A DNA stretch of 64,000 nt. Source: Selenomonas sp. AB3002. GTDB taxonomy: Bacteria; Bacillota; Negativicutes; Selenomonadales; Selenomonadaceae. The notes under the pieces are model-generated. The model was not told the DNA's origin. It made no database searches and saw only the letters and a list, made by a program, of their open reading frames with translations. The translations under genes and the position numbers were made by a program. The stretch covers positions 1,550,001 through 1,614,000 of the forward strand of contig NZ_JNIO01000008.1 of the NCBI RefSeq assembly GCF_000702545.1, read 5' to 3'. Positions 1 through 64,000 of this stretch are shown one piece after another. Each line of letters opens with the position of its first letter. Position 1 is the stretch's first letter.

Positions 1-286
1 CCACCACATCTTTCACCATGAAATCAGCAATTGTCTCCCGCTGCTGGGGCAGCACCGCCACCAGCCGGGCGTATTCGCTTCCCTCGATGGTGCTGACATC
101 CCGGCCCTGCAGGAAAACCTGCCCGGAACTTGGCTTGTCCCGGCTCAGAAAGGACAGGAGGGTGCTTTTCCCGCTGCCATTGGGACCCACGATGGCCGTC
201 ATGCGCCCCTGCCGGAAATGAGCCTGCACATTTTTCAGGATTTCCTGCTCCCCTATCCTGTAGCTAAGATCCTTTACCGTAAGCAT
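1..286 (-). CDS. btuD: Corrinoid/siderophore-type ABC transporter ATPase, N-terminal part (cut by window edge)
   Basis: The gene runs off the left edge, so only about the first 95 residues are visible. They begin MLTVKDLSYRIGEQE and contain the Walker A motif GPNGSGKST at about residue 35, followed by a Q-loop-like LPQQRE. This is the start of a FecE/BtuD-type ATPase that energises a FecCD permease. Its ATG lies two bases past the permease stop codon, so the two genes are translationally coupled. The cobalamin riboswitch upstream of the permease argues for vitamin B12 or another corrinoid as substrate rather than haem or a siderophore; that assignment is inferred from context. The signature and Walker B motifs lie outside the window. 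Confidence 0.85.
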   Translation of the reverse strand, partial: MLTVKDLSYRIGEQEILKNVQAHFRQGRMTAIVGPNGSGKSTLLSFLSRDKPSSGQVFLQGRDVSTIEGSEYARLVAVLPQQRETIADFMVKDVV

Positions 287-287
287 A

Positions 288-1295
288 TCAATAATCCTTG
301 TACTTCCTGCTGATGATCCACATGAACACCGGCGCTCCCAGGGTGGCCGTCAGGATGCCGATGGGCAGCTCCTCCGGCCGGAATAAGGTGCGGGCTGCCG
401 CATCTGCCCAGACCATCACCAAAGCCCCTGTCAGGGCGGTGAACCAGAGCATGACCGCATGGCGGGACTCGCTGAGAGACCTGGCTATATGGGGCACCAC
501 CAGGCCCACAAAGCCGATGATGCCAGAAAGGGCCACCACCACAGCCACCGCCAGGGAGGAAACCAGCACGATGAGCTGCTGCACCCGCTGGACGGGCATC
601 CCCAGATGCCTGGCCTCATTGCGCCCCAAAAGTATCAGGTCCAGCTCATGGCGCATGAGCCAGATGAACAGCATGGTTATGAAGAGCATCATTGCCCCCA
701 CCGGCACCATGCCCCACTGGACCCCGGACAGGCTCCCCATCAGCCAGAACATGGCGCTTCTGACCTGGGCCTCGTCCTTGGCCCCATAGATGGCCAGCAT
801 GGTGAAGGCCGAGAAAAGGGCCGAAATGCCCATGCCCATGAGCACCAGCTTCACCGGACTGCCGCTGCTGCCTGCCAGCTTCACCACCAGGGCTGTGGCC
901 ACCGCAGCCCCCAGAAAGGCACCCACATAGACACCATAGGGGGCAAAGAGCTGGGCCGCCCCGGTCACCAGGCAGAGCACGGCTCCTGTGCTGGCCCCGG
1001 AAGAAACTCCCAGGATATAGGGGTCTGCCAGATAGTTCTGGGACACGGTCTGCATCAAAAGCCCCGTAAGGGAAAGCAGCGCCCCGCCCATGGCCGCAAA
1101 GAGAATGCGGGGAGCCCGTATGTCGAAGACTATCATGGAAGTGGACGCCTCCAGCGGCTCTCCCAGAACCAAGGCGCTGATTTCCTGCAGGATTGTCTCC
1201 GGCGGGATAGGCACCGACCCCATGCCCAGGGCCAGCCCCATGCTGGCTGTCAGCGCCGCCAGGAGCATCATGCCCCGCAGCCAAAGTTTTCCCAT
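288..1295 (-). CDS. btuC: FecCD-family ABC permease, probably cobalamin importer BtuC
   Basis: This 335-residue integral membrane protein of the BtuC/FhuB/FecD family has about ten hydrophobic segments and the family's typical length. Recognisable family stretches include GALLSLTGLLMQ, PYILGVSSGASTGA and GLVVPHIAR. I start it at the ATG at 1295, preceded by GGTGGAAGG, because the longer frame reading upstream runs into the riboswitch terminator. It sits directly downstream of a cobalamin riboswitch and just ahead of its ATPase. It should form the channel of a corrinoid importer whose synthesis is shut off when adenosylcobalamin is plentiful. The periplasmic binding protein is not in the window. 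Confidence 0.88.
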   Translation of the reverse strand: MGKLWLRGMMLLAALTASMGLALGMGSVPIPPETILQEISALVLGEPLEASTSMIVFDIRAPRILFAAMGGALLSLTGLLMQTVSQNYLADPYILGVSSGASTGAVLCLVTGAAQLFAPYGVYVGAFLGAAVATALVVKLAGSSGSPVKLVLMGMGISALFSAFTMLAIYGAKDEAQVRSAMFWLMGSLSGVQWGMVPVGAMMLFITMLFIWLMRHELDLILLGRNEARHLGMPVQRVQQLIVLVSSLAVAVVVALSGIIGFVGLVVPHIARSLSESRHAVMLWFTALTGALVMVWADAAARTLFRPEELPIGILTATLGAPVFMWIISRKYKDY

Positions 1296-1335
1296 TATCC
1301 TTCCACCATCTCCCTTTGAACTGTTCCGCAAGACA

Positions 1336-1376
1336 AGAAAACAGGCCCCTCCCCCAAGTGGGAGCGGGCCTGTCAA
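1336..1376 (-). terminator. Riboswitch-controlled intrinsic terminator ahead of btuC
   Basis: Read on the minus strand, ACAGGCCCGCTCCC pairs across a short loop with GGGGGAGGGGCCTGT and is followed by TTTTC. The hairpin lies between the cobalamin aptamer and btuC, so it is the likely expression platform: ligand binding would favour termination. Confidence 0.75.
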
Positions 1377-1496
1377 ACCATCATCCTTGCCGTGTCTTCC
1401 CATGCCCCTGGCAGCAGGAATACACCCCGGCACAAATCCCCATCCCCATCACTCGCAGGTTCTTGGATACTGCTCTCCAGTATCTTACGGCGATTG

Positions 1497-1668
1497 TCGG
1501 TCAGGCAATTCTCCTGGCTCCAGTTCATCACCCTCCTGCGCCTTCCCAGAGTTTCCCCCAGTGGCATGGATGCAGGACTGCTCCCTGTTACAGTGGCGGG
1601 ACCGCACCGGCCTTGAGGATTTCCCTCGCACCGGACTTCCTTATTGAGTCTTCCGACACCTGACCCTT
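1497..1668 (-). ncRNA. Cobalamin riboswitch
   Basis: On the minus strand the element shows the class hallmarks in order: GGTCAGGTGTCGG near its 5' end, the core GGTCCCGCCACTGTAA, GGGAAGGCG, and the B12 box AGCCAGGAGAATTGCCTGACC (B12 box at about 1501-1519). It sits in the 5' leader of btuC, between a good sigma-70-type promoter and an intrinsic terminator. This matches the standard arrangement of transcription-attenuating adenosylcobalamin riboswitches. Confidence 0.92.
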
Positions 1669-1705
1669 CCTTATGCTGTTGTAGATTGAAACTTAAGTCA
1701 GAATT

Positions 1706-1734
1706 ATCATACCATTGTATAAATTCTTTGTCAA
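1706..1734 (-). promoter_or_regulatory. Promoter of the btuC-btuD transcript
   Basis: On the minus strand TTGACA (1734-1729) is separated by 17 bases from TATGAT (1711-1706), a near-consensus housekeeping promoter. Transcription would start about 30-40 bases before the cobalamin aptamer. Confidence 0.75.
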
Positions 1735-1754
1735 GAAAACTTACAAATCACCAC

Positions 1755-1788
1755 AAAAAGCAGCCCCCGGTTCCATTGGCACCGGGGC
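1755..1788 (-). terminator. Intrinsic terminator after the PRD fragment
   Basis: On the minus strand CCCCGGT pairs with ACCGGGG around a nine-base loop and is followed by GCTGCTTTTTG. It lies directly after the stop codon of the PRD-domain remnant. Confidence 0.7.
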
Positions 1789-1794
1789 CTTGCT

Positions 1795-2364
1795 TTAACT
1801 TCTGGCCAGGCGGGAAATGTGGATGACGAGGTAGGCTTTTTCCTCCTCGCTGATTTCCTTCTCATACCTGTTCAGCAGATGCTGCCTGATTTTCTCCGCC
1901 ACCGCTTCTTCTGTCTTGTACTTGCCGGCAATGCTTTCCGGCAGGATGTCATCCGTGAGCATCTGGTTGGTGAAGAAGCGCTCCACGAAGAAGCGGATAT
2001 GGGTGATGAATCTGTTATAATGGAGGCTTTCCTTGTCCAGCTTCTTGTGCAGGGAGTAGCAGACGATGTTGACAATCTCCCCCATGAGCTTGGCATTCCT
2101 GGCGCTGTCGTAGTCCTGGCCGTGGGCTTCCTCGGCGTTGGCAATATGAAAGGCGATATTGGCCGCCTCTTCCTCTGGCAGGTTCACCTTGAGGGTCTCA
2201 TTGAGACAGGCCAGGCATTTCTCTGCTGCCGCAAATTCCTTGCTGTAGAAGCTCTTGATACCCCACAGGGACCTGTTGGTGATGACCAGTTTCTTCTGCA
2301 GGCGCTCTATGGCGAAGTTGATATGGTCTGCCAGGGTGAATATCTGCAGCATTTTGGGCATCAA
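1795..2364 (-). pseudogene. BglG/LicT-type antiterminator remnant: PRD1-PRD2 only
   Basis: The 189-residue frame matches the two tandem PTS-regulation domains of a BglG/LicT/SacT antiterminator. PRD1 is recognisable from TLADHINFAIERLQK and PRD2 from LHYNRFITHIRFFVERFF, with the conserved histidines retained. Full-length family members are about 280 residues and start with a roughly 55-residue RNA-binding CAT domain; that domain and the beginning of PRD1 are missing. Upstream sequence in a different frame codes instead for the start of a STAS domain, so the gene is best read as a deletion product. A free-standing PRD protein cannot be excluded, but its start codon has no convincing ribosome-binding site. 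Confidence 0.7.
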
Positions 2365-2416
2365 TATCGCCCTCTAAGAAAATAGTAAGGATACCCTCAC
2401 TGTTATCAAACCGCAA
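2350..2416 (-). pseudogene. STAS-domain N-terminal fragment joined to the PRD remnant
   Basis: A TTG start at 2416, well spaced after AAGGAGG, begins a frame reading RFDNSEGILTIFLEGDIDAQ. This is the first two strands and first helix of a STAS (anti-anti-sigma) domain, of the same style as the STAS genes near 52 kb. The resemblance stops after about 25 residues, and the sequence then continues in another frame as the PRD protein. I read it as the surviving 5' end of a second STAS gene after a deletion. Confidence 0.5.
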
Positions 2417-2501
2417 AGCGCCTTCCTCCTTAGACAAAATGAATCCTAATTATATATTCTCCACCCTTTGTGAAAATCCTTCTTCTTGTACATAGCAAAA
2501 C

Positions 2502-4381
2502 GGGGCTGCTGCATGAGTGTAATTCCACTTATGCACAGCCCCTTTTCCTTGTTGATGTATAAGAAGTTCCTATTCGTTGTAAAATCCACTAAAAATGAGC
2601 ACAAGATACCAGGCGGTATAAAAATCGCCTTTTTTCTTGTGCTCTTATTTTGTATTCAGGCTGCGTTATTCACAGGGAACAGGTGCTGGCCTGCTCTGTC
2701 TGACTGGATTTTGCAGTGCAGCTTTTGAATATTGTAAGCCATAGCCACCAGCATGATCTCAACAAGGACATTTGCTGTGCCGCGGCTCAGGAACCTTCGG
2801 AAATTCATGTCCGCCTTCATCATTGCAAATGCACCTTCTGCCTGTATGCTTCGGTTTATGCGCAGTTGTACTCCTTCTTTTGAGGTTATACGTTCCAAAT
2901 CTTCCTGACGTTGGCGCAAAAACTGTTTGGATACTTCAAAGTGCTTGGTTCTCTCCTCCAGCGGGGTCTTGCAATGGTTTCCGTGTATGCACTGGCTCTT
3001 CAGCGGGCAGTTGCCGCAATCCGCGGAACTGTAAAGGGTTATATTTCTTTTGAATCCTGTCCGGCTGCTGCGTACGAATTCCTTTGCAGCTGCAAGCTTC
3101 CTGCCCTGGGCGCATAAATAGGCATCTTCTTCTGGCAGATAGGTCATATTCTCCCTGCGCCCGATATCCTTTTTCCATTTTCTTGTCTTGCTCTTCTCAT
3201 AATTGCTGGGCTTTATGAAGGCGCGCTGCCCGTTGATCTCAAGATAGAGGTAGTTCTCTTCGCTTTCGTATCCTGCATCCGCAACCACATTGGGATAGCG
3301 GCGCTGCAGATGTTTCTCCATATCCTGAAGGAAAGGAATGAGTGTGGTTGTATCTGTAGGCTGGGGACCGACCGATGCCCATGTGATGAATTCAGAGTCC
3401 GTGCCGCACTGGATGTTGTAGGCCGGCTTGAGCTGGCCGTTCTTCATGGCATCTTCCTTCATGCGCATGAAGGTTGCATCCGTGTCTGTCTTGGCAAAGC
3501 TGTTGCGGTCGCCTAGAATGTGCAGGTATGTATTGTATTTTTTGAGCCGGGCAATGAATTCGTCCAGCTGCTCCATTGTTTTCTGCAGGGCAGTCTTGCA
3601 CTTGCCCGTTCCCTTGACGAATATGATGTCCTGCGCCTTCTGGCATGCCTTGAGCTTGCGGCGAAGCTTTTTGAGGTGCCTGACATGGATTTCATCGCTG
3701 TAATGCAGAGAAAGCGTGAACTCTTCCCTGGCTTTGCTGACAAAGGCAGGAAGCTTTGCCATGAGCTTGGCTTTGTTTTTAAGGACAGCCTTCTTCCAGA
3801 CAAATTTATACTTGTTGGAGAAAGACTCAATCTTTGTTCCGTCAATGAAGATGTCTTTAAGGGAAATGACACCGAACTGTTCAAGCAGGAAGTCCATCTG
3901 GGCAAACAGTTCCTTGATGCAGAGTGCCAGATGTTTGGAACGGAATCTTGAGATGGTAGCATGGTCAGGGGCCGGCTTGCCTTCCAGCAGGTACATGAAG
4001 TTGATGTCCCGTCGGCAGGCAGTCTCAATCTTGCGGGAGCTGAAAATATGGTTCATTCCGGCATAAACAAGGATGGCCAGCATCTGCCTGGGCGACGCCA
4101 AATTTCGATCTATCCTTTGATAGGTCTCCTCCAGTGACTTTATATCCATACCTCCAATGCAGTGGCGAAGCAGGCGGACGGGGTCATCCTTGCTAACCTG
4201 AAATTCAAGATTTAAGGGGAGAAACAGTTGATAATTCTCTCCTAAAGACGTATACTCTTTCTGTGAATTCGGTTTTAGCATACCTAAATTCTACACCTAA
4301 TCCCGGGGCTTGAATGTCCCGGGATTATCTTTTTGCATAAAAATGAGGCTGCTGCACGTTTGGATTACGTGCAACAGCCCC
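2502..4381 (-). mobile_element. IS1182-family-like insertion sequence with hairpin ends
   Basis: The element carries one transposase gene and ends in imperfect inverted repeats: GGGGCTGCTGCATG at the left (from 2502), and GGGGCTGTTGCACG read inward from the right (from 4381). Each end is also a self-complementary hairpin of about 40 bases (2502-2542 and 4345-4381). Just outside, ATAGCAA on the left faces TTGCTAT on the right, so either the inverted repeats extend further or the target was palindromic. No direct target duplication was clear to me, so the exact borders are uncertain by about ten bases. Confidence 0.7.
2656..4281 (-). CDS. IS1182-family DDE transposase
   Basis: This 541-residue protein has the IS1182/ISBma-like layout. 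An N-terminal helical region (PVRLLRHCIGGMD, ILVYAGMNHIFSSRKIE) is followed by PDHATISRFRSKHL and the first catalytic aspartate in DIFIDGTKIES. The second aspartate is in VVADAGYESEENY, then a four-cysteine segment (CGNCPLKSQC), and the glutamate region is near INRSIQAEGAFAMMK. Length and order agree with an intact transposase, and no frameshift is visible. It is the only gene of the element, and its 3' end lies about 150 bases inside the left terminus. Confidence 0.9.
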   Translation of the reverse strand: MLKPNSQKEYTSLGENYQLFLPLNLEFQVSKDDPVRLLRHCIGGMDIKSLEETYQRIDRNLASPRQMLAILVYAGMNHIFSSRKIETACRRDINFMYLLEGKPAPDHATISRFRSKHLALCIKELFAQMDFLLEQFGVISLKDIFIDGTKIESFSNKYKFVWKKAVLKNKAKLMAKLPAFVSKAREEFTLSLHYSDEIHVRHLKKLRRKLKACQKAQDIIFVKGTGKCKTALQKTMEQLDEFIARLKKYNTYLHILGDRNSFAKTDTDATFMRMKEDAMKNGQLKPAYNIQCGTDSEFITWASVGPQPTDTTTLIPFLQDMEKHLQRRYPNVVADAGYESEENYLYLEINGQRAFIKPSNYEKSKTRKWKKDIGRRENMTYLPEEDAYLCAQGRKLAAAKEFVRSSRTGFKRNITLYSSADCGNCPLKSQCIHGNHCKTPLEERTKHFEVSKQFLRQRQEDLERITSKEGVQLRINRSIQAEGAFAMMKADMNFRRFLSRGTANVLVEIMLVAMAYNIQKLHCKIQSDRAGQHLFPVNNAA

Positions 4382-4393
4382 TTGCTATACATT

Positions 4394-6664
4394 TTATGCC
4401 TTGGCAATCTGCACAGCGCAGACCTTGTACTCCGGCTGCTTGGAACCGGGATCGAAAGCATCCAGCAGCACCTTGTTGATCAGGCGGTCGTCTTCCGGGT
4501 CGTGGAAGGAGACGTACACCAGCCCCGGCATGGGCTTGCCGCGGCCGTTAATCTTGGCCTTGAACTTGCAGGTGGCCCGGCGGGAGGTGATGTTCACCAG
4601 ATCGCCCTCACTGATGCCCAGGCGCTTGGCATCCTCCTCGTTGACTTCAACATACATCTCAGGAGCAGCGTTTTTCAGCTCCGGCACGTTGCCCGTCATA
4701 GTGGCAGTATGCCAATGCTCCAGCATGCGGCCCGTGGTGAGGAAGAAGGGATATTCTGCATCAGGCATTTCCTGAGCGTCAATCTGAGGCCGTGCGTAGA
4801 TGACAGCCCTGTTGTTCTTGCGGCAGTAGAACTTGATGCCCTCCCCCTCCTTCACATAAGGATCATACCCCTCCGCATAGCGGATATATGTCTCGGGGGA
4901 ACTGTCGGGGTCCGGCGCCACAGGCCAGGTGAAGCCGTGGCCTTCACGCAGGCGCCTGTAGGAAGCCATCTGCATATCCGTGCCAGCCTGGCACTTCTGA
5001 TACTCTGCCCAAACCTCCTCCGGGGTCTTGAAAGGCACCAGCTTCTCAAAGCCCATGCGCTTGCCGAAGTCGATGATGGTCTCCAGGTCAGACCTGGCCT
5101 CACCGGGAGGCTCCACAGCCTTGGCGATATGGTTGGTGCGGCGCTCGCCGTTGCCGTAGACGCCTTCCTTTTCCATCCAGAGAGCGGCAGGCAGCACCAC
5201 ATCTGCCAGTTCCGAAGTGCGGGTGGGATGATAAGCCTCCGACACCACCAGGAAGACCTTCTCCATGCCGGGACGGTAGTAATTGAGGTTAGGCAGGGAC
5301 TGGCCCGGATTGGTGGTCATGACCCAGAGGCACTTGAGGTCGCCAGTGACGGCGGCTTTGAACATCTCCAGGGTATGGTAGCCGGGCTTGGAGGGCATGG
5401 TCCCCTTGGGCACGCCCCAGATTTCCTCCAGCTCGTTCCTGTGCTTCTCGTTGGCCACAAAACGATGGGCGGGCAGAATATGGGAAAGGCCGCCTGTCTC
5501 GCGGACGCTGCCGCAGGCACTGGGCTGCCCCGTCAGGGAGAAGGGCGTATTGCCTGGCTTGCAGATTTTGCCTGTCAAGAGATGCAGGTTGTGCACCAGA
5601 TTGTTGGCCCAGACGCCCCGGGTGCGCTGGTTGAAGCCCATGCACCACATGGACATGGTATTGCGCTTGGGGTCAGCAAAGAGCCTGGCCACCTCACGGA
5701 TGGTTGCGGCAGGTATGCCGCAGGCTGCCTCCACTTTCTCCGGGGTATAATCCTGCAGGAAGGCCTTGTACTCCTCATAGGTGAGCTTATCGCTGGCCCC
5801 TTTCATGAATTCCGTATGGTCAGCGATGAACTTCTCGTCCGTCAGCCCTTCCTCCACAATGACCTGGGCCATGGCGTTCATCATGGCCAGATCCCGGCTG
5901 GGAATGAAGGGCAGGTAATAGTCCGCAATATCTGCCGTGCGGGTCTTGCGGGGATCTGCCACGATGATCTTCACATTGGGGTCGCTGTTCTTCCTGTCCA
6001 CAATGCGGGAGAACAGCACCGGGTGAGCCTCGGCAGAGTTGGAGCCAATGAGGAAGAATGTATCCGCCGCCTCGATATCCGCATAGGTGCCCATGGGCTC
6101 ATCTGCCCCGTAGGTGGTGACAAAGCCTGCCACGGCGCTGGCCATACAGGTGCGGGGATTGCCCTCCACATTGTTGGTGCCGATGCCAGCCCGGAAAATC
6201 TTCTGCATGGTGTAGGTTTCCTCGGCAAAGGTCTGGCCGGAGCCATAGAAGCCCACAGAGTCCGGACCGTATTTCTCGATAGATTCCTTGAACTTCTCCA
6301 CAATGAGGTTCATGGCCTCATCCCAGCTGGCCTCCACCAGCTTGCCGTCCTTCCTGATCAGGGGCTTCTTGGCCCTGTCCTTGGTATCCATGATTTTGGG
6401 CAACAGAATGCCCTTCACGCAGAGGCGACCCTTGTTCACGGCGCAATCCGGGTCACCCTTCACGGCTACGATCTTGCCGCCAGTGACGCCTGCCAGCACG
6501 CCGCAGCCGGTGCCGCAATAACGGCAGACGCCCTTGACCCACTTCTCCGCATCCTTCTGCTCCACAGGGCCCTTCTGCGTGTCACGCTTGTTGCCGCAGC
6601 CGGCAGCCAGCATGGCGGCCGAAACTGCTATAGCCTTCAAAAAATCTCTTCTTGAAAATTTCAT
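4394..6664 (-). CDS. napA: Periplasmic nitrate reductase catalytic subunit NapA
   Basis: This 756-residue molybdoenzyme reduces nitrate to nitrite in the periplasm. The N-terminus carries a Tat signal (SRRDFLK) followed by a lipobox-like AAGCG. The 4Fe-4S site is CRYCGTGCG (about residues 50-60) with a later ligand in GRLCVKG, and the molybdenum cysteine is in NPRTCMASAV. NapA-specific stretches include GFNQRTRGVWANNL and SLTGQPSACGS. I start at the ATG after GGGAGGG at 6664 rather than six codons upstream. It is the last gene of the nap operon, 14 bases after the multihaem cytochrome. No napB is present in the window, so electrons probably arrive directly from that cytochrome. A strong hairpin follows its stop codon and overlaps the end of the IS. 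Confidence 0.93.
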   Translation of the reverse strand: MKFSRRDFLKAIAVSAAMLAAGCGNKRDTQKGPVEQKDAEKWVKGVCRYCGTGCGVLAGVTGGKIVAVKGDPDCAVNKGRLCVKGILLPKIMDTKDRAKKPLIRKDGKLVEASWDEAMNLIVEKFKESIEKYGPDSVGFYGSGQTFAEETYTMQKIFRAGIGTNNVEGNPRTCMASAVAGFVTTYGADEPMGTYADIEAADTFFLIGSNSAEAHPVLFSRIVDRKNSDPNVKIIVADPRKTRTADIADYYLPFIPSRDLAMMNAMAQVIVEEGLTDEKFIADHTEFMKGASDKLTYEEYKAFLQDYTPEKVEAACGIPAATIREVARLFADPKRNTMSMWCMGFNQRTRGVWANNLVHNLHLLTGKICKPGNTPFSLTGQPSACGSVRETGGLSHILPAHRFVANEKHRNELEEIWGVPKGTMPSKPGYHTLEMFKAAVTGDLKCLWVMTTNPGQSLPNLNYYRPGMEKVFLVVSEAYHPTRTSELADVVLPAALWMEKEGVYGNGERRTNHIAKAVEPPGEARSDLETIIDFGKRMGFEKLVPFKTPEEVWAEYQKCQAGTDMQMASYRRLREGHGFTWPVAPDPDSSPETYIRYAEGYDPYVKEGEGIKFYCRKNNRAVIYARPQIDAQEMPDAEYPFFLTTGRMLEHWHTATMTGNVPELKNAAPEMYVEVNEEDAKRLGISEGDLVNITSRRATCKFKAKINGRGKPMPGLVYVSFHDPEDDRLINKVLLDAFDPGSKQPEYKVCAVQIAKA

Positions 6665-6678
6665 GTTCAGGCCCTCCC

Positions 6679-7206
6679 TCAAAGCGAACCCATGGCATCA
6701 AGATGACAGGTGTAGCAGCGCTCACGGCTGGGCAGCACCTGATTGGCGGCATCGTTATGCACAATGCCGGTATGGCAGGTGACACAGTTCATGCCGTTCT
6801 CAAAATGCTTGGCAGTATGGGGATCCTTGCGGGGCCCGGCCACCTCTGCTTCCTTGATTTTGTCCTGATGGCAGTTGTAGCAGTTCACCTCATTGGTATT
6901 CTGCAGCTTGATGGGGTCGGGGACGTTGCCCGTCACATGGAGGATAAGTTCCTGGGTGCCCTTCATCTTGGACTTCACCAGACCTGTAAAACCAGGCTGC
7001 TCATGGCAGTCGGCGCAGTCCACATTCTTATGGTTGGAGTGCTGCCAGGTGACATACATGGGGTCCATCTCATGGCACTGCTCTCCGCAGAAGGTATTCT
7101 GATTGGTGGCCTCAATCATGCCGTAGGCCGCCGTGAAGGCCACGATGCAGGCAATGCCTGCCATGGCAATGTGCTTCAGCTTTACTTGCTTGTCTCCCAG
7201 ACTCAT
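6679..7206 (-). CDS. NapC/NrfH-like membrane-anchored multihaem c-type cytochrome
   Basis: The 175-residue protein has one N-terminal membrane anchor (about residues 11-30) and a periplasmic part with four CXXCH haem sites: CADCH, CYNCH, CVTCH and CYTCH. A further first site, CGEQCHEM, has three residues between the cysteines. NapC/NrfH proteins normally carry four haems and pass electrons from menaquinol to periplasmic reductases. This one could bind five. It lies between a Moco-type riboswitch and napA, so it is probably NapA's direct electron donor and is co-regulated with it by cofactor availability. The CX3CH site is clear in the nucleotide sequence. Confidence 0.88.
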   Translation of the reverse strand: MSLGDKQVKLKHIAMAGIACIVAFTAAYGMIEATNQNTFCGEQCHEMDPMYVTWQHSNHKNVDCADCHEQPGFTGLVKSKMKGTQELILHVTGNVPDPIKLQNTNEVNCYNCHQDKIKEAEVAGPRKDPHTAKHFENGMNCVTCHTGIVHNDAANQVLPSRERCYTCHLDAMGSL

Positions 7207-7224
7207 GTTGCTCCCTCCTTCTTG

Positions 7225-7341
7225 GCTCTTGGCTCCTTTTCAAACACGGAAGGCCGCAGGGTTTCCCCCATGGCCCTGTACGCTCCCGGCGTAGGCGCAG
7301 TACCATGACCGAAGGTTTTAGGCACTTTTGCTCGGAGGGAT
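7225..7341 (-). ncRNA. Moco-type riboswitch inside the nap operon
   Basis: On the minus strand the element begins TCCCTCCGAGCAAAAGTGCC, has GGGGGAAACCC and GCGGCCTTCCG in the middle, and ends TTTGAAAAGGAGC. The same blocks in the same order occur in the leader of modA (12305-12420). CTCC at the 5' end can close onto GGAG at the 3' end. The conservation and placement before molybdenum genes fit the Moco RNA motif; I recognise this from memory of the consensus and have not run a covariance search. It lies between napH and the cytochrome-napA pair, and the gene's own SD (AAGGAGGG) follows within about 25 bases. Confidence 0.75.
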
Positions 7342-7358
7342 GCCAGCACAGATGATCA

Positions 7359-8105
7359 TCACTTGTTTTTCCCCTTGAATGTAAAGCTCACCGCCCCCTC
7401 CTTGCAACTGTCAATGCAATCCCCGCAGTTAGTACACAACATATTATCATCTACGGACTCCCTGCCCGGGGCCGTGCCCATGCTGCACACGGCGGCGCAC
7501 TTGCCACAGTGGGTGCACTTGCTCTCATCCACCGTCACCCTCAGCAGCCGCTTCATCCCCAGAAGACCATAGATGGCCCCCAAGGGGCAAAGGGTGCGGC
7601 ACCAGATTTTCCTGCCCCAGACAAGGCCTGCTCCCACCACTAGAAGCAAAAGCAGCAGCTCAAGCCCTGCCCCGAACAGCAGCATGCGCATCAGGGCGAA
7701 GACCGGGGAGAAAATGTTGAACACCGGCATAGACAAGAACAGGGCGAGGCACAGTACAAAAATCAAAGACCACAAAGGCCAACGCTTGTCCTGCAACGGC
7801 TTCTTCTTGTCCCTGGGCAAGAGTTCCAGCAGGAAATTCAGCGGGCACACGAAGCTGCAGAAGACCCTTCCCAGGAGAACAGCCGCCAGAGTCAAGGGCA
7901 GGGCCGACAATAAGAGAGGCCCCCACAAGCTCTTGCTGGCCAAAGTGATTTCCAAGACCGTCAGCGGGTCTGTCAGCTCCAGTCCCATAAGATCTGCCGA
8001 AATATAAGTGCCATACCACAGGAGATCCGTGTACCAGATAGGCAGCAGGAGGATGACAAGGAAAAACACCTGCACTATTTTCCGTATGATCTTTACTTTC
8101 ATCAT
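7359..8105 (-). CDS. napH: NapH-type membrane quinol dehydrogenase, iron-sulfur protein
   Basis: This 248-residue membrane protein has four predicted membrane segments, the NapH cysteine motifs FCSFVCPLN and WCRTLCPLG, and two C-terminal 4Fe-4S sites (CTHCGKCAAVC and CTNCGDCIDSC). With NapG, NapH is known in epsilonproteobacteria and enterobacteria to oxidise quinol and feed the Nap system. Its start is five bases after the napG stop, which fits the GH pair acting as a complex. The stop codon is only 17 bases before the internal riboswitch. Confidence 0.9.
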   Translation of the reverse strand: MMKVKIIRKIVQVFFLVILLLPIWYTDLLWYGTYISADLMGLELTDPLTVLEITLASKSLWGPLLLSALPLTLAAVLLGRVFCSFVCPLNFLLELLPRDKKKPLQDKRWPLWSLIFVLCLALFLSMPVFNIFSPVFALMRMLLFGAGLELLLLLLVVGAGLVWGRKIWCRTLCPLGAIYGLLGMKRLLRVTVDESKCTHCGKCAAVCSMGTAPGRESVDDNMLCTNCGDCIDSCKEGAVSFTFKGKNK

Positions 8106-8109
8106 GGCC

Positions 8110-8661
8110 TCAATCCCCTCTGGGCTTCACAGTGGCGGCCTTCTGGGGGCTGGCGATGCAGACATTCTCGCAGCGGCCGCAGCCGGTGCAGTAGTCCGGG
8201 TCCACCGTGGGATACTTATAATCCTCCAGCTTGATGGCCTTGTCATAGAAAGGACAGGCCGCGTGGCAAACCCGGCAGTCCTCCCCCTTGCGGGCCAGGC
8301 ACAAATCCTTGTCAATCTGGGCCAGCCCCATGCGCACCTTTTCCTTCTCCACGGACTTCAGGGCCCCCGCCGTACAGACATCGATGCACTTCAGGCAAAG
8401 GTCGCAGTAATTTTCCACCGGCACGATATAGGGCGTGCCGATGGCCACCCCCTGCTCCCCATGAGCAATCTTGATGCAGCCCCGGGGACAGATTTCGGCG
8501 CACTTGCCGCAGCGGGCGCAGGTGCCCAGGAAAAGCTCCTCCGGCTCTGCCCCAGGAGGCCTGATCAGCCCCTCATCAGCCGAAACAGCTTTTCCCGCTC
8601 CCATAAGAATGCCCAGTATTCCGCCGCCAAATACCATCTTGATAAAAGCCCTCCTTTCCAT
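8110..8661 (-). CDS. napG: NapG-type ferredoxin-like periplasmic subunit
   Basis: The 183-residue protein starts with a twin-arginine-like ERRAFIKM and hydrophobic signal. It contains four 4Fe-4S-type cysteine clusters: CARCGKCAEICPRGC, CDLCLKCIDVC, CRVCHAACP and CTGCGRCENVC. This is the family pattern of NapG, which partners NapH at the membrane. The start at 8661 is five bases after AAGGAGG. A terminator-like hairpin separates it from napD upstream, so it may have its own promoter in the 130-base gap. Confidence 0.9.
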   Translation of the reverse strand: MERRAFIKMVFGGGILGILMGAGKAVSADEGLIRPPGAEPEELFLGTCARCGKCAEICPRGCIKIAHGEQGVAIGTPYIVPVENYCDLCLKCIDVCTAGALKSVEKEKVRMGLAQIDKDLCLARKGEDCRVCHAACPFYDKAIKLEDYKYPTVDPDYCTGCGRCENVCIASPQKAATVKPRGD

Positions 8662-8766
8662 ACAAGCCTCCTTCTCTCCGATAATTCAAACAAATCTTTA
8701 TCTTTCAATTTTACCTTATATTTTCCTGCCATGATGTTGCAGCAGTCACCACTGATAAAAAATTGT

Positions 8767-8791
8767 AAAAAAGCCTCCCTCATGGAGGGAG
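8767..8791 (-). terminator. Intrinsic terminator between napD and napG
   Basis: On the minus strand CTCCCTC, a three-base loop and GAGGGAG are followed by GCTTTTTT, four bases after the napD stop codon. It may terminate or attenuate the napD transcript before napGH. Confidence 0.7.
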
Positions 8792-8794
8792 TCT

Positions 8795-9034
8795 TCAAGC
8801 ATCCTCATCTTCTGTTGTGATATAGCTGGGATAAAGCCCCAGCACCCCCTCAACTTTTTCTATCTCCTGGCTGAGCTTGTGCAAAGCCCCCAGGTTCTCT
8901 GCCTCCACCAGCAGGATAAGATCTCCCTGGGGAGATTTTTCCTCCACGCTGACCCCTGGCATTTGCTCCAGTCTGGTGCGCAGGCCGTGTTCTGCTTCAG
9001 GCCTTATCTTCATTATCATGCTGCCAAGTGCCAT
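8795..9034 (-). CDS. napD: NapD-like Tat-signal-binding chaperone
   Basis: The 79-residue ferredoxin-fold protein resembles NapD: an N-terminal strand (SMIMKIRPE), a helix (LRTRLEQMPGV), GDLILLVEAENL and a C-terminal helix and strand ending in GLYPSYI. NapD binds the Tat signal of NapA and holds back export until the molybdenum cofactor is inserted. It is the most upstream nap gene here. The start follows GGAAGGA with a five-base gap. Sequence similarity in this small family is weak, so part of the confidence comes from position. Confidence 0.8.
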   Translation of the reverse strand: MALGSMIMKIRPEAEHGLRTRLEQMPGVSVEEKSPQGDLILLVEAENLGALHKLSQEIEKVEGVLGLYPSYITTEDEDA

Positions 9035-9059
9035 ACAAATCCTTCCCTTCCCCTCTAAC

Positions 9060-9473
9060 CTATTTTATCATCATCCAGGTTCCTGCTGTAATAAGAGCTG
9101 CGCCCAAAGAAGATTTCATGGTGAATTCCTCATGGAGGAAAACTATCGCCAGCACCAGAGTCAGAACCACACTCAGTTTATCTACCGCCACCACTGCCGA
9201 AGTCTCTCCCATCTGCAGGGCCTTGAAGTAGCAAAGCCACGAAGCTCCTGTAGCAAACCCCGACAAAATCAGGAAAATCCAGCATTTCCTGCTGATATCA
9301 CCGATGCCATGCTGCACATTGAGCAGGAAGACCATTCCCCAGGCCATAACCAGCACCACTACTGTGCGAATGGCTGTTGCCAGATGCGAATTGACACCTT
9401 CAATCCCCACCTTGGCCAAAATAGCAGTAAGAGCCGCAAATACGGCTGAAAGCAGTGCTAATACTATCCACAT
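9060..9473 (-). CDS. Single-domain EamA/DMT-family transporter
   Basis: This 137-residue protein has five hydrophobic segments and the EamA half-repeat pattern, including AIRTVVVLVMAW, GFATGASWLCYFKALQMG and VVAVDKLSVVLTLVLAIVFLHE. Such half-size proteins form dual-topology dimers in the drug/metabolite transporter superfamily. The substrate cannot be inferred. A strong SD (GAGGAGG) supports the start. It lies just upstream of napD on the same strand, but nothing in the sequence ties it to nitrate metabolism. Confidence 0.85.
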   Translation of the reverse strand: MWIVLALLSAVFAALTAILAKVGIEGVNSHLATAIRTVVVLVMAWGMVFLLNVQHGIGDISRKCWIFLILSGFATGASWLCYFKALQMGETSAVVAVDKLSVVLTLVLAIVFLHEEFTMKSSLGAALITAGTWMMIK

Positions 9474-9527
9474 CTACATTCCTCCTCACGGGAAAACTTC
9501 AATATAAATCGCGTCACTGCTAACATA

Positions 9528-10136
9528 CTACGGCATCTTTCTGCAAAACATCTGCAAGCTTTCTTTATCTGCCCCCGCCTTTGCCTTGCATATCAGCTGG
9601 GTCATTGTGCCCATGGGACAGTATACGCACCAGGAACGAGGCTTATAGAAGAGCATGGTGATGATGCCCAGCAGAGCCGAAGTGAGCATCAGGCTGTAAA
9701 AGCCATAGGCAAACTGGACTGCCCAGGGACTTGCTGCCGCAGAGGATGCCCACTCCCAGGGAACCCTGAAAGACCAGAAGAGGGTCACCACTTCCGCCAC
9801 CTCCCTGGCCCCGCCTGCCACCAGATAAGTTGCATAGATCACATTGGCAAACATCAACAGGAAGAAGATCAGGAAGCCATAGCGAAAGCCACGGCTCTTC
9901 AGCCAGTCCGGCATATCACGCTTGCGGGAAAAGCCCTTCTGACTTCCCAGCATCCTCAGCAGCTGCCCCCTGTCGCAGTAGCGGTTGCAGAAATGCTTAT
10001 TGCCAAACCCGATGGCAAAAATCAGGGGCAGGAAAAAGCTGATCAGCCCCAGCCAGGCAAAGAGTATATTGAAGAATCCCAGGGAAAAATATATGACTGA
10101 CCAAATCCACAAATAATTGTACCAATGCTGCTTCAT
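9528..10136 (-). CDS. NapH-like 4Fe-4S membrane protein
   Basis: About 202 residues with four membrane segments and two cysteine motifs of NapH/RnfB-like membrane iron-sulfur proteins: CNRYCDRGQLLR after the second segment and WCVYCPMGTMTQ after the last. I start it at the ATG at 10136, which overlaps the stop of the upstream ferredoxin gene (ATGA), rather than at a longer frame with no SD. The arrangement suggests a two-protein electron-transfer unit at the cytoplasmic membrane. The electron donor and acceptor are unknown; proximity to nap makes an accessory redox role plausible. Confidence 0.8.
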   Translation of the reverse strand: MKQHWYNYLWIWSVIYFSLGFFNILFAWLGLISFFLPLIFAIGFGNKHFCNRYCDRGQLLRMLGSQKGFSRKRDMPDWLKSRGFRYGFLIFFLLMFANVIYATYLVAGGAREVAEVVTLFWSFRVPWEWASSAAASPWAVQFAYGFYSLMLTSALLGIITMLFYKPRSWCVYCPMGTMTQLICKAKAGADKESLQMFCRKMP

Positions 10137-10354
10137 GCTCTCACCTCGATGCTGATGGCAGAAGCCGGGCATTCAGCGCTGCATCGCCCGCAGCCAACAC
10201 AGAGATCATCATCTACCACGGAGAAACTGCCTTTCCAAACAACGATGGCCCCCCGCGGGCAAACTGCCTCGCAAGCCCCGCAGGCTGCGCAGTACTCACG
10301 GTCTACCACTGCATATCTTTTGAGTTTTGCCCTTTGCATAGCTGTCTTTTCCAT
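10133..10354 (-). CDS. Small 2[4Fe-4S] ferredoxin
   Basis: The 73-residue protein has two classic clusters, CAACGACEAVCP and CVGCGRCSAECP, so it is a bacterial-type 8Fe ferredoxin. It overlaps the start of the membrane iron-sulfur protein by four bases and would be co-translated with it. A near-consensus promoter lies about 40 bases upstream. Confidence 0.9.
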   Translation of the reverse strand: MEKTAMQRAKLKRYAVVDREYCAACGACEAVCPRGAIVVWKGSFSVVDDDLCVGCGRCSAECPASAISIEVRA

Positions 10355-10394
10355 CCTATGCCTCTCCTTCCCTGCCTCCTTACAATATATTCAT

Positions 10395-10423
10395 ATATTA
10401 CATTTTTATAATCTATTTGTCAA
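10395..10423 (-). promoter_or_regulatory. Promoter of the ferredoxin/FeS-membrane-protein operon
   Basis: On the minus strand TTGACA (10423-10418), 17 bases, then TAATAT (10400-10395), with the ferredoxin start codon about 40 bases further on. Confidence 0.7.
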
Positions 10424-10673
10424 GGCACTTATTCCAACCTTCCAAACAAGGAAACAGGCTCCGCTGCAGACGGCGCAGCAGCGCTACCCAGCGGAGCGGT
10501 TTCAGGAAATCTTTGTTTATGGCAAACATGGACATAAGGACCCATTGAGAAGCCGATTTTCTTATAATCTTTGGTAGAGGACTTTGCTTCCCAGGCAGGA
10601 AAACTTCCCCTGCTTCGTGAATAAAGTACGATGAGGATGATTTCACTTGCCTGTGCATTTAGGAGGTACGACC
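10424..10673 (+). other. Leader of the chemoreceptor gene
   Basis: About 250 bases between the divergent ferredoxin promoter and the chemoreceptor start. The segment holds a GCTCCGCTGCAG...CAGCGGAGC hairpin region near 10459-10500, a GCCGATTT block near 10549 that weakly resembles a flagellar-sigma -10 box, and an element at 10590-10636 that recurs upstream of the SPFH gene. No gene is seen. Confidence 0.4.
10590..10636 (+). repeat. Copy A of a recurrent upstream element
   Basis: The element begins CCCAGGCAGGAAAACTTCCC, forms a small GCAGG/CCTGC hairpin, and continues GTGAATAAAGTACGATGAGG. A closely similar sequence occurs at 31445-31488 upstream of the SPFH gene, in the same orientation relative to the downstream start codon. 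Confidence 0.5.
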
Positions 10674-12233
10674 ATGGGTAACGAAACCATAGCCTATCTG
10701 ATCAAGCAGCTGTTGAACAAGGTTTTCATCATTGTAAGCGCTGTAGCCTTCATCATCATGATCAGCCTGTATCTTTTCACAGATTACGCAGCAGTGGTCA
10801 ATGATGCTGGCATCGTGCGCGGCGGCAGCCAGCGCATCGTCAAGCAGGTGCTGGCCGGCACCGATGCCGCCCAGCTCATAGAGAAGAATGAGGGCATCCT
10901 GAAACGCCTGCAGGGAGAAATGCGCCTGGGCAGCTTCCAGGACAGGCGGGATGAGGTGGAAAAATACTGGAACAGTGAGATAAAGCCCGCCATTTCTGAA
11001 TACCAGCAAAGCAAGAATCCTGCCGGGCTGCTGGAGAAAAGCGAGAAATACTTCGAGCTGACCAACAACATGGTAGCTTCTGCCCAGCACATGGTGGACA
11101 TCATGGCCTATTTCCTCTATGTACTGCTCATCGGCTTCGCCGCAGCGGTGGGAATTTATCTGCGCAATGTCTACGCCATCTTCAGCCAGCGGGTAGTCAC
11201 CCCCATCCATGAACTGGAAGACAGCTTCAACAAACTGGCCGAAGGGCATCTTTCCCAGAAGTTCTCCTATGAGCGCCATGACGAAATCGGTGTCCTCTAC
11301 GGTCTGCTGAACAAGACCCGCAAGGCCCTACTGGATTATGTGCAGGATATTGAGAAGAACCTCAGCTGCATGGCCTCAGGGGATCTGGTCACCAGCACCA
11401 ATATGCAATACATCGGCGACTACCTGCCCATCCAGACCAATCTGGACAAAATACGCCAGACCCTCTGCAACGAAATGCATTCCATAGTAGAGATGGCAGA
11501 CCATGTGGCCGTCAGCGCCGGGGAAGTATCAAAAGTATCCCAGAGCCTGGCAGAAGGAGCCATGGCCCAGAACGAGACAGTGCAGAATCTGCAGACCAAG
11601 ATCCAGGAAGCCATCGAGGAAAATGCCAAGGTGGAAACATACGTCAACGATGCCCTGGAAGCCAGGAAGACCACCAAAGACCGCATCGGTGACAGCCGCC
11701 ATCAGATGGACAATGTGGTGACGGCCATGCAGGAAATCGGCCATGCTTCCGAGCAGATACGCACCATCCTCAGCACCCTGGACGAAATCACCGGGCAGAC
11801 AGCCCTGCTGTCCCTCAACGCCTCCATCGAGGCCGCCCGGGCCGGCGAGGCAGGCCGCGGCTTTGCGGTGGTAGCCGAGAACGTGCGCAAGCTGGCCGAG
11901 CAGTCCGCCGCCTCCACCCAGAATATCCAGCAGCTCATCTCCAACGCTCTGGCTGCCATCGACAGGGGCACGGAAGTAGTGAACAAAGCCGCCGAGTCCC
12001 TGGCCAGCACCTCCCAGAACACCCAGGTGGTGGATGCAGCCTTCCAGAAGATGAAGGAACAGAGCGTCGCCCAGCAGCACAAGATGGAAGCCGTCAGTTC
12101 CCTCTCCCAGGACATCCTGGGGGTAGTCACGGACAACTCTGCCGTCTCCGAAGAATGCGCCGCCTCCAGTACGGAGCTTTCCAGTTTCTCCAACTCTCTG
12201 AAAGAAAGCATCGGCAAGTTCCGCACACATTGA
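10674..12233 (+). CDS. Methyl-accepting chemotaxis protein with NarX/PilJ-like sensor
   Basis: About 519 residues. A first membrane helix (about residues 15-35) is followed by a short helical periplasmic domain containing [18 protein letters not shown]. That stretch resembles the P-box of NarX and PilJ-type nitrate-sensing domains. Next come a second membrane helix (about 145-165), a HAMP domain and a C-terminal signalling domain with the hairpin tip [21 protein letters not shown] start at the ATG after AGGAGGTACGACC. It lies between the nap and mod/Moco operons, so a role in taxis toward nitrate or nitrite is a reasonable inference but is not shown by the sequence alone. Confidence 0.9.
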
Positions 12234-12258
12234 TAGCCATACATGCGCTATGACGTCA

Positions 12259-12287
12259 TTGTAAACAATACCAACTCATGCTAAAAT
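12259..12287 (+). promoter_or_regulatory. Promoter of the mod-Moco operon
   Basis: TTGTAA (12259-12264), a 17-base spacer and TAAAAT (12282-12287). The predicted start is about ten bases before the Moco-type aptamer. The palindrome TGACGTCA (12251-12258) abuts the -35 box and could be an operator. Confidence 0.6.
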
Positions 12288-12304
12288 AATAACAAAACAT
12301 AAAA

Positions 12305-12420
12305 ATCCCTCCGAGCAAAAGTGCCTAAGGCTAGTCTATGGCGCTGCGCCTGCCTTGCCCTTGGTGGCAGGGCACAGGGTGGCAGGGGAAACCCGGCCGC
12401 CTTCCGCATTTGAAAAGGAG
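12305..12420 (+). ncRNA. Moco-type riboswitch in the modA leader
   Basis: The element begins TCCCTCCGAGCAAAAGTGCC, contains AGGGGAAACCCGGCCGCC, and ends TTTGAAAAGGAGC. These blocks match the element at 7225-7341 on the other strand. It precedes a nine-gene molybdate uptake and molybdopterin operon and is followed by an intrinsic terminator. This matches the Moco RNA motif as I remember it; cofactor binding would switch off further synthesis. Confidence 0.8.
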
Positions 12421-12449
12421 CAAGGGGCTTTCTTTCCTATGGACAAAAT

Positions 12450-12492
12450 AGGGACTGTCCCTCTGCGTTTCAGTGGAGGGATAGTCCCTTTT
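12450..12492 (+). terminator. Intrinsic terminator of the Moco-type riboswitch
   Basis: AGGGACT and TCCCTC pair with GAGGGA and AGTCCCT across an eight-base-plus loop, followed by TTTTG, about 25 bases before the modA start. This is the likely transcriptional expression platform. Confidence 0.75.
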
Positions 12493-12517
12493 GTGTTCTT
12501 AGAAGGAGGAATCCTAC

Positions 12518-13312
12518 ATGAAAAAACTTGCAGCCGCCTTGCTCGCAACAGCTGCCCTGCTCAGCCTTGGCTGCGGCAGTGAACAGGCGGGAAAATCTGA
12601 GCGGGTACCGGACAACAAGGCCATTGAGCTCCATGTGGCGGCAGCCGCCAGCCTGACGGATGCCATGAAGGAAGTGGCGGAAGCCTACAAGGCAGAGCAC
12701 CCGGAAGTGACCCTCACCTTCAACTTCGGCAGCAGCGGCGCCCTGCAGCAGGCCATTGAGAACGGCGGCGAGACAGACCTCTTCTTCTCCGCCGCCCAGA
12801 AGCAGATGAACGCCCTGGAGAAGTCGGACAACCTGGCCGCAGGCACCCGCAAGGACCTGCTGGAAAATTCCGTGGTGCTGATCGTGCCCCGGGACAGCAA
12901 AATCGAACTGGCTTCCTTTGCAGACCTCACCAGACCGGAACTGAAGCATATCGCCCTGGGTGAGCCCAAAGGGGTGCCCGTGGGACAGTATACAGAAGAA
13001 ATCCTCACCAAGCTGGACATCCTTGACCAAGTGAAGGAAAAGGCCGTCTACGGCTCCGATGTGCGGCAGGTGCTCTCCTGGGTGGCTGCCGGGGAAGCTG
13101 ACTGCGGCATAGTCTACGCCACGGACGCAGCCATTGACCCCAATGTAAGGGTGGCCGCCAAAGCCCCGGAGGGCAGCCACAAGCCCGTCATCTACCCCGC
13201 CGCCGTCATCAAGGGCACGAAGCATCCCGACGAGGCCAAGGCTTTCCTGGACTTCACCAGTTCCGATACGGCCAAGGCAATTTTTGAGAAGTACGGATTT
13301 GTATGCAAGTGA
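12518..13312 (+). CDS. modA: Molybdate-binding lipoprotein ModA
   Basis: The 264-residue solute-binding protein has a lipoprotein signal (lipobox LSLGC, cysteine at about residue 19). The ModA pattern follows: HVAAAASLTDAMKEVAE near the mature N-terminus, FNFGSSGALQQAIENG, DLFFSAAQKQM and GSDVRQVLSWVAAGEADCG. It captures molybdate (or tungstate) for the ModB permease. It heads the operon directly after the riboswitch and has a strong SD (AGAAGGAGG). Confidence 0.93.
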   Translation: MKKLAAALLATAALLSLGCGSEQAGKSERVPDNKAIELHVAAAASLTDAMKEVAEAYKAEHPEVTLTFNFGSSGALQQAIENGGETDLFFSAAQKQMNALEKSDNLAAGTRKDLLENSVVLIVPRDSKIELASFADLTRPELKHIALGEPKGVPVGQYTEEILTKLDILDQVKEKAVYGSDVRQVLSWVAAGEADCGIVYATDAAIDPNVRVAAKAPEGSHKPVIYPAAVIKGTKHPDEAKAFLDFTSSDTAKAIFEKYGFVCK

Positions 13313-13327
13313 TTTTGAGCGAAACAT

Positions 13328-14365
13328 ATGGAACTTACAGTTTTTCTAGAAAAAAAGCTCAGAGACTTCACCCTGCAGGCTGATTTCACCGTCAGGGATG
13401 AAGTCTTTGCCCTGCTGGGGGCTTCGGGCTGCGGCAAGAGCATGACCCTCAAGTGCATCGCGGGCATTGAAAAGCCTGACAAAGGCCGCATCATGCTGGA
13501 CGGGCAGGTCCTCTTTGACAGCGAGAAGGGCATAGACCTGCCACCGCAGAAGCGGCAGATGGGCTACCTCTTCCAGAACTACGCCCTCTTCCCCAATATG
13601 ACCGTAGCGGAAAACCTGCGCTTTGTCATGAAGGAAGATAGCGGGAATAAGGTACCAAAACTATTGCAGCGCTTCCAGCTGGAAGGACTGGAAAACGCCT
13701 ATCCTGCCGCCCTCTCCGGGGGGCAGCAGCAGCGGGTGGCTTTCGCCCGCATCCTGGCTTCGGAGGCAAAGCTCCTGTTGCTGGACGAGCCCTTTTCAGC
13801 TTTGGACAGCTATCTCAAATGGCAACTGGAAACGGAGCTGATGGACATGCTGCCTGCCTACGGCGGCACAGCCCTGCTGGTATCCCATGACCGGGGAGAG
13901 GTCTACCGGCTGGCAGACAAGATTGCCGTCATCAACCGGGGACAGATGGAGCCTCCTGCGAAGAAGAAGGAACTCTTCCGCCACCCCAAAACCCTCTCAG
14001 CCACCCTGCTGACAGGCTGCAAGAATATCTCCGCCGCCCAGCGTGAGGACGGGAGCCATATCTACGCGGCAGACTGGAAACTGTCCCTGAAGACCTCAAC
14101 AGAACCGCCCTCAGGGACAAAATACGCGGGCATACGAGCCCACTTCCTGGATCCAAGGGAAGGGGCGGAAGGCGAGAATGTCTTTTCCATGGAAGTTGTG
14201 CGGGTGATAGAAGACACCTTCTCTTTCATAGTCATGATACGGCCTGCAGGCCAAGATGCCGCCCCTATTCGTTGGGAACTTGAGAAAAAAGACTGGCAGC
14301 GGCTCTCAGGCAGGGAATTATTCATCTACTTCCCCCCCGAAGCCATCATGCTGCTGGAAAGCTAA
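13328..14365 (+). CDS. modC: Molybdate ABC transporter ATPase ModC
   Basis: The 345-residue ATPase has Walker A (GASGCGKS, about residues 35-42), a Q-loop (YLFQNYALFPNM), the signature LSGGQQQR, Walker B (LLLLDEPFSALD) and the H-loop (LLVSHDRGE). A C-terminal regulatory region of about 110 residues resembles the MOP/TOBE part of ModC. It lies between modA and modB, so the gene order is A-C-B rather than the common A-B-C. No clear SD precedes its ATG. Confidence 0.9.
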   Translation: MELTVFLEKKLRDFTLQADFTVRDEVFALLGASGCGKSMTLKCIAGIEKPDKGRIMLDGQVLFDSEKGIDLPPQKRQMGYLFQNYALFPNMTVAENLRFVMKEDSGNKVPKLLQRFQLEGLENAYPAALSGGQQQRVAFARILASEAKLLLLDEPFSALDSYLKWQLETELMDMLPAYGGTALLVSHDRGEVYRLADKIAVINRGQMEPPAKKKELFRHPKTLSATLLTGCKNISAAQREDGSHIYAADWKLSLKTSTEPPSGTKYAGIRAHFLDPREGAEGENVFSMEVVRVIEDTFSFIVMIRPAGQDAAPIRWELEKKDWQRLSGRELFIYFPPEAIMLLES

Positions 14366-14379
14366 GGAGGCAGGACATA

Positions 14380-15033
14380 ATGGAATGGAGCCCCCTTATC
14401 GTCACACTGGAAACAGCTGTCACTGCCACCTTCATCACCTTCTTCCTGGGGATTGGCCTTGCTTATGGTGTAGTGCGCCTGAAGCGGGGCCAGGGGCTGA
14501 TGGACGCATTGATCACCCTGCCCATGGTGCTGCCCCCCACGGTGGTGGGCTTTTTCCTGCTGCTGGCCTTCGGCAAGCGCAGCGCCATCGGTCAGCTCCT
14601 GCTGCAGTTTGACATCACCCTGGTGTTCACCTGGAAAGCAGCAGTCATCGCCGCCGTAGTGGTATCCCTGCCGCTCATGTACCGCACAGCCCGGGGGGCT
14701 TTCGAGCAGCTGGACAGGAACATCATCTACGCCGCCCGCACCCTGGGGGTATCCGAGTGGCGCATCTTCTGGCATATCCTCATTCCCAATGCCCGCCACG
14801 GCATCCTGGCAGGGCTGGTGCTGGCCTTCACCCGGGCCCTGGGAGAGTTCGGCGCCACCATCATGTTCGCCGGCAATATCCCCGGCCGCACCCAGACCAT
14901 GTCCACTGCCATCTACGCCGCTGTCCAGGCCAATGATTATGATTTGGCAGGGAAGTGGGCTATGAGCCTGGTAGTGTTTTCATTGATATTTGTGTTGGCT
15001 ATGAATATGTGGCTCAACAAAAAAACTGTTTAG
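14380..15033 (+). CDS. modB: Molybdate ABC transporter permease ModB
   Basis: The 217-residue permease has five to six membrane segments and the cytoplasmic coupling motif AARTLGVSEWRIFWHI, followed by the ModB-typical RALGEFGATIMFAGNI. It forms the membrane channel for molybdate with ModC. The start follows AAGGAGG with good spacing, 14 bases after the modC stop. Confidence 0.92.
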   Translation: MEWSPLIVTLETAVTATFITFFLGIGLAYGVVRLKRGQGLMDALITLPMVLPPTVVGFFLLLAFGKRSAIGQLLLQFDITLVFTWKAAVIAAVVVSLPLMYRTARGAFEQLDRNIIYAARTLGVSEWRIFWHILIPNARHGILAGLVLAFTRALGEFGATIMFAGNIPGRTQTMSTAIYAAVQANDYDLAGKWAMSLVVFSLIFVLAMNMWLNKKTV

Positions 15034-15045
15034 GAGAACCTGCTG

Positions 15046-16074
15046 ATGAAAGAAATCAAGACCACCGAAGCCGTAGGCCATATCCTTTGCCACGACCTCA
15101 CCCAGATCATCAAGGGCGTCACCAAGGACGCCCGCTTCCGCAAGGGGCATATCGTCACTGAGGAAGATATCCCCGTGCTGCTTTCCATGGGCAAGGAACA
15201 CCTCTTTGTCTGGGAAAATGACGGCACCCTGCTCCATGAAGACGAGGCCGCTGAGATTCTCCGCAGCCTTGCACAGAACAAGGGCATGAACGCCTCTGCC
15301 CCCAAGGAAGGCAAAATCGAACTCACGGCAGAATATGACGGCGTGCTGGAAGTCGATGTCGAACGCCTGGACAACCTCAATGACCTGGAGGATATCGCCA
15401 TCGCCACCCTGCCCCAATATATGCCCGTAAAAGCCGGTACGAAACTGGCAGGCATGAGGGTGATTCCTTTGGTCATTGCCAAAGAGAAAATGGAGCAAGC
15501 CAAGTCAGCAGCAGGCAGTACGCCCCTGCTGGAACTTCACCCATACAAGTCAATGAAAGTGGGCGTAGTCACTACTGGCAGCGAAGTCTATAACGGACTT
15601 ATCAAAGACACCTTCACCCCTGTCATCGAAGCCAAGCTGAAAAAATTTGGCCTCAAGATGGACGAGCACCGCCTGTCCGATGACGGGATAGAATGCACCC
15701 TTGAGAAAATCCGTGAACTTATTGGCCTGGGCATGGATATGATCATCTGCACCGGCGGCATGAGCGTTGACCCGGACGACAAGACCCCCGCCGCCATCAA
15801 AGCCACTGGCGCCAAAATCATCACCTACGGCGCCCCGGTGCTGCCCGGTGCCATGTTCCTGCTCTCCTACTACGAGAATGAAGGAAAGAAAATCCCCATC
15901 CTGGGGCTGCCCGGCTGTGTCATGTACGCCGCCACCACTATCTTTGACATTGTACTGCCCCGACTGGCAGCAGGAATAGAAGTGACCAGGAAAGATATCC
16001 GCCATCTGGGAGCAGGAGGACTTTGCCAGAATTGCCAGGTCTGCCACTATCCCAACTGCGGCTTTGGAAAGTGA
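15046..16074 (+). CDS. Molybdopterin-binding MoCF-domain protein
   Basis: The 342-residue protein has an N-terminal region of about 165 residues (ATEAVGHILCHDLTQI-like start) and a MoCF/MoaB-MoeA-type pterin-binding domain with VGVVTTGSEVYNGL and ICTGGMSVDPDDKTP. It ends in a cysteine-rich tail with CQNCQVCHYPNCG. It lacks the full MoeA architecture, and a true MoeA gene follows directly. Its place between modB and moeA suggests a role in molybdenum insertion or pterin handling. The four-cysteine tail could bind a metal or an iron-sulfur cluster; this is inference. Confidence 0.8.
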   Translation: MKEIKTTEAVGHILCHDLTQIIKGVTKDARFRKGHIVTEEDIPVLLSMGKEHLFVWENDGTLLHEDEAAEILRSLAQNKGMNASAPKEGKIELTAEYDGVLEVDVERLDNLNDLEDIAIATLPQYMPVKAGTKLAGMRVIPLVIAKEKMEQAKSAAGSTPLLELHPYKSMKVGVVTTGSEVYNGLIKDTFTPVIEAKLKKFGLKMDEHRLSDDGIECTLEKIRELIGLGMDMIICTGGMSVDPDDKTPAAIKATGAKIITYGAPVLPGAMFLLSYYENEGKKIPILGLPGCVMYAATTIFDIVLPRLAAGIEVTRKDIRHLGAGGLCQNCQVCHYPNCGFGK

Positions 16075-16083
16075 GGAAGGGCC

Positions 16084-17292
16084 ATGGAAGGAATCGAATT
16101 GGAACAGGCCGTGGAACTGTTGCTGGCAAAAGCAAATGTTCCTAAGGAAACGGAAGAAATCCCCCTGTCAGAGGCCTTAGGCCGCACCCTGGCTGAAGAT
16201 ATGCGGGCAGATTTCGACAATCCCCCCTTTGACCGTTCCCCCCTGGACGGCTATGCCATCATCGCCGCCGACACGGTTGATGCCACCAGGGAAAAACCTG
16301 CCCGCCTCCGCATTGTGGGCGAGGAATGCGCCGGGGATTTCTTTGCCGGTGCCATCAATTCCGGCGAAGCCCTGCGCATCATGACCGGCGGGGCCATGCC
16401 CCGAGGGACTGATGCGGTGATACGGCAGGAAGATGTGGCAGTTGCAGACGGCATGCTGGAAGTGCCCTATCCCCTCAGGCACCATGAGAACTACTGCTTC
16501 GCAGGAGAGGATATCAAGCAGGGCACCCTGCTCATCAGGCAGGGGGAAGTGCTGGACGCCCCCCGCATCGGCGTGCTGGCCAGCCAGGGCAGGGCAAAAG
16601 TCAAAGTCTGCCGCCGCCCCCGCATTGTCCTGGGCGGCACGGGGGACGAACTGCTGCAGCCAGGAGAGCCGCTCTCCCCCGGCAAGATCTACAACAGCAA
16701 CCTCTACCTGTTGGCTGCCCGCCTGCAGGAACTGGGGGCGGAGACAAAAATCCTGGGCATTATCCCCGATAACCCTGAAGAAGCTGCAGAAAAGCTGCGC
16801 TCCTGCCTTGACCGGGCTGACCTGCTGCTGACCACTGGCGGAGTTTCCGTAGGCAAGAAAGACATCATGCACGAGGTCATCAAATTGCTCCCTGCCCAAA
16901 GGCTTTTCTGGGGAGTGCAGATGAAGCCCGGCTATCCCCTGCTGGCCTATGCAGCAGAGAAAACCTTAGGCGTGGCTCTCTCCGGCAATCCCTTCGCCGC
17001 CTACACCACCTTCGAGCTGATTGCCCGCCCCCTGATTGACAAGCTGGCAGGACGCGCCCCCCGCCCCTTCCCCCGTGTCAGGGCCACTCTGAAAGACGTC
17101 TTCCCCAAAGCCAGCCACGGCAGGCGCTTTATCCGCGCCCACTACGAGATAGCCACGGGCGCCGTCTCCATTCCTGGCCAGCACTCCTCCGGCTCCCTGT
17201 TCTCCGCCGTGGGCTGCAACGCACTCATTGACCTGCCTGCTGGGACGGGAAAACTCAAGGCGGGAGATAAGGTTGAAGTTCTATTGCTATGA
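16084..17292 (+). CDS. moeA: Molybdopterin molybdenumtransferase MoeA
   Basis: The 402-residue protein has the full MoeA layout. The N-terminal domain contains PPFDRSPLDGYAI, GGAMPRGTDAVIRQED follows, the MoCF domain contains LLTTGGVSVGKKD, and the C-terminal domain IV contains FIRAHYE. MoeA inserts molybdate into adenylated molybdopterin. It starts nine bases after the preceding MoCF protein with SD GAGGAAGGG. Confidence 0.93.
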   Translation: MEGIELEQAVELLLAKANVPKETEEIPLSEALGRTLAEDMRADFDNPPFDRSPLDGYAIIAADTVDATREKPARLRIVGEECAGDFFAGAINSGEALRIMTGGAMPRGTDAVIRQEDVAVADGMLEVPYPLRHHENYCFAGEDIKQGTLLIRQGEVLDAPRIGVLASQGRAKVKVCRRPRIVLGGTGDELLQPGEPLSPGKIYNSNLYLLAARLQELGAETKILGIIPDNPEEAAEKLRSCLDRADLLLTTGGVSVGKKDIMHEVIKLLPAQRLFWGVQMKPGYPLLAYAAEKTLGVALSGNPFAAYTTFELIARPLIDKLAGRAPRPFPRVRATLKDVFPKASHGRRFIRAHYEIATGAVSIPGQHSSGSLFSAVGCNALIDLPAGTGKLKAGDKVEVLLL

Positions 17293-17301
17293 GGTACCCT
17301 T

Positions 17302-18288
17302 ATGTACGATAACTTAGGCAGGCGCATCGAATATGTGCGCATTTCCGTCACAGACCTCTGCAACCTTCGCTGCCGCTACTGCATGCCGGAGGAAGGCGTG
17401 CCCAAGCTGCGCCATGAGGACATACTCTCCTACGAGGAAATCCTGCGGCTGGTGCGCTGCTTCGCCAAACTTGGCGCCAGGAAAATCCGCCTGACGGGAG
17501 GCGAGCCACTGGTGCGGGCAGGCATCCTTGACTTGATAAAAGAAATCAAGTGCATCCCCGGCATAGAGATTGTGGTCCTCACCACCAATGGGGTGCTGCT
17601 GCCCCAGATGGCAGAAAAACTCAAGGCAGCGGGCCTTGATTATATCAATGTCAGCCTGGACACCCTGGACGAGACCGCCTTTTTCCGCCTCACCCGCCGC
17701 CGGGATCTGCCCGCTGTCAGGGAAGGCTTGAAGGCACTGAAAGAAGCAGGCTTCCGTCATACCAGGATCAACTGCGTCCCCCTGCGGGGCATAAACGAGG
17801 CAGATATCCCCCAACTGGCAGAAATGGCAAGAAACGAAGAAATCAACGTGCGTTTCATAGAGCTGATGCCCGTGGGCTGTGCCTATGAAGCAGGACTGGA
17901 ACGCATCCCCATGGCAGAAGTGCGGCAAATCCTGCAAAGCTCCTTCGGCACATTGCAGGAAGCCAAGGCCCGGGAAAGCCTCTGGGGTCCTGCCGAGTAT
18001 GTCAGGCCTGCTGGTTTCAAGGGCAAGCTTGGCTTCATAGACGCCATGGAGCATAAATTCTGCTCTTCCTGCAACCGCCTGCGTCTCACCGCCGAAGGTT
18101 TCCTGAAGCTCTGCCTGCACAGTTCCGCAGGGCTGGATCTGCGGACACTTCTCCGCAATGGCATCACTGATGAAGATCTGATTGAAGCCATTGCCAATGC
18201 AGCCAGGAAAAAGCCGGCAGAGCATCTTTTCTCAGCCATTGAACAAAGGGAGCGGGACAGCCGCTATATGTATCAGGTAGGAGGCTAA
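17302..18288 (+). CDS. moaA: GTP 3',8-cyclase MoaA
   Basis: This 328-residue radical-SAM enzyme performs the first step from GTP to cyclic pyranopterin with MoaC. The SAM cluster motif is CNLRCRYC (about residues 17-24). LTGGEPLVR follows, and a C-terminal second cluster is formed by CSSCNRLRLTAEG and a later cysteine in LCLH. The C-terminus ends in YMYQVGG, matching the catalytically needed GG tail known in MoaA. Confidence 0.95.
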   Translation: MYDNLGRRIEYVRISVTDLCNLRCRYCMPEEGVPKLRHEDILSYEEILRLVRCFAKLGARKIRLTGGEPLVRAGILDLIKEIKCIPGIEIVVLTTNGVLLPQMAEKLKAAGLDYINVSLDTLDETAFFRLTRRRDLPAVREGLKALKEAGFRHTRINCVPLRGINEADIPQLAEMARNEEINVRFIELMPVGCAYEAGLERIPMAEVRQILQSSFGTLQEAKARESLWGPAEYVRPAGFKGKLGFIDAMEHKFCSSCNRLRLTAEGFLKLCLHSSAGLDLRTLLRNGITDEDLIEAIANAARKKPAEHLFSAIEQRERDSRYMYQVGG

Positions 18289-18289
18289 C

Positions 18290-19222
18290 ATGAGCACAGG
18301 CAATATCAAGGCAATCTGCATGAGCGAAAAGAAGGGCACCATCAAGCGACCTGTAGCAGAAGCATTATTTATCACGGAACACGGTATCAAGGGCGATGCC
18401 CACGCCGGCAGCTGGCATCGGCAGGTAAGCTTCCTGGCCCTTGAGGAAATAGAAGACTTCCGCCGCCGGGGTGGTGAGGTGGAATTCGGAGACTTTGGGG
18501 AAAATATCGTGGCAGAGGGCATTGCCTTCGACCAGCTGCCCGTGGGCACGCGGCTGAAGGCCGGAGACGTCTTCTTCGAGATTACCCAGATAGGCAAGAA
18601 ATGCCACAGCCACTGCGAGATTTTCAAGCGGGTGGGCGACTGCATTATGCCGAGAAAAGGCGTTTTCGCCAGAGTGCTGCACGGAGGCAAACTGAAGGCA
18701 GGAGACACACTTGCCATCACCGAAGAAAAGCTTCCTCTGGAAGCAGCCGTCATCACCGCCAGCGACAAAGGCTCCAAGGGGGAGCGGGAGGACAAGAGCG
18801 GCGACAAGGCCGAAGCCATGCTGAAGGAAGCAGGCTACACCAAAGTCCACAGGGTCATCCTGCCAGACGAACAGGAAGAACTGGCCGCCAAGATGCGGGA
18901 ATACGCAGATATGGGGGTAGGCCTCATTCTCACCACCGGCGGCACAGGCTTCTCCCCCCGGGACGTAACTCCGGAGGCCACCCTGGAGGTCTGCGAACGC
19001 CTGGCCCCCGGCATTCCCGAAGCCATGCGGGCCCTTTCCCTGAAGATCACCCCCCGGGCCATGCTGAGCCGCGCCGCCGCCGGCATCCATAAAAGAAGCC
19101 TGATTGTCAACCTGCCCGGCAGCCCCAAGGCCGTAGAAGAATGCCTGGGGTTCATTCTCCCCAGCCTTGCCCACGGCATAGAAATCCTGCGGGGAGAGAC
19201 AGGGGAATGTGCGAGGAAATAA
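18290..19222 (+). CDS. MOSC domain-MogA/MoaB fusion protein
   Basis: The 310-residue protein is a two-domain fusion. Residues 1-148 form a MOSC domain (HGIKGDAHAGSWHRQVSFL, FGENIVAEG, and a cysteine in GKKCHSHCEIF). Residues from about 150 form a MogA/MoaB domain (VITASDKGSKGERED, LTTGGTGFSPRDVTPEA, NLPGSPKAVEECL). MogA adenylates molybdopterin, and MOSC domains carry sulfur or cofactor. Combining them may channel cofactor to a sulfurated or MOSC-dependent enzyme. The same fusion is seen in other anaerobic Firmicutes, to my knowledge. It starts one base after the moaA stop codon. Confidence 0.9.
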   Translation: MSTGNIKAICMSEKKGTIKRPVAEALFITEHGIKGDAHAGSWHRQVSFLALEEIEDFRRRGGEVEFGDFGENIVAEGIAFDQLPVGTRLKAGDVFFEITQIGKKCHSHCEIFKRVGDCIMPRKGVFARVLHGGKLKAGDTLAITEEKLPLEAAVITASDKGSKGEREDKSGDKAEAMLKEAGYTKVHRVILPDEQEELAAKMREYADMGVGLILTTGGTGFSPRDVTPEATLEVCERLAPGIPEAMRALSLKITPRAMLSRAAAGIHKRSLIVNLPGSPKAVEECLGFILPSLAHGIEILRGETGECARK

Positions 19223-19225
19223 TGT

Positions 19226-20317
19226 ATGAACCCAAATGACCTCTCACTCCTGATAATAGCCGGGGGCAAAAGTTCCCGGCTGGGCACTGACAAGCGGCAA
19301 CTGAAACTTGGTGACTCCTCCCTGCTGGAATACACTCTGGCCCAGGGCAAAAAATCCGTCTTCAAGGAAGTCTTCCTTTGTGCCGAAGCCCCCTCCCCCT
19401 TCCTCACGGAACTGGCAGGAAAATATAGGGTTGCCCTGCTCTTTGACGAGACGCAGGGGCTTGGTCCCGTGTCCGGCCTTGCCCGGGGGCTTGCTTCCAT
19501 AACGAAATCATGGGCTCTGGCCATCGCAGGAGACATGCCTTTCCTGGACTTGGAAGAACTGTGCCGTTTCGGAGCCACTCTCCCAACCAGCGAACTTGCC
19601 CTTTTGCCTGTAGCCAAGGGCAGGCTTCAGCCCTTGGCAGCTTTCTATCACCAGAAAACTGCCACCTGTTTCCAAAGAGCCCTCCATGGTGACGTAAGGA
19701 AAATCCGGCAGGTGCTTGAATCCTTCCCCTGCAGCCAGCGGGAATATGCAGGCTCACCTTCTCATTTCTTCAATATCAACACCCCCGCCGACTGGCGGCT
19801 GGCACAAGGCAGGTTTGCCAATCTCAAACGCAAAGTACCTGTTATCGCCATCACCGCCCCCGCCTCCGGCACCGGCAAGACCACCTTCATAGAAAAACTC
19901 CTGCCCCGCCTCAGGGAAAGAGGCATAAGAGCAGGAGTGATCAAAAGCGACAGCCACGGCTTCAATCTGGATATGGAGGGCAAGGACAGTTGCCGCTTCT
20001 CACAGGCAGGCGCAGAAAGCGTAGCGGTGATATCACCGCAGGGCTGGTTCATTACCCAAAAGACTGAGCAGCGGGCTGGCTTTGAATCTGTTGCCAACAA
20101 GATGGAGGGCATCGACCTGCTCCTCACAGAGAGCCGCAGCCATGGCACCCTGCCCGCCCTTTCCCTCTGGCGGGGCAAGGGCACTCCCCTTGTGGGAGAA
20201 GATGTGGCCGCCATATTCACTTCTGAGCCACATGCAGAAGCAGCTGCGATTTACGAATACAATCTGAACGACATAGAAAAGGCGGTGGAATCATGTCTCT
20301 TTCTGATGGGACGATAG
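19226..20317 (+). CDS. MobA-MobB fusion: Mo-cofactor guanylyltransferase and GTPase
   Basis: In this 363-residue fusion, residues 1-200 resemble MobA with [26 protein letters not shown] and [12 protein letters not shown]. Residues from about 205 are MobB, with Walker [12 protein letters not shown] and a following [16 protein letters not shown]. MobA attaches GMP to form the bis-MGD cofactor needed by NapA, which links this operon to the nap locus. MobB is a GTP-binding accessory. The gene ends inside moaC. Confidence 0.92.
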
Positions 20318-20796
20318 ATGAACCAAAACTCAACCACTTCGATGCCAGCGGCCAGGCCCACATGGTTGATGTAAGCCCCAAGGCAGAAACCCTCAGGATT
20401 GCCACGGCCACAGGCAAGATAAAGGTCAGCCCCCAGGTTTACGAAGCCATCACCAATGGCACTGCCAGGAAGGGCGATGTGCTGGGGGTAGCCCGGCTGG
20501 CAGGCATTATGGGAGCAAAGAAGACCTCCGACCTCATCCCCCTCTGCCATCCCCTGCCCCTCACCGGCGTCAGCGTAGACTTCACCCTGCTGCCGGAGGA
20601 ATGCGCCGTGAAGGCTGCCGCCACCGCCAAGATCACCGGACGTACCGGGGTGGAAATGGAAGCCCTCACCGCCGTCAGCACCGCCCTCCTCACCATCTAC
20701 GATATGTGCAAGGCTCTGGACAAGGGCATGGAAATCACAGATATCCACCTGGAAGAAAAAAGCGGCGGCAAGAGCGGGCATTACAGGCGCATATAG
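20293..20796 (+). CDS. moaC: Cyclic pyranopterin monophosphate synthase MoaC
   Basis: The 167-residue enzyme acts after MoaA. Family motifs are [52 protein letters not shown] and EKSGGKSG. It overlaps the end of mobAB by 25 bases. It is the last gene of the operon, and no terminator follows within the short gap before the AbiH remnant. A second copy of its last 339 bases lies at 31029-31367. MoaD, MoaE and MoeB are not in the window. Confidence 0.95.
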
Positions 20797-20997
20797 CAGA
20801 ATACTGCCAAAGACAGAAAAAATTACTATTTCTTCCCCTCCTTACCATGATTCTGTTTCCTAAATTCAAAATTTGTATTTGCAGCTTCTATAACTCTATC
20901 TTTTCCAAATATCAATACTAAATTTGCTATTTGTTCAGCATGTTGCTTTTCATCATGATAAAAGAATACACTTCTATCATGTCTATCCACGATATAT

Positions 20998-21003
20998 TTT
21001 ATA
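20998..21003. repeat. Target-site duplication TTTATA, left copy
   Basis: The six bases TTTATA immediately precede the left end of the IS4-type element and are repeated at 22583-22588 after its right end. Confidence 0.8.
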
Positions 21004-22582
21004 ACTCAAACTTCGCAGTTGTGAAACTGCCAAATCATTCGACTTGTACCATTTCCTAAAAAAATAGCATAAGCTCTCTCCGTTTTGTATAATGAAAGTG
21101 ACAGCAATCATAACATAAACGGAGGGCTTATGCCATGAACATTGTATCACAGAATCATATCTTTGGTGAACAACTTTCTTCAAAAATATCTTGTTTCCTG
21201 GAAGAATTCCATGTTGGCAAGATACTCAAGGTCTGCAATGCCTATAAGGTTCGCGGTTTCTCTGTAAGCAATGTGTTTAAGGTTGCATTCGAGAATGCCT
21301 TTCGCAACAAGTCCTTTTATCAGCAGGAAAAGATGGATTCATCTGTTATTCCCTTTGCTAAAGATACCTTTTACCGTTTCATGAATTCCAGTTGTGTCAA
21401 CTGGCGCAAATTCACTCTGCAGCTTGGTAAATCCATCATTCAAAAAATTGTACCTCTTACCAATGAAAACCGGCGCAACGTGCTTATCATCGATGACTCC
21501 TTGTTAAGCAGGGCACGTTCCAAGAATGTGGAGCTGCTTGCCAAGGTGTTTGACCACGTCGAGCACAAGTATACGCGGGGGTTCCGCATGCTGACTCTCG
21601 GCTGGAGTGATGGGAATTCGTTTCTGCCACTCAGCCACTGTCTGCTTTCATCTGCCAATCGTGTCAATCGGCTGCAGGAGTCTTCGGATAAGATCGACTC
21701 GCGTAGCAACGGCGGGAAACAGCGCAAGCTGGCACAGACTAAGGCTACCGTTGTTATGCAGAAGCTCTTGGCTGAGGCAAAATCTATGGAGATTCCAGCC
21801 CGCTACGTTCTTTTTGACACCTGGTTCTGTTCACCGTCTTCCCTTGTTCAAGTCAAGGAACTCGGCTTCGATGCCATTGCTATGGTAAAAAAGTCTGAAA
21901 ACAGTCATTTCCTTCATGACGAACGCATGAAGAGTGTAATGGCAATATTTCGCCAGTCTAAAAAGCGTCCTGGTTGCTCAAAGTATCTGCTTTCAGTAGA
22001 GGCGGCGGTGGTAAAGGACGGAAAAACTCTGCCAGTCAAACTCGTTTTCGTTAGGAACAGAAGCAACCCCAAGGACTATCTAATCTTGGTATCCACAGAT
22101 ACCTGTTTGTCTGAGGAAGACATCATCCAGACTTATGGAAAGCGCTGGAATATCGAGGTTTTCTTCAAGATATGCAAGTCATTCCTGAAACTTGGGAAAG
22201 AAAGCCACGCTCTGTCTTATGATGCAATGACATCACATGTATCCGTTGTATTTGCAAGGTATATGATGTTGTCACTAGAGCAGCGCCGGAATGTCGATAA
22301 ACGGAGCATAGGTGAGCTATTCTATCTCGCTTATGACGAATTGCAGGATCTGCGTTATCTCGATGCCTTGGTGTTGCTCTTAAAAGAACTTATTGCTAAG
22401 GTAAAGGGAAAGACGTTTTTTATGGAAAAGGAACTGGACATGATGCTCGATTTGTTCTTGGAAAATCTGCCGAATTTATGGAACAAGTGTTTGAAACGTT
22501 GTGCATGAGGCAGACTTTCTAGGAGTCATGGCTCTACACCGCACATAGGTGCTGGCCTGTTTCGTTTGTGCGAAGTTTGAGT
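21004..22582 (+). mobile_element. IS4-family insertion sequence, 1,579 bp, inside abiH
   Basis: The element is bounded by inverted repeats: ACTCAAACTTCGCA at the left (21004) and TGCGAAGTTTGAGT at the right (to 22582). TTTATA is duplicated on both sides. It carries one intact transposase gene. The neat duplication and restored abiH frame mark a fairly recent, intact insertion. Confidence 0.9.
21135..22508 (+). CDS. IS4-family DDE transposase
   Basis: The 457-residue protein has the IS4-type order. The first catalytic region is VLIIDDSLLSRARSKNVE, the second is YVLFDTWFCSPSSL, and the glutamate region is YGKRWNIEVFFKICKSFL, the Y-(2)-R-(3)-E-(6)-K signature. The length is normal and no frameshift is seen. 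It is preceded by GGAGGGCTTATGCC. It is the sole gene of the element that disrupts abiH. Confidence 0.92.
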   Translation: MNIVSQNHIFGEQLSSKISCFLEEFHVGKILKVCNAYKVRGFSVSNVFKVAFENAFRNKSFYQQEKMDSSVIPFAKDTFYRFMNSSCVNWRKFTLQLGKSIIQKIVPLTNENRRNVLIIDDSLLSRARSKNVELLAKVFDHVEHKYTRGFRMLTLGWSDGNSFLPLSHCLLSSANRVNRLQESSDKIDSRSNGGKQRKLAQTKATVVMQKLLAEAKSMEIPARYVLFDTWFCSPSSLVQVKELGFDAIAMVKKSENSHFLHDERMKSVMAIFRQSKKRPGCSKYLLSVEAAVVKDGKTLPVKLVFVRNRSNPKDYLILVSTDTCLSEEDIIQTYGKRWNIEVFFKICKSFLKLGKESHALSYDAMTSHVSVVFARYMMLSLEQRRNVDKRSIGELFYLAYDELQDLRYLDALVLLLKELIAKVKGKTFFMEKELDMMLDLFLENLPNLWNKCLKRCA

Positions 22583-22588
22583 TTTATA
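22583..22588. repeat. Target-site duplication TTTATA, right copy
   Basis: TTTATA directly follows the right inverted repeat of the IS4-type element and equals bases 20998-21003. Confidence 0.8.
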
Positions 22589-23565
22589 ATATCTCCATCA
22601 TTTATTGATAACGAATGACCAAAGAAGTATGCTATATTTTTTCCTTTTTCCATTTTTGAAAGAAACCTCTTATACTCTAAGCCTGTTCTCTTATATATTC
22701 TTTGGAAATATTTCTTAAATCTTATACATAGTAATTTTTTACTAATCTCATCTTTATTTTCTATAGTTTCTTCTGTTCCTAATATCATATTATTTTCATT
22801 CACTTTTCCGTGCACAAAATCAACATTTACACTTTTGCTATATTTTCTTCTAAATGTATCGGTGTAATTAAAGCTAATAAGATTATCTACCTTTATCGAA
22901 ATATCCTCTATATCATACGACGTATGGTTAAGCTTTATTTTTTCAATCAAAGAAATATATTTTTCTAAGAATGATGTAAAATCATCCATTTCTTTAACAA
23001 GGCGTTCTACAAACTTACTCTTATATCCAACAGTATAGTTATTTCTTTTCTTCATAAATTCTTTTATTAAACCATTTTTATAAAAAAACTCCTTCTCTTT
23101 AACAAGAAAATGCGTCTCCTCTTCTAACCTTTTAACAACTTTCGATATCTCATTTTCAAAATCAATCCACCTCTCCCCCCTTATCTTATTTTCTTCATAA
23201 ATTGTTTGAAAATATCCCACCCATTCATTCGCTTCAACCGACAACATAAATTCCATCGATGCATTAACATCTTCACATATCCACTCTGTTGCAACATTTA
23301 CCAATTCAGCATTCAGCCCATCACTTGTTGCTAAATCCTTGAATTTTGATCCTAAATCTACATCATCCTTATATCCACTTAAACTTGTAATACCTTTTAA
23401 TTTTTTAAGCACTCCCAAAAACTTCAAAAAATCTTTGTATTGCGTTGGCAATCCGTGCTCTAAATCAAATCCATTTCCCACTACTAATGTAATCAAAATC
23501 ATCCATCCTTTTTCACTACTCATTTTTCAATAAGACCTGCCTAAAGTTCCTGGCAGGTCTTATTG

Positions 23566-25029
23566 CTATTTCATTAAATCATCACAGAATGGCATCAACT
23601 CTTCTATCTTTTCTACAATACGGAACTGCTCCAATAGAGGCGGTAGTGGAACTAAAATATTTACCATAGTATCTTTTCCTACTCTTGGCATTTTGACCCC
23701 ATACGAAGATGTATTAACAATCTGATTTATATAAGGTGATCTTAACAACCATGTTATATAACTATTATTCACTTCGCCATAGCACTGGAACGGCACCAAT
23801 TCCGAGGTACAGATCCCATCTGCTGGAGCAATGAGTATCTTTTGTAGATAGGGACGCAACTTACTATAGAGAATATCTCCCTTATGGAAAACAACTTTAT
23901 CCCCCGCTATTTTCCTATTGCCAGCCTTCTCTACATTAATAATCTTTCCGCTACCTTTTTCTATATCCTCCATATCCAGTGACCACATATCAGGCAAGAT
24001 TTCTTCCTTGGAAATCTTTTCCTTTGTCTGATCATAGGTACAAATATCTCCCAGTCGTACCCACTCCCACCCTTCCGGTATATCGAAGGGGATTTCCTCT
24101 TCTGTGATAGGTGGCAGTGCCTTGGGCTTCTTGATTTTCTTCTCGGCTATGAGCCGCTTCTTCTCTGCCTGTATGTCTTTGATGAGCTCTTGGGCTGTGC
24201 CCTCATTGGCGCGCTGCTCCACCAGCTTGCCCTGGATGGCGTACTGGAGCAGGCTTTTCTTCATGGCCTCCGGGAAGCGGGTGTTGAAGTCGGTCAGCTT
24301 GGTGTAAGCTTTATCATATTTGTCGATAAGGGGCAGGATTTCTTCGATTTTGGCTACAATGCGCTGTTGCTCTGCTAAAGGAGGGCACGGAACTGTTATT
24401 TGGCATATATCTGATACATTAATATGTTTGGCACCTAACCCCTTTTGTTTAGCTGTTAGTCGCGTTAAGGTATCGGGAGACATAAGAAACCATCTTAAGT
24501 ATTTGGTTTCTATATCAGCTGGTCGAAGTAGCATTACTCTTTGACCTAAACAGATATTCATGCCAACTGGTAAAATCGCAGCTCGCCCTATTGAACCCTC
24601 ACGAGTTAATACAATATCGCCACACTCAGGGGTAAGGCGGGTTATTCGCTTTTCATAATCATCTTGGAGAACATATCTCCATTGTTTTATGTTTCCATTC
24701 TCATCAATGCAATTCGTATCTATACCAGCATAGTCAGTTTTGTATTGTACATACTTAGGCGTAGAATGTGGACAATCAACTATTGTCCAACATATATCGA
24801 CCAACCTTGCCCACTCCCACCCCTCAGGAATATCAAAGGGCTTCTCTTCCTCAGTGATAGGCGGCAATGTCTTGCTTTTCTTGATTTTTCCTTCCTTGAT
24901 CAACTGCGCCTTCTCCGCCTGTATCTCCTTGAGCAGTTCTTTGGCGGTTCCTTCCTCTGGTCTTTGTTCCACCAGTCTCCCCTCTATGGCCCTTTGAAGT
25001 ATGCTATTCTTTAATTGCTGTGGTGTCAT
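23566..25029 (-). CDS. hsdS: Type I restriction-modification specificity subunit HsdS
   Basis: The 487-residue protein shows the HsdS architecture. Two target-recognition halves each begin with a conserved PEGWEW(A/V)RL stretch, and each is linked by a repeated helix containing EQQRIVAKIEEILP and EQFRIVEKIEELMP. It sets the DNA sequence recognised by HsdM and HsdR. It is the last gene of the hsd operon but is separated from hsdM by a small ORF and an ImmA/PIN pair. The ATG at 25029 follows a GTG; neither has a strong SD. Confidence 0.92.
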   Translation of the reverse strand: MTPQQLKNSILQRAIEGRLVEQRPEEGTAKELLKEIQAEKAQLIKEGKIKKSKTLPPITEEEKPFDIPEGWEWARLVDICWTIVDCPHSTPKYVQYKTDYAGIDTNCIDENGNIKQWRYVLQDDYEKRITRLTPECGDIVLTREGSIGRAAILPVGMNICLGQRVMLLRPADIETKYLRWFLMSPDTLTRLTAKQKGLGAKHINVSDICQITVPCPPLAEQQRIVAKIEEILPLIDKYDKAYTKLTDFNTRFPEAMKKSLLQYAIQGKLVEQRANEGTAQELIKDIQAEKKRLIAEKKIKKPKALPPITEEEIPFDIPEGWEWVRLGDICTYDQTKEKISKEEILPDMWSLDMEDIEKGSGKIINVEKAGNRKIAGDKVVFHKGDILYSKLRPYLQKILIAPADGICTSELVPFQCYGEVNNSYITWLLRSPYINQIVNTSSYGVKMPRVGKDTMVNILVPLPPLLEQFRIVEKIEELMPFCDDLMK

Positions 25030-25049
25030 CACTGCGTTATGTCCATCCT

Positions 25050-25562
25050 TTATATTTTAATCTCAGTGTTTCTCATCATTTCATACAAGTTCACGCAATG
25101 CACGTCCATCTGCTGACAAACATCAGGAATTTTAATCTTTCTGCTATTTGCCCCCGCCATTGTCTCGAACGTCACAACAGTATCATCATATACACAAGCT
25201 GCTGCCACAATCCACGGGTCAGCTACTGTTAAAAATTTTTGCTTGTTTGATTCATCATATTGCGGATTATTATATATCTTATTTGCTATAGCTTGGTACT
25301 TCGCAACAACTTTTTCGTCATATTTAGCGTTAATAACATAAGATTGGTTATAAAAATCTTCTGCCTTTTGTATATTTTTGCGAAACCAATCTGTTAACTC
25401 ATCATTACCAGAGAGTACTTCCGTAGCTACAGCATCTATAACTTTAACTGTACCAACCTGAAACCTATCCAACAGCTTACGCCAAAAGGTAGGAACAATA
25501 TCATAAGCATAAAATGTATTCTTTGCAGTTATAAATGTATTTGTATCAAGCAAATAACTCAT
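25050..25562 (-). CDS. DUF4411/PIN-domain protein, probable toxin
   Basis: The 170-residue protein starts YLLDTNTFI with the first acidic PIN residue, and carries VADPWIVAAA, where a further acidic residue of the nuclease site falls. This is the DUF4411 branch of PIN domains, usually found directly beside an ImmA-like protease gene as here (two-base gap). PIN toxins are typically ribonucleases. The pair sits inside the hsd operon on the same strand, so it may act as a guard of the restriction system; that is inference. Confidence 0.85.
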   Translation of the reverse strand: MSYLLDTNTFITAKNTFYAYDIVPTFWRKLLDRFQVGTVKVIDAVATEVLSGNDELTDWFRKNIQKAEDFYNQSYVINAKYDEKVVAKYQAIANKIYNNPQYDESNKQKFLTVADPWIVAAACVYDDTVVTFETMAGANSRKIKIPDVCQQMDVHCVNLYEMMRNTEIKI

Positions 25563-25564
25563 GA

Positions 25565-26689
25565 TTATCCCTCCTTTGCCCTTCTCATTACTTCAGCAAA
25601 GGTTTTTCCCTTAACGCCCAGCAAGTTATATGCCTCCGTATAAGTCAAAGCTCCCGAATTAATCGCTTCGTTCACATACCGACAAAAACCACGCCCTACA
25701 CGATATGGTGCAACATTATAAAAATCTCCTCCACTACCTGTCATAGAGATTCTCTTATGCGTACTCTCATATAATTTAACCAACCTAGCATATTCTTTTT
25801 CATCTATTTTGTTATAAGTCAAAGCTGCCCTAAAAAGGACAAGCTGGCTCACCTTAAAGAATTTCTCTAACTGCTCAAAATCATGAGCATATTTCTGCCA
25901 GCCCTTATCAAACAAATCTTCTGGCACTAATAATTTAGCGGCGATTCTATTACAAAAAGGTTCAGTGCGGTCATCAAGGCCATCTTGACCTAAAAATAAA
26001 TGTACCACCTCATGGAACAAAGTAAATATCCTGGCTGCTATAGCATCTGCACCATTGATAAAAATCACAGGTGCCATTTTATCTGCTAAAGCAAAGCCGC
26101 GAAACTCACTCACACTCAAAGGACGATGGGTATCATTGCCCACTACTCCATTGATAAAAATTACAATTCCTTTACTTTCAAGAATATCAACAAAAAAACG
26201 TAAGGCATTAGCTCTGCTGCTTATCTTAGTACGCCAATTTGTTGGTATTTCCAATACTTTGTTTATATGATTTACAATATCATCATCGGACATATTTCTA
26301 TCTATGCTACCTATAAATGCTACAGGAGCGTAATCTTTATCTTTTTTATAATCAATCAACCATTCCTGACGACTACGAACAATGTTTATAGTATCACGCA
26401 AAGCAGCGCTGTATTCATCACTTGCAATAAAGCCTTGATTTTGGAGAGTACGAAAATCAGATATTTTCCTTATGGGAATATCAGGTTTTTCAGACAGCAT
26501 CAAATAGCCAAAAGGAACATAAGCAAACTTTGCCATGTCCTCCAACTGTTTAACAGTAGGCCGCTCACTTTTTTCCAACCACTTAGTTAGCTTAGGGAAT
26601 TTTTCAGAAAAAGCCTCCAATCCTCTCTGGCTATATTCTATAGCCCACATCAGTACATCAGGATTGATATTTACTCGAGCCACTGTCAT
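25565..26689 (-). CDS. ImmA/IrrE-family metallopeptidase, probable antitoxin partner
   Basis: The 374-residue protein has an N-terminal helical region with the helix-turn-helix-like stretch PTVKQLEDMAKFAYVPFGYL. A central ImmA/IrrE metallopeptidase domain contains the zinc motif HEVVH and a downstream FCNRIAAKLLVP, where the third ligand region lies. This architecture is commonly paired with a DUF4411 PIN gene. Its start overlaps the stop of a 40-residue ORF (ATGA), so the two are translationally coupled. Confidence 0.87.
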   Translation of the reverse strand: MTVARVNINPDVLMWAIEYSQRGLEAFSEKFPKLTKWLEKSERPTVKQLEDMAKFAYVPFGYLMLSEKPDIPIRKISDFRTLQNQGFIASDEYSAALRDTINIVRSRQEWLIDYKKDKDYAPVAFIGSIDRNMSDDDIVNHINKVLEIPTNWRTKISSRANALRFFVDILESKGIVIFINGVVGNDTHRPLSVSEFRGFALADKMAPVIFINGADAIAARIFTLFHEVVHLFLGQDGLDDRTEPFCNRIAAKLLVPEDLFDKGWQKYAHDFEQLEKFFKVSQLVLFRAALTYNKIDEKEYARLVKLYESTHKRISMTGSGGDFYNVAPYRVGRGFCRYVNEAINSGALTYTEAYNLLGVKGKTFAEVMRRAKEG

Positions 26690-26808
26690 GCCCTCACCCC
26701 CTTAATCTTTTGGCCTGCAACATATTCTTTGCTAAAAACTCTATGCGTCCTATCTACAACTACGCTTAACTTCTCTCTTGTCACTAAAAATCCTGCAACT
26801 ATTCCCAT
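26686..26808 (-). CDS. Coupled 40-residue small protein of unknown function
   Basis: A 40-codon frame begins MGIVAGFLVTREKLSV and ends AGQKIKGVRA. Its ATG overlaps the hsdM stop (TGATG) and its stop overlaps the ImmA start (ATGA), so it bridges the two genes with no unused base. I do not recognise a family. The double overlap argues that it is translated, at least to couple ImmA expression to hsdM. A true product or a pure coupling device are both possible. Confidence 0.6.
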   Translation of the reverse strand: MGIVAGFLVTREKLSVVVDRTHRVFSKEYVAGQKIKGVRA

Positions 26809-28274
26809 CAATTCTCAAGTCTTGCTGTTATCTCCCCCAATACCCTGTCAATCTCTGCATTCAATTCTTTGCGGTGCTCCTGGTAGCTCTGTATCAGGTC
26901 GAGCGGATCCAGGATTTCTTCTTCCTCATGGGGGAAGCCACAGAGATCGAGGTTGTAGCCACCTTCCTGGATCTCTTCGGCAGTGTAGCGCTTAGCCTTG
27001 GACCAGCCTTCCACCTCTATCTCCTCCCGATTCTTCCACCAGTCCATAACGGGCTGGAAGTGCTCCAGCTTCATGGGCTTGGTCTTGGAGAAGTGCTTGT
27101 AGCCCTCTGGCATATCCAGACGGTAGAACCAGACTTCCTTGGTAGGTTCGGTGTTATCAAAGAACAGCAGGTTGGTGGTGATGCTGGTGTAGGGAGCAAA
27201 GACGCTGCCGGGCAGCCGGATGATGGTATGCAGGTTGAACTCGCTCATGAGCTTCTTCTTGATAGCAGTCTTGGTGTTGTCGGTGCCAAAGAGGAAGCCA
27301 TCTGGCAACACCACGGCAGCCCGTCCGTTTTTCTTCAAGCGGTACATGATGACGCTCATAAAGAGGTCAGCGGTCTCGGAGTCAGCCAGATCTTCCGGGA
27401 AGTTGTTCTTGATGGCTTCCCCTTCGCTTCCCCCGTAGGGTGGATTCATAAGGATCTTATCGAAGGAATCTTTCTCCGTGTAGTCCAGCACGTTGTAAGC
27501 CAGGCTGTTGTCATGGAAGATTCTTGGCTCGTCAATGTCATGCAGGAGCAGGTTGGTGATGGCCAGCATATAAGGGAACTGCTTCTTCTCTATGCCATAG
27601 ACAGACTGGCTGAAACTCTTCCTGTCCTCAGTAGTCTGTATCTGCGGTTCAAGCTCTTTTAACCAGCTGGTAATGAAGCCACCGGTGCCACAGGCAAAGT
27701 CTGCCATCTTTTCACCCAGCTTCGGCTCTATCATCTTTGCCATGAAGTCCGTCACAGCACGGGGCGTGTAAAACTCGCCAGCATGGCCAGCTGACTGCAG
27801 GTCTTTGAGTATGGTTTCGTAAATATCCCCCAGGGCATGGATTTCCTCATACTGACTCAGCTGGATAGCGTCCAGCTCGTTGGCCATCTGCCGAAGCAGA
27901 ACACCATCCTTCATGTACTGGTTGGTGTCCTCGAAGACAGTCTTCACGATAGACTTCTTGAGGGGCGTTTCAGAGGTTACTTCCAGCTCCTTGAAGGCCT
28001 TGAACATATCGTTTACAAAGTCCAGCAGGTCCTCGCCGGTGAGACCATCTCCCTGTTTTTCCTCATGGGCCCAATTCTGCCAACGGTATTCCTCGGGTAT
28101 GATGGAGACATAATCTTCATCGTCGAGTTCCCATTCTTCTTCCTTAGCACTGTAGACCTTGAGGAAGAGCATCCAGACAATCTGCTCTATGCGCTGAGCA
28201 TCACCGTTAATCCCCGCATCCTGACGCATGATGTCCTGCAGCCTCTTGACGAGGCCTCCTAAATTTCCTGCCAT
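26808..28274 (-). CDS. hsdM: Type I restriction-modification DNA methyltransferase HsdM
   Basis: The 488-residue N6-adenine methylase has an N-terminal HsdM helical domain, the SAM-binding motif ADFACGTGGFITSWL (about residue 195), and the catalytic NPPYGG (about residue 280). It methylates host DNA in complex with HsdS and licenses cleavage with HsdR. It follows hsdR by four bases. Confidence 0.95.
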   Translation of the reverse strand: MAGNLGGLVKRLQDIMRQDAGINGDAQRIEQIVWMLFLKVYSAKEEEWELDDEDYVSIIPEEYRWQNWAHEEKQGDGLTGEDLLDFVNDMFKAFKELEVTSETPLKKSIVKTVFEDTNQYMKDGVLLRQMANELDAIQLSQYEEIHALGDIYETILKDLQSAGHAGEFYTPRAVTDFMAKMIEPKLGEKMADFACGTGGFITSWLKELEPQIQTTEDRKSFSQSVYGIEKKQFPYMLAITNLLLHDIDEPRIFHDNSLAYNVLDYTEKDSFDKILMNPPYGGSEGEAIKNNFPEDLADSETADLFMSVIMYRLKKNGRAAVVLPDGFLFGTDNTKTAIKKKLMSEFNLHTIIRLPGSVFAPYTSITTNLLFFDNTEPTKEVWFYRLDMPEGYKHFSKTKPMKLEHFQPVMDWWKNREEIEVEGWSKAKRYTAEEIQEGGYNLDLCGFPHEEEEILDPLDLIQSYQEHRKELNAEIDRVLGEITARLEN

Positions 28275-28278
28275 TTAC

Positions 28279-30615
28279 TTAACCTGCCTTATCTTCATTC
28301 TTGTATATCTCTTTTGCTAATTCTCTGACGGTCTCTTTATAGCCCTTGTTGCCGCCAAAGAGCTTGGCTATATTGCCCGGTGTGCCAAACTTCTGAAATT
28401 CTGCCAGCTTGAGCACAGTCGTAGTCTCTATTTCCTTGATGCCAAGGTTCATATACTTATCCAGAAGGATTTCCAGCACTTCCCTTGCTGCATCCTTGAA
28501 CCTGTGCAGGAAGTCACGTTTCTTCACGCCTTCGGCTCTTTCCCTGCGGGTGAGGGGCTTCTGGTCGTAGGCTACATGGCAGATGAAGTCATAGTCGTCC
28601 ACTTCATCCATGTTCATGTCATGCTTGAGCTTCTCCAGGCTTATTCCCTGTGAAGCCAACGCCTCGCCAATGGCTTCTTTTTTGTCTGCCTCTGACCAGG
28701 TGCGGATAAACTTCGCCAGGTCGCCATACTGGCCCAGGATATTCGCCTTGGTGTAGTCAATGATGTTTTCCTGCTTCAAAAGCTTTCCACCCGGATCATA
28801 AATCGAGATGGTCTTGTTCACGGTAACTACCTTGCAGCCATCAGGCCGCACAAAGGGTACTATGCGTGGCTCTTTCGGTTCTTCGGGGCCATCCGTGCCT
28901 TGAGGCCCTTCGGGCCCATATGTAGCAGGCGGCTCCTTAACCTGTCCTGGTGTAAATCCTGGTACTCTCTCAATGGGGCCATCCCAGGCTGGATCAGCAA
29001 AGAGACGGGTCACGCCCCGGAAGTCAATGATTGTAAAGTTGGTCTTCCCTGCTTCCTCGCGGATGCGGGTGCCACGGCCCACGATTTGCTTGAAGAGGGT
29101 CATGGAAGCAATGCTCTTGTCAATGGCGATAACCTTGGTCATCTTCGCATCCACGCCAGTAGAGAGCAGTTCCGATGTGGTAGCTATAACAGGGAACCTC
29201 TCCCTGACAGAGATGAAATAGTTCAGCTTGCTCTTGCCATAGACATCGCTGCCGGTGATACGCACCACATAATCAGGGTTCAGGGCCAGCATATCTGCAT
29301 TCTGCCTGGCAAGTTCTGCCCGCATTCTCTCAGCAGCATCTTCACTGGCACAGAAAACAATGGTCTTGGCCATCCTGTCAGTGGCCTTTAAGTATTCGGT
29401 TATCTGGGCAGCCACCTCGCGTATGCGGTCTTCCAGCACGATGTTGTAGTCATAGTCAGTGTTGTTATATATACGGTCAGGAATCTCCTGGCCGTAATAA
29501 TCCAGCTGTCCCTTGATAGGGCGCCAGCCATCACTGACATTCATGCGCGGCTCAATGACTCGGAAGGGAGCCAGGAAGCCATCATTGATGCCCTGGTTGA
29601 GGCTGTAGGTGTAGACCGGATCCCCGAAGTAATTGGTGCTGGATACATACTTCGTCTCCTTGGGCGTAGCGGTCATGCCTATCTGGGTAGCTGTCTGGAA
29701 GTATTCCAGTACCCTGCGCCACTGGCTTTCTTCTTTGGCAGATCCACGGTGGCACTCATCTACAATGATGAGGTCGAAGAACTCCGGCTCAAACAGCTCC
29801 TGAAAATGCGGCACGTCATCATTGCCTACCATCTGCTGATAAAGGGCGAAGTATACCTGATAGGCCGAGATCTGCGCAGGCTTGTCCTTTGAGAAGTCTA
29901 CCTTATGGATGACTTTAGCCAGAGGATTGAAGTCCTGAATGATGGACTGGTCAACAAGGATATTGCGGTCAGCCAGGTAGAGGATTTTCTTCTTCAGATT
30001 GCTCTTGATGAGGCGATAGACTATCTGGAAGGCTGTGAAAGTCTTGCCAGTGCCGGTGGCCATAACCAAAAGGAGACGCTGCTGTCCCCGAGCAATGGCA
30101 TCCAAGGTCCGGTCAATAGCCACCTGCTGATAATATCTGGGAGAGTTCTTGCCTGTATAGAAGGGCTGGTTGATTATCTGAATCTCTTCTGTTGAGAGCT
30201 TGACTTCGCGCTCCAGCCTCTCCCATAGCTCATCCTCAGAAGGAAAGTCAGCAAGAGGCAGACTGCGCTCCTGCCCCGTCAGGAAATCGAACTCTACAAA
30301 CTCATCACCGTTGGAGCTATAGGCAAACTTCACATCCATCATCTGGCAGTATGTCTTGGCCTGCTGCAGACCGAAGGAGGGAAGCTGCTTATTATCCTTA
30401 GCCTCCACGATAGCCAAAGGATAGTAGCCACGGTAGCAGAGCACATAGTCAGCTTTCTTGGGATTCTCACGGACAGCCATGTTGCCCTTAATATTCACCC
30501 TGCCATCAGTGATTTTCTTCTCCATGAAGATATGCTCCACCTTCCACTTGGCCGTGATAGCGGGGGTGATGTAGCGAAGCTTGATATCCTCTTCGGTAAG
30601 ACTTTTCTTGCCCAT
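28279..30615 (-). CDS. hsdR: Type I restriction endonuclease subunit HsdR
   Basis: About 778 residues. An N-terminal PD-(D/E)XK nuclease region is recognised by YPLAIVEAKDN. A helicase core follows, with Walker A MATGTGKTFTA, the DEAD-box-like VDECHRGSAKEE and motif VI near IVGRGTRIREEAGK. The C-terminal helical domain contacts HsdM. I start at the ATG at 30615. It is shorter than EcoR124-type HsdR (about 1,000 residues) and closer to the EcoKI/DEAD-type form. It is the first gene of the operon. Confidence 0.93.
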   Translation of the reverse strand: MGKKSLTEEDIKLRYITPAITAKWKVEHIFMEKKITDGRVNIKGNMAVRENPKKADYVLCYRGYYPLAIVEAKDNKQLPSFGLQQAKTYCQMMDVKFAYSSNGDEFVEFDFLTGQERSLPLADFPSEDELWERLEREVKLSTEEIQIINQPFYTGKNSPRYYQQVAIDRTLDAIARGQQRLLLVMATGTGKTFTAFQIVYRLIKSNLKKKILYLADRNILVDQSIIQDFNPLAKVIHKVDFSKDKPAQISAYQVYFALYQQMVGNDDVPHFQELFEPEFFDLIIVDECHRGSAKEESQWRRVLEYFQTATQIGMTATPKETKYVSSTNYFGDPVYTYSLNQGINDGFLAPFRVIEPRMNVSDGWRPIKGQLDYYGQEIPDRIYNNTDYDYNIVLEDRIREVAAQITEYLKATDRMAKTIVFCASEDAAERMRAELARQNADMLALNPDYVVRITGSDVYGKSKLNYFISVRERFPVIATTSELLSTGVDAKMTKVIAIDKSIASMTLFKQIVGRGTRIREEAGKTNFTIIDFRGVTRLFADPAWDGPIERVPGFTPGQVKEPPATYGPEGPQGTDGPEEPKEPRIVPFVRPDGCKVVTVNKTISIYDPGGKLLKQENIIDYTKANILGQYGDLAKFIRTWSEADKKEAIGEALASQGISLEKLKHDMNMDEVDDYDFICHVAYDQKPLTRRERAEGVKKRDFLHRFKDAAREVLEILLDKYMNLGIKEIETTTVLKLAEFQKFGTPGNIAKLFGGNKGYKETVRELAKEIYKNEDKAG

Positions 30616-30671
30616 GTTCTCACCGTCCTTGTGACTTGGAAACATTTTACTTTTATTTTACCATTAAAGCC

Positions 30672-31003
30672 CTATTTTTTCACGCCTTGTTCCACCTTCA
30701 GCAGCCATTCCTTCCGCAAAAGCCCCCCCATAACCAGTAAGACTGCCATCCTGCCCAATGGCGGGGGAATAATTATACCTATAGGATTATGCTCCACTAC
30801 TACGCCCACTGCCTGGGCGGACATTTTTCTTTCTGCCGCCTTTTGCCAATCTCAGTTGCCATATCCCCATAGCTGGTTGTCCGTCCATAGGGAATGATTA
30901 GGAGCAACTCCCAAACATCCTGTTGGAAAGGCGTGCCCTGGACTGAAATATTTGGCAAAAATTCAGGACTTTGCCTGCAAAATATAAATCCAGCCAATGA
31001 CAG
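30672..31003 (-). pseudogene. Decayed O6-alkylguanine-DNA alkyltransferase (ogt)
   Basis: Translated pieces in three frames reconstruct an Ogt protein. LDLYFAGK is followed, after a frameshift, by [18 protein letters not shown] and [19 protein letters not shown]. Another shift leads to AQAVGVVVEHNPIGIIIP and a final RKEWLLKVEQGVKK. The catalytic PCHR segment is destroyed (the frame reads IIPPPLG). It lies at the right edge of the defence island and abuts the partial moaC. Confidence 0.75.
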
Positions 31004-31028
31004 GTATCAGAAAAAACAGGCAACCAGC

Positions 31029-31367
31029 GGCACTGCCAGGAATGGCGATGTGCTGGGGGTAGCCCGGCTGGCAGGCATTATGGGAGCCAAGAAGACCTCC
31101 GACCTCATCCCCCTCTGCCACCCCCTGCCCCTCACCGCCGTCAGCGTAGACTTCACCCTGCTGCCGGAGGAATGTGCCGTGAAAGCTGCCGCCACCGCCA
31201 AGATCACCGGGCGAACCGGGGTGGAAATGGAAGCCCTCACCGCCGTCAGCACAGCGCTTCTCACCATCTACGATATGTGCAAGGCCCTGGACAAAAGCAT
31301 GGAAATCACAGACATCCATCTGGAAGAAAAAAGCGGCGGCAAAAGCGGCCATTACAAGCGCACATAG
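31029..31367 (+). pseudogene. moaC: Partial second copy of moaC (3' two thirds)
   Basis: The segment repeats the last 339 bases of moaC (20458-20796) with about 20 substitutions by my hand count, roughly 94 percent identity. It encodes [19 protein letters not shown] through to GKSGHYKRT and a stop. It lacks the first 55 or so codons and has no start site of its own. Unlike the intact copy, it is followed by a strong terminator, which suggests this is the original 3' end of the Moco operon, displaced when the island arrived. Confidence 0.88.
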
Positions 31368-31368
31368 C

Positions 31369-31419
31369 AAACGGCAAATCCATGCCTGAAAAATTCCCAA
31401 GCATGGATTTGCCGTTTTT
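31369..31419 (+). terminator. Intrinsic terminator after partial moaC
   Basis: AACGGCAAATCCATGC and GCATGGATTTGCCGTT form a 16-base-pair stem followed by TTT, two bases after the moaC-fragment stop codon. Confidence 0.9.
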
Positions 31420-31444
31420 GGTATAAATCTTGCCTAATAGCTCC

Positions 31445-31488
31445 CCCAGGCAGGAATTCCCCCCGCCTTTAGTGAATATATGATGAGG
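31445..31488 (+). repeat. Copy B of the recurrent upstream element
   Basis: It begins CCCAGGCAGGAATTCCCCCC and continues GTGAATATATGATGAGG. It matches copy A at 10590-10636 and lies about 50 bases before the SPFH gene start. Confidence 0.5.
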
Positions 31489-31535
31489 TATGTAAGACTT
31501 CAATTGCATTCGCATTCAGCAAGGAGGAATACACT

Positions 31536-32807
31536 ATGGGACTTATCAAAGCTGTGACTGGCGCCGCTGGCGGCGTGCTGGCTGATCAATGGAAAGAATT
31601 CTTTTACTGTGACAGCCTGAGCGAGGACATTCTGGCTGCCAAGGGACAGAAACGCACAGGCAAGCGCAGCAGCAACACGGACGGCAGCGACAATGTGATT
31701 TCCAACGGCTCAGTCATCACTGTGAACAGCGGCCAGTGCATGATGATCGTGGAGCAGGGTGAAGTCATAGAAGTCTGCGCCGAGCCTGGCGAGTTCATCT
31801 TCGATTCTGCCACTCAGCCCACCATCTTCGAAGGCAGCCTTGGTGACAGTGCCAAGAAGGTCTTTGACGAATTCCTGAACCGTGTCAAATTCGGCGGGGA
31901 AGCCTCCACGGATCAGCGGGTCTATTACTTCAATACTAAGGAAATCATGGGCAACAAGTACGGCACCCCCACCCCCATTCCCTTCCGGGTGGTGGACAGG
32001 AACGTGGGCCTGGACATTGACATTTCCCTCAGATGTTTCGGCGAGTACAGCTACCAGCTGAAGAATCCCCTGCTGTTCTATAAGAACGTCTGTGGCAATA
32101 TAGAAGGCGTGTATTCCCGTGACAAAATCGACAGCCAGCTGAAATCCGAGCTCATGACAGCCCTGCAGCCTGCCATGGCCAAGATTGCAGCCCTGGACAT
32201 CCGCTACAGCGAACTGCCCGCCCACACCCAGGAGATTGCCGATGCCCTCAATGATGTGCTCAGCAAGAAATGGGGCGAACTGCGGGGCATTGAAATCGTC
32301 TCCTTCGGCGTCAGCAACGTGAGCATCAGCGAAGAAGACCAGCAGATGATCAAGGAGCTCCAGCGCAACGCCGCCTTCCGCAATCCCACCATGGCCGCAG
32401 CCCACATGGTAGGTTCCCAGGCTGCCGCCATGCAGGACGCTGCCAATAACGCAGGCGGCGCCGCCATCGGCTTCATGGGCATGAATATGGCGGCTGGAGC
32501 TGGCGGCGTCAGGGCCGAAGACCTTTACAAAATGGGCAATGCCCAGGCTCCTGCAGCCCCTGCCCAGCCTGCTGCCGGCGGCTGGGCCTGCGCCTGCGGC
32601 CACACAGGCAACACGGGCAAATTCTGCGCTGAGTGCGGCAAGCCCCGCCCCGAAAACACCAGCTGGACCTGCTCCTGCGGTGCTGTGAATACGGGCAAGT
32701 TCTGCGCCGAGTGCGGCAAGCCCAAACCTGCCGGGGACTGGACCTGCTCCTGCGGCACCGTGAACAAGGGCAAATTCTGTTCCAATTGCGGCAGCCCCAG
32801 ACCGTAA
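31536..32807 (+). CDS. SPFH-domain protein with three C-terminal zinc ribbons (YdjI-like)
   Basis: The 423-residue protein has an SPFH/band-7-like domain (about residues 50-270) as in Bacillus YdjI. A Gly/Ala-rich linker follows, then three short zinc-ribbon repeats, each of the form CxCG...GKFCxxCG (for example WTCSCGAVNTGKFCAECG). SPFH proteins scaffold membrane microdomains. It starts a three-gene operon with a zinc-ribbon membrane protein and a TPM-domain protein. In Bacillus ydjFGHI the corresponding genes sit with a PspA-like protein and respond to envelope stress; no pspA is present here. The start follows AAGGAGG. Confidence 0.88.
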   Translation: MGLIKAVTGAAGGVLADQWKEFFYCDSLSEDILAAKGQKRTGKRSSNTDGSDNVISNGSVITVNSGQCMMIVEQGEVIEVCAEPGEFIFDSATQPTIFEGSLGDSAKKVFDEFLNRVKFGGEASTDQRVYYFNTKEIMGNKYGTPTPIPFRVVDRNVGLDIDISLRCFGEYSYQLKNPLLFYKNVCGNIEGVYSRDKIDSQLKSELMTALQPAMAKIAALDIRYSELPAHTQEIADALNDVLSKKWGELRGIEIVSFGVSNVSISEEDQQMIKELQRNAAFRNPTMAAAHMVGSQAAAMQDAANNAGGAAIGFMGMNMAAGAGGVRAEDLYKMGNAQAPAAPAQPAAGGWACACGHTGNTGKFCAECGKPRPENTSWTCSCGAVNTGKFCAECGKPKPAGDWTCSCGTVNKGKFCSNCGSPRP

Positions 32808-32819
32808 GGAGGGGGCTCT

Positions 32820-33938
32820 ATGGCAGAATCTGCGGTAAATTACAAATGCCCTAACTGCAGTGCCCCGCTCTCCTACCAGCCTGGCAAGGAAACAATCACT
32901 TGCGAATACTGCGGCACAGAGTTCCAGACGGAAACCATCGAGGAACTCTACCGTCAGGCAGAGGAAAGAGCCGCTGCCCTGGCCGACCTGGAGGACAAGA
33001 AATGGGAAACCCAACAGGCCGGCAGTGAGTGGAGCGAAGAAGACACTGCCAACCTGCGCAGCCTGGTTTGTTCCTCCTGCGGAGCGGAGATTGTGGCGGA
33101 TATGAACACCATGTCCACCCAGTGCGCCTACTGTGGCAACCCCACCATGGTGCCCCAGAAGTTCTCTGGCACTCTCAGGCCGGATTACATCATACCCTTC
33201 AAGAAAACCAAAGAGGAGGCCCTCGCCTCCCTGAAGGAATTCTACAAAGGCAAGCCTCTCCTGCCCTCGGGCTTTGACAGTGCCAACAAGCTGGAAAAAA
33301 TCCAGCCCATGTACGTGCCCTTCTGGCTCTTTGATGCCAAAGTCGATGCCCACGCCAGCTTCCATGCCACCACGGACAACACTTTCGAGACCAGTGATGA
33401 GATTGTCACTATCACCCGCCACTACGAGTGCAACCGGGCGGGGAAAATGAGCTTTGCAAACATTCCCGTGGACGGCAGCGAGAAGATGGACGATGATTAC
33501 ATGGAGAGCATCGAGCCTTTCGACTACAAGGAAATGGTGCCCTTCACCCAGACCTATATGACTGGCTTCCTGGCAGATAAGTACGATGTGGATGCAGATG
33601 CTTCTGTGCCCAGGGCAGACAAGCGGGTAGAGGAAAGCGCTGTGGGCGTGCTGGCAGACACCGTCACAGGCTATGACTCCGTGAACTGCAATACCTCCTC
33701 CGTCTTCAAGGAGGAAGGCGCTGTGTCTTATGCCATGGCCCCGGTGTGGATACTCACCACGAAATACCAGGATCAGCCCTACACCTTCATGATGAACGGC
33801 CAGACAGGGAAAACCGTGGGCAGCCTGCCCATTGACAAGAAAAAATCCCTGCTCTACAGCCTGCTGGTCTTTGCTCTAACCACGCCCCTGTTCTACTATA
33901 TAGCCAAGTATCTCCTGACAGAAGTGCTGGCAGAATGA
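32820..33938 (+). CDS. Zinc-ribbon, single-pass membrane protein (YdjG-like)
   Basis: The 372-residue protein has two zinc ribbons, CPNCSAPLSYQ...CEYCG near the N-terminus and CSSCGAEIV...CAYCG at about residue 85. A beta-rich central region follows (FWLFDAKVDAHASFHATT), with one C-terminal membrane helix (SLLVFALTTPLFYYIA). This resembles Bacillus YdjG and related TFIIB-zinc-ribbon membrane proteins. It lies 12 bases after the SPFH gene and probably shares a membrane complex with it. Confidence 0.82.
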   Translation: MAESAVNYKCPNCSAPLSYQPGKETITCEYCGTEFQTETIEELYRQAEERAAALADLEDKKWETQQAGSEWSEEDTANLRSLVCSSCGAEIVADMNTMSTQCAYCGNPTMVPQKFSGTLRPDYIIPFKKTKEEALASLKEFYKGKPLLPSGFDSANKLEKIQPMYVPFWLFDAKVDAHASFHATTDNTFETSDEIVTITRHYECNRAGKMSFANIPVDGSEKMDDDYMESIEPFDYKEMVPFTQTYMTGFLADKYDVDADASVPRADKRVEESAVGVLADTVTGYDSVNCNTSSVFKEEGAVSYAMAPVWILTTKYQDQPYTFMMNGQTGKTVGSLPIDKKKSLLYSLLVFALTTPLFYYIAKYLLTEVLAE

Positions 33939-33950
33939 GGAGGCGTGAAG

Positions 33951-34712
33951 ATGAAAAGACTTGCTAGAGTATCCGCTATGCTCTCTGCCCTCCTGCTCTG
34001 CCTCCTGTTGACCATGACGGCGGCCTTTGCCGCCTCTGTCCAGGACGGAGCCAAGCTTCTCAAGGCAGAGCAGAAAGCAGCACTGGAGCAGAAAATCAAG
34101 CAGGTGGAAGATGCCCATCAAGTGAAAATCGGCATCGTCACCATGAAATCCCTGAAGGGGGCACCCCCGGGCAAGACTGCCAACAGCATCCTTGATAAGC
34201 AGTATGCCGGCGGCAAGAACGGCAGCATCGTGCTGCTCCTGGCCATGGACAGCCGCGACTACCATGTATCCACGGACAGCGTCATGCGCACCATCATCAC
34301 CGATGACGGCGGTTTCCCCCATCTGAAAGAAGCCTTCCTGCCCCATCTGAAGGACAATGACTTCTACGGTGCCTTTGATGCCTACGTAGACGGCACAGAT
34401 GAAATGCTCGCCTACTACGAGCGGGAAGGGGAGCCCTACGCCCCCTACAACGAATTCAGTCCCCTGGCCCTGGTCATAGCCATTGCCTTAGGCATTCTTG
34501 CCGCCCTCCTGGTCAAGAGCGGCCTTGAAGGCATGATGAGCAATGTGGCCTACGCCCCCTCAGCAGATGCCTATCTGGAAGACGGCAGCGTAAGCCTCAC
34601 GGAAAACAACGACACCTTCCTCTACACCACCGAAACCCGCCGCCCCAAGCCAAAGAAAAGCTCCGGCGGCGGTGGCGGCGGCAGCCACGGCGGCGGAGGA
34701 GGAAAATTCTGA
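33951..34712 (+). CDS. TPM-domain secreted/membrane protein (YdjH-like)
   Basis: About 253 residues with an N-terminal signal peptide (MKRLARVSAMLSALLLCLLL) and a TPM domain (QKAALEQKIKQVEDAHQVKIGIVTM-like start, then NGSIVLLLAMDSRDYHVSTD). A membrane helix lies at about residue 170, and the tail is rich in Gly and Ser (SSGGGGGGSHGGGGGKF) as in YgcG/YdjH proteins. I start at the ATG seven bases after GAGGAGG rather than the GTG two codons earlier. It closes the operon and is followed by a terminator. Confidence 0.87.
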   Translation: MKRLARVSAMLSALLLCLLLTMTAAFAASVQDGAKLLKAEQKAALEQKIKQVEDAHQVKIGIVTMKSLKGAPPGKTANSILDKQYAGGKNGSIVLLLAMDSRDYHVSTDSVMRTIITDDGGFPHLKEAFLPHLKDNDFYGAFDAYVDGTDEMLAYYEREGEPYAPYNEFSPLALVIAIALGILAALLVKSGLEGMMSNVAYAPSADAYLEDGSVSLTENNDTFLYTTETRRPKPKKSSGGGGGGSHGGGGGKF

Positions 34713-34726
34713 TCCAAATGCCATTA

Positions 34727-34765
34727 GAAAAGCCACCTTTTCTTTTTTAGGAAAGGTGGCTTTCT
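34727..34765 (+). terminator. Terminator of the SPFH-zinc-ribbon-TPM operon
   Basis: AAAGCCACCTTT pairs with AAAGGTGGCTTT across a short loop, followed by CTCTC; it lies 15 bases after the last stop codon. Confidence 0.8.
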
Positions 34766-34863
34766 CTCTGTTCAGTTATCTTCTTGCACCGCTCCAGAGT
34801 ACAAATCATTCGATAAATAAAACGGCATAAAAAATTTTCAGATATAAAAGCTTGGACACTACA

Positions 34864-35187
34864 TCAGCCCATCAGAAGGCCTGCGTTAACAGCTGCATGA
34901 CGCAATGCCTCGTTAATTCTAGTCTGATAGCCTTTACCCGTTCCCCGGTATGCCTCCAATACATCAGCATCTATTTTTAGGGTAATCTGCCTCTTCTTTG
35001 GCTTGAAATACTTAGGATTGGCATGAAGTTCAGGATTTACAGGCTTGAACTCCCTAAGCTGTTCATCAGTGAGCTCCGGGCAATCCTCATCAAATGTCAC
35101 CGGGTAACATACGGCCTCCTTTATCCTCGCCATTACCTCCTCAGAAGGTATGCTCCCAGCCTTCAGCCGTGAAGTCACTATTGCCAT
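34864..35187 (-). CDS. brnA: BrnA-family antitoxin
   Basis: The 107-residue protein ends in a ribbon-helix-helix domain (KKRQITLKIDADVLEAYRGTGKGYQTRIN) typical of BrnA. It neutralises BrnT and represses the shared promoter. The start follows GGAGGTTTTACT and lies inside the 3' end of brnT, with a 47-base overlap. Confidence 0.9.
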   Translation of the reverse strand: MAIVTSRLKAGSIPSEEVMARIKEAVCYPVTFDEDCPELTDEQLREFKPVNPELHANPKYFKPKKRQITLKIDADVLEAYRGTGKGYQTRINEALRHAAVNAGLLMG

Positions 35188-35455
35188 AGTAAAACCTCCT
35201 TTCCTTCGCAGTCGCTGGCCTTGCTGAAATCAGTCGTATTCTGTCTTTGCGCTCTGTAAAGGCGACAAAGACCACTTCGCCAATTTTGCCAATGGTCTGC
35301 CAGCGTTCCTCTGTTCCATCGTTTTCTGCAGAACAATCTAAACGCTCCAAGCGATTTTTATCGCAAAAAACATATTGAGCATCCGCAAAATGTATGTGAT
35401 GCTTGCGGTAATTGATTACGTCTTTTTCTTCATCCCATTCAAATTCCATGTCCAT
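35141..35455 (-). CDS. brnT: BrnT-family ribonuclease toxin
   Basis: The 104-residue protein has the BrnT pattern: FEWDEEKDVINYRKHHIHF at the start, VVFVAFTERKDRIRLISARPA in the middle, and ERRFYY. BrnT is a RelE-fold ribonuclease. The ATG lies only six bases after a TATAAT box, which implies a leaderless or nearly leaderless message. Confidence 0.92.
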   Translation of the reverse strand: MDMEFEWDEEKDVINYRKHHIHFADAQYVFCDKNRLERLDCSAENDGTEERWQTIGKIGEVVFVAFTERKDRIRLISARPATAKERRFYYGNSDFTAEGWEHTF

Positions 35456-35461
35456 GATTTA

Positions 35462-35501
35462 ATTATAGCACCAAGAAGTAGTTACATACAAGTAGCTACT
35501 T
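35462..35501 (-). promoter_or_regulatory. brnTA promoter with operator-like repeats
   Basis: On the minus strand TTGTAT (35491-35486) is 18 bases from TATAAT (35467-35462). The palindrome AAGTAGCTACTT (35490-35501) overlaps the -35 box, and a related half site GTAACTACTT lies within the spacer. Autorepression by BrnA is expected from the family. Confidence 0.65.
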
Positions 35502-35540
35502 TTTCTTTCGCCCTCACATGACACTGCTCAACGCTTTTTA

Positions 35541-36564
35541 CTCCTACGCCACCTACACGGCGGTTAACGCCTCCTTTCGCTTGATGGGGAACCCGCTAGA
35601 TTTTTAAGCCGCCTACACGGCGGTTAACAACACCCGTGGGTGGCATCATTGTCTGGCCCAATTTCTAAGCCGCCTACACGGCGGTTAACCCTTCCGCCTG
35701 TTCATACATCTGCTCCAGCATTTTCTAAGCCGCCTACACGGCGGTTAACAGGAGCCACCTTCAAAGCCTTTGCCTGGTCAAGTTTCTAAGCCGCCTACAC
35801 GGCGGTTAACAATAATTCTCCACGGATGCCCCCGACAACGTATTTCTAAGCCGCCTACACGGCGGGTCACATCGTTTTTTCTAAGCCGCCTACACGGCGG
35901 TTAACCCTTTGTACACCCGGACTGACAGCAGGTCATATTTCTAAGCCGCCTACACGGCGGTTAACAAGGAACGCTGAAGCGTGTTCGCAAGCAGGAGTTT
36001 CTAAGCCGCCTACACGGCGGTTAACACGGAACAGCTCCACCTCGAAGTCCCTGTACTTTTCTAAGCCGCCTACACGGCGGTTAACCTCCATCTGCGCAAG
36101 AAAATCCTCTGTTGCCTTTTCTAAGCCGCCTACACGGCGGTTAACGGTCAGGACATTGACTACGCCGAAGTCCTCAATTTCTAAGCCGCCTACACGGCGG
36201 TTAACGTTTGGGATGCGTTCCACACGTGGCTGAAGGATTTCTAAGCCGCCTACACGGCGGTTACGGTGCTGGCGACGTTCCCGCTGGCGTTGTAAGTTTC
36301 TAAGCCGCCTACACGGCGGTTAACGCTTGCCCTGCCTATCTTTAACCACTGGAATATTTCTAAGCCGCCTACACGGCGGTTAACCCTGCTTTCGGTGGTG
36401 ACTATATCATCAAGAATTTCTAAGCCGCCTACACGGCGGTTAACTAACAACAACGGCGACGGCTTCGGTGGCAACATTTCTAAGCCGCCTACACGGCGGT
36501 TAACCTTCGCTGCTGATTTTCCTCGTCTCTACGTTATTTCTAAGCCGCCTACACGGCGGTTAAC
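35541..36564 (-). CRISPR. Type I-F CRISPR array: 18 repeats, 17 spacers
   Basis: The 28-base repeat reads on the minus strand GTTAACCGCCGTGTAGG followed by CGGCTTAGAAA, a type I-F repeat with a CCGCC/GGCGG hairpin. Repeat starts are 35541, 35601, 35662, 35722, 35783, 35843, 35878, 35938, 35998, 36058, 36118, 36178, 36238, 36297, 36357, 36417, 36477 and 36537. Spacers are 32 bases (two are 33), except the one at 35871-35877, which is only 7 bases. The far-left repeat (35541) has four mismatches, the next (35601) one, the repeat at 35843 ends GGGTCAC, and the one at 36238 lacks one A. Degeneracy at the left and an AT-rich leader at the right show transcription leftward, in line with the cas genes. 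Confidence 0.98.
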
Positions 36565-36694
36565 AGTAAAATCCGATACCTAATACCTTATTGCACCTGC
36601 TCTCACAGCGCTTTTCCCTATTTTACCCCAAATTCTGCGCCTTCTCAAGAAGCCTTTATTTTACTTGCTTCTGACAGCAGTCCAAAAATTTGGG
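36565..36694 (-). promoter_or_regulatory. CRISPR leader with promoter
   Basis: The 130 bases between cas6f and the first repeat contain, on the minus strand, TTGAGA (36648-36643), 17 bases, and TAAAAT (36625-36620). This promoter would start transcription about 50 bases before the first repeat. The stretch GACCCAAATTTTTGG lies just after cas6f. No gene is seen. Confidence 0.65.
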
Positions 36695-37258
36695 TCAAAA
36701 CACAGGCACAGTAGACTGATTATCCAGCCCATAACTCCCGAACCCCATCGCACTGACTTCATCCTTGTCAATTTTCTCTATAGACAAACGGTACTCATGC
36801 TTGTTGCTATCACTGCGCAGCACTACATAAGGGAGTTTCCTATGCACCTGCTCCGGGAAAATCTTGATAGCCTCCTCAAAAGAGATATTATGCCTCGTGG
36901 CATATCTTCTTGCTAGTTTAGCAGGATTCCCCTTACTATGGCGGCGCTTGAAAGTAGCCCATGTAACATGCTCAGGCACCTTGGCAATTCCCTTTACATG
37001 GACATAATCGCGATACCTGGCCACCTGCTGCTGCATGTTCAGCGCTAGCAGTTCTTCTTTTGTCTCTGCAAAAATCCTTAGCTTATCCCCCAAGCCATCC
37101 AGGCTATAGTGAGGGAAGGAAACGCCAATGCGCCCCCTCTCCTCCTCCATCTTGTCTGACAAGGCAATATGAACCGACTGATACAACTTGCCCCATATAT
37201 GATTTTCATTGACCTCCCCATCCGGCAGTATGGTCAACTCCTGATAATATTTCACCAT
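36695..37258 (-). CDS. cas6f: CRISPR RNA endonuclease Cas6f (Csy4)
   Basis: This 187-residue Csy4-type nuclease cuts the pre-crRNA at the base of the repeat hairpin and stays bound. The N-terminal YYQELTILPDGE and LYQSVHIALSD (with the candidate catalytic histidine at about residue 30), RIGVSFPHYS in the middle and the arginine-rich helix FKRRHSKGNPAKLARRYATR fit the family. The start follows AAGGATGG by seven bases, three bases after the csy3 stop. It lies next to the array leader. Confidence 0.95.
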   Translation of the reverse strand: MVKYYQELTILPDGEVNENHIWGKLYQSVHIALSDKMEEERGRIGVSFPHYSLDGLGDKLRIFAETKEELLALNMQQQVARYRDYVHVKGIAKVPEHVTWATFKRRHSKGNPAKLARRYATRHNISFEEAIKIFPEQVHRKLPYVVLRSDSNKHEYRLSIEKIDKDEVSAMGFGSYGLDNQSTVPVF

Positions 37259-37261
37259 AAA

Positions 37262-38311
37262 TCAACCATCCTTCTTATCTTTCTTATCGCTCTCACCGAA
37301 TACGCCACCGCGAATGAGAACTGCTACTACATAATGTTCCTCTTCATTCGTCAAAGGTTCTTCTCCAAACATATATTTCTTAAACAAGGTATAAAAGTCC
37401 TGCTTACTGTTTGGCATGCGGAACGCCCGCCCCCTGGTAGTCACTGCGCCATAAACCTCAGCAGCCAGAACAGGCGAGTTTTCCTTGTCCGGATAGTCAG
37501 GATACCAATTATCAACAGTACGCAGCGCATTGCCGATTTTCTGGGAGTGCATGGCTGCGATGCTGTCTGACTGATACAGGATCTTGCTCTTGTCCTCCTT
37601 GCCTTTGCTAAACACCAGCTCCTCACTAGGATAAACTTCCTGGCCGAAGCCCACCTTGGCATAAGCCTTTACCTCAACATACAAATAGGGAGTCTCGCCA
37701 GACAGGGCTGAGGCAATCTTACCTGCCAACCTATCCAGATTCTCATCATATCTATCAAAATTGCGCAGAGAATAGTCATATGCTGAGAAGGTTGCCTCCA
37801 AATCATCAGCCTTCACATAAACTTCAACCTTCTCTGCCCCCAGACGATTGCGCCACAGGAAACGGCCATTAGCAATATTCGTAGCATAACGATGGGCCAA
37901 CTCCCGGCATCCCGTTTTCTTTATGTACTCTTTAACCTTGGCGTAGTAATTGTCATTAAATGCCACATCATTACAAGCAATCGGAGTTTCTACGCCACTC
38001 AGGATCTTCAACGTGAACGTCAGCACTATTGTATCCTGATTAACTCCCAGCATACAGGCATCCACTGTCTGCAAATTTGCCTTGGTAATCCTCGCCTCAA
38101 ATTTATCTTCAGTATCGGCTTTAGAATTCTCCTGCAAAGTGGAATCAGTACCGCGCACTGCTTTCTCAGTTATTTTAAGTGGCTCAGTATCATTGATATG
38201 ATTATCATCCCAGACAGTACCATATAAATAGCCATCAGAAGGAACAAGTTTCTTTTCATAAGCCAGCAGAGAGGGAAGTTTCGTATTGTTAGATTCTTTC
38301 TTCTTAGCCAT
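37262..38311 (-). CDS. csy3: CRISPR backbone protein Cas7f (Csy3)
   Basis: The 349-residue Cas7-family protein polymerises along the crRNA spacer in the type I-F surveillance complex. Csy3-like stretches include LPSLLAYEKKLVPSDGYLYG, FEARITKANLQTVDACML and NIANGRFLWRNRLGAEKVEV. SD AAGGAGAA precedes the start. No truncation is seen. Confidence 0.94.
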   Translation of the reverse strand: MAKKKESNNTKLPSLLAYEKKLVPSDGYLYGTVWDDNHINDTEPLKITEKAVRGTDSTLQENSKADTEDKFEARITKANLQTVDACMLGVNQDTIVLTFTLKILSGVETPIACNDVAFNDNYYAKVKEYIKKTGCRELAHRYATNIANGRFLWRNRLGAEKVEVYVKADDLEATFSAYDYSLRNFDRYDENLDRLAGKIASALSGETPYLYVEVKAYAKVGFGQEVYPSEELVFSKGKEDKSKILYQSDSIAAMHSQKIGNALRTVDNWYPDYPDKENSPVLAAEVYGAVTTRGRAFRMPNSKQDFYTLFKKYMFGEEPLTNEEEHYVVAVLIRGGVFGESDKKDKKDG

Positions 38312-38329
38312 ACCACATTTCTCCTTTTC

Positions 38330-39244
38330 TTATTGAACTGTCTGTTTGCAAAGATAAAGGCCATTGACCTCATCATAGTCATAACGCCACATCATTTCGT
38401 CAAGGGTATTGAATCTATGCGGCATCCTAAACTCTCCTACCGTAACTATCGGCTCAACAAAGTGATGCTCATAATCATAGTCGCGCTGGCCCTCAAGTTT
38501 ATCAGTAGGGCCGGACAAATCACAAAAACCTACAGTTATAGGTACCAGCCAGCCCTTATCAATGAATTTGCTGCTTTCCCATCGCACTACTTTCTTTTTA
38601 GAATTTTCCTGTTCCTCGACAAACTTCTTATACACTACTCGTTGAATATCCATTAGGCAGTCAAGCGCATCATGCTCCTCCGTTGGCTGTATAAGATCCG
38701 TGCGTTCCCTCAGTATAGTGCCACACATCAGTCTGGCTCTAACCTTATACATAGACTTTTCATCCCGGACATAATGAACAGTTAAATTTTTCTCATCAAA
38801 TTTTGTCCAAATATCTCCTCCAGCAGCTTTCATACGCGGCATCCGTTCCCTAACAGCATTCAGCAACATCTTTTCATTCATGCCGTTCACGCCTTCAAGT
38901 TCGATAAGGAGGCTTACGCACATATGACATCTTGCTTCTTCAATGAATGAAGCAGCCTGTATCTCACCCTTTTTACCCTTCAGCTTAGGTGGCTTGGCAT
39001 AACCAATAATGTGTGTCCTATCTACGTCTAGTCTATACGTCTGCAGTTCACATTCATGATACGATACCGCAATCCCGGTAAACTCGACTTTCTCCAACTT
39101 GCGTTGTTTTTTGACATATCTCTCCAATGCATACATGAAGCCTGTCCACGCAGTCATAGCTGGAACCCCTATGGTATAAGCTGAACTGGCCGCATTGGCA
39201 TTGTGGACCCTCATTTTAGAAAACAACAAATAAGTTTTATCCAT
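38330..39244 (-). CDS. csy2: CRISPR protein Cas5f (Csy2)
   Basis: About 304 residues, beginning MDKTYLLFSKMRVHNANAAS, a typical Csy2 start, and containing the family's ACPAMTAWTGFMYALER-like region (here IGVPAMTAWTGFMYALER). It caps the 5' end of crRNA with Csy1. I start at the ATG at 39244 after AGAGGTGA; the frame extends ten codons upstream into csy1. Confidence 0.92.
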   Translation of the reverse strand: MDKTYLLFSKMRVHNANAASSAYTIGVPAMTAWTGFMYALERYVKKQRKLEKVEFTGIAVSYHECELQTYRLDVDRTHIIGYAKPPKLKGKKGEIQAASFIEEARCHMCVSLLIELEGVNGMNEKMLLNAVRERMPRMKAAGGDIWTKFDEKNLTVHYVRDEKSMYKVRARLMCGTILRERTDLIQPTEEHDALDCLMDIQRVVYKKFVEEQENSKKKVVRWESSKFIDKGWLVPITVGFCDLSGPTDKLEGQRDYDYEHHFVEPIVTVGEFRMPHRFNTLDEMMWRYDYDEVNGLYLCKQTVQ

Positions 39245-39273
39245 CAGTCTATCACCTCTAATCAACGCAACCA

Positions 39274-40410
39274 TCAGTCTGATTGAACAACCCTAAGAAT
39301 TTTCTCTTTCAAATTATACAAAAACTTATCATCAGGTGTGATTTCTTTTCTATACTCAATTTTCCATGCTTCAACAAAAAATCCCCTCAACCTTCTGGCA
39401 AATTCCGATACAACTTCTTTCTGCCATTCATCGCTGTCATAACGTTCATCAATATATTTATCATCCAACCAGACAGCCTGTTCCCTGGGAAGCTTTCCCT
39501 TTTCACTCCAGCCTTGCGGCTCCGCACGCAACTCATACACAAATCTATATGTCTCATCGATAGCTTTGGACCAGTAATAGTCTAGTATCTCCCGATTCTG
39601 CTTATTTTCCCATGCAGTGTTATAATGCTTGCATATATGCTTATATATATCCTTGAAGGTGTTATTGAACCACACTTTTTCTTTAAAAAAATCTTTTTGA
39701 GGCAAAAATACTCTCTTATCAAATTTTGGTGGCATGGACAATAACATTTTTGCCTCCATGCCAGTCGTGCCTATAGACACATTTTGTGCATTTGCTCCAC
39801 CTATTTTGGTGCTTACCATCCCATAGATATCACTGTATTCACCTATATCAGCATCTGGCTTCCGTGCCTCAAACTTCAAATCCCTCATTGCTCTTGCCCT
39901 GGTCGCCAATTCTTGAATAACGCAAGCAGGTTGCATGACTGACAGCAGGTGATCTGTATCTCCGACAGGAAAATACACTTGCCTAAGCTTATTCCCTATT
40001 GGCGCATGACTGTCAGGCTCCTTGAAAGCAAGCAGTTTTTCTTTGATTTCATCATAGGCAAGGCCAATAGATTCTATATCTTCTCTTAACATATCATCAC
40101 TATTAAGATGCTGATATACCGTCCTGCCATCCTCTAGTTTCTTGGTAAGCAAACTGCTGGTTGCAGAATACGCGGCACTGCCATACATATCTACCTGGCA
40201 ATTCACAGTCTTGGTCATCACGTAGTTAATATCAGCCACGCCATCCGTGGGCACACAATAATTAACCTGAAGTTCAGGGTCCGTGTATTTGCCGATATGC
40301 GAAGCCAATTCTATCTTGCATACATTATCGGCCAATCTCAGCAAACAGGCCCCCAAATCCTTATCCTTGCTTTTTACTTTCTTTGCAAGTTCATCCAGGA
40401 AAACACTCAC
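39274..40410 (-). CDS. csy1: CRISPR large subunit Cas8f (Csy1)
   Basis: The 378-residue Csy1 recognises the PAM and starts unwinding. Recognisable parts include a start in the LASHIGKYTDPELQVNYCVP region, GMVSTKIGGANAQNVSIGTT near residue 200, and MLLSMPPKFDKRVFLPQKDF. Translation starts at a GTG after GAGGGGTAAGG. It is somewhat shorter than the Pseudomonas protein (434 residues). Presence of both csy1 and csy2 places this in subtype I-F1 rather than I-F2, and the presence of cas3 argues against the transposon-associated I-F3 type. Confidence 0.92.
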   Translation of the reverse strand: MSVFLDELAKKVKSKDKDLGACLLRLADNVCKIELASHIGKYTDPELQVNYCVPTDGVADINYVMTKTVNCQVDMYGSAAYSATSSLLTKKLEDGRTVYQHLNSDDMLREDIESIGLAYDEIKEKLLAFKEPDSHAPIGNKLRQVYFPVGDTDHLLSVMQPACVIQELATRARAMRDLKFEARKPDADIGEYSDIYGMVSTKIGGANAQNVSIGTTGMEAKMLLSMPPKFDKRVFLPQKDFFKEKVWFNNTFKDIYKHICKHYNTAWENKQNREILDYYWSKAIDETYRFVYELRAEPQGWSEKGKLPREQAVWLDDKYIDERYDSDEWQKEVVSEFARRLRGFFVEAWKIEYRKEITPDDKFLYNLKEKILRVVQSD

Positions 40411-40422
40411 CCTTACCCCTCC

Positions 40423-43350
40423 TCACCTAATAATTTCAACCATGCCATACTGATCAGAATATATGCGCCTGCGTTCCTTATCAGAAATAGTCAGAAGTCC
40501 CACTCTATAACTCCATTCTTTGCCAACCTCAATTGCGGTACCATAATCCCTTTCAAGCCAAAACTTCTCACTATCTTCAACTTCAGCATGAACGATGTCA
40601 TAGGTTTCTTCAACCAGCATAAACTTCCCAGATTCTTCATCCATTTTTTTAAATCTGTACCTCCCCGCATCATCTTTTTCTAGATACAATTCGATATCTC
40701 TGTCCCCCTCACGGAAAGGATTCAAAGTCTGTGGCAAACCAGTCAGATACCAATACTCGTCCTGCCAGCCATGAATAAATGCAGCCCCCACATTGGAAAG
40801 ATTGCGAAAATCGCTCAATACCTGGTGTTCCAAATCTATGAGCCGTCTCTTTGGTAACAACATTTCCTGCCTGCTGACTCTAGGTATGGCATCTACTCTC
40901 TCAGCCAGGCCATCAACGTCTACCAGTTGCTGCAAATCATGCGTCTCCAGGACATATTCTTCACACTCGAAGCCAGGCGATGTATATGCAATCTTTTTTC
41001 CCTCCAAAGCCAACATATTATATTGCATTATACAGATATTACCTACAGCCTTTGCCTTGAAAGCACATCTATGCCTGCGTATACGACCAGCCAACTGAAT
41101 GAGCGAGCGATATGAAGATGGCTCCAATATAGCCCAGTCAAAATCATGATCACGCCCCACTTCTTCGATAGGTGTAGCTACGACAATAAAGAGAATATTA
41201 TTTCCTTCTGCTTCATCTATGTGCTTACGCATAACGCTATCTGTGAAATCAATCATCTCCATATCCTGCCCCTTGCGCTTCAAGGCTCCATCAAGATATT
41301 TCTCCTGCAACGTTCGCAAAAGCAGTGTCTGCCTGCTATGATATACCATAATCCTCGGTGCCATATTTTCTGGCCACGCAGCTGTCTCTACGAAATACCT
41401 GGCTACTTCCACACACAACCTGATATTAGCTGTCCTGACAAGACCAATTGATACCTTTTTATTGGTTTTCTTATCTATTACGAAGTAATTTTGATGAAGG
41501 GTGACCGCCGCTTCTTTCATACATTCGCAATATGCCTTTCGCCTCTCATCATCTGTTTTGCTAAAAATATCAGTGCAATCCTTTATCCAGGCCCATCTTT
41601 TCGGCGGCTGAGACAGAAGTTTCTTGCAATGGTTATCAACATACGCAGCATGAGCCCTCCTGAAATCATCATCTTTTTGATTGTCCATCAACTTTACTTT
41701 GGTCATGAACTCATCACACCAAACGCAGTTGATATCATTGCTTGTACCACAAAAACGAGCATATAGTTCCCGTCCGCTTTTATAGGCAGAAAACAAGCCT
41801 TCTGCCAAATCAGGCGGTATAGTTGCCGATGACAATATCACATTGCGCCCTAGCATGCCAGCCAGATGCGTAAGCCTGGCTATAGCTACTAAATCACTGC
41901 CTGTGAAGTCATCTATCTCATCGATGACAATATCAGCCGTCATCATCCTCAGCACAGGCAAGATAAAACGTCCACCACGAATGCTTTCCGTGCCTGGCAT
42001 AAGGTGATCAATAGTGGACACCAGCACAGGAGCATACAGCAATCTGCGATGCTTCTGACTTGCATCTTCATTATTCTTAGGAAAGAGCGCCGCCAAAACA
42101 TCTTCATCTTGAGCAGTACCACCATCAATATCACCAGGCATAAGCTCATTCATGTTTGCAGTATCACTATTATCATCCCAGACTTTCTCACAATCTTCTT
42201 TTCCGCCTTTCACCCTTTCATACAGTTCCTTGACTGTAGCAGAACCAATCAACACGGCCATATCATTTTCGTTCAGCCTTACACGACTGCGATATTCATC
42301 GCCGGTTTGCAACGTGAGGCTTCTAAGCCCTAGCAGAAGACTATATCTTAAGGACTCTCCATCTTGCGAGATAGCCATGGCAAGCTTGGCATTGGCAAAG
42401 GTTTTGCCGCAGCCTGTTCCTGCCATATTGACTACAAACCATCCGCCCCCGGCCTCAGACTTTGCTTTATTTTCACGCACAGCCTTCACTGCCAAATCCT
42501 GCCAGGCAAAAGCTGACAGTTTACTTTCTTGTTGGAGTTTTTCGATATTTCTTGCCCGTTTCATCCCAACCATGAGTTTCGGCAGGGCATTGGCTATCTG
42601 AACAGCCTGCCGGGAAACACGCACCAGATGTTCAGCAAGTTTTTGCTTCAGCTTCCTTTGACAGGTATTTGCATACAAAACCTGCCATCCACCTTTCCAC
42701 GCCTTGTCAGCCTCCTCTGACGAAACAGCGTAATCTGCCAGCATCAGGCAAATTCTCGCCTGCAATAAGAAGATTCTTGTGTTTCCAGCTTCCCATATCT
42801 CCAGAAGCTTATCCTGCTCATCCAGCACCGCTTGGCTGGCTTCCTTCAGCTCCTGCAGCCAAACTGCTGAATCAAGCAGCAAGCCCTTGGAAAACATGGG
42901 CATTTTCACCTCATCAACTTTCTTATATCCCCATTCAGGCTCAATTATAGACAGTACCTCTTGAAAAGAATTGCCCTCAGCTTTCACGAAGCCAGCACAA
43001 TCTTCTTTTTTCAGTGTCGGCATTCGATGATGGCACAAAATCAACCAGCAAATCATGCTGGCAATAGGTGGCATTTCACCTATCTCCTGAGCATAGTTTT
43101 TTTGTATTGCCGCAATAAGAGCCTTTTCATCAATTTTTCCTTCGGCAAGCTGCTGAAGCCAATCAGCATCGTTATCAGCAGCAGCACAAAGATTCTCCAC
43201 CAGCTTGCAGCTAAGCCACTCGTGACGATAGCAATCTCTCGCTTTCTTCTTTCGCAGCGATTCCTGGAAAGCATCATTGGCTTTGCCCCAATCGTGCAGC
43301 AACGAGGTAAGTATCAGTATACCTGAAAGTAATTTCATATATTCCATCAT
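40423..43350 (-). CDS. cas3: Cas3 HD-nuclease/helicase without fused Cas2
   Basis: The 975-residue effector starts almost directly with an HD nuclease domain (LLHDWGKANDAFQ, about residues 17-29). The helicase follows, with Walker A AGTGCGKTFANAK (about 310), VIDEIDDFTGSD (about 475) and LAGRIRRHRCAFKAK. Type I-F normally carries a Cas2-Cas3 fusion of about 1,050-1,110 residues with Cas2 at the N-terminus. That domain is absent here, and no cas1 or cas2 gene is in the window. The start follows AGAGGGAA. It is the first gene of the cas operon. Confidence 0.93.
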   Translation of the reverse strand: MMEYMKLLSGILILTSLLHDWGKANDAFQESLRKKKARDCYRHEWLSCKLVENLCAAADNDADWLQQLAEGKIDEKALIAAIQKNYAQEIGEMPPIASMICWLILCHHRMPTLKKEDCAGFVKAEGNSFQEVLSIIEPEWGYKKVDEVKMPMFSKGLLLDSAVWLQELKEASQAVLDEQDKLLEIWEAGNTRIFLLQARICLMLADYAVSSEEADKAWKGGWQVLYANTCQRKLKQKLAEHLVRVSRQAVQIANALPKLMVGMKRARNIEKLQQESKLSAFAWQDLAVKAVRENKAKSEAGGGWFVVNMAGTGCGKTFANAKLAMAISQDGESLRYSLLLGLRSLTLQTGDEYRSRVRLNENDMAVLIGSATVKELYERVKGGKEDCEKVWDDNSDTANMNELMPGDIDGGTAQDEDVLAALFPKNNEDASQKHRRLLYAPVLVSTIDHLMPGTESIRGGRFILPVLRMMTADIVIDEIDDFTGSDLVAIARLTHLAGMLGRNVILSSATIPPDLAEGLFSAYKSGRELYARFCGTSNDINCVWCDEFMTKVKLMDNQKDDDFRRAHAAYVDNHCKKLLSQPPKRWAWIKDCTDIFSKTDDERRKAYCECMKEAAVTLHQNYFVIDKKTNKKVSIGLVRTANIRLCVEVARYFVETAAWPENMAPRIMVYHSRQTLLLRTLQEKYLDGALKRKGQDMEMIDFTDSVMRKHIDEAEGNNILFIVVATPIEEVGRDHDFDWAILEPSSYRSLIQLAGRIRRHRCAFKAKAVGNICIMQYNMLALEGKKIAYTSPGFECEEYVLETHDLQQLVDVDGLAERVDAIPRVSRQEMLLPKRRLIDLEHQVLSDFRNLSNVGAAFIHGWQDEYWYLTGLPQTLNPFREGDRDIELYLEKDDAGRYRFKKMDEESGKFMLVEETYDIVHAEVEDSEKFWLERDYGTAIEVGKEWSYRVGLLTISDKERRRIYSDQYGMVEIIR

Positions 43351-43412
43351 GAACTTCCCTCTTAAATTTATTTAAAGTTCAAACGGTGTATAAATATATC
43401 ACCAATCAACAC

Positions 43413-43438
43413 TTTTTAAGCCACCTCGCGGCGGTAAC
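43413..43438 (-). repeat. Solitary degenerate CRISPR-repeat-like hairpin upstream of cas3
   Basis: On the minus strand GTTACCGCCGCGAGG continues as TGGCTTAAAAA. It matches the array repeat at both ends and keeps a CCGCC/GGTGG stem (one G-U pair) around a shortened GCGA loop, with two bases deleted. It lies about 62 bases before the cas3 start, in what should be the promoter or 5' leader. No second repeat is seen nearby, so it is not an array. Confidence 0.75.
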
Positions 43439-43484
43439 TATTTGTATCATTTCTTCTTTTTATGGGCTTGCTGAACAAATGCGA

Positions 43485-43524
43485 TAAAGCAATAGCCCAG
43501 CAGGATTCACCTGCCGGGCTATTC
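43485..43524 (-). terminator. Terminator of the second chemoreceptor gene
   Basis: On the minus strand AATAGCCCGGCAGG pairs with CCTGCTGGGCTATT, followed by GCTTTATC; it lies just after the stop codon at 43546 and insulates the cas operon. Confidence 0.75.
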
Positions 43525-43545
43525 TTTATTATTCCAGCAGGGTAT

Positions 43546-45342
43546 CTACACCTTGAATTTTGCTACTTCCTGCTCAAGTTCTCCTGCCATCCTGGCCAGC
43601 TGCTGGGTGTTGGTGTTCATTTCATGGACGGCAGCGGTCTGCTGCTCTGTGGCGGCGGAAACAGTTTCGGCGTTGGATACCACGCTGCGGCTCATCTGGC
43701 TGATATTGTCGATGGAATTGCGGCAGGTTTTGGCACTAGCGCCGGCCTCCTGGGAGTCGGCGGAAATCTTTTGGGAACGCTGGGCGATCTTGTCCACCAG
43801 GGTCACGATCTGGTCGAAGACCTGGCCGGTTTCCTCCACGCTTTTCTGGGTGGAGGTGAGCTGGGCGGTGCCGTCATGCATGCTGCTTACGGCCTGCTCT
43901 GTCTCGTGCTGGATCTGGGTGATGAGGGAGGCGATGCGGCTGGCGGCTTCTTCGGACTGGGCTGCCAGTTTCCTGATTTCCTCTGCCACTACGGCAAAGC
44001 CCCGTCCTGCCTCTCCTGCCCTGGCGGCTTCGATGGCAGCATTCAACGCCAGCAGGTTGGTCTGCTCAGCGATGCCGGAGATGTCATCGGTGATCTTGCC
44101 GATGGTGTCGGAACGCTCTCCCAGGCTGTCAACCACCCTGGCAGATTCGCCTACCACTTCGCTGAGGCGGGCCATATCCTTGACGGTGCGGTCTACGACC
44201 TCGGCCCCCTTTTGGGCTTCGTCCGTGGCCTGCTTGGTCTCTACCGCAGCCCGGCGGGCGTTGTGGGCCATGGTCTCTATGCGGGTGAGCAGGTTTTCCA
44301 TGGCATCAGTAGCCTCGGTGATGGCGGTGAGCTGAGTGTTGGTGGCGTGGGCCACATCGGTGATAGATTCGGCCACCTGCTGGCTGGCGGTGGCGGATTG
44401 GGCGGTCATTTCATTCAGCTGAGCAGCATCAGAGGATACCTGCTGGGCAGAGCTGCGGATGGCATCCAAAAGCTTTCTCATGCTGCCTCCCATCACTCCC
44501 AGCACTTCCACCATCTGGCCGATTTCATCCTGCCGGCTTGCAAATTCCGGATTGATGGGTTCCTGGCGATAATCTCCTTGGGCAAACTTCTGCAGGCGTC
44601 CGGTGACAAAGGAGATAGGGCCGCTGAAGCCGCCTGCCAGCTTGATGCCAAAGACCACCATCAGGGCGGAAATCACCAGCATGATAACGGCGGCCATGGC
44701 AATCCTGCTGTAGAGGGCAGAGTCATTTTCTGCCACATAGGCGGCTGCCGCCTCGTCTATGTAGTCAATCCAGGAGCCGGTGCAGATGATCCAGCCATAG
44801 GGCTTGAATTCCATGGAATAGCCCCGCTTGGGCAGATCAGTGCTCTCGCCGGGCTTGGGGAAGGCGAAGTTGGAGTAGCCGCCCCCCTCCTGCTGGGCTG
44901 CCTTGAAGATTTCCTGCATATAGAGGACACCGTTGCTGTCCTTGTCATTGAGTCGCATCTTGCCTTCGACTTTGGAGCCCAAAGTAGCGTGGGCCACGCA
45001 GATGCCGGTGGCTTTCTCATCGGCAAAGAAGTAGCCCTTGCCGTCATCGTAGCGCAGGGCCCTGATGGTAGCCAGAGCCAGTTCCTTGCCTTGGGCTTCG
45101 GTGATCTTGCCCTGCTGCTGCTGCGAGTAGATGCCGTTCAGGGAGGATACCAGAGCTTCTGTCTGCAGCTTGATTTCCCTGTCGTAGTGTTCCTCCAGGT
45201 TTTTCCTGTAGGCGATATTTTCCTCTTTGTTTTCCTGGATAGTGCTGAAGATGAAGTATGAGCCTACTGTCAGAGTGGCCAGGACACCGATGGCCACAAA
45301 CATGGCCGTCAGCCGTCCTTTCACAGAGTTCATAAAAAACAT
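43546..45342 (-). CDS. Methyl-accepting chemotaxis protein with Cache-type sensor
   Basis: About 598 residues. A membrane helix (about 10-30) is followed by a periplasmic single-Cache-like domain with [18 protein letters not shown] and [20 protein letters not shown]. Then come a second membrane helix (about 205-225), HAMP, and a signalling domain with the tip [19 protein letters not shown]. Such sCache_2 receptors usually bind small carboxylates; the ligand here is unknown. I start at the second ATG (45342), which is well spaced from GGAGGG. Its own terminator follows. Confidence 0.93.
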
Positions 45343-45470
45343 ACACATTCCCTCCTACGAAATAGCTATTGCCTTTCTTTCTACATGAGAAGGGGTTTTC
45401 CCTTTTTTATCTTGCTGGCTTCATCAAAATGAGGCAGCAGAAGTTTTGATTCGTTTTGCTGGGCGCATAG

Positions 45471-45502
45471 AAAAAGCCCGGCTGGGTTATCCCCTGCCGG
45501 GC
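45471..45502 (-). terminator. Terminator of the NRPS/partner-switch operon
   Basis: On the minus strand GCCCGGC pairs with GCCGGGC across a 12-base loop and is followed by TTTTT, directly after the stop of the MATE-HATPase gene. Confidence 0.85.
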
Positions 45503-45507
45503 CAATT

Positions 45508-47268
45508 TCAAATAGACAGCGTCAATGTATTGAAGCCGTGATAGCTGCGATAGAAAAGATTGGCTGCATGGCTTTTGACCATGTGCAGGCCCAAGCCGCG
45601 GGTGTCACGGGCGGCCTCTGCCATGCCCTGTGGCTTACGAGCCAGGGCTTCCCGGGCCAGCTGGAAGGGGTCGAACTCCTCCCCATTATCACGGAAATGG
45701 AGCTCGAATATGCCATCTTCCCTGGCAATCAGGGTGAGCTGCACCTGCACTGCCTGCCCCCCAAAGCGGCTGCTTTCCTCCTCGCAGATTTCCTCCAGGG
45801 CCAGACGCAGGAGGTAGCGTTTCTTCTCATCAGCCCCCCAGCGGGCGGCGAAATCCTCCATGGCCTCCAGCTGCTCAGTCACAGCCTCCGCATGGCCCAG
45901 GAAGGAGGCGCTGTAGACCCGCTCGTCAGAGATGGACCTGCGCTCCCCCCGGCGCCTGTGGTAAAGCCAGAGCACCGCCAGCGTCACCAGCTCTCCCAGG
46001 GGATAGACGAACCAGAAGACATAGAAGCCCCCCTCCGCCAGCAGGAACAGCAGGGGCAGGCTGGCCCCCAGACGCCGCATGAAGACCACCAGGAAAGCCC
46101 CTTTTTCATCCTCCTCGGACTGGAGATAATTCTGCAACAGCAGGCACACTCCCATGAAGATGGTGCCGATGCAGAAAACCCTGGCTGCATAGTAGGCCTT
46201 GCCCACCTCCCCGATATCCTCCATGCCAAAGAGCAGATCCAGGATCTGGGGATAAACCACGACCCCCAAAGTAGCCAGGACGCCCAAAACCAGTGAATAT
46301 ATCAGGCAGTAGCGGAAGACTCTGTGCAGCTCGGTGAAATTGCACTCGGCAAAGAAGGTGGAAAAGAGGGGCTGGGCCGTCTTGCCGATAAACTCGTAGA
46401 TGAAGATGAAAAGCAATGAGAGGTTTTCGATGATGTTGAACACCGCCACCCCTTCGGTGCCCCCCAGGTCCATCATGAGGTGGATGGCCACTAACGTAAA
46501 GATGGCATCGAAGATGTACTCAGAGGAAGTGGCAAAGCCCAGCCGCAAGGCCTTGAAGGCCTCTTGGAAGGAGGCAGCCCTGCCCAGCACCCGCAGCTGC
46601 CCTTTGCCCAGGCATAGATAGCCCATGGCAATGGCAAAGGTTCCCGCATTGGCAATAAAGAAACCAAAGCTGCAGCCGGCAATGCCCCAGTCAAAGACCA
46701 ACAGGAGCAGGGCGCTGACGGCCAGATTGGCCACGCCGCTGACAGTCTGCAGGGTGATGGCCAGGGTGTCGGCATCGTCATTCCTCAGGTAGGTGGTCAC
46801 CAGCTCCATGAGAATCTCAAAGGGAATCCCCAGCAGTATGTAAGAGATATAGCTCTTGGCCAGCTGGTAGACTTCGCCGTCCTCCGGAGAGGTGCCCAGT
46901 GCCGCCAGCACCCCATCTTCCAGCAGCAGACCTCCGGCCGCCACCCCAAAGCCGATGACGGCAGCCAGCCGCAGGAAGAAGCGGAAGATGGAGAGGGCCT
47001 CCTCCTTTCGCCCCTCGTTCATGAGATTGGCATAAATCACTGCTCCTCCCATGGACAGACCAAAGACAAAGAAAGCAGCCAGCAGGAAGAGCGGCGAGGC
47101 GAAGCCTACGGCAGCCAGCCCCTCCGTGCCGATGGCATGGCCCACCAAAATGGTGTGCCCCATTTCCGCCAGGGCCAGGCCAATCCCCGCCAAAGGTGCA
47201 GGCAGCACCGCCCCCAAAAACATCCTGCGGGTAAAATAAGCATGATCCACTTTTTCCTTCAAACTCAA
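45508..47268 (-). CDS. MATE-family exporter fused to an RsbW-like HATPase domain
   Basis: About 586 residues. Residues 1-440 form a twelve-helix MATE transporter (GHTILVGHAIGTEGLAAVGF, LRNDDADTLAITLQTVSGVAN). Residues from about 470 form a HATPase_c domain like anti-sigma kinases: LRLALEEICEEE, FRDNGEEFDPF and RGLGLHMVKSHA. The Asn of the N-box, normally about four residues after the EE pair, is Glu here, so kinase activity is doubtful. A TTG start at 47268 fits SD AAGGAGG best. It is the last of five genes; fusion of an efflux pump to a partner-switch module is the odd point. Confidence 0.88.
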   Translation of the reverse strand: MSLKEKVDHAYFTRRMFLGAVLPAPLAGIGLALAEMGHTILVGHAIGTEGLAAVGFASPLFLLAAFFVFGLSMGGAVIYANLMNEGRKEEALSIFRFFLRLAAVIGFGVAAGGLLLEDGVLAALGTSPEDGEVYQLAKSYISYILLGIPFEILMELVTTYLRNDDADTLAITLQTVSGVANLAVSALLLLVFDWGIAGCSFGFFIANAGTFAIAMGYLCLGKGQLRVLGRAASFQEAFKALRLGFATSSEYIFDAIFTLVAIHLMMDLGGTEGVAVFNIIENLSLLFIFIYEFIGKTAQPLFSTFFAECNFTELHRVFRYCLIYSLVLGVLATLGVVVYPQILDLLFGMEDIGEVGKAYYAARVFCIGTIFMGVCLLLQNYLQSEEDEKGAFLVVFMRRLGASLPLLFLLAEGGFYVFWFVYPLGELVTLAVLWLYHRRRGERRSISDERVYSASFLGHAEAVTEQLEAMEDFAARWGADEKKRYLLRLALEEICEEESSRFGGQAVQVQLTLIAREDGIFELHFRDNGEEFDPFQLAREALARKPQGMAEAARDTRGLGLHMVKSHAANLFYRSYHGFNTLTLSI

Positions 47269-47283
47269 GGACAAACCTCCTTG

Positions 47284-50200
47284 TCAGGCCAGCTCCCTTA
47301 TGATATCCGCAGGCTTCCTGCCTGCCGCCAAGCCCTCTATGACGCGGGCGTAGTTCCGCAGGAACTTCTCTACAAAAGCCTCGCTGTACTCCAGTGTATT
47401 GTAGGTCAGGTTCACATAGAAATCATCGCTGCGGCGATGGACGAAGAAGTCGAAATTCTCCTCCTCAAAGTCCTCGATTTCCTCATATTCAGCCCGTCCC
47501 CCGCAGAAGTCGAAGCCCGTGTCCATGTCCTCCCCCTGGTAGGAGAAAGCCACGATGAGGGGCACCGGATCACCTTCATAGAGGGCGTGACGACGGCAGA
47601 GCAGGACATTTTCCTGAGTCTGCCGGACAAAATCTCCCGCTCCCATATTTTCATCCCAGCTCACGCAGAGAGGATAGTGACGGTAGATGGCTCCCATGGT
47701 GCGCTCAAAGCGGATGTCGTCACGGCCGTTGTAAATGGTGAGCACCACTCCGGCCTGCTCCCCGTTGTTGCGGCCCTGCAGCAGGCCGAAGGCGGCAGCG
47801 GTCAAAGTGCCGTCCGTGATGCCCTGGGCCTTGGTGAAAGCGTCTACCGCCGCAAGATCCACATGGATGGGGACAAAGATATCCTTGGTATCATTCTCAC
47901 CCTTGGGGTCAAGATCTCCTGGCATCTCGCTGAGACGGCTGGTGAAGGAGCGGACAAAATCATGGTTCCACTGCTGTTCCTTTTTATAAGCCTCGGTGCC
48001 CAGCTTTGCCTCTATCTCGTCATAGTAGTCAAAGATGCTGTACTCCTCCGGCTGAACTTCTTCGCCACGGTATGCGGCATCCAGGTCCTGCAGGAAGATC
48101 TCAATGGAGTCCCCGTCAATGATGGGATGGAGGAAATCAAAGTAGAACAACTTGCTCAGGCTGCCATCCTCCTCCTTGATAGCAAAGAGGCGCATGACGA
48201 ACATGCGGGTGTCAGGCTTGTTCCTGCTCTGCCGCAGTTTGGGCTTCAGGGCCTCATACTCTGCCCGGGACACCTCTTCCACAGCGGGACGCAGGTCCTG
48301 CAGGTCACCCTGTTTCCAGCGCAGTGTTCCCCCTTCCGCCTCTGTGAGCCTGGCATCAACTGCCGGGTGGGCCAGCAGCACCTTTTCAATGGCTGCAGCC
48401 AGCCGTTCCAGGTCAGTAACGGCGTCCAGAGTCACATAGGCATCACAGTGAAGGCCGTAGCCTTCCTCCAGAGAATTGCCCCAGTCGTAATGCAGTTCTT
48501 GCAGGGGGCCGAAGAAGTGGCTTTCCTTCTTTTCCCCGGCTGCCTGCTGGCTGCGCTCCGCCAGCAGGGCTGCAATGCCTGCGGGGGTCTTGCCCTCATA
48601 GATAAGGTTGAAATTCAGCTTCAGCTCCCGGCACTCGGACAGGAGACGCACAATGCTAAGACTGTCGCCCCCTGCCTGGAAGAAATCCTCCTCAGCGCTG
48701 GCCCGCTCCAGCCCCAGGGCAGCGGCAAAGCCTCTGCACAGCTCCGATTCAGTGTCGTTCTTAGGGGCCACATACTCCTCAGATACGCCCCTCAATTCCG
48801 GCACAGGCAGGGCTTTCTTGTTCAGCTTGCCATTCTGGTTCCGGGGGATGGCATCCAGCTGCACAATGGCCGCAGGTACCATGTAGGGAGGCTTCCGCTC
48901 CCGGATGAAATCTGCCAGCGCCTCCTGGTCAATGGGCTCCCGGGACACCACATAGGCGGCAATGAACTTGCCTCCTGCGGGATTGTCCCAGGCTGCCACG
49001 GCGGCATTTTCCACCTGGGGGAAGTCGTGTATGACTCCCTCCACCTCGGAAAGCTCCACCCGGAAGCCCCTGATCTTCACCAGGCCGTCCCGCCGGCCCA
49101 CGAACTGGATATTGCCGTCAGTCAGATAGCGCACGATGTCCCCGGTGCGATACGCAGTGGCATAATCAGGGTCAGTGGAGAAAGGATTGGGCACGAAGAC
49201 CTCTCTTGTCTTTTCCGGGCGGTTCAGATAGCCTCCCGCCACCTGGGGCCCGGCTATCCAAAGCTCTCCCAAAGCCCCCGGGGGCACCCGGCGGCCATAA
49301 CCATCCACAATGTAGATATCGGTATTGTCATTTGGGGTGCCAATGGGCACATCGGCCTCGTATTTGGTCATATTGTAGCAGGTGACGGATACGGTGGCCT
49401 CCGTGGGGCCGTATTCATTGGCCAGGATATAGGGATAGACCGGCTGGAAAGACACCAGCTTCTCCCCGCCTCCCACGATATAGCGAAGGCTGGGGCAGTC
49501 CATGGTCAGGGCAAACTGCCGCCCCACCTGGCTGGGCATATCAGAAATGGAAATGTTGTGGCGCCGGATCAGCTCTGCCAGAGCAGGCAGGTCCAGTTTC
49601 TTTTCTTCAGGGACTATCACCACAGCGCCTCCCACCGTCAGGATGGGATACATATCTGCCAGGGAGCCGTCAAAGCCATAGCTGTTGTAGCAGCTGACCC
49701 GGGTCTCCGGGGTGGGAGCATAGTACCTGCGGTACCAAGCAGCATAGGCCATGAGGTTGCTGTGCAGGAGCCGCACCCCCTTGGGCACGCCGGTGGTGCC
49801 GGAGGTGTAGATGAGGATGAAGAGATCTTCCGGCTTGGGGCCCTCCATTGCCTTGATTTCTTCCTCTGCAGCCTCTGGCAGGCTGGCCGCTTCAGAAATA
49901 GTGAGCACCAGCCCCTTATATTCCGGGAAATTTTCCAATCTTGCCTTCAGCTCATCAGCCACTATGATGAGCTTTACCTCTGCATCCCTGGCCATGAAGG
50001 AAAGGCGTTCATCGGGATAGTTGGGATCCAGTGGCTCATAGGCGCAGCCTGCCTTCAGCACTCCCAGGGAGGCTATGACCATGTACTCAGACCGGGGAAT
50101 GAAGACCGCCACCCGGTCTCCCCTTCCCAGCCCCTGCCGGGCAAGATATGCTGCCAGCCTGTCAGTCAAATCCTCCACCTGGGCATATGTATAGGCCCGC

Positions 50201-50901
50201 TCCTCGTAGATGACCGCCGTATGCTCCGGGTACTCTGCCGCCCGCTGACGGAAAAGCTCCACTATGGTGGTCTGACGGTCATATTCCCGAGCATTGTCAT
50301 TGAAGGCATCCAGTCTCTGCCTGGTTTCTGCCGAAGACACCTGAACCTTGCTCAGGGACGGAGCCGCCCGCAGGCTCTGGAGGATTTCCCTCCAGGCCAG
50401 GAGCAGTTCCCGGATGAGGGCCTGGCTGTACCTGCCCTCATCATAGCAGATAGAGAGCTCGCCACCGCCAGCGCAGAAGCCCAGGGCATATCTGTCACCC
50501 GGTACCCAGCCGCGCTCCGCCTCAAGGCAGAGAACCATCCCCCGGCCCGGCTCCCAACCCAAAAGTTCCGCTATTTCCTCCTCCTGCCAGGCAAAGTTCC
50601 CTGCTTCCTCCAGCCAGCCTTGCACCCGTGAAATGAGGCTCTCTGGAGAATCCTCCCCCTGCCAGCTGAGACGCACCGGCCTAAGGCACTCTCCCTGCTG
50701 CAGGAGAAACGCGCCCTCCTGCAGCCCTCCGTATAGCCCCAACAAAAGCAGCAGGCTTGCCGACAACTCCGCAGCATCACTTGCCGCAGTCAAGTTCAGG
50801 GCTTGACGCCTCCACCCGCCTGGCTCCCTGCCATCAGGCAGGGGCAGGCATTCCGGGCTTTCTTCGGACAGATACCTGTCACACCACACTTCTTTATTCA
50901 T
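47284..50901 (-). CDS. Non-ribosomal peptide synthetase, partial C-A-PCP-C
   Basis: The 1,205-residue protein begins with about 190 residues resembling the last part of a condensation domain. An adenylation domain follows (YTSGTTGVPKGV, FDGSLADMYPIL, NEYGPTEATV, YRTGDIVRYLTDG, NQNGKLNKKALP, roughly residues 205-705). Next is a carrier domain with DFFQAGGDSLS (Ser is the pantetheine site), then a complete condensation domain with LHPIIDGDS in place of HHxxxDG (the second His and the DG are kept). No thioesterase or reductase domain follows. I do not predict the amino acid. It overlaps no gene and is 16 bases after the STAS-condensation gene. Confidence 0.93.
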   Translation of the reverse strand: MNKEVWCDRYLSEESPECLPLPDGREPGGWRRQALNLTAASDAAELSASLLLLLGLYGGLQEGAFLLQQGECLRPVRLSWQGEDSPESLISRVQGWLEEAGNFAWQEEEIAELLGWEPGRGMVLCLEAERGWVPGDRYALGFCAGGGELSICYDEGRYSQALIRELLLAWREILQSLRAAPSLSKVQVSSAETRQRLDAFNDNAREYDRQTTIVELFRQRAAEYPEHTAVIYEERAYTYAQVEDLTDRLAAYLARQGLGRGDRVAVFIPRSEYMVIASLGVLKAGCAYEPLDPNYPDERLSFMARDAEVKLIIVADELKARLENFPEYKGLVLTISEAASLPEAAEEEIKAMEGPKPEDLFILIYTSGTTGVPKGVRLLHSNLMAYAAWYRRYYAPTPETRVSCYNSYGFDGSLADMYPILTVGGAVVIVPEEKKLDLPALAELIRRHNISISDMPSQVGRQFALTMDCPSLRYIVGGGEKLVSFQPVYPYILANEYGPTEATVSVTCYNMTKYEADVPIGTPNDNTDIYIVDGYGRRVPPGALGELWIAGPQVAGGYLNRPEKTREVFVPNPFSTDPDYATAYRTGDIVRYLTDGNIQFVGRRDGLVKIRGFRVELSEVEGVIHDFPQVENAAVAAWDNPAGGKFIAAYVVSREPIDQEALADFIRERKPPYMVPAAIVQLDAIPRNQNGKLNKKALPVPELRGVSEEYVAPKNDTESELCRGFAAALGLERASAEEDFFQAGGDSLSIVRLLSECRELKLNFNLIYEGKTPAGIAALLAERSQQAAGEKKESHFFGPLQELHYDWGNSLEEGYGLHCDAYVTLDAVTDLERLAAAIEKVLLAHPAVDARLTEAEGGTLRWKQGDLQDLRPAVEEVSRAEYEALKPKLRQSRNKPDTRMFVMRLFAIKEEDGSLSKLFYFDFLHPIIDGDSIEIFLQDLDAAYRGEEVQPEEYSIFDYYDEIEAKLGTEAYKKEQQWNHDFVRSFTSRLSEMPGDLDPKGENDTKDIFVPIHVDLAAVDAFTKAQGITDGTLTAAAFGLLQGRNNGEQAGVVLTIYNGRDDIRFERTMGAIYRHYPLCVSWDENMGAGDFVRQTQENVLLCRRHALYEGDPVPLIVAFSYQGEDMDTGFDFCGGRAEYEEIEDFEEENFDFFVHRRSDDFYVNLTYNTLEYSEAFVEKFLRNYARVIEGLAAGRKPADIIRELA

Positions 50902-50917
50902 GCTTCAAAACCTCTAC

Positions 50918-52510
50918 TCACAGCAGTTCTGCCAATTTCCGTTCACTATCCTGCAGGGCCACGGTCATTTTTTCCACCTGGCTGGTAAAGTTCTCCATGG
51001 CCTTGTGGGAATAGCAGTCAGGATCGTAATCCAGCACCAGAGAATAGGTACCATCATCATGGGCATTCAGCTCAATATCAAGAGTATTTTCCGCTGCGGA
51101 GATTTCGTTGGCCGGCATTTCCTCAATGACAGCCTGGGTGTCCCCCAGCTTCATGCCTCCCCGGCGTCCCATACTGCCCTTCTGAAGGATAAAGCAGGCA
51201 CAGCCTGTTTCCATGCCTTCTTCGTAAACCTTATCCAGTCCCTTCCTGTACTGGACAGCCTCAGCTATACGAGCCTCAAGCCTGGGCAGGAACTGGCCCA
51301 CGGTCATCTCGCCATCAAAATCCCAGCGCAGGGGGAACTGATCCAGCATCAAGCCCATGAGGCGCCGCTCAGACGAGGTGGCCCGACCATTGTGGACCCA
51401 GCTGATGATAGCATCCCTGCGCCCGGCTGACCTGGCAATAGCCAGCATTGCGGCCGCCATGAAAAAAGTGTTCTCATTGAAATCACGGCCCTTGAAAAAC
51501 TCTTTCTCTATCCCCTTGAGGGGCGTTTCCATCTCATGGTCCGGCCCCGCTTCCCCATTACCTCCATCCATAGGTGGCAAGTGCCTTTCCTTATCAAAAC
51601 CGGCCAGCATAGCCTGCCAGTAAGCCCGCCCCTTCGTCAGCTCCTCCTCAGGCAGTTCTGCCTCCGCCTTGACATAGTCAGCATAGCTGGCAGGCTGGCG
51701 CTTGGCGGCTGCGGCCTCGTTGCCGTGGACATAGCGCTTCTCCAGCTCCCGCCAGAAGAGCAGGGCTATAGCCGTCCCGTCCATGATGGCATGATAAAAG
51801 TCCATGTAGATATACTTGGACTCAGGGGTCTTTATGATATTGACCCGGTAGAGGGGCCGGTCAATGAGGTCATAGGGCTGTCTGAGCTCCTGCTTGCGCT
51901 CCTCCAGTCCCTCTTCCGACAGGCTTTCCACATAAACCTTCGCCACCTCCCCGTCAAAGCGCTGGCAAAGTTCTCCTGTATCAGGATGGAACACCAGACG
52001 ACAGCGGAAGATGTCATAAGACTCCAAAAGACCGTTCACCGCTGCCGCCAACCGTTCCAGATCCACAGCAGGGTCCAGCCGCACCAAAGCGCCGGCATTC
52101 ATCATGGTAGACTTGGCCCGACGGAAATGGGTATCCGTCATCCAGCGCTGGATGGGACGCAGGGGATAATAAGCCCTGGTGGCAGAAGCCGGCTCCTCCC
52201 CCTCCCGAACGATGTGAATGAAGCGGGAGAAGTTGGTCATCTCAAAGACCTCCATCACAGCCTCCTGGGGGTAGAGCACCGTGAAGCTGCCTTCCTGGCT
52301 TTCCATGACCTTGGCTGCCTGCAGCAGGGAACGCAATCCCGCCGAAGAAAGATAGGTGACCCCGGAAATATCCAGCAGGAGTTCCTTCACCCCTTCCGTT
52401 GCCAGCAAGAATTCCTTATCAAAGACGTCCATGGCCAGCTTGTTGAACTCTCCTGTCAAAAACATAGTCAGGCGCTCTCCCTGACGTTCCTGCCTTATTG
52501 CAAAATCCAT
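50918..52510 (-). CDS. STAS domain fused to a condensation-like domain
   Basis: The 530-residue protein is a fusion. Residues 1-105 form a STAS (anti-anti-sigma) domain with LLLDISGVTYLSSAGLR, where the serines mark the phosphorylation site. Residues from about 115 resemble an NRPS condensation or acyltransferase domain (YYPLRPIQRWM, and DFYHAIMDGTA carrying the HxxxDG remnant with the catalytic His). I know of no characterised protein with this combination. It sits between a free STAS gene and the NRPS with 15-16 base gaps, so condensation activity may be gated by phosphorylation of its own STAS domain. That is inference. Confidence 0.85.
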   Translation of the reverse strand: MDFAIRQERQGERLTMFLTGEFNKLAMDVFDKEFLLATEGVKELLLDISGVTYLSSAGLRSLLQAAKVMESQEGSFTVLYPQEAVMEVFEMTNFSRFIHIVREGEEPASATRAYYPLRPIQRWMTDTHFRRAKSTMMNAGALVRLDPAVDLERLAAAVNGLLESYDIFRCRLVFHPDTGELCQRFDGEVAKVYVESLSEEGLEERKQELRQPYDLIDRPLYRVNIIKTPESKYIYMDFYHAIMDGTAIALLFWRELEKRYVHGNEAAAAKRQPASYADYVKAEAELPEEELTKGRAYWQAMLAGFDKERHLPPMDGGNGEAGPDHEMETPLKGIEKEFFKGRDFNENTFFMAAAMLAIARSAGRRDAIISWVHNGRATSSERRLMGLMLDQFPLRWDFDGEMTVGQFLPRLEARIAEAVQYRKGLDKVYEEGMETGCACFILQKGSMGRRGGMKLGDTQAVIEEMPANEISAAENTLDIELNAHDDGTYSLVLDYDPDCYSHKAMENFTSQVEKMTVALQDSERKLAELL

Positions 52511-52525
52511 GATGACTCCTCCTGT

Positions 52526-52867
52526 TTAAGCGTTTTCCAACTCTTCCGCCGACGAGTAGATATTAACAAACATATCCAACCTGGCCATTTCCAAAATCTC
52601 CTTCACCATGCCCCCAGGTGATACCACTGAAAAGGGCTTCCCTGCCTGCCCGGCTGTGCTGGCCAGCTTCAGGATGGTCCTGATGCCGGCACTGGAAAGA
52701 TATGACAGGGCTGACAGGTCAAGGGCCAGCTTCCGGCAGCCAGCCAGGAGATCTTCCCCTTTTGCCGCTGTCTCCTCTGCAGTGAGGCGGTCCAGCCGCC
52801 CCTGCAGGTGCCAAAGGAGCCAGCCGTTTATTTCTTCACTGCTGTAGCTGATAGGTAAATCAGACAT
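52526..52867 (-). CDS. STAS-domain anti-anti-sigma-like protein
   Basis: The 113-residue protein is a free STAS domain: WLLWHLQGRLDRLTAEE, LALDLSALSYLSSAGIR (phosphorylatable Ser in the SSAG loop) and VVSPGGMVKEILEMARL. Such proteins are dephosphorylated by SpoIIE/RsbU-type phosphatases and then capture an RsbW-like partner. Both partners are encoded in the same operon, the phosphatase 8 bases upstream and the HATPase in the MATE fusion. No sigma factor gene is present. Confidence 0.93.
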   Translation of the reverse strand: MSDLPISYSSEEINGWLLWHLQGRLDRLTAEETAAKGEDLLAGCRKLALDLSALSYLSSAGIRTILKLASTAGQAGKPFSVVSPGGMVKEILEMARLDMFVNIYSSAEELENA

Positions 52868-52875
52868 AAATCCTC

Positions 52876-55104
52876 CTACTTCCTATTCCTTTTACCATAG
52901 GCGAGGGCCAGCATGGTGATATCATCCGACTGGCTGGCCTCCCCCACAAAGGAGGCCAGGACCTCCCGAACCGCCTCCAGCTGCTCCCCGGCTCCCTGGC
53001 CGGACTTTGCTGAAAGCACCTCCTGCAGGCGCTGCTCACCGAAGAAGTCCTCCGCTGCATCCATGGCCTCCGTCACCCCGTCTGTGTAGAGGAAGAGGGA
53101 GTCCCCTGGCTGCAGGAGCAGGTCCTCGGCCACAAAGGACATGCCCCCTCTCACACCCAGCATGGGATTTGGGGCCTTGGGCAGATAAACTGCCAGGCCC
53201 GCCCTGCAGATGAGCGGGGGATTGTGCCCTGCATTGACATAGATAAACCGCCCCGTGGGCAAGTGCAGTATCCCTATGAAGGCCGTCACAAACATGAAGG
53301 TGGTGTTGCTCTGGGCCAGGGCATCATTGGCCTCCGCCACTGCCCGGGCCAGGTCCTTTTCATTCCGCCGCAGCAGCACCTGGTCCTTCAGCAAGGTCTT
53401 GGCCATGACCATGAAAAGAGCCGCAGGCACGCCTTTGTCAGACACATCAGCCACAGTAACGGCCAAAAGGTCCTCATCCAGGAAGTAGAAATCATAGAGA
53501 TCTCCCCCTACCTCCTTGGCAGGCTGCATGAAAGCGCTGAGGTCGAAATCCCCTCTCAAGGCGGAGGCCTTCAAGGGCGCAGGCAAAAGCCCCGCCTGAA
53601 TCCTGGCTGCCACCTCCAGCTCCGTCCTGGCTCTCTCCTCCTTGGCCGCAGCCTGGGAAAGCCTTTGGACATTGTCCTTCAATTCTTCCGTCATTTCATT
53701 GAAGCAGGAGGCCAGCTCCTCCACCTCGTTGCCGGTGTGGATTTCCAGCTTCTTGTCCAGATTGCCCTCCGCTATCTCCTGAACCCCCTCCGCCAGAGCG
53801 CGGATAGGACGGAGGATACGGTCAGCCAGAGCGCCGCTGGTGAAAAAGGCTGCCAATGCCAGCAGGCCAAGCAGCAACAAGACTTTTCCCGCCATCCAGG
53901 CAAAATCCTGATTGAGCGTGTCGTAGAAATCCTTCATCTCCTCATGAACCAGGGCCGTCACTTCCTGGGCCGGCGCCAGGACCTCATCCCGACCAATGAG
54001 AGCCCCAAAGCTCCAGCCTACAATATGCATGGGAGCAAAAGCCAGATAGTATTCCTGCCCATCTACCAGCACCTTCACCACATCGCTCTCCCCGGCAGTC
54101 ATGCGCCGGGCGGCTTCTGCCAAAGTAGGCTCAGAGTTCTCCCGCAGGTCTGCACCCTGAAGATTAGGAGCCAGCAGCCCCTCGCCCTCGGAGGACAGCA
54201 CCACCCGTCCCTTGCCATTCAGGCAGAAACTGATGCCAGTCCTGCCAATGGAGACCTGCTTGACCTGACTCTGCAAATCCTCGATGCTGCCGTTGATACC
54301 TATCACACCAGCAAACCCTTCCTCATCGTAGTAAGGAGTGGCAAAGCTCAGCGCCAGAAAGCCCTCCTCACCCATGAAGACATCCGTAAAGACGTTTCTC
54401 CCCTTGGCTTGGGCTGCCTGGTACCAGGGACGCTGCCTGGCATCGTATTGCTCCAGGAATGACGTCCTGGCCTCCGGCGAAGGATAGATACTCTGCCCCG
54501 GTTCCCCTGGGAGGACGTCCACGCAGATGGAATACCCCTTGCGGGAAGCAACGACAAGCGAGGTGCGGCACCCCATATATGACTTGGCCATGGGTACCAG
54601 CATATCCGCGAAATTAGCGGCCCGGCTAATCTCTGCCGCCAAATCCGCTCCCACTCCCTCAGCTGCCAACTGAGGGCTGTAATGGAGATAGGCCGTACCG
54701 GAAGCAATATCTGCCACCTCTCTGTCATTGACCAGCTTCCCTTCCCCATATTTATCCCGGGACTGCATCATCATGGTCATACTGTCAGCCAGGAGCTCCG
54801 CATCGGCGCTATTAACTGCCAATTCCCTGTCAATATGGGCTGCCTCATTCTCCACCGCTGACTTCAGCCAGGCTCTGGTACGCTTCTTGGCCGTGTTTCC
54901 CACAGACTCTGCCACTACTTCCTCTATGTCCCGGCCTTCATCTTCCAAAGATTCCTGCAAGCCATGCATAGAATAGCCAAACAGCATGAGAGTTGCCACA
55001 AAGGTGCCAATGCCGCAAGCCAGCACCAAAAACAGCAACTGCCGCCTGATGCTGGCCCGGCTGTAATCTGCCATACGTCGAAGCCAGGTTCTTATCCCCT
55101 TCAC
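52876..55104 (-). CDS. Membrane SpoIIE/RsbU-type phosphatase with Cache sensor
   Basis: The 742-residue protein begins with a membrane helix (about residues 22-45) and a large extracytoplasmic double-Cache-like domain (GVIGINGSIEDLQSQ, YYLAFAPMHIVGWSFG). A second membrane helix (about 405-425), HAMP, and a PP2C-type SpoIIE domain follow, with metal-site motifs KEVGGDLYDF, VADVSDKGVPAALFM and LYTDGVTEAMD. It should dephosphorylate STAS proteins in response to an external small molecule. Translation probably starts at a GTG ten bases after GGGGAG. It is the first gene of the five-gene operon. Confidence 0.93.
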   Translation of the reverse strand: MKGIRTWLRRMADYSRASIRRQLLFLVLACGIGTFVATLMLFGYSMHGLQESLEDEGRDIEEVVAESVGNTAKKRTRAWLKSAVENEAAHIDRELAVNSADAELLADSMTMMMQSRDKYGEGKLVNDREVADIASGTAYLHYSPQLAAEGVGADLAAEISRAANFADMLVPMAKSYMGCRTSLVVASRKGYSICVDVLPGEPGQSIYPSPEARTSFLEQYDARQRPWYQAAQAKGRNVFTDVFMGEEGFLALSFATPYYDEEGFAGVIGINGSIEDLQSQVKQVSIGRTGISFCLNGKGRVVLSSEGEGLLAPNLQGADLRENSEPTLAEAARRMTAGESDVVKVLVDGQEYYLAFAPMHIVGWSFGALIGRDEVLAPAQEVTALVHEEMKDFYDTLNQDFAWMAGKVLLLLGLLALAAFFTSGALADRILRPIRALAEGVQEIAEGNLDKKLEIHTGNEVEELASCFNEMTEELKDNVQRLSQAAAKEERARTELEVAARIQAGLLPAPLKASALRGDFDLSAFMQPAKEVGGDLYDFYFLDEDLLAVTVADVSDKGVPAALFMVMAKTLLKDQVLLRRNEKDLARAVAEANDALAQSNTTFMFVTAFIGILHLPTGRFIYVNAGHNPPLICRAGLAVYLPKAPNPMLGVRGGMSFVAEDLLLQPGDSLFLYTDGVTEAMDAAEDFFGEQRLQEVLSAKSGQGAGEQLEAVREVLASFVGEASQSDDITMLALAYGKRNRK

Positions 55105-55306
55105 GCTCTAGATTCTCCCCTTCACTTTTCTATCAGCAAACAAATCTATCTGGCAAATATTCTCCTTGCTTATGGCAAATTCCTGCCCCCGGCAGGGGGA
55201 ACCTGAAAGAAGATTCATCAGTATAGCTAATTTATTGAAAATATGCTATGCTTGAGCCATAAAAAGACGTCTGAGCCAGGCAAAAACAAGGAAAGGAGCC
55301 GTGAAA
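55105..55306. other. Divergent intergenic region
   Basis: About 200 bases between the phosphatase gene and the divergent AAA/nuclease gene. It must hold both promoters; AT-rich sequence with TATACT at about 55214-55219 (minus strand) is a possible -10 box for the NRPS operon. A short CCCCCTGCCGGGGG hairpin lies near 55183-55200. No gene is seen. Confidence 0.35.
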
Positions 55307-56884
55307 ATGAAGGATTTGAACAGAAAACTGCCCATAGGGGTGCAGAGCTTCGATATTTTGCGACAGGAAAACTTCCTGTATGTTGACAAGACAAGCTACA
55401 TATATGATTTGGCACATTCCGGACGGCAATACTTCCTCAGCCGCCCCCGTCGTTTCGGCAAGAGCCTGTTCCTCTCCACCCTGGCTGCTTATTGGGAGGG
55501 GAAGAAAGAACTCTTTGCTGGACTCTCCATTGAGAAAATGGAAGAAGGCAGCGAAAACGCCTTTCAGCCCTATCCAGTATTTTACTTTGACTTCAACGGG
55601 GAGAACTATCAGCAGGATACGGCCCTGGAGGATGCTTTGGACAAAATGCTGCAGAAATGGGAGGCCCTGTATGACTGTGTCCCCCAAGGCTCCCTGAGCG
55701 CCCGCTTCCAGACCCTGCTTATGAAAGCTAAAGCAGAAACCGGCAAAAAATGTGTGGTGCTGGTGGACGAATATGATAAACCTCTCCTAGAGGTACTTGA
55801 AAACAAGGAACGCGAAGAGCATAACAAAGCAGTATTCAAAGGCTTCTTCGGCACTCTGAAAAGTTACGATGCCTATCTGCAGTTCGTCTTCATCACCGGG
55901 GTCACGAAATTCAGCCAGGTTAGCATTTTCAGTGATCTGAACCAGCTGGAGGACATTTCCTTTGATGAGGAATACAGCGCCATCTGCGGGCTGACCCAGG
56001 AAGAAATAGAGCAGAATTTCCAGCTGGAACTGAAGCAGCTGGCCGAAAAGCACAAGCTGACAGAAGATGAGGCCCTGCAGAAACTGGCCGCCATGTACGA
56101 CGGCTACCACTTCTTCCCCGGCTGCCCCGGCCTTTACAATCCCTTCAGTCTGCTAAATGCCCTCAAGAAACGGCAGTTCAAAGCCTTCTGGTTCTCCACC
56201 GGCACCCCCACCTTCCTGGTAAAACGGGTGCAGGAAGCCCGGCTGAATGCCAATCGCTTCACAGACAAAACCCTTTGCGCTGATATGGACGCTCTGACAG
56301 ACTACCGCTACGAAAATCCCGACCCCGTACCCCTGCTCTACCAGACTGGCTATCTGACCATCCAGGGCTTCAACGAGCGCCGCCAGGTCTACATCCTTGG
56401 CTTCCCCAATGACGAAGTAAAATACGCTTTTTTGAAAAGCCTCCTGCCCGCCTACACTCCCGCCGCCATAGCAAACCGCGGCACAGATGTCTTCGCCCTC
56501 TGCGACTGCCTGGAGGCAGGGGATACTGATGGTGCCAGAGACATCCTAACCGCCCTCTTCGCCGGCATCCCCTATACCACAGACGCTGCTCCCTTCGAAC
56601 ACTACTTCCAGTCCGTACTCTACATCGTCTTCACCCTGCTGGGCCAGTTCGTGCAATGCGAAGTACACAGCAGCCGGGGCAGGGCCGACTGCATACTGGA
56701 AACGGAAGAGTTCATCTACATCTTTGAATTCAAGCTGGACAAATCAGCCCAGGAGGCCCTGGCCCAGATAGAGGAAAAAGTCTACGCCGCCCCCTTCGCA
56801 GCCGACCAGCGGCAGCTCTTCAAGATTGGCGTGAGCTTCGATTCTGAAAAAAGGAATTTGTCGGAATGGCTGGTGAAAGCATAA
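55307..56884 (+). CDS. AAA-ATPase-like/PD-(D/E)XK nuclease-like protein (DUF1703 type)
   Basis: About 525 residues. An N-terminal AAA-ATPase-like domain has Walker A RPRRFGKSLFLSTL and Walker B VVLVDEYDKPLLE. The C-terminus is a PDDEXK_9-like region (SSRGRADCILETEEFIYIFE followed by FK), keeping the D and ExK nuclease positions. These proteins are abundant in anaerobic gut bacteria and their function is not established; roles in DNA repair, restriction or phage response are suggested by fold only. I start at the ATG after GAAAGGAG rather than at the GTG. A terminator follows. Confidence 0.9.
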   Translation: MKDLNRKLPIGVQSFDILRQENFLYVDKTSYIYDLAHSGRQYFLSRPRRFGKSLFLSTLAAYWEGKKELFAGLSIEKMEEGSENAFQPYPVFYFDFNGENYQQDTALEDALDKMLQKWEALYDCVPQGSLSARFQTLLMKAKAETGKKCVVLVDEYDKPLLEVLENKEREEHNKAVFKGFFGTLKSYDAYLQFVFITGVTKFSQVSIFSDLNQLEDISFDEEYSAICGLTQEEIEQNFQLELKQLAEKHKLTEDEALQKLAAMYDGYHFFPGCPGLYNPFSLLNALKKRQFKAFWFSTGTPTFLVKRVQEARLNANRFTDKTLCADMDALTDYRYENPDPVPLLYQTGYLTIQGFNERRQVYILGFPNDEVKYAFLKSLLPAYTPAAIANRGTDVFALCDCLEAGDTDGARDILTALFAGIPYTTDAAPFEHYFQSVLYIVFTLLGQFVQCEVHSSRGRADCILETEEFIYIFEFKLDKSAQEALAQIEEKVYAAPFAADQRQLFKIGVSFDSEKRNLSEWLVKA

Positions 56885-56900
56885 AAATAGATATGTACAT

Positions 56901-56932
56901 AAAAAAGGACTCCGAACTTTGGAGTCCTTTTT
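56901..56932. terminator. Bidirectional intrinsic terminator
   Basis: AAAAAAGGACTCC and GGAGTCCTTTTT form a symmetrical stem with A and T tracts on both sides, between two convergent coding regions. Confidence 0.85.
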
Positions 56933-56942
56933 CGTGACCATA

Positions 56943-57475
56943 TTACACATTCATTTGATTCTCACGTAATTCCCGATAAACTTCATCTGCAAAAATCCCC
57001 ATAGCCTGATGCTTGATGCCTTCATTGCTCAGAAGCAGTGAAAAGAAGTCCTGATTTTGTTCATAACCCTCCACTAAAATATCATCCAGCTGGTTGTAGA
57101 AGGAAATCTCAAAGTTCGAGGCGGTATTATTCCTCGCGCTGGCTTTGAGGTCATCTGATTTCAGCATGATGTCGCGCAGCTGCAACATGGACTTGACGGC
57201 AACATCCCGGTCAAAATTCTGTCCCGTGCGACTGTTGATTTCATCTATAATCTCGGACAGTTTCTGATAAACCTCAGGCGATACGTTGATGTTATCTGGA
57301 ACCGGCAATTTGACAATGGGATAAGGAACAATATCTTCCTTAACATACATCCCAGTCTTCTCCTGCTTGAAGTCGCTGGCGGTTATCTTGCCCTTATTTT
57401 GATGAAAATGATCGGATTCTATATCAACAAAAGCGAACTCCGCATATTTGCCCGTTATTTCCTGAGGAGCGGCTG
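56943..57475 (-). pseudogene. C-terminal fragment of a type I restriction HsdR
   Basis: About 175 residues (EITGKYAEFAFVDIESDHFH to DEVYRELR) match the C-terminal helical domain of EcoR124-type HsdR, with NVSPEVYQKLSEIIDEINSR and GYEQNQDFFSLLLSNEGIKH. The rest of the roughly 1,000-residue enzyme is absent. Its upstream end runs out of frame into the amidinotransferase gene. It is of a different HsdR type from the intact gene at 28-30 kb. Confidence 0.75.
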
Positions 57476-58492
57476 TGTGCTGCAACGGAAAGCTCCCCCC
57501 GCGAATCTCGACAATTTATAATCTATATATTCGACTTTTATACCGCGTTTCTCCAATTCCTTGCCTACGGTATCTTTGAACACAATATCCGTTATATAGG
57601 TGTGATCGTCAATGGGCAGTCCGTTGGTTGCCAACGCTTGCGCTTCGTCTTTGCTGACGGTGATTTTGTCCCACGATTTTAACTCCGTCGGCAAACCTTC
57701 GGGCATAGCCTCTTCGCATACAATCATTAAACCGTCTCTCGGAAAACTCAGTATGCAATCAAGATGCAAAATATCATTATCCATCTTGACTTCGACAACG
57801 TTATAACCGAAATGTTTCAAATAGTTTCTGAGCCATACGACACCTGCATGGTTGGTAGCTCGTCCCGAATTTCCCACAAAAACGGTTTTCTTGTAAACCA
57901 ACACGTCGCCGCCCTCAAGAAACGGCCCGACCGTTGAATCATTGCCTTCCGAGATATCCGCTTGCGGTATTGACACATAATAGCAACCGCTTTTTTCTGC
58001 TTCTTTTTGTAAAATGGGTCTAATCGGAAGAACTTCCAGTCTGCGATAGAGCGAGAACAATGAACATTCGATAATATGATTACCGATTGTTATGAACGGA
58101 TCTCTTGCAAAAAAGTTGGTGATACCTGCGGCTTCTGTGTAACCGTTCTCAACATTTCCAAGCATTTTCTCGTAATCCGTGAGCAAACGCGGTCTTTGCA
58201 CTTCGACGCCGTATTTTTCCAGCACTTCTTTCAGATTTTCCCGTTCGAGTGCCCACGCCTTCATATATTCATCCGTCACTTCCGGAACCTTAGCGTTAGC
58301 ATCAACATATTTTAGAATGTTCTTTCCGAGCACAACCTCCGTCTGTGTCAGCACTACGCGTTTGAGGGGAGCAAATTCGCTTTCCACGAAAACCGTTTCC
58401 GCCGCAAAAGCGGTATTCATCCCTCCGGCTGTGCATGGCGCGACTGTTGCCAAAAGCGCGCAACCCATCATCGAAAACAACTTTTTTTTCAT
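57455..58492 (-). CDS. Exported amidinotransferase/dimethylargininase-family protein
   Basis: The 345-residue protein begins with a signal peptide (MKKKLFSMMGCALLATVAPC, cleavage after AFAA). It continues as a pentein-fold enzyme: NFFARDPFITIGNHIIE, PFLEGGDVLVYKKTVFVG, HLDCILSFPRDG, and a C-terminal GGAFRCSTQPL with the expected nucleophilic Cys. Relatives include amidinotransferases and arginine or dimethylarginine hydrolases; the exact reaction is unclear. Export is unusual for this family. Base usage differs from the GC-rich backbone, which suggests transfer. SD AAGGAGG supports the start. Confidence 0.85.
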   Translation of the reverse strand: MKKKLFSMMGCALLATVAPCTAGGMNTAFAAETVFVESEFAPLKRVVLTQTEVVLGKNILKYVDANAKVPEVTDEYMKAWALERENLKEVLEKYGVEVQRPRLLTDYEKMLGNVENGYTEAAGITNFFARDPFITIGNHIIECSLFSLYRRLEVLPIRPILQKEAEKSGCYYVSIPQADISEGNDSTVGPFLEGGDVLVYKKTVFVGNSGRATNHAGVVWLRNYLKHFGYNVVEVKMDNDILHLDCILSFPRDGLMIVCEEAMPEGLPTELKSWDKITVSKDEAQALATNGLPIDDHTYITDIVFKDTVGKELEKRGIKVEYIDYKLSRFAGGAFRCSTQPLLRK

Positions 58493-58504
58493 CTGTTTGC
58501 CTCC

Positions 58505-58720
58505 TTAAAGTGTAGTATACCTAAAAACCGTTCTTTTCCAGGCTGCCGACAAATTCAAAACAATGGATGTGTAAGTGAACAGAGCCTTGACAGGAATCCC
58601 CTTGAGCTTCGTGCCTCCGCACTTGCTCAAAAGGCTTATTACTCCATAGGCAGTGAGAAAGTTCAAGATTGAAACAGAAACTTTCTTTTCATCAGCGGAT
58701 TCAAGTGATACAATAGACAT
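58505..58720 (-). pseudogene. IS4-type transposase N-terminal remnant
   Basis: A 70-residue frame beginning MSIVSLESADEKKVSVSI and containing SLLSKCGGTKLKGIPVKALF resembles the start of an IS4-superfamily transposase and then ends. An inverted-repeat-like GAAGTTTGAGTTTT at about 58848-58861 lies 130 bases upstream and resembles the end of the intact IS4 element at 22571-22582. The 3' part of the element is gone. Confidence 0.6.
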
Positions 58721-59029
58721 GGCGTAAAACCTCCTTGGATAGTAGCTGGGTAGCACTTCTATTGTACCAAGTTTTGAGGCTTTGCGCGCCTTTTTTATCT
58801 TCTGAGATATACAGTTTTCAAGGATCTCCGCCGGTTATAGGTGTGGGAAGTTTGAGTTTTCTATATAATCGCTTCTTATACAAGAATCTATGTTGCTTTT
58901 TCGACTCTCAAATAATTTGACGAAATCATTACGTTTTCTCATAATTACCACTTTCAAAAAATTTGTGAACTACTCCCGCTTCTATAGGCGGGAGTAGTTC
59001 ATTTTCACTTTAGGCAGTTCATTTTCACT
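58721..59029. other. IS remnant leader and operon end
   Basis: The stretch contains the 5' leader and terminal repeat of the decayed IS (to about 58861), an AT-rich segment, a terminator (58955-59000) and a small direct repeat of AGTTCATTTTCACTTTA (58996-59012 and 59016-59032). No gene is seen. Confidence 0.5.
58955..59000 (-). terminator. Terminator of the amidohydrolase genes
   Basis: On the minus strand GAACTACTCCCGC and GCGGGAGTAGTTC form a 13-base-pair stem, followed after four bases by ATTTTTTG; it lies about 30 bases after the amidohydrolase stop. Confidence 0.75.
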
Positions 59030-60688
59030 TTAGACAGAAAAAACTTTTTTACCTTCAAAATAAGTCGCGATAGGCTTAGCCTCGTGAATTTCAGTTTCCG
59101 GACAAGACAAAACATCTTTGTTGACGAGGAGGAAGTCGGCATATTTGCCGGTCTTGATACTGCCGCGTTCGTTTTCGATGAACATTTGCTTTGCGACGTT
59201 GATTGTCAGAGTCGTAATGGCTTGTTCGCGGGTGATTAATTCTTCCGGCCAACGAGGTTTTCCGTTTTCGAGGTGCCATTGACCCGTAACGGCAACTTCA
59301 ATAATGCCGAACGGATCGTCGGGGCTGCCGGTCAATGCGGGAAAGTCCGAGTGCGAGGTTACGTTAACGCCGTTGTCGAAGTATGACTTCATCGGGAAAC
59401 CTTCTTCTCCCATGTTTCCGGGAAGACGTTCCATCAAATAATCTCTTACATCGTCGCTGTTGTGATGCCAAAGCATACCTTCAGTGACATAAATGTTGTG
59501 ATCTGCCATGCGCTTGTAGTCCGACGGCATGACGCCGTACACGTGAACAAGCGTGTTGCGCATTTCGTCCTTGCCGCCGTTAACGTATGCGTTGACGACG
59601 CGATTGACCGCCTTATTGCCCATTGTGTGAATATGCATCGTCAAATTTTTTTCGTTAGATTTGCGCGTAATGTAGGTAACTTCGTCTTCCTCCCAGTTGG
59701 CGATTCCCTGATGTCCGTCATTATAAAGCGGTTCGATAAAGCCCGTACCCGTTTCAACCGTGCCGTCCATGAAAAGTTTTACCCAGTTTGTCTTTACATG
59801 CTTGGAAGCATATTTTTGAACCTCAAGCGATTTTTCCAAATTTTTATCAATGTCCATCCAGCTTTCAAGTTCATAACTCAAGCCGGCCATAAAATGAAGG
59901 TCGCCCGCTTTGTCCATTTCATTCGCGGCTCTGTAATAACTTTCATTGTAGAAATAGTTACTCCAACCGTCCATATACATTGTGTAGCCTTCCGACAGCA
60001 AAAGTTTTTGGATATCCTGCAAAGTTTCTTTTGCCAAGTCAACGGAAAAGATCTTGTCATTGTCCAAGAAAGACCGCGTGTAAGTTCCTGCCTGTTCCTT
60101 GAGAAAACCTGTCGGAGTGCCGTCTTCGCCGAAAACAATTTCGCCGCCGCGAATTTTATTTTTGAGTACGGTGCCGTCCGCCGTCATGATACCCGCATTG
60201 ACAAGTGCGATTGTATTCACGAGAGATTTGTGACCTTCCTCGTCGGCAATGTACATGGGAATATCGCTGCAAATGGCGTCCAACTGTTGACGAGTAGGCA
60301 TATTGTTTTCAAAAATCAAAAATTTCCAGCCGTAACCGAAGATAGCCGTCGCGCCGGTTTTTCTTGCCTTTTTAACCGCCGCCGGAATGACTTCCGCCAA
60401 AAATTTTTCCGGAGTGGTTTCTCTGTCCATTGTCGTGCCGAATTTCGGAATACCGAGAGCATTAGAATAATGTGCGTGCCCGTTGCCGCAAGAGGGCATG
60501 ACAAGACCTTTGCCAGTGTAGTCGATGACTTCGGTTTTGCCTTCCTCGATAAAATCTTTCACGCCGTCTTTGTCGCCGACGTAAATGTATTTGCCGTCTT
60601 TAACCGCAAACGCCTCGACAATTTTGTTGTCTTCCGAAGTAAAAATTTTGCCGTAAACAACCATCTCTGCTGCATTGGTTTTCATCAT
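59030..60688 (-). CDS. YtcJ-like metal-dependent amidohydrolase (amidohydrolase_3)
   Basis: The 552-residue protein has the YtcJ/exoenzyme-regulatory amidohydrolase layout: VVYGKIFTSEDNKIVEAFAV, the metal site CGNGHAHYSNAL (HxH), KLFMDGTVETGTGFI, MHIHTMGNKAVNRVV, SHSDFPAL and a C-terminal GKYADFLLVNKD. The substrate is unknown. Two ATGs in tandem follow AGGAGGGACT; the second is better spaced. The first eight codons and the 5' leader are duplicated upstream of the next gene. Confidence 0.88.
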   Translation of the reverse strand: MMKTNAAEMVVYGKIFTSEDNKIVEAFAVKDGKYIYVGDKDGVKDFIEEGKTEVIDYTGKGLVMPSCGNGHAHYSNALGIPKFGTTMDRETTPEKFLAEVIPAAVKKARKTGATAIFGYGWKFLIFENNMPTRQQLDAICSDIPMYIADEEGHKSLVNTIALVNAGIMTADGTVLKNKIRGGEIVFGEDGTPTGFLKEQAGTYTRSFLDNDKIFSVDLAKETLQDIQKLLLSEGYTMYMDGWSNYFYNESYYRAANEMDKAGDLHFMAGLSYELESWMDIDKNLEKSLEVQKYASKHVKTNWVKLFMDGTVETGTGFIEPLYNDGHQGIANWEEDEVTYITRKSNEKNLTMHIHTMGNKAVNRVVNAYVNGGKDEMRNTLVHVYGVMPSDYKRMADHNIYVTEGMLWHHNSDDVRDYLMERLPGNMGEEGFPMKSYFDNGVNVTSHSDFPALTGSPDDPFGIIEVAVTGQWHLENGKPRWPEELITREQAITTLTINVAKQMFIENERGSIKTGKYADFLLVNKDVLSCPETEIHEAKPIATYFEGKKVFSV

Positions 60689-60789
60689 AGTCCCTCCTAA
60701 ACTTTTTTAAAACCATGTTTTGTTATCTCCCTGCCGCGAAGCGGCAGGGAGATAACGGAACGTAATTGTAATTTTAGGTAGTTTTTTAG
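60656..60789. repeat. 134-bp direct repeat, copy 1 (leader and first codons)
   Basis: The segment covers the first codons (MKTNAAE), SD and leader of the YtcJ-like gene, and includes a perfect 16-base-pair palindrome at 60722-60756 (GTTATCTCCCTGCCGC, GAA, then the complement). It recurs nearly identically at 61936-62069. Confidence 0.9.
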
Positions 60790-60796
60790 CAACGTC

Positions 60797-60860
60797 ATTA
60801 ACTTAAGCTTTCCCCTTGAGGGGAAGGGGGACCGCATTAGCGGTGGATGAGGTGTCAAAC
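60797..60860. repeat. Intergenic hairpin repeat of MITE-like appearance
   Basis: The segment AAGCTTTCCCCTTGAGGGGA, followed by AGGGGGACCGCATTAGCGGT and GGATGAGGTG, holds two hairpins. It resembles intergenic repeats I have seen in several Firmicutes genomes; only one copy is in this window. Confidence 0.4.
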
Positions 60861-60906
60861 CTCCTTGAAAATTTATTTGAAATAAAGCTGGCAATAAGCT
60901 AAAACA

Positions 60907-61920
60907 TTATTTATTTAAAATATATTTTTCAGCATTTAAGTGAAATACCTTTTCTTTTTCTTCTGCGGTTAATTCTAAAGAATCCATAAATTTCATCATA
61001 TCAGACAAGCTTTCATACGGATAATCAGAACCAAAAATAATGCTGTCTATACCAAGCGCCTTCTTCGTACATTCGAAAGCAGGTTTAGACATATTGCCGC
61101 TTGTTGTTACAACAACATTTTTATTTTTAAAGTAATAAGAAACAGTATGTTTCATTTTTACTTCGTCATCCCGAATCCATTTAAAACGATTATCAACTCT
61201 ATCCAATATAAATGGGAAAAATTCGCCCAAATGACCAAGAATCATTCTTAAGTTGGGGAATTTATCAAATGTCCCGTTTAATATGATTCTTAATGATGTT
61301 TTCATAGCATCTAAGCCAAAACCAAGTCCAGGGGAAGAATATACGTAACCCATGTCTTTCATATCTTTATCATCAGATGCTTGTGGATGAACATAAAACG
61401 CGCATCCCAATTCTTCAGCTTTGGCAAGCAAAGGAAGATATTTTTCTTCATATAAATGTTCATTCTTATAATTAGAATGTGTGTGCCAATATTTAAAACC
61501 AAGCTCTTTTACACAGCGTTCAAGTTCTTTTATGGCCGCATCAACATAAGGTGTTGGTAAAACGGCAGCGCCAAGGAAACGCTCTGGATATTTGTTTATA
61601 ATTTCAGCAACAGCATCATTAGATTTCTGGGCAAAATATATTGCCTCTTTTTCCGGTAATTCTTCCAGTGCAGGGGAAGAGGCCATAACGCCTACATCAA
61701 TGCCGTTTTTATCCATGACGGCAATTCTTTCTGCTCCAAAATTCATAAGCTCATCAATAACCGGGTATTCGTTCGTTACCCCGCCAAGATTAGCAAAAAG
61801 TTTATCTCTCACTTCCAAGGTTTTGGTTTCCGGATAATATCTCACTGAATTATTACGTGTGGAAAGATATTCCATCAATTCAGGTAAGTAATAGTGAAAT
61901 TCGCAGTCAATTATTTTCAT
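60907..61920 (-). CDS. Amidohydrolase_2 family (ACMSD-like) TIM-barrel hydrolase
   Basis: About 337 residues: a metal motif at the start (MKIIDCEFHYYLPE, one His of the usual HxH kept), AVLPTPYVDAAIKELERCV, CAFYVHPQA, MILGHLGEFFPF and IIFGSDYPYE. The last two give the barrel His and Asp metal ligands. This is the ACMSD/2-pyrone-dicarboxylate-type branch; substrate unknown. I choose the ATG at 61920 after AGGAGATGG; a longer frame starts MMKTNAAEKVV and is an artefact of the duplicated leader. It is AT-richer than the backbone. Confidence 0.85.
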   Translation of the reverse strand: MKIIDCEFHYYLPELMEYLSTRNNSVRYYPETKTLEVRDKLFANLGGVTNEYPVIDELMNFGAERIAVMDKNGIDVGVMASSPALEELPEKEAIYFAQKSNDAVAEIINKYPERFLGAAVLPTPYVDAAIKELERCVKELGFKYWHTHSNYKNEHLYEEKYLPLLAKAEELGCAFYVHPQASDDKDMKDMGYVYSSPGLGFGLDAMKTSLRIILNGTFDKFPNLRMILGHLGEFFPFILDRVDNRFKWIRDDEVKMKHTVSYYFKNKNVVVTTSGNMSKPAFECTKKALGIDSIIFGSDYPYESLSDMMKFMDSLELTAEEKEKVFHLNAEKYILNK

Positions 61921-61935
61921 AACACCATCTCCTAT

Positions 61936-62069
61936 AACAACCTTTTCTGCTGCATTGGTTTTCATCATAGTCCCTCCTAAACTTTTTTAAAACCATGTTT
62001 TGTTATCTCCCTGCCGCGAAGCGGCAGGGAGATAACGGAACGTAATTGTAATTTTAGGGAATTTTTTAG
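61936..62069. repeat. 134-bp direct repeat, copy 2
   Basis: Near-identical to 60656-60789, including the first codons of the YtcJ-like gene and the palindrome (here 62002-62036). It lies directly before the amidohydrolase_2 gene. Confidence 0.9.
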
Positions 62070-62172
62070 AGGTTCCCTTATGCATTCTCCCCTGAAGGGC
62101 GGCTGCCCGCCCTCAAGTTCCATAGATGCCACTCTTGCAGTGAAAAAACTTTTCCCAAAAGCAGGCCGCTTT
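62070..62172. other. Intergenic region after the Ntn hydrolase gene
   Basis: About 100 bases with a CCTGAAGGGCGGCTGCCCGCCC hairpin near 62090-62112. No gene is seen. Confidence 0.3.
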
Positions 62173-63354
62173 TCATTCGCCCAGCTTGAAGTCGTAATGC
62201 TTGGCGTAATCCTCCTGAATGTTCAGGCGGAGCGTCCTGTTCGCCAGGTCGTAAACCGCCGTGTGCCAGGTCAGCCAGAAATTATCGGGCTGGATGTTCC
62301 TGTCATGCAGCTTGTAGGTATCCATGCCGGCCTGGATCTTGGCCTTGAAATCCGCAGGCGCGCTTGCGGCTGTCAAATCTCCTACGGTATACTCCGTGTA
62401 CCAGAAGGGCTCCGTGCTCGCTTCATAAGTCTGGGTATATTTCACACGCTCCATCAAGCTGGCCATGCCCTCAGCGGATTTCGCGCCCTCTGCATAATGC
62501 TCCTTCAGGATGGCGTAGCGCTCAACGCCGCAGGCATGGGGCGTGAGAACCGGGAAGCCCTTGTAGGTTTTGCCCACGGCTGTCTGCCCTGCCTTCATGT
62601 GCTTGGCATAGGGAGTATTCGCTGCGTAGTTGACATAGAAATTGGTCATGATGTTGTCCGTGTCGTTCCTGGCAACCAGCTTGCCGTCAATGCACTCGAT
62701 GATGTAAGTCTCCTTCTCGTCAGAGAGCATCCAGTGAAGCCCCCAGGAGCCATAGCCGCCGTAAATGTCCATGTTCTTCATCAGCTCCACGCCATGGGCA
62801 GCGGATTTCGCATGGTCAAGGACGTAGCGGACGACGGCAACGGCATGGATGCGCGGCTTGCCGTAATTGGTCGAAATCTTGGTGGCGAAGTCCAGATCGG
62901 TGGCGGGAGCGACGTTGCAGTTCATGGCCACGCCGTTTTCATTGATGCCGTCAAAAGTCAGGTTGGGCATGGCGAGCAACTCAGCCTCCGAGACGTTGCC
63001 AACCCCCTTGGACTTCAGCGTGAGAATCGCGGCAAGCCCTATGCTGGCGTAGCGTCCCTCGGACTCTTTGGCGGCAACCTTGATCACAAATTCCGGGACG
63101 TCGGAGTAGTCAAGATCCAAATTGCGCCCGTAGAAGTTTCCGTTGCGTACAGCGGAGCAGGCGAAGCCGGTCTTGACCTTTTCGCCCGTCGTAAGGTCAG
63201 GCACATAGTCGGTGTACTCCATGTAGTACAGGTAATCAGCCAGCTTCTCAGGGGCCGTGAAAGGGGCTGCCTGCGCCGCTGAAACGCATACGGTGAAGCA
63301 GAAAGCCATAAGCGCAGACACAAAGAGACGGAACTCTTTTTTGAAAATACTCAT
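62173..63354 (-). CDS. Exported choloylglycine-hydrolase-type Ntn amidase
   Basis: The 393-residue protein has a signal peptide (FVSALMAFCFTVCVSAAQAA). The Ntn-hydrolase core follows, with the candidate nucleophile in GFACSAVRNGNFYGRNLDLD (about residue 66), FDGINENGVAMN, and Asn/Arg positions further on. Activation would require cleavage before that Cys. The family includes penicillin acylase, bile-salt hydrolase and N-acyl-amide hydrolases; the substrate is not evident. SD AGGAGG precedes the start. A 41-residue exported peptide gene lies 42 bases upstream on the same strand. Confidence 0.87.
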   Translation of the reverse strand: MSIFKKEFRLFVSALMAFCFTVCVSAAQAAPFTAPEKLADYLYYMEYTDYVPDLTTGEKVKTGFACSAVRNGNFYGRNLDLDYSDVPEFVIKVAAKESEGRYASIGLAAILTLKSKGVGNVSEAELLAMPNLTFDGINENGVAMNCNVAPATDLDFATKISTNYGKPRIHAVAVVRYVLDHAKSAAHGVELMKNMDIYGGYGSWGLHWMLSDEKETYIIECIDGKLVARNDTDNIMTNFYVNYAANTPYAKHMKAGQTAVGKTYKGFPVLTPHACGVERYAILKEHYAEGAKSAEGMASLMERVKYTQTYEASTEPFWYTEYTVGDLTAASAPADFKAKIQAGMDTYKLHDRNIQPDNFWLTWHTAVYDLANRTLRLNIQEDYAKHYDFKLGE

Positions 63355-63396
63355 TGCCGATCTCCTCCTAGTTTTTTTCCTACAGCGTGCTATTTT

Positions 63397-63522
63397 TCAT
63401 TCCTGAAATTCCTGGGAAAACTTCGACTGGGCAAAAACTGCACCGGAGCCTGTGGCAAAGAGAGTGAACATCACTCCTGCCAGGGACGCAGTAAGTGCTT
63501 TCCTGAAAAAAGTTCGATTCAT
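63397..63522 (-). CDS. Small exported peptide, 41 residues
   Basis: The frame begins MNRTFFRKALTASLAGVMFT, looks like a complete signal peptide cleaved after AVFA, and would release only about ten residues (QSKFSQEFQE). It has a strong SD (AGGAGG, seven bases from ATG). It may be a real micropeptide or the surviving 5' end of a truncated secreted-protein gene. Confidence 0.55.
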   Translation of the reverse strand: MNRTFFRKALTASLAGVMFTLFATGSGAVFAQSKFSQEFQE

Positions 63523-64000
63523 AAGCTAACCTCCTATTACGAATTTCTCGTCCACATTGACGGGGCCGCAATCTCCTTGCTCCCAAAAATACTGCCGTGC
63601 CTCTCCTATGTGCTCATGATATCTCCCTCCTTTTTGCCTTTGCTGCTTGAACCTTCGTGCAATCAGGCCGAAATACTGCCAGGCCATAAAAAAGCGCCGA
63701 ATTTGACAGGGCATAGTTAGCCCCATCAAATTCGGCGGTCATCCGTCCCGAATGCCATATGCGGTTTTATGGCAGCAAAAAAGAGCGCAGTCAGCCTGTG
63801 CTGTGCTGTGCGAATCGTAACACCATTCTTCATGCGTTTCAAGTCCTTTCCCGATATGTCTTGACAAACTTCGACTGCGCCCGAAGGGCCAATCCCAAAG
63901 GCTCCTCCAGGCAGTACCATATATACTTCGATGTGCGATCACAGTAACAGTTTGATGAAATCCCTATGTGGCATATGTATTCTTCATTTTGTAATTTTAG
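63523..64000. other. Right-end region without a supported gene
   Basis: Apart from a strong minus-strand terminator at 63688-63738, I see only short competing frames on the minus strand between about 63730 and 63950, none with a convincing start or family match. The region could hold the 3' end or remnant of a gene beyond the window. Confidence 0.4.
63688..63738 (-). terminator. Intrinsic terminator near the right end
   Basis: On the minus strand CGCCGAATTTGA pairs with TCAAATTCGGCG across a loop with an inner GGG/CCC pairing, followed by CTTTTTT. It would end a leftward transcript entering from the right. Confidence 0.85.

Follow-up and report, generated by a model that had tools for sequence, protein, structure and literature searches.

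The RNA known as CreR (cas-regulating RNA) is listed for CRISPR-Cas types I-B, I-E and V-A in the accessible sections of PMC13131331, and the accessible sections of PMC12948488 and PMC10013973 add no type I-F case. A cas-directed I-F unit was not found in the literature that we searched, which consisted mostly of papers outside subscription, and such a unit may be in print. As far as the accessible text of PMC7296934 goes, I-F1 Cascade loaded with spacers 12 nt shorter binds its target and forms an R-loop, and triggering of Cas2/3 in I-F1 needs full-length or longer R-loops (PMC7296934). For the I-F3 effector, the part of PMC12774636 consulted here reports that binding is unaffected by a mismatch at position 12, the base there being flipped out, as is one base in every six.

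A lone type I-F repeat in the cas3 leader

The window, the whole stretch of 64,000 nucleotides that was analysed, belongs to Selenomonas sp. AB3002 (genome G000) and carries on its minus strand cas3f, csy1, csy2, csy3 and csy4, in this order, followed by an array of 18 repeats.

40423-43350, minus strand: cas3f, 975 aa, no Cas2 domain (TIGR02562 matched from position 112 only)
39274-40410, minus strand: csy1 (cas8f), above the Pfam cut-off and under the NCBIfam cut-off
38330-39274, minus strand: csy2 (cas5f), above the Pfam cut-off and slightly under the NCBIfam cut-off
37262-38311, minus strand: csy3 (cas7f), family match
36695-37258, minus strand: csy4 (cas6f), family match and alignment to solved Csy4 chains
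about 35540-36566, minus strand: CRISPR array of 18 repeats, from the repeat listing

All four csy genes are present, with family matches that span most of each protein, and the alignment to solved chains showed that the window Csy4 retains His and Ser stretches which we take to be catalytic. Since Cas3f matches its family model from position 112 only, the Cas2 part is absent. No Cas1 family match was obtained in the window genome (0/1), against 9 of 14 control genomes that gave one. Judged by its gene content, this I-F system (36695-43350), which has no cas1 and a Cas3 devoid of Cas2, looks non-adaptive. The array itself contains an odd unit at 35843-35905 with a spacer of 7 nt, after which the next repeat begins with GTGACCC (crRNA sense), the repeat type of the array of a genome of the same genus (G165); nearly all other window repeats begin with GTTAACC, and the odd unit looks like the product of a past recombination. 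The far end of the array holds a degenerate repeat copy.

Between a chemoreceptor (MCP) gene and cas3, the minus strand of positions 43413-43438 reads GTTACCGCCGCGAGGTGGCTTAAAAA, a degenerate type I-F repeat of 26 nt in cas sense, separated by 62 nt from the cas3 ATG. The claim of an earlier note that a degenerate array-type repeat lies in the sense strand of the cas3 leader, about 62 nt from the start, was borne out: compared with the array repeat, GTTAACCGCCGTGTAGGCGGCTTAGAAA, it gave an alignment score of 16.0, whereas 5,000 shuffles of the 195-nt leader scored at most 14.5 (successor-shuffles keeping most dinucleotides, those shorter than 150 nt being dropped). With the array excluded, the lone repeat was the only sequence in the 64-kb window to score at least 15, two further matches scoring 13 and 14. 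Chance similarity does not explain it. The predicted fold of its RNA (-8.3 kcal/mol, z -2.0) is a hairpin whose 5-bp stem contains one G-U pair and whose loop is GCGA, as against GUGUA in the array repeat. A Cas6f-type hairpin with its cut site is present (stem-loop plus GG/CTTA context), both the stem and the G that precedes the putative cut site being retained.

Corresponding units in a sister genome and in other type I-F loci

A Cas3 match was found in 38 of the 380 genomes of the class, the window genome included, and none in viral contigs. The closest after the window's own, with 88% amino acid identity, was that of Selenomonas sp. RGIG9219 (G167; JAGBLH010000073.1), which also matches the family model from position 112 only; G167 is a MAG, 95% complete and 6% contaminated, and its contig stops inside csy1. 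The leaders of both genomes align on either side of a single gap of 142 nt, both ends of which have AG in common. The extra 142 nt of G167 hold a promoter, read by eye as TTGACA-17-TATAAA, a degenerate repeat (psiR1, GTTTACCGCTGCAAGAATGCGGCTTAGAAG) and a pseudo-spacer of 26 nt (psiS, GTTTGTACTTTTAAT), placed before a second repeat, psiR2. The latter is identical to the lone repeat at 25 of 26 bases. In window coordinates, the features defined by this comparison are as follows.

43413-43438, minus strand: psiR2, lone degenerate I-F repeat, very probably the 3' repeat of a former CreR-type mini-CRISPR (repeat score, fold, G167 alignment)
43438-43440, minus strand: putative deletion junction, at which 142 nt of G167 (promoter, psiR1, psiS) are absent; 2-nt AG microhomology (alignment)
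43370-43384, minus strand: target (protospacer) GTTTGAACTTTAAAT of the G167 pseudo-spacer, intact (guide-target match)
43385-43386, minus strand: CC PAM of the target (guide-target match)

Over 15 positions, the pseudo-spacer of G167 agrees with CC-GTTTGAACTTTAAAT of the cas3 leader at 13; the two mismatches are at positions 6 and 12, presumably the flipped-out ones. None of 20,000 shuffled spacers equalled this match; across 13 loci (L100 left out) the same first-order resampling reached the observed score in 0 to 9 of 20,000 cases. The first target base lies 34 nt from the cas3 ATG in the window. Partial complementarity between the bases 5' of the hairpin and the cas promoter, which the earlier note had suggested looking for, is present in the sister genome, where it is flanked by a CC PAM and falls in the cas3 leader; in the window itself the same check fails, no psiS standing 5' of the repeat because the 142 nt are absent.

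These comparisons indicate that the lone repeat is, with high probability, the psiR2 that survived when a CreR-type regulatory mini-CRISPR lost its guide half to a deletion. The polarity of the 142-nt difference is based on G167 together with the non-alignable units of other loci, from which we infer that it represents a loss. In a survey of the genus with a 233-nt probe, the leader was found in 2 of 6 genomes, complete in G167 and lacking the first 141 of the 233 bases in the window genome; that an orthologous intact unit was found in one relative only, the MAG G167, is a point against the CreR-type reading. So is the absence of decay in psiR2: from psiR2 through the cas3 ATG, 89 of 91 bases are the same in the window and G167, compared with 79% identity at the third codon positions of cas3, which implies either that the deletion is recent or that psiR2 retains a role.

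Degenerate repeat pairs recur in the Negativicutes set, composed of 33 other I-F loci and the G167 stretch, with csy1 located within the fetched stretch in 30 of these 34. Outside arrays, such a pair was found in 16 loci, G167 among them, and in 18 there was none. The pair precedes csy1 in 13 loci and cas3 in G167, the stretches of the other two (L100 and L105) being without csy1; this difference in position between G167 and the other csy1-bearing pair loci is a further point against the CreR-type reading. When both strands were searched with no PAM required, 14 of the 16 pair loci had their best psiS match at a CC-flanked site near the promoter of csy1 or cas3; the match of L100 was weak (11/15), and no target was found for L105 and L107. 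These three loci and the 18 without any pair also count against that reading. Mismatches within positions 1-15 fell at 6 or 12 in 15 of 18 cases (binomial for two of 15 positions, 4e-11, a rough guide only since it takes mismatches as independent); this share was 20/28 with four plasmid loci added and 17/24 when the set was thinned to 12 loci. In 12 of 14 loci, the target begins 11-21 nt upstream of the -35 element of the best promoter-like pair; in L098 it overlaps the -10 element, and in G167 it begins 8 nt past that element. Handle and stem lie 23-26 nt apart in 14 of the 16 pair loci, with 30 nt between them in G167 and 32 in L103; in the window array this distance is 37 (a 32-nt spacer plus 5).

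Where no pair was found, the Cas3 and Csy1 matches are only 22-235 nt apart in 14 of the 18 loci; as for the rest, L088 has an array between both genes, L113 gave a partial Cas3 match, and the stretches of L087 and L090 do not contain csy1. The two pairs with no recognisable target are located at 7296-7378 in L105 and 7218-7300 in L107 (oriented coordinates). The L105 repeats score high (22 and 27), and this pair may be a tiny ordinary array.

Outside the phylum, a repeat pair was present in 5 of the 11 plasmid type I-F loci fetched. Plasmid pM3-1-68 of Acinetobacter soli (L129) has a cas3f-first operon with cas1 not annotated, and its pair (about 6220-6450) stands in cas sense before cas3. 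Its psiS, TATCTATTGTACTTT, has its best match at CC-TATCTGTTGTAATTT, a site 45 nt before the ATG, where 13 of 15 positions agree and positions 6 and 12 are the sole mismatches; the runner-up match is 10/15 and has no CC. The L129 psiR2 is heavily altered. On its sequence, L129 is an independent parallel to the cas3-leader design of G167 and lends further weight to the CreR-type reading. The Acinetobacter plasmid records L124 and L129 both show cas3f with no cas1 annotated nearby. In the remaining four loci with a pair, L123 (Methylobacter), L131 (Vitreoscilla), L132 and L133 (both Acinetobacter), the pair occupies the strand opposite to cas in the cas3-csy1 interval, and each locus has a CC-flanked partial match. 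The creA-like pairs of L123 and L131 were located at 10860-11110 and about 10850-11000, respectively. Because L123 and L131 may be CreTA and L132 and L133 are CreTA-like, these four loci were left out of the CreR count.

Proposed function of the unit and alternative readings

In the intact state, as deduced from G167, a strong promoter would drive a short psiR1-psiS-psiR2 RNA whose two hairpins would both be cleaved by Cas6f (Csy4), and Cascade (Csy1-4) would then bring this crRNA-like RNA to the CC-flanked target, about the cas3 transcript start. A match of about 15 nt should be sufficient for binding and too short for the triggering of Cas3; we therefore propose that Cascade blocks transcription of cas3-csy1-csy4 and thereby limits its own supply. 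The anatomy of the unit suits a repressor, and repression is what it would predict. The window lineage would have lost promoter, psiR1 and psiS through a deletion of 142 bp with an AG dinucleotide at either end. As psiR2 and the target alone remain, the guide would no longer be made and the operon should escape control.

Of the two degenerate repeats that surround a pseudo-spacer in CreR, the window has psiR2 alone, and of a psiS complementary to the cas promoter it has the target and no psiS. A search with the 233-nt probe found no second copy of the unit in the window genome, other matches having E values of 0.03 or worse, and a loose guide pattern gave 43 matches there, the target itself included, versus 86 for a reversed control. 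Array spacers were rejected as substitute guides: none of the 18 window spacers fits the target (maximum 6/15), they reach at most 8/15 at any CC-flanked site of the leader, and in a PAM-free comparison of 11 of the 18, spacer 3 reaches 11/15 elsewhere in the leader. With guide, psiR1 and promoter absent and no substitute guide found, the CreR loop probably cannot run in the window genome, and self-repression feedback has probably been lost. The CreR-type control put forward in the earlier note thus gained support for the family, through the pseudo-spacer of the sister genome, and lost it for the window, which is without guide, psiR1 and promoter.

The window genome has a second solitary I-F repeat, outside the window and of the GTGACCC variant (L050 6102-6121 = C8:1262101-1262120). 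It lies about 30 nt after the final gene of an operon that gave Mokosh-like (MkoA, MkoB) and PDC-M26A matches, and directly precedes a Shine-Dalgarno sequence and a short ORF. Two roles are conceivable, that of a solitary repeat unit and that of a Cas6f site within an mRNA; the best CC-flanked self-match of this repeat within 13 kb, 11/15, was taken as chance.

A residual promoter or Cas6f role of psiR2 in the window is possible, and the promoter readings of the leader bear on it.

43393-43420, minus strand: best cas3 promoter-like pair, weak and putative, CTTAAA at 43415-43420, 16 nt, TATATT at 43393-43398 with TG extension (promoter-pair scan)

The -35 element of this pair, CTTAAA, is the tail of psiR2, and the same pair is found in the G167 leader; use of the tail as -35 would be a simple reason for its retention. 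A stricter scan found no sigma-70 site in the leaders of the window or G167, another point against the CreR-type reading, although, as it requires T as the last -10 base, it passes over the promoter read by eye in G167. By eye, an extended -10-like motif, TGATACAAA, stands just 5' of the hairpin, so that an upstream start is possible. It is conceivable, though we think it unlikely, that the leftover repeat has been retained as a controller that works without a guide, the 3' tail serving as the cas3 -35 element and the hairpin being bound by Cas6f when transcription comes from upstream; if true, an RNA-guided feedback would have collapsed into a direct loop at the level of Cas6f or of the promoter in a CRISPR system that has ceased to acquire spacers.

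Alternatively, psiR2 might lie in the 5' UTR of the cas3 mRNA and be bound or cut there by Cas6f, giving direct feedback that needs no guide. Cas6f is encoded, the hairpin stem and the G before the cut site are kept, the stretch from psiR2 to the ATG agrees with G167 as described above, and TGATACAAA is placed immediately upstream of the hairpin. However, the best promoter-like pair is at and downstream of the psiR2 tail, so that the hairpin may lie outside the cas3 mRNA, and the G167 copy of the repeat is accounted for as the psiR2 of a guide unit. We regard an mRNA leader controlled by Cas6f as distinctly improbable.

The unit could also be the remnant of an antitoxin, that is, creA of a CreTA module (a Cascade-repressed toxin RNA), and no regulator of cas. 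The accessible part of PMC10097628 describes psiR1-psiS-psiR2 with a CC-flanked target between cas3 and csy1 in I-F Acinetobacter; L133 is one of the strains studied there and has this anatomy, and L132 looks alike. Yet the 34 nt from the first target base to the cas3 ATG leave scarcely room for a toxin gene, and loss of the guide in the window genome, with target and leader intact, is hard to reconcile with a live toxin. Between the target and csy1 or cas3, none of 13 Negativicutes loci had a mini-ORF of at least 5 codons with Shine-Dalgarno sequence and stop. A CreTA origin, for which the window has hardly any toxin room and these 13 loci no closed mini-ORF with Shine-Dalgarno sequence, was rejected as very improbable.

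Solitary I-F repeats work in phages as RNA anti-CRISPRs, according to the accessible part of PMC10651486, and the lone repeat might similarly tie up Cas6f and Cas7f as a solitary repeat unit or a decoy of the Racr kind. It lies outside any phage, between the chemoreceptor gene and cas3; the exact psiR2 core was not found in a scan of viral contigs, and the promoter scan of the leader is negative, though it also misses the G167 promoter. Since the repeat is not phage-borne, such a decoy was rejected as scarcely credible. Equally hard to credit is a decayed leftover of an ordinary array upstream of cas3 with no regulatory past. Repeats do decay, as the degenerate copy at the far end of the window array illustrates, but such an origin leaves unexplained the match between psiS and target in G167 and the recurrence in 13 more Negativicutes loci and L129, and it was rejected on account of that match.

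Comparison with known systems

Under the preferred reading, a CreR-type unit that lost its guide half, the intact units are probably new I-F representatives of CreR, and in the window genome a switch for CRISPR self-repression looks naturally deleted. If true, autorepression of cas genes by guide RNA would extend to type I-F, with an unusually clean natural rule set consisting of a CC PAM, a conserved seed and mismatches that fall mostly on bases 6 and 12, and shortened spacers should allow Cascade to bind without triggering Cas3. Set beside its intact sister, the window genome would be a naturally occurring deletion mutant in which the cost of lost autorepression is directly testable.

The units of the relatives resemble CreR in being psiR1-psiS-psiR2 mini-CRISPRs placed at a cas promoter to which they are partly complementary, at a site flanked by a PAM. 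They differ from it in subtype, which is I-F here; in addition, the G167 unit precedes a cas3-first operon whose Cas3 is without the Cas2 part, and the window keeps psiR2 and the target only. With CreA of the I-F Acinetobacter CreTA, as presented in the accessible part of PMC10097628, they share the psiR1-psiS-psiR2 order, the I-F subtype and the CC PAM, and most Negativicutes units share its intergenic place between cas3 and csy1. In contrast to that system, in which a toxin mini-ORF of 33 bp runs divergently from creA according to the same part of PMC10097628, the Negativicutes units run in cas sense, their targets adjoin the csy1 or cas3 promoter, and no toxin ORF was found in the 13 loci examined. 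Racr and solitary repeat units, to judge from the accessible part of PMC10651486, have in common with the lone repeat a single repeat-like hairpin; RacrIF1 resides in a prophage and has a promoter of its own that expresses it at a high level (PMC10651486, same part), whereas the window repeat belongs to a chromosomal cas leader.
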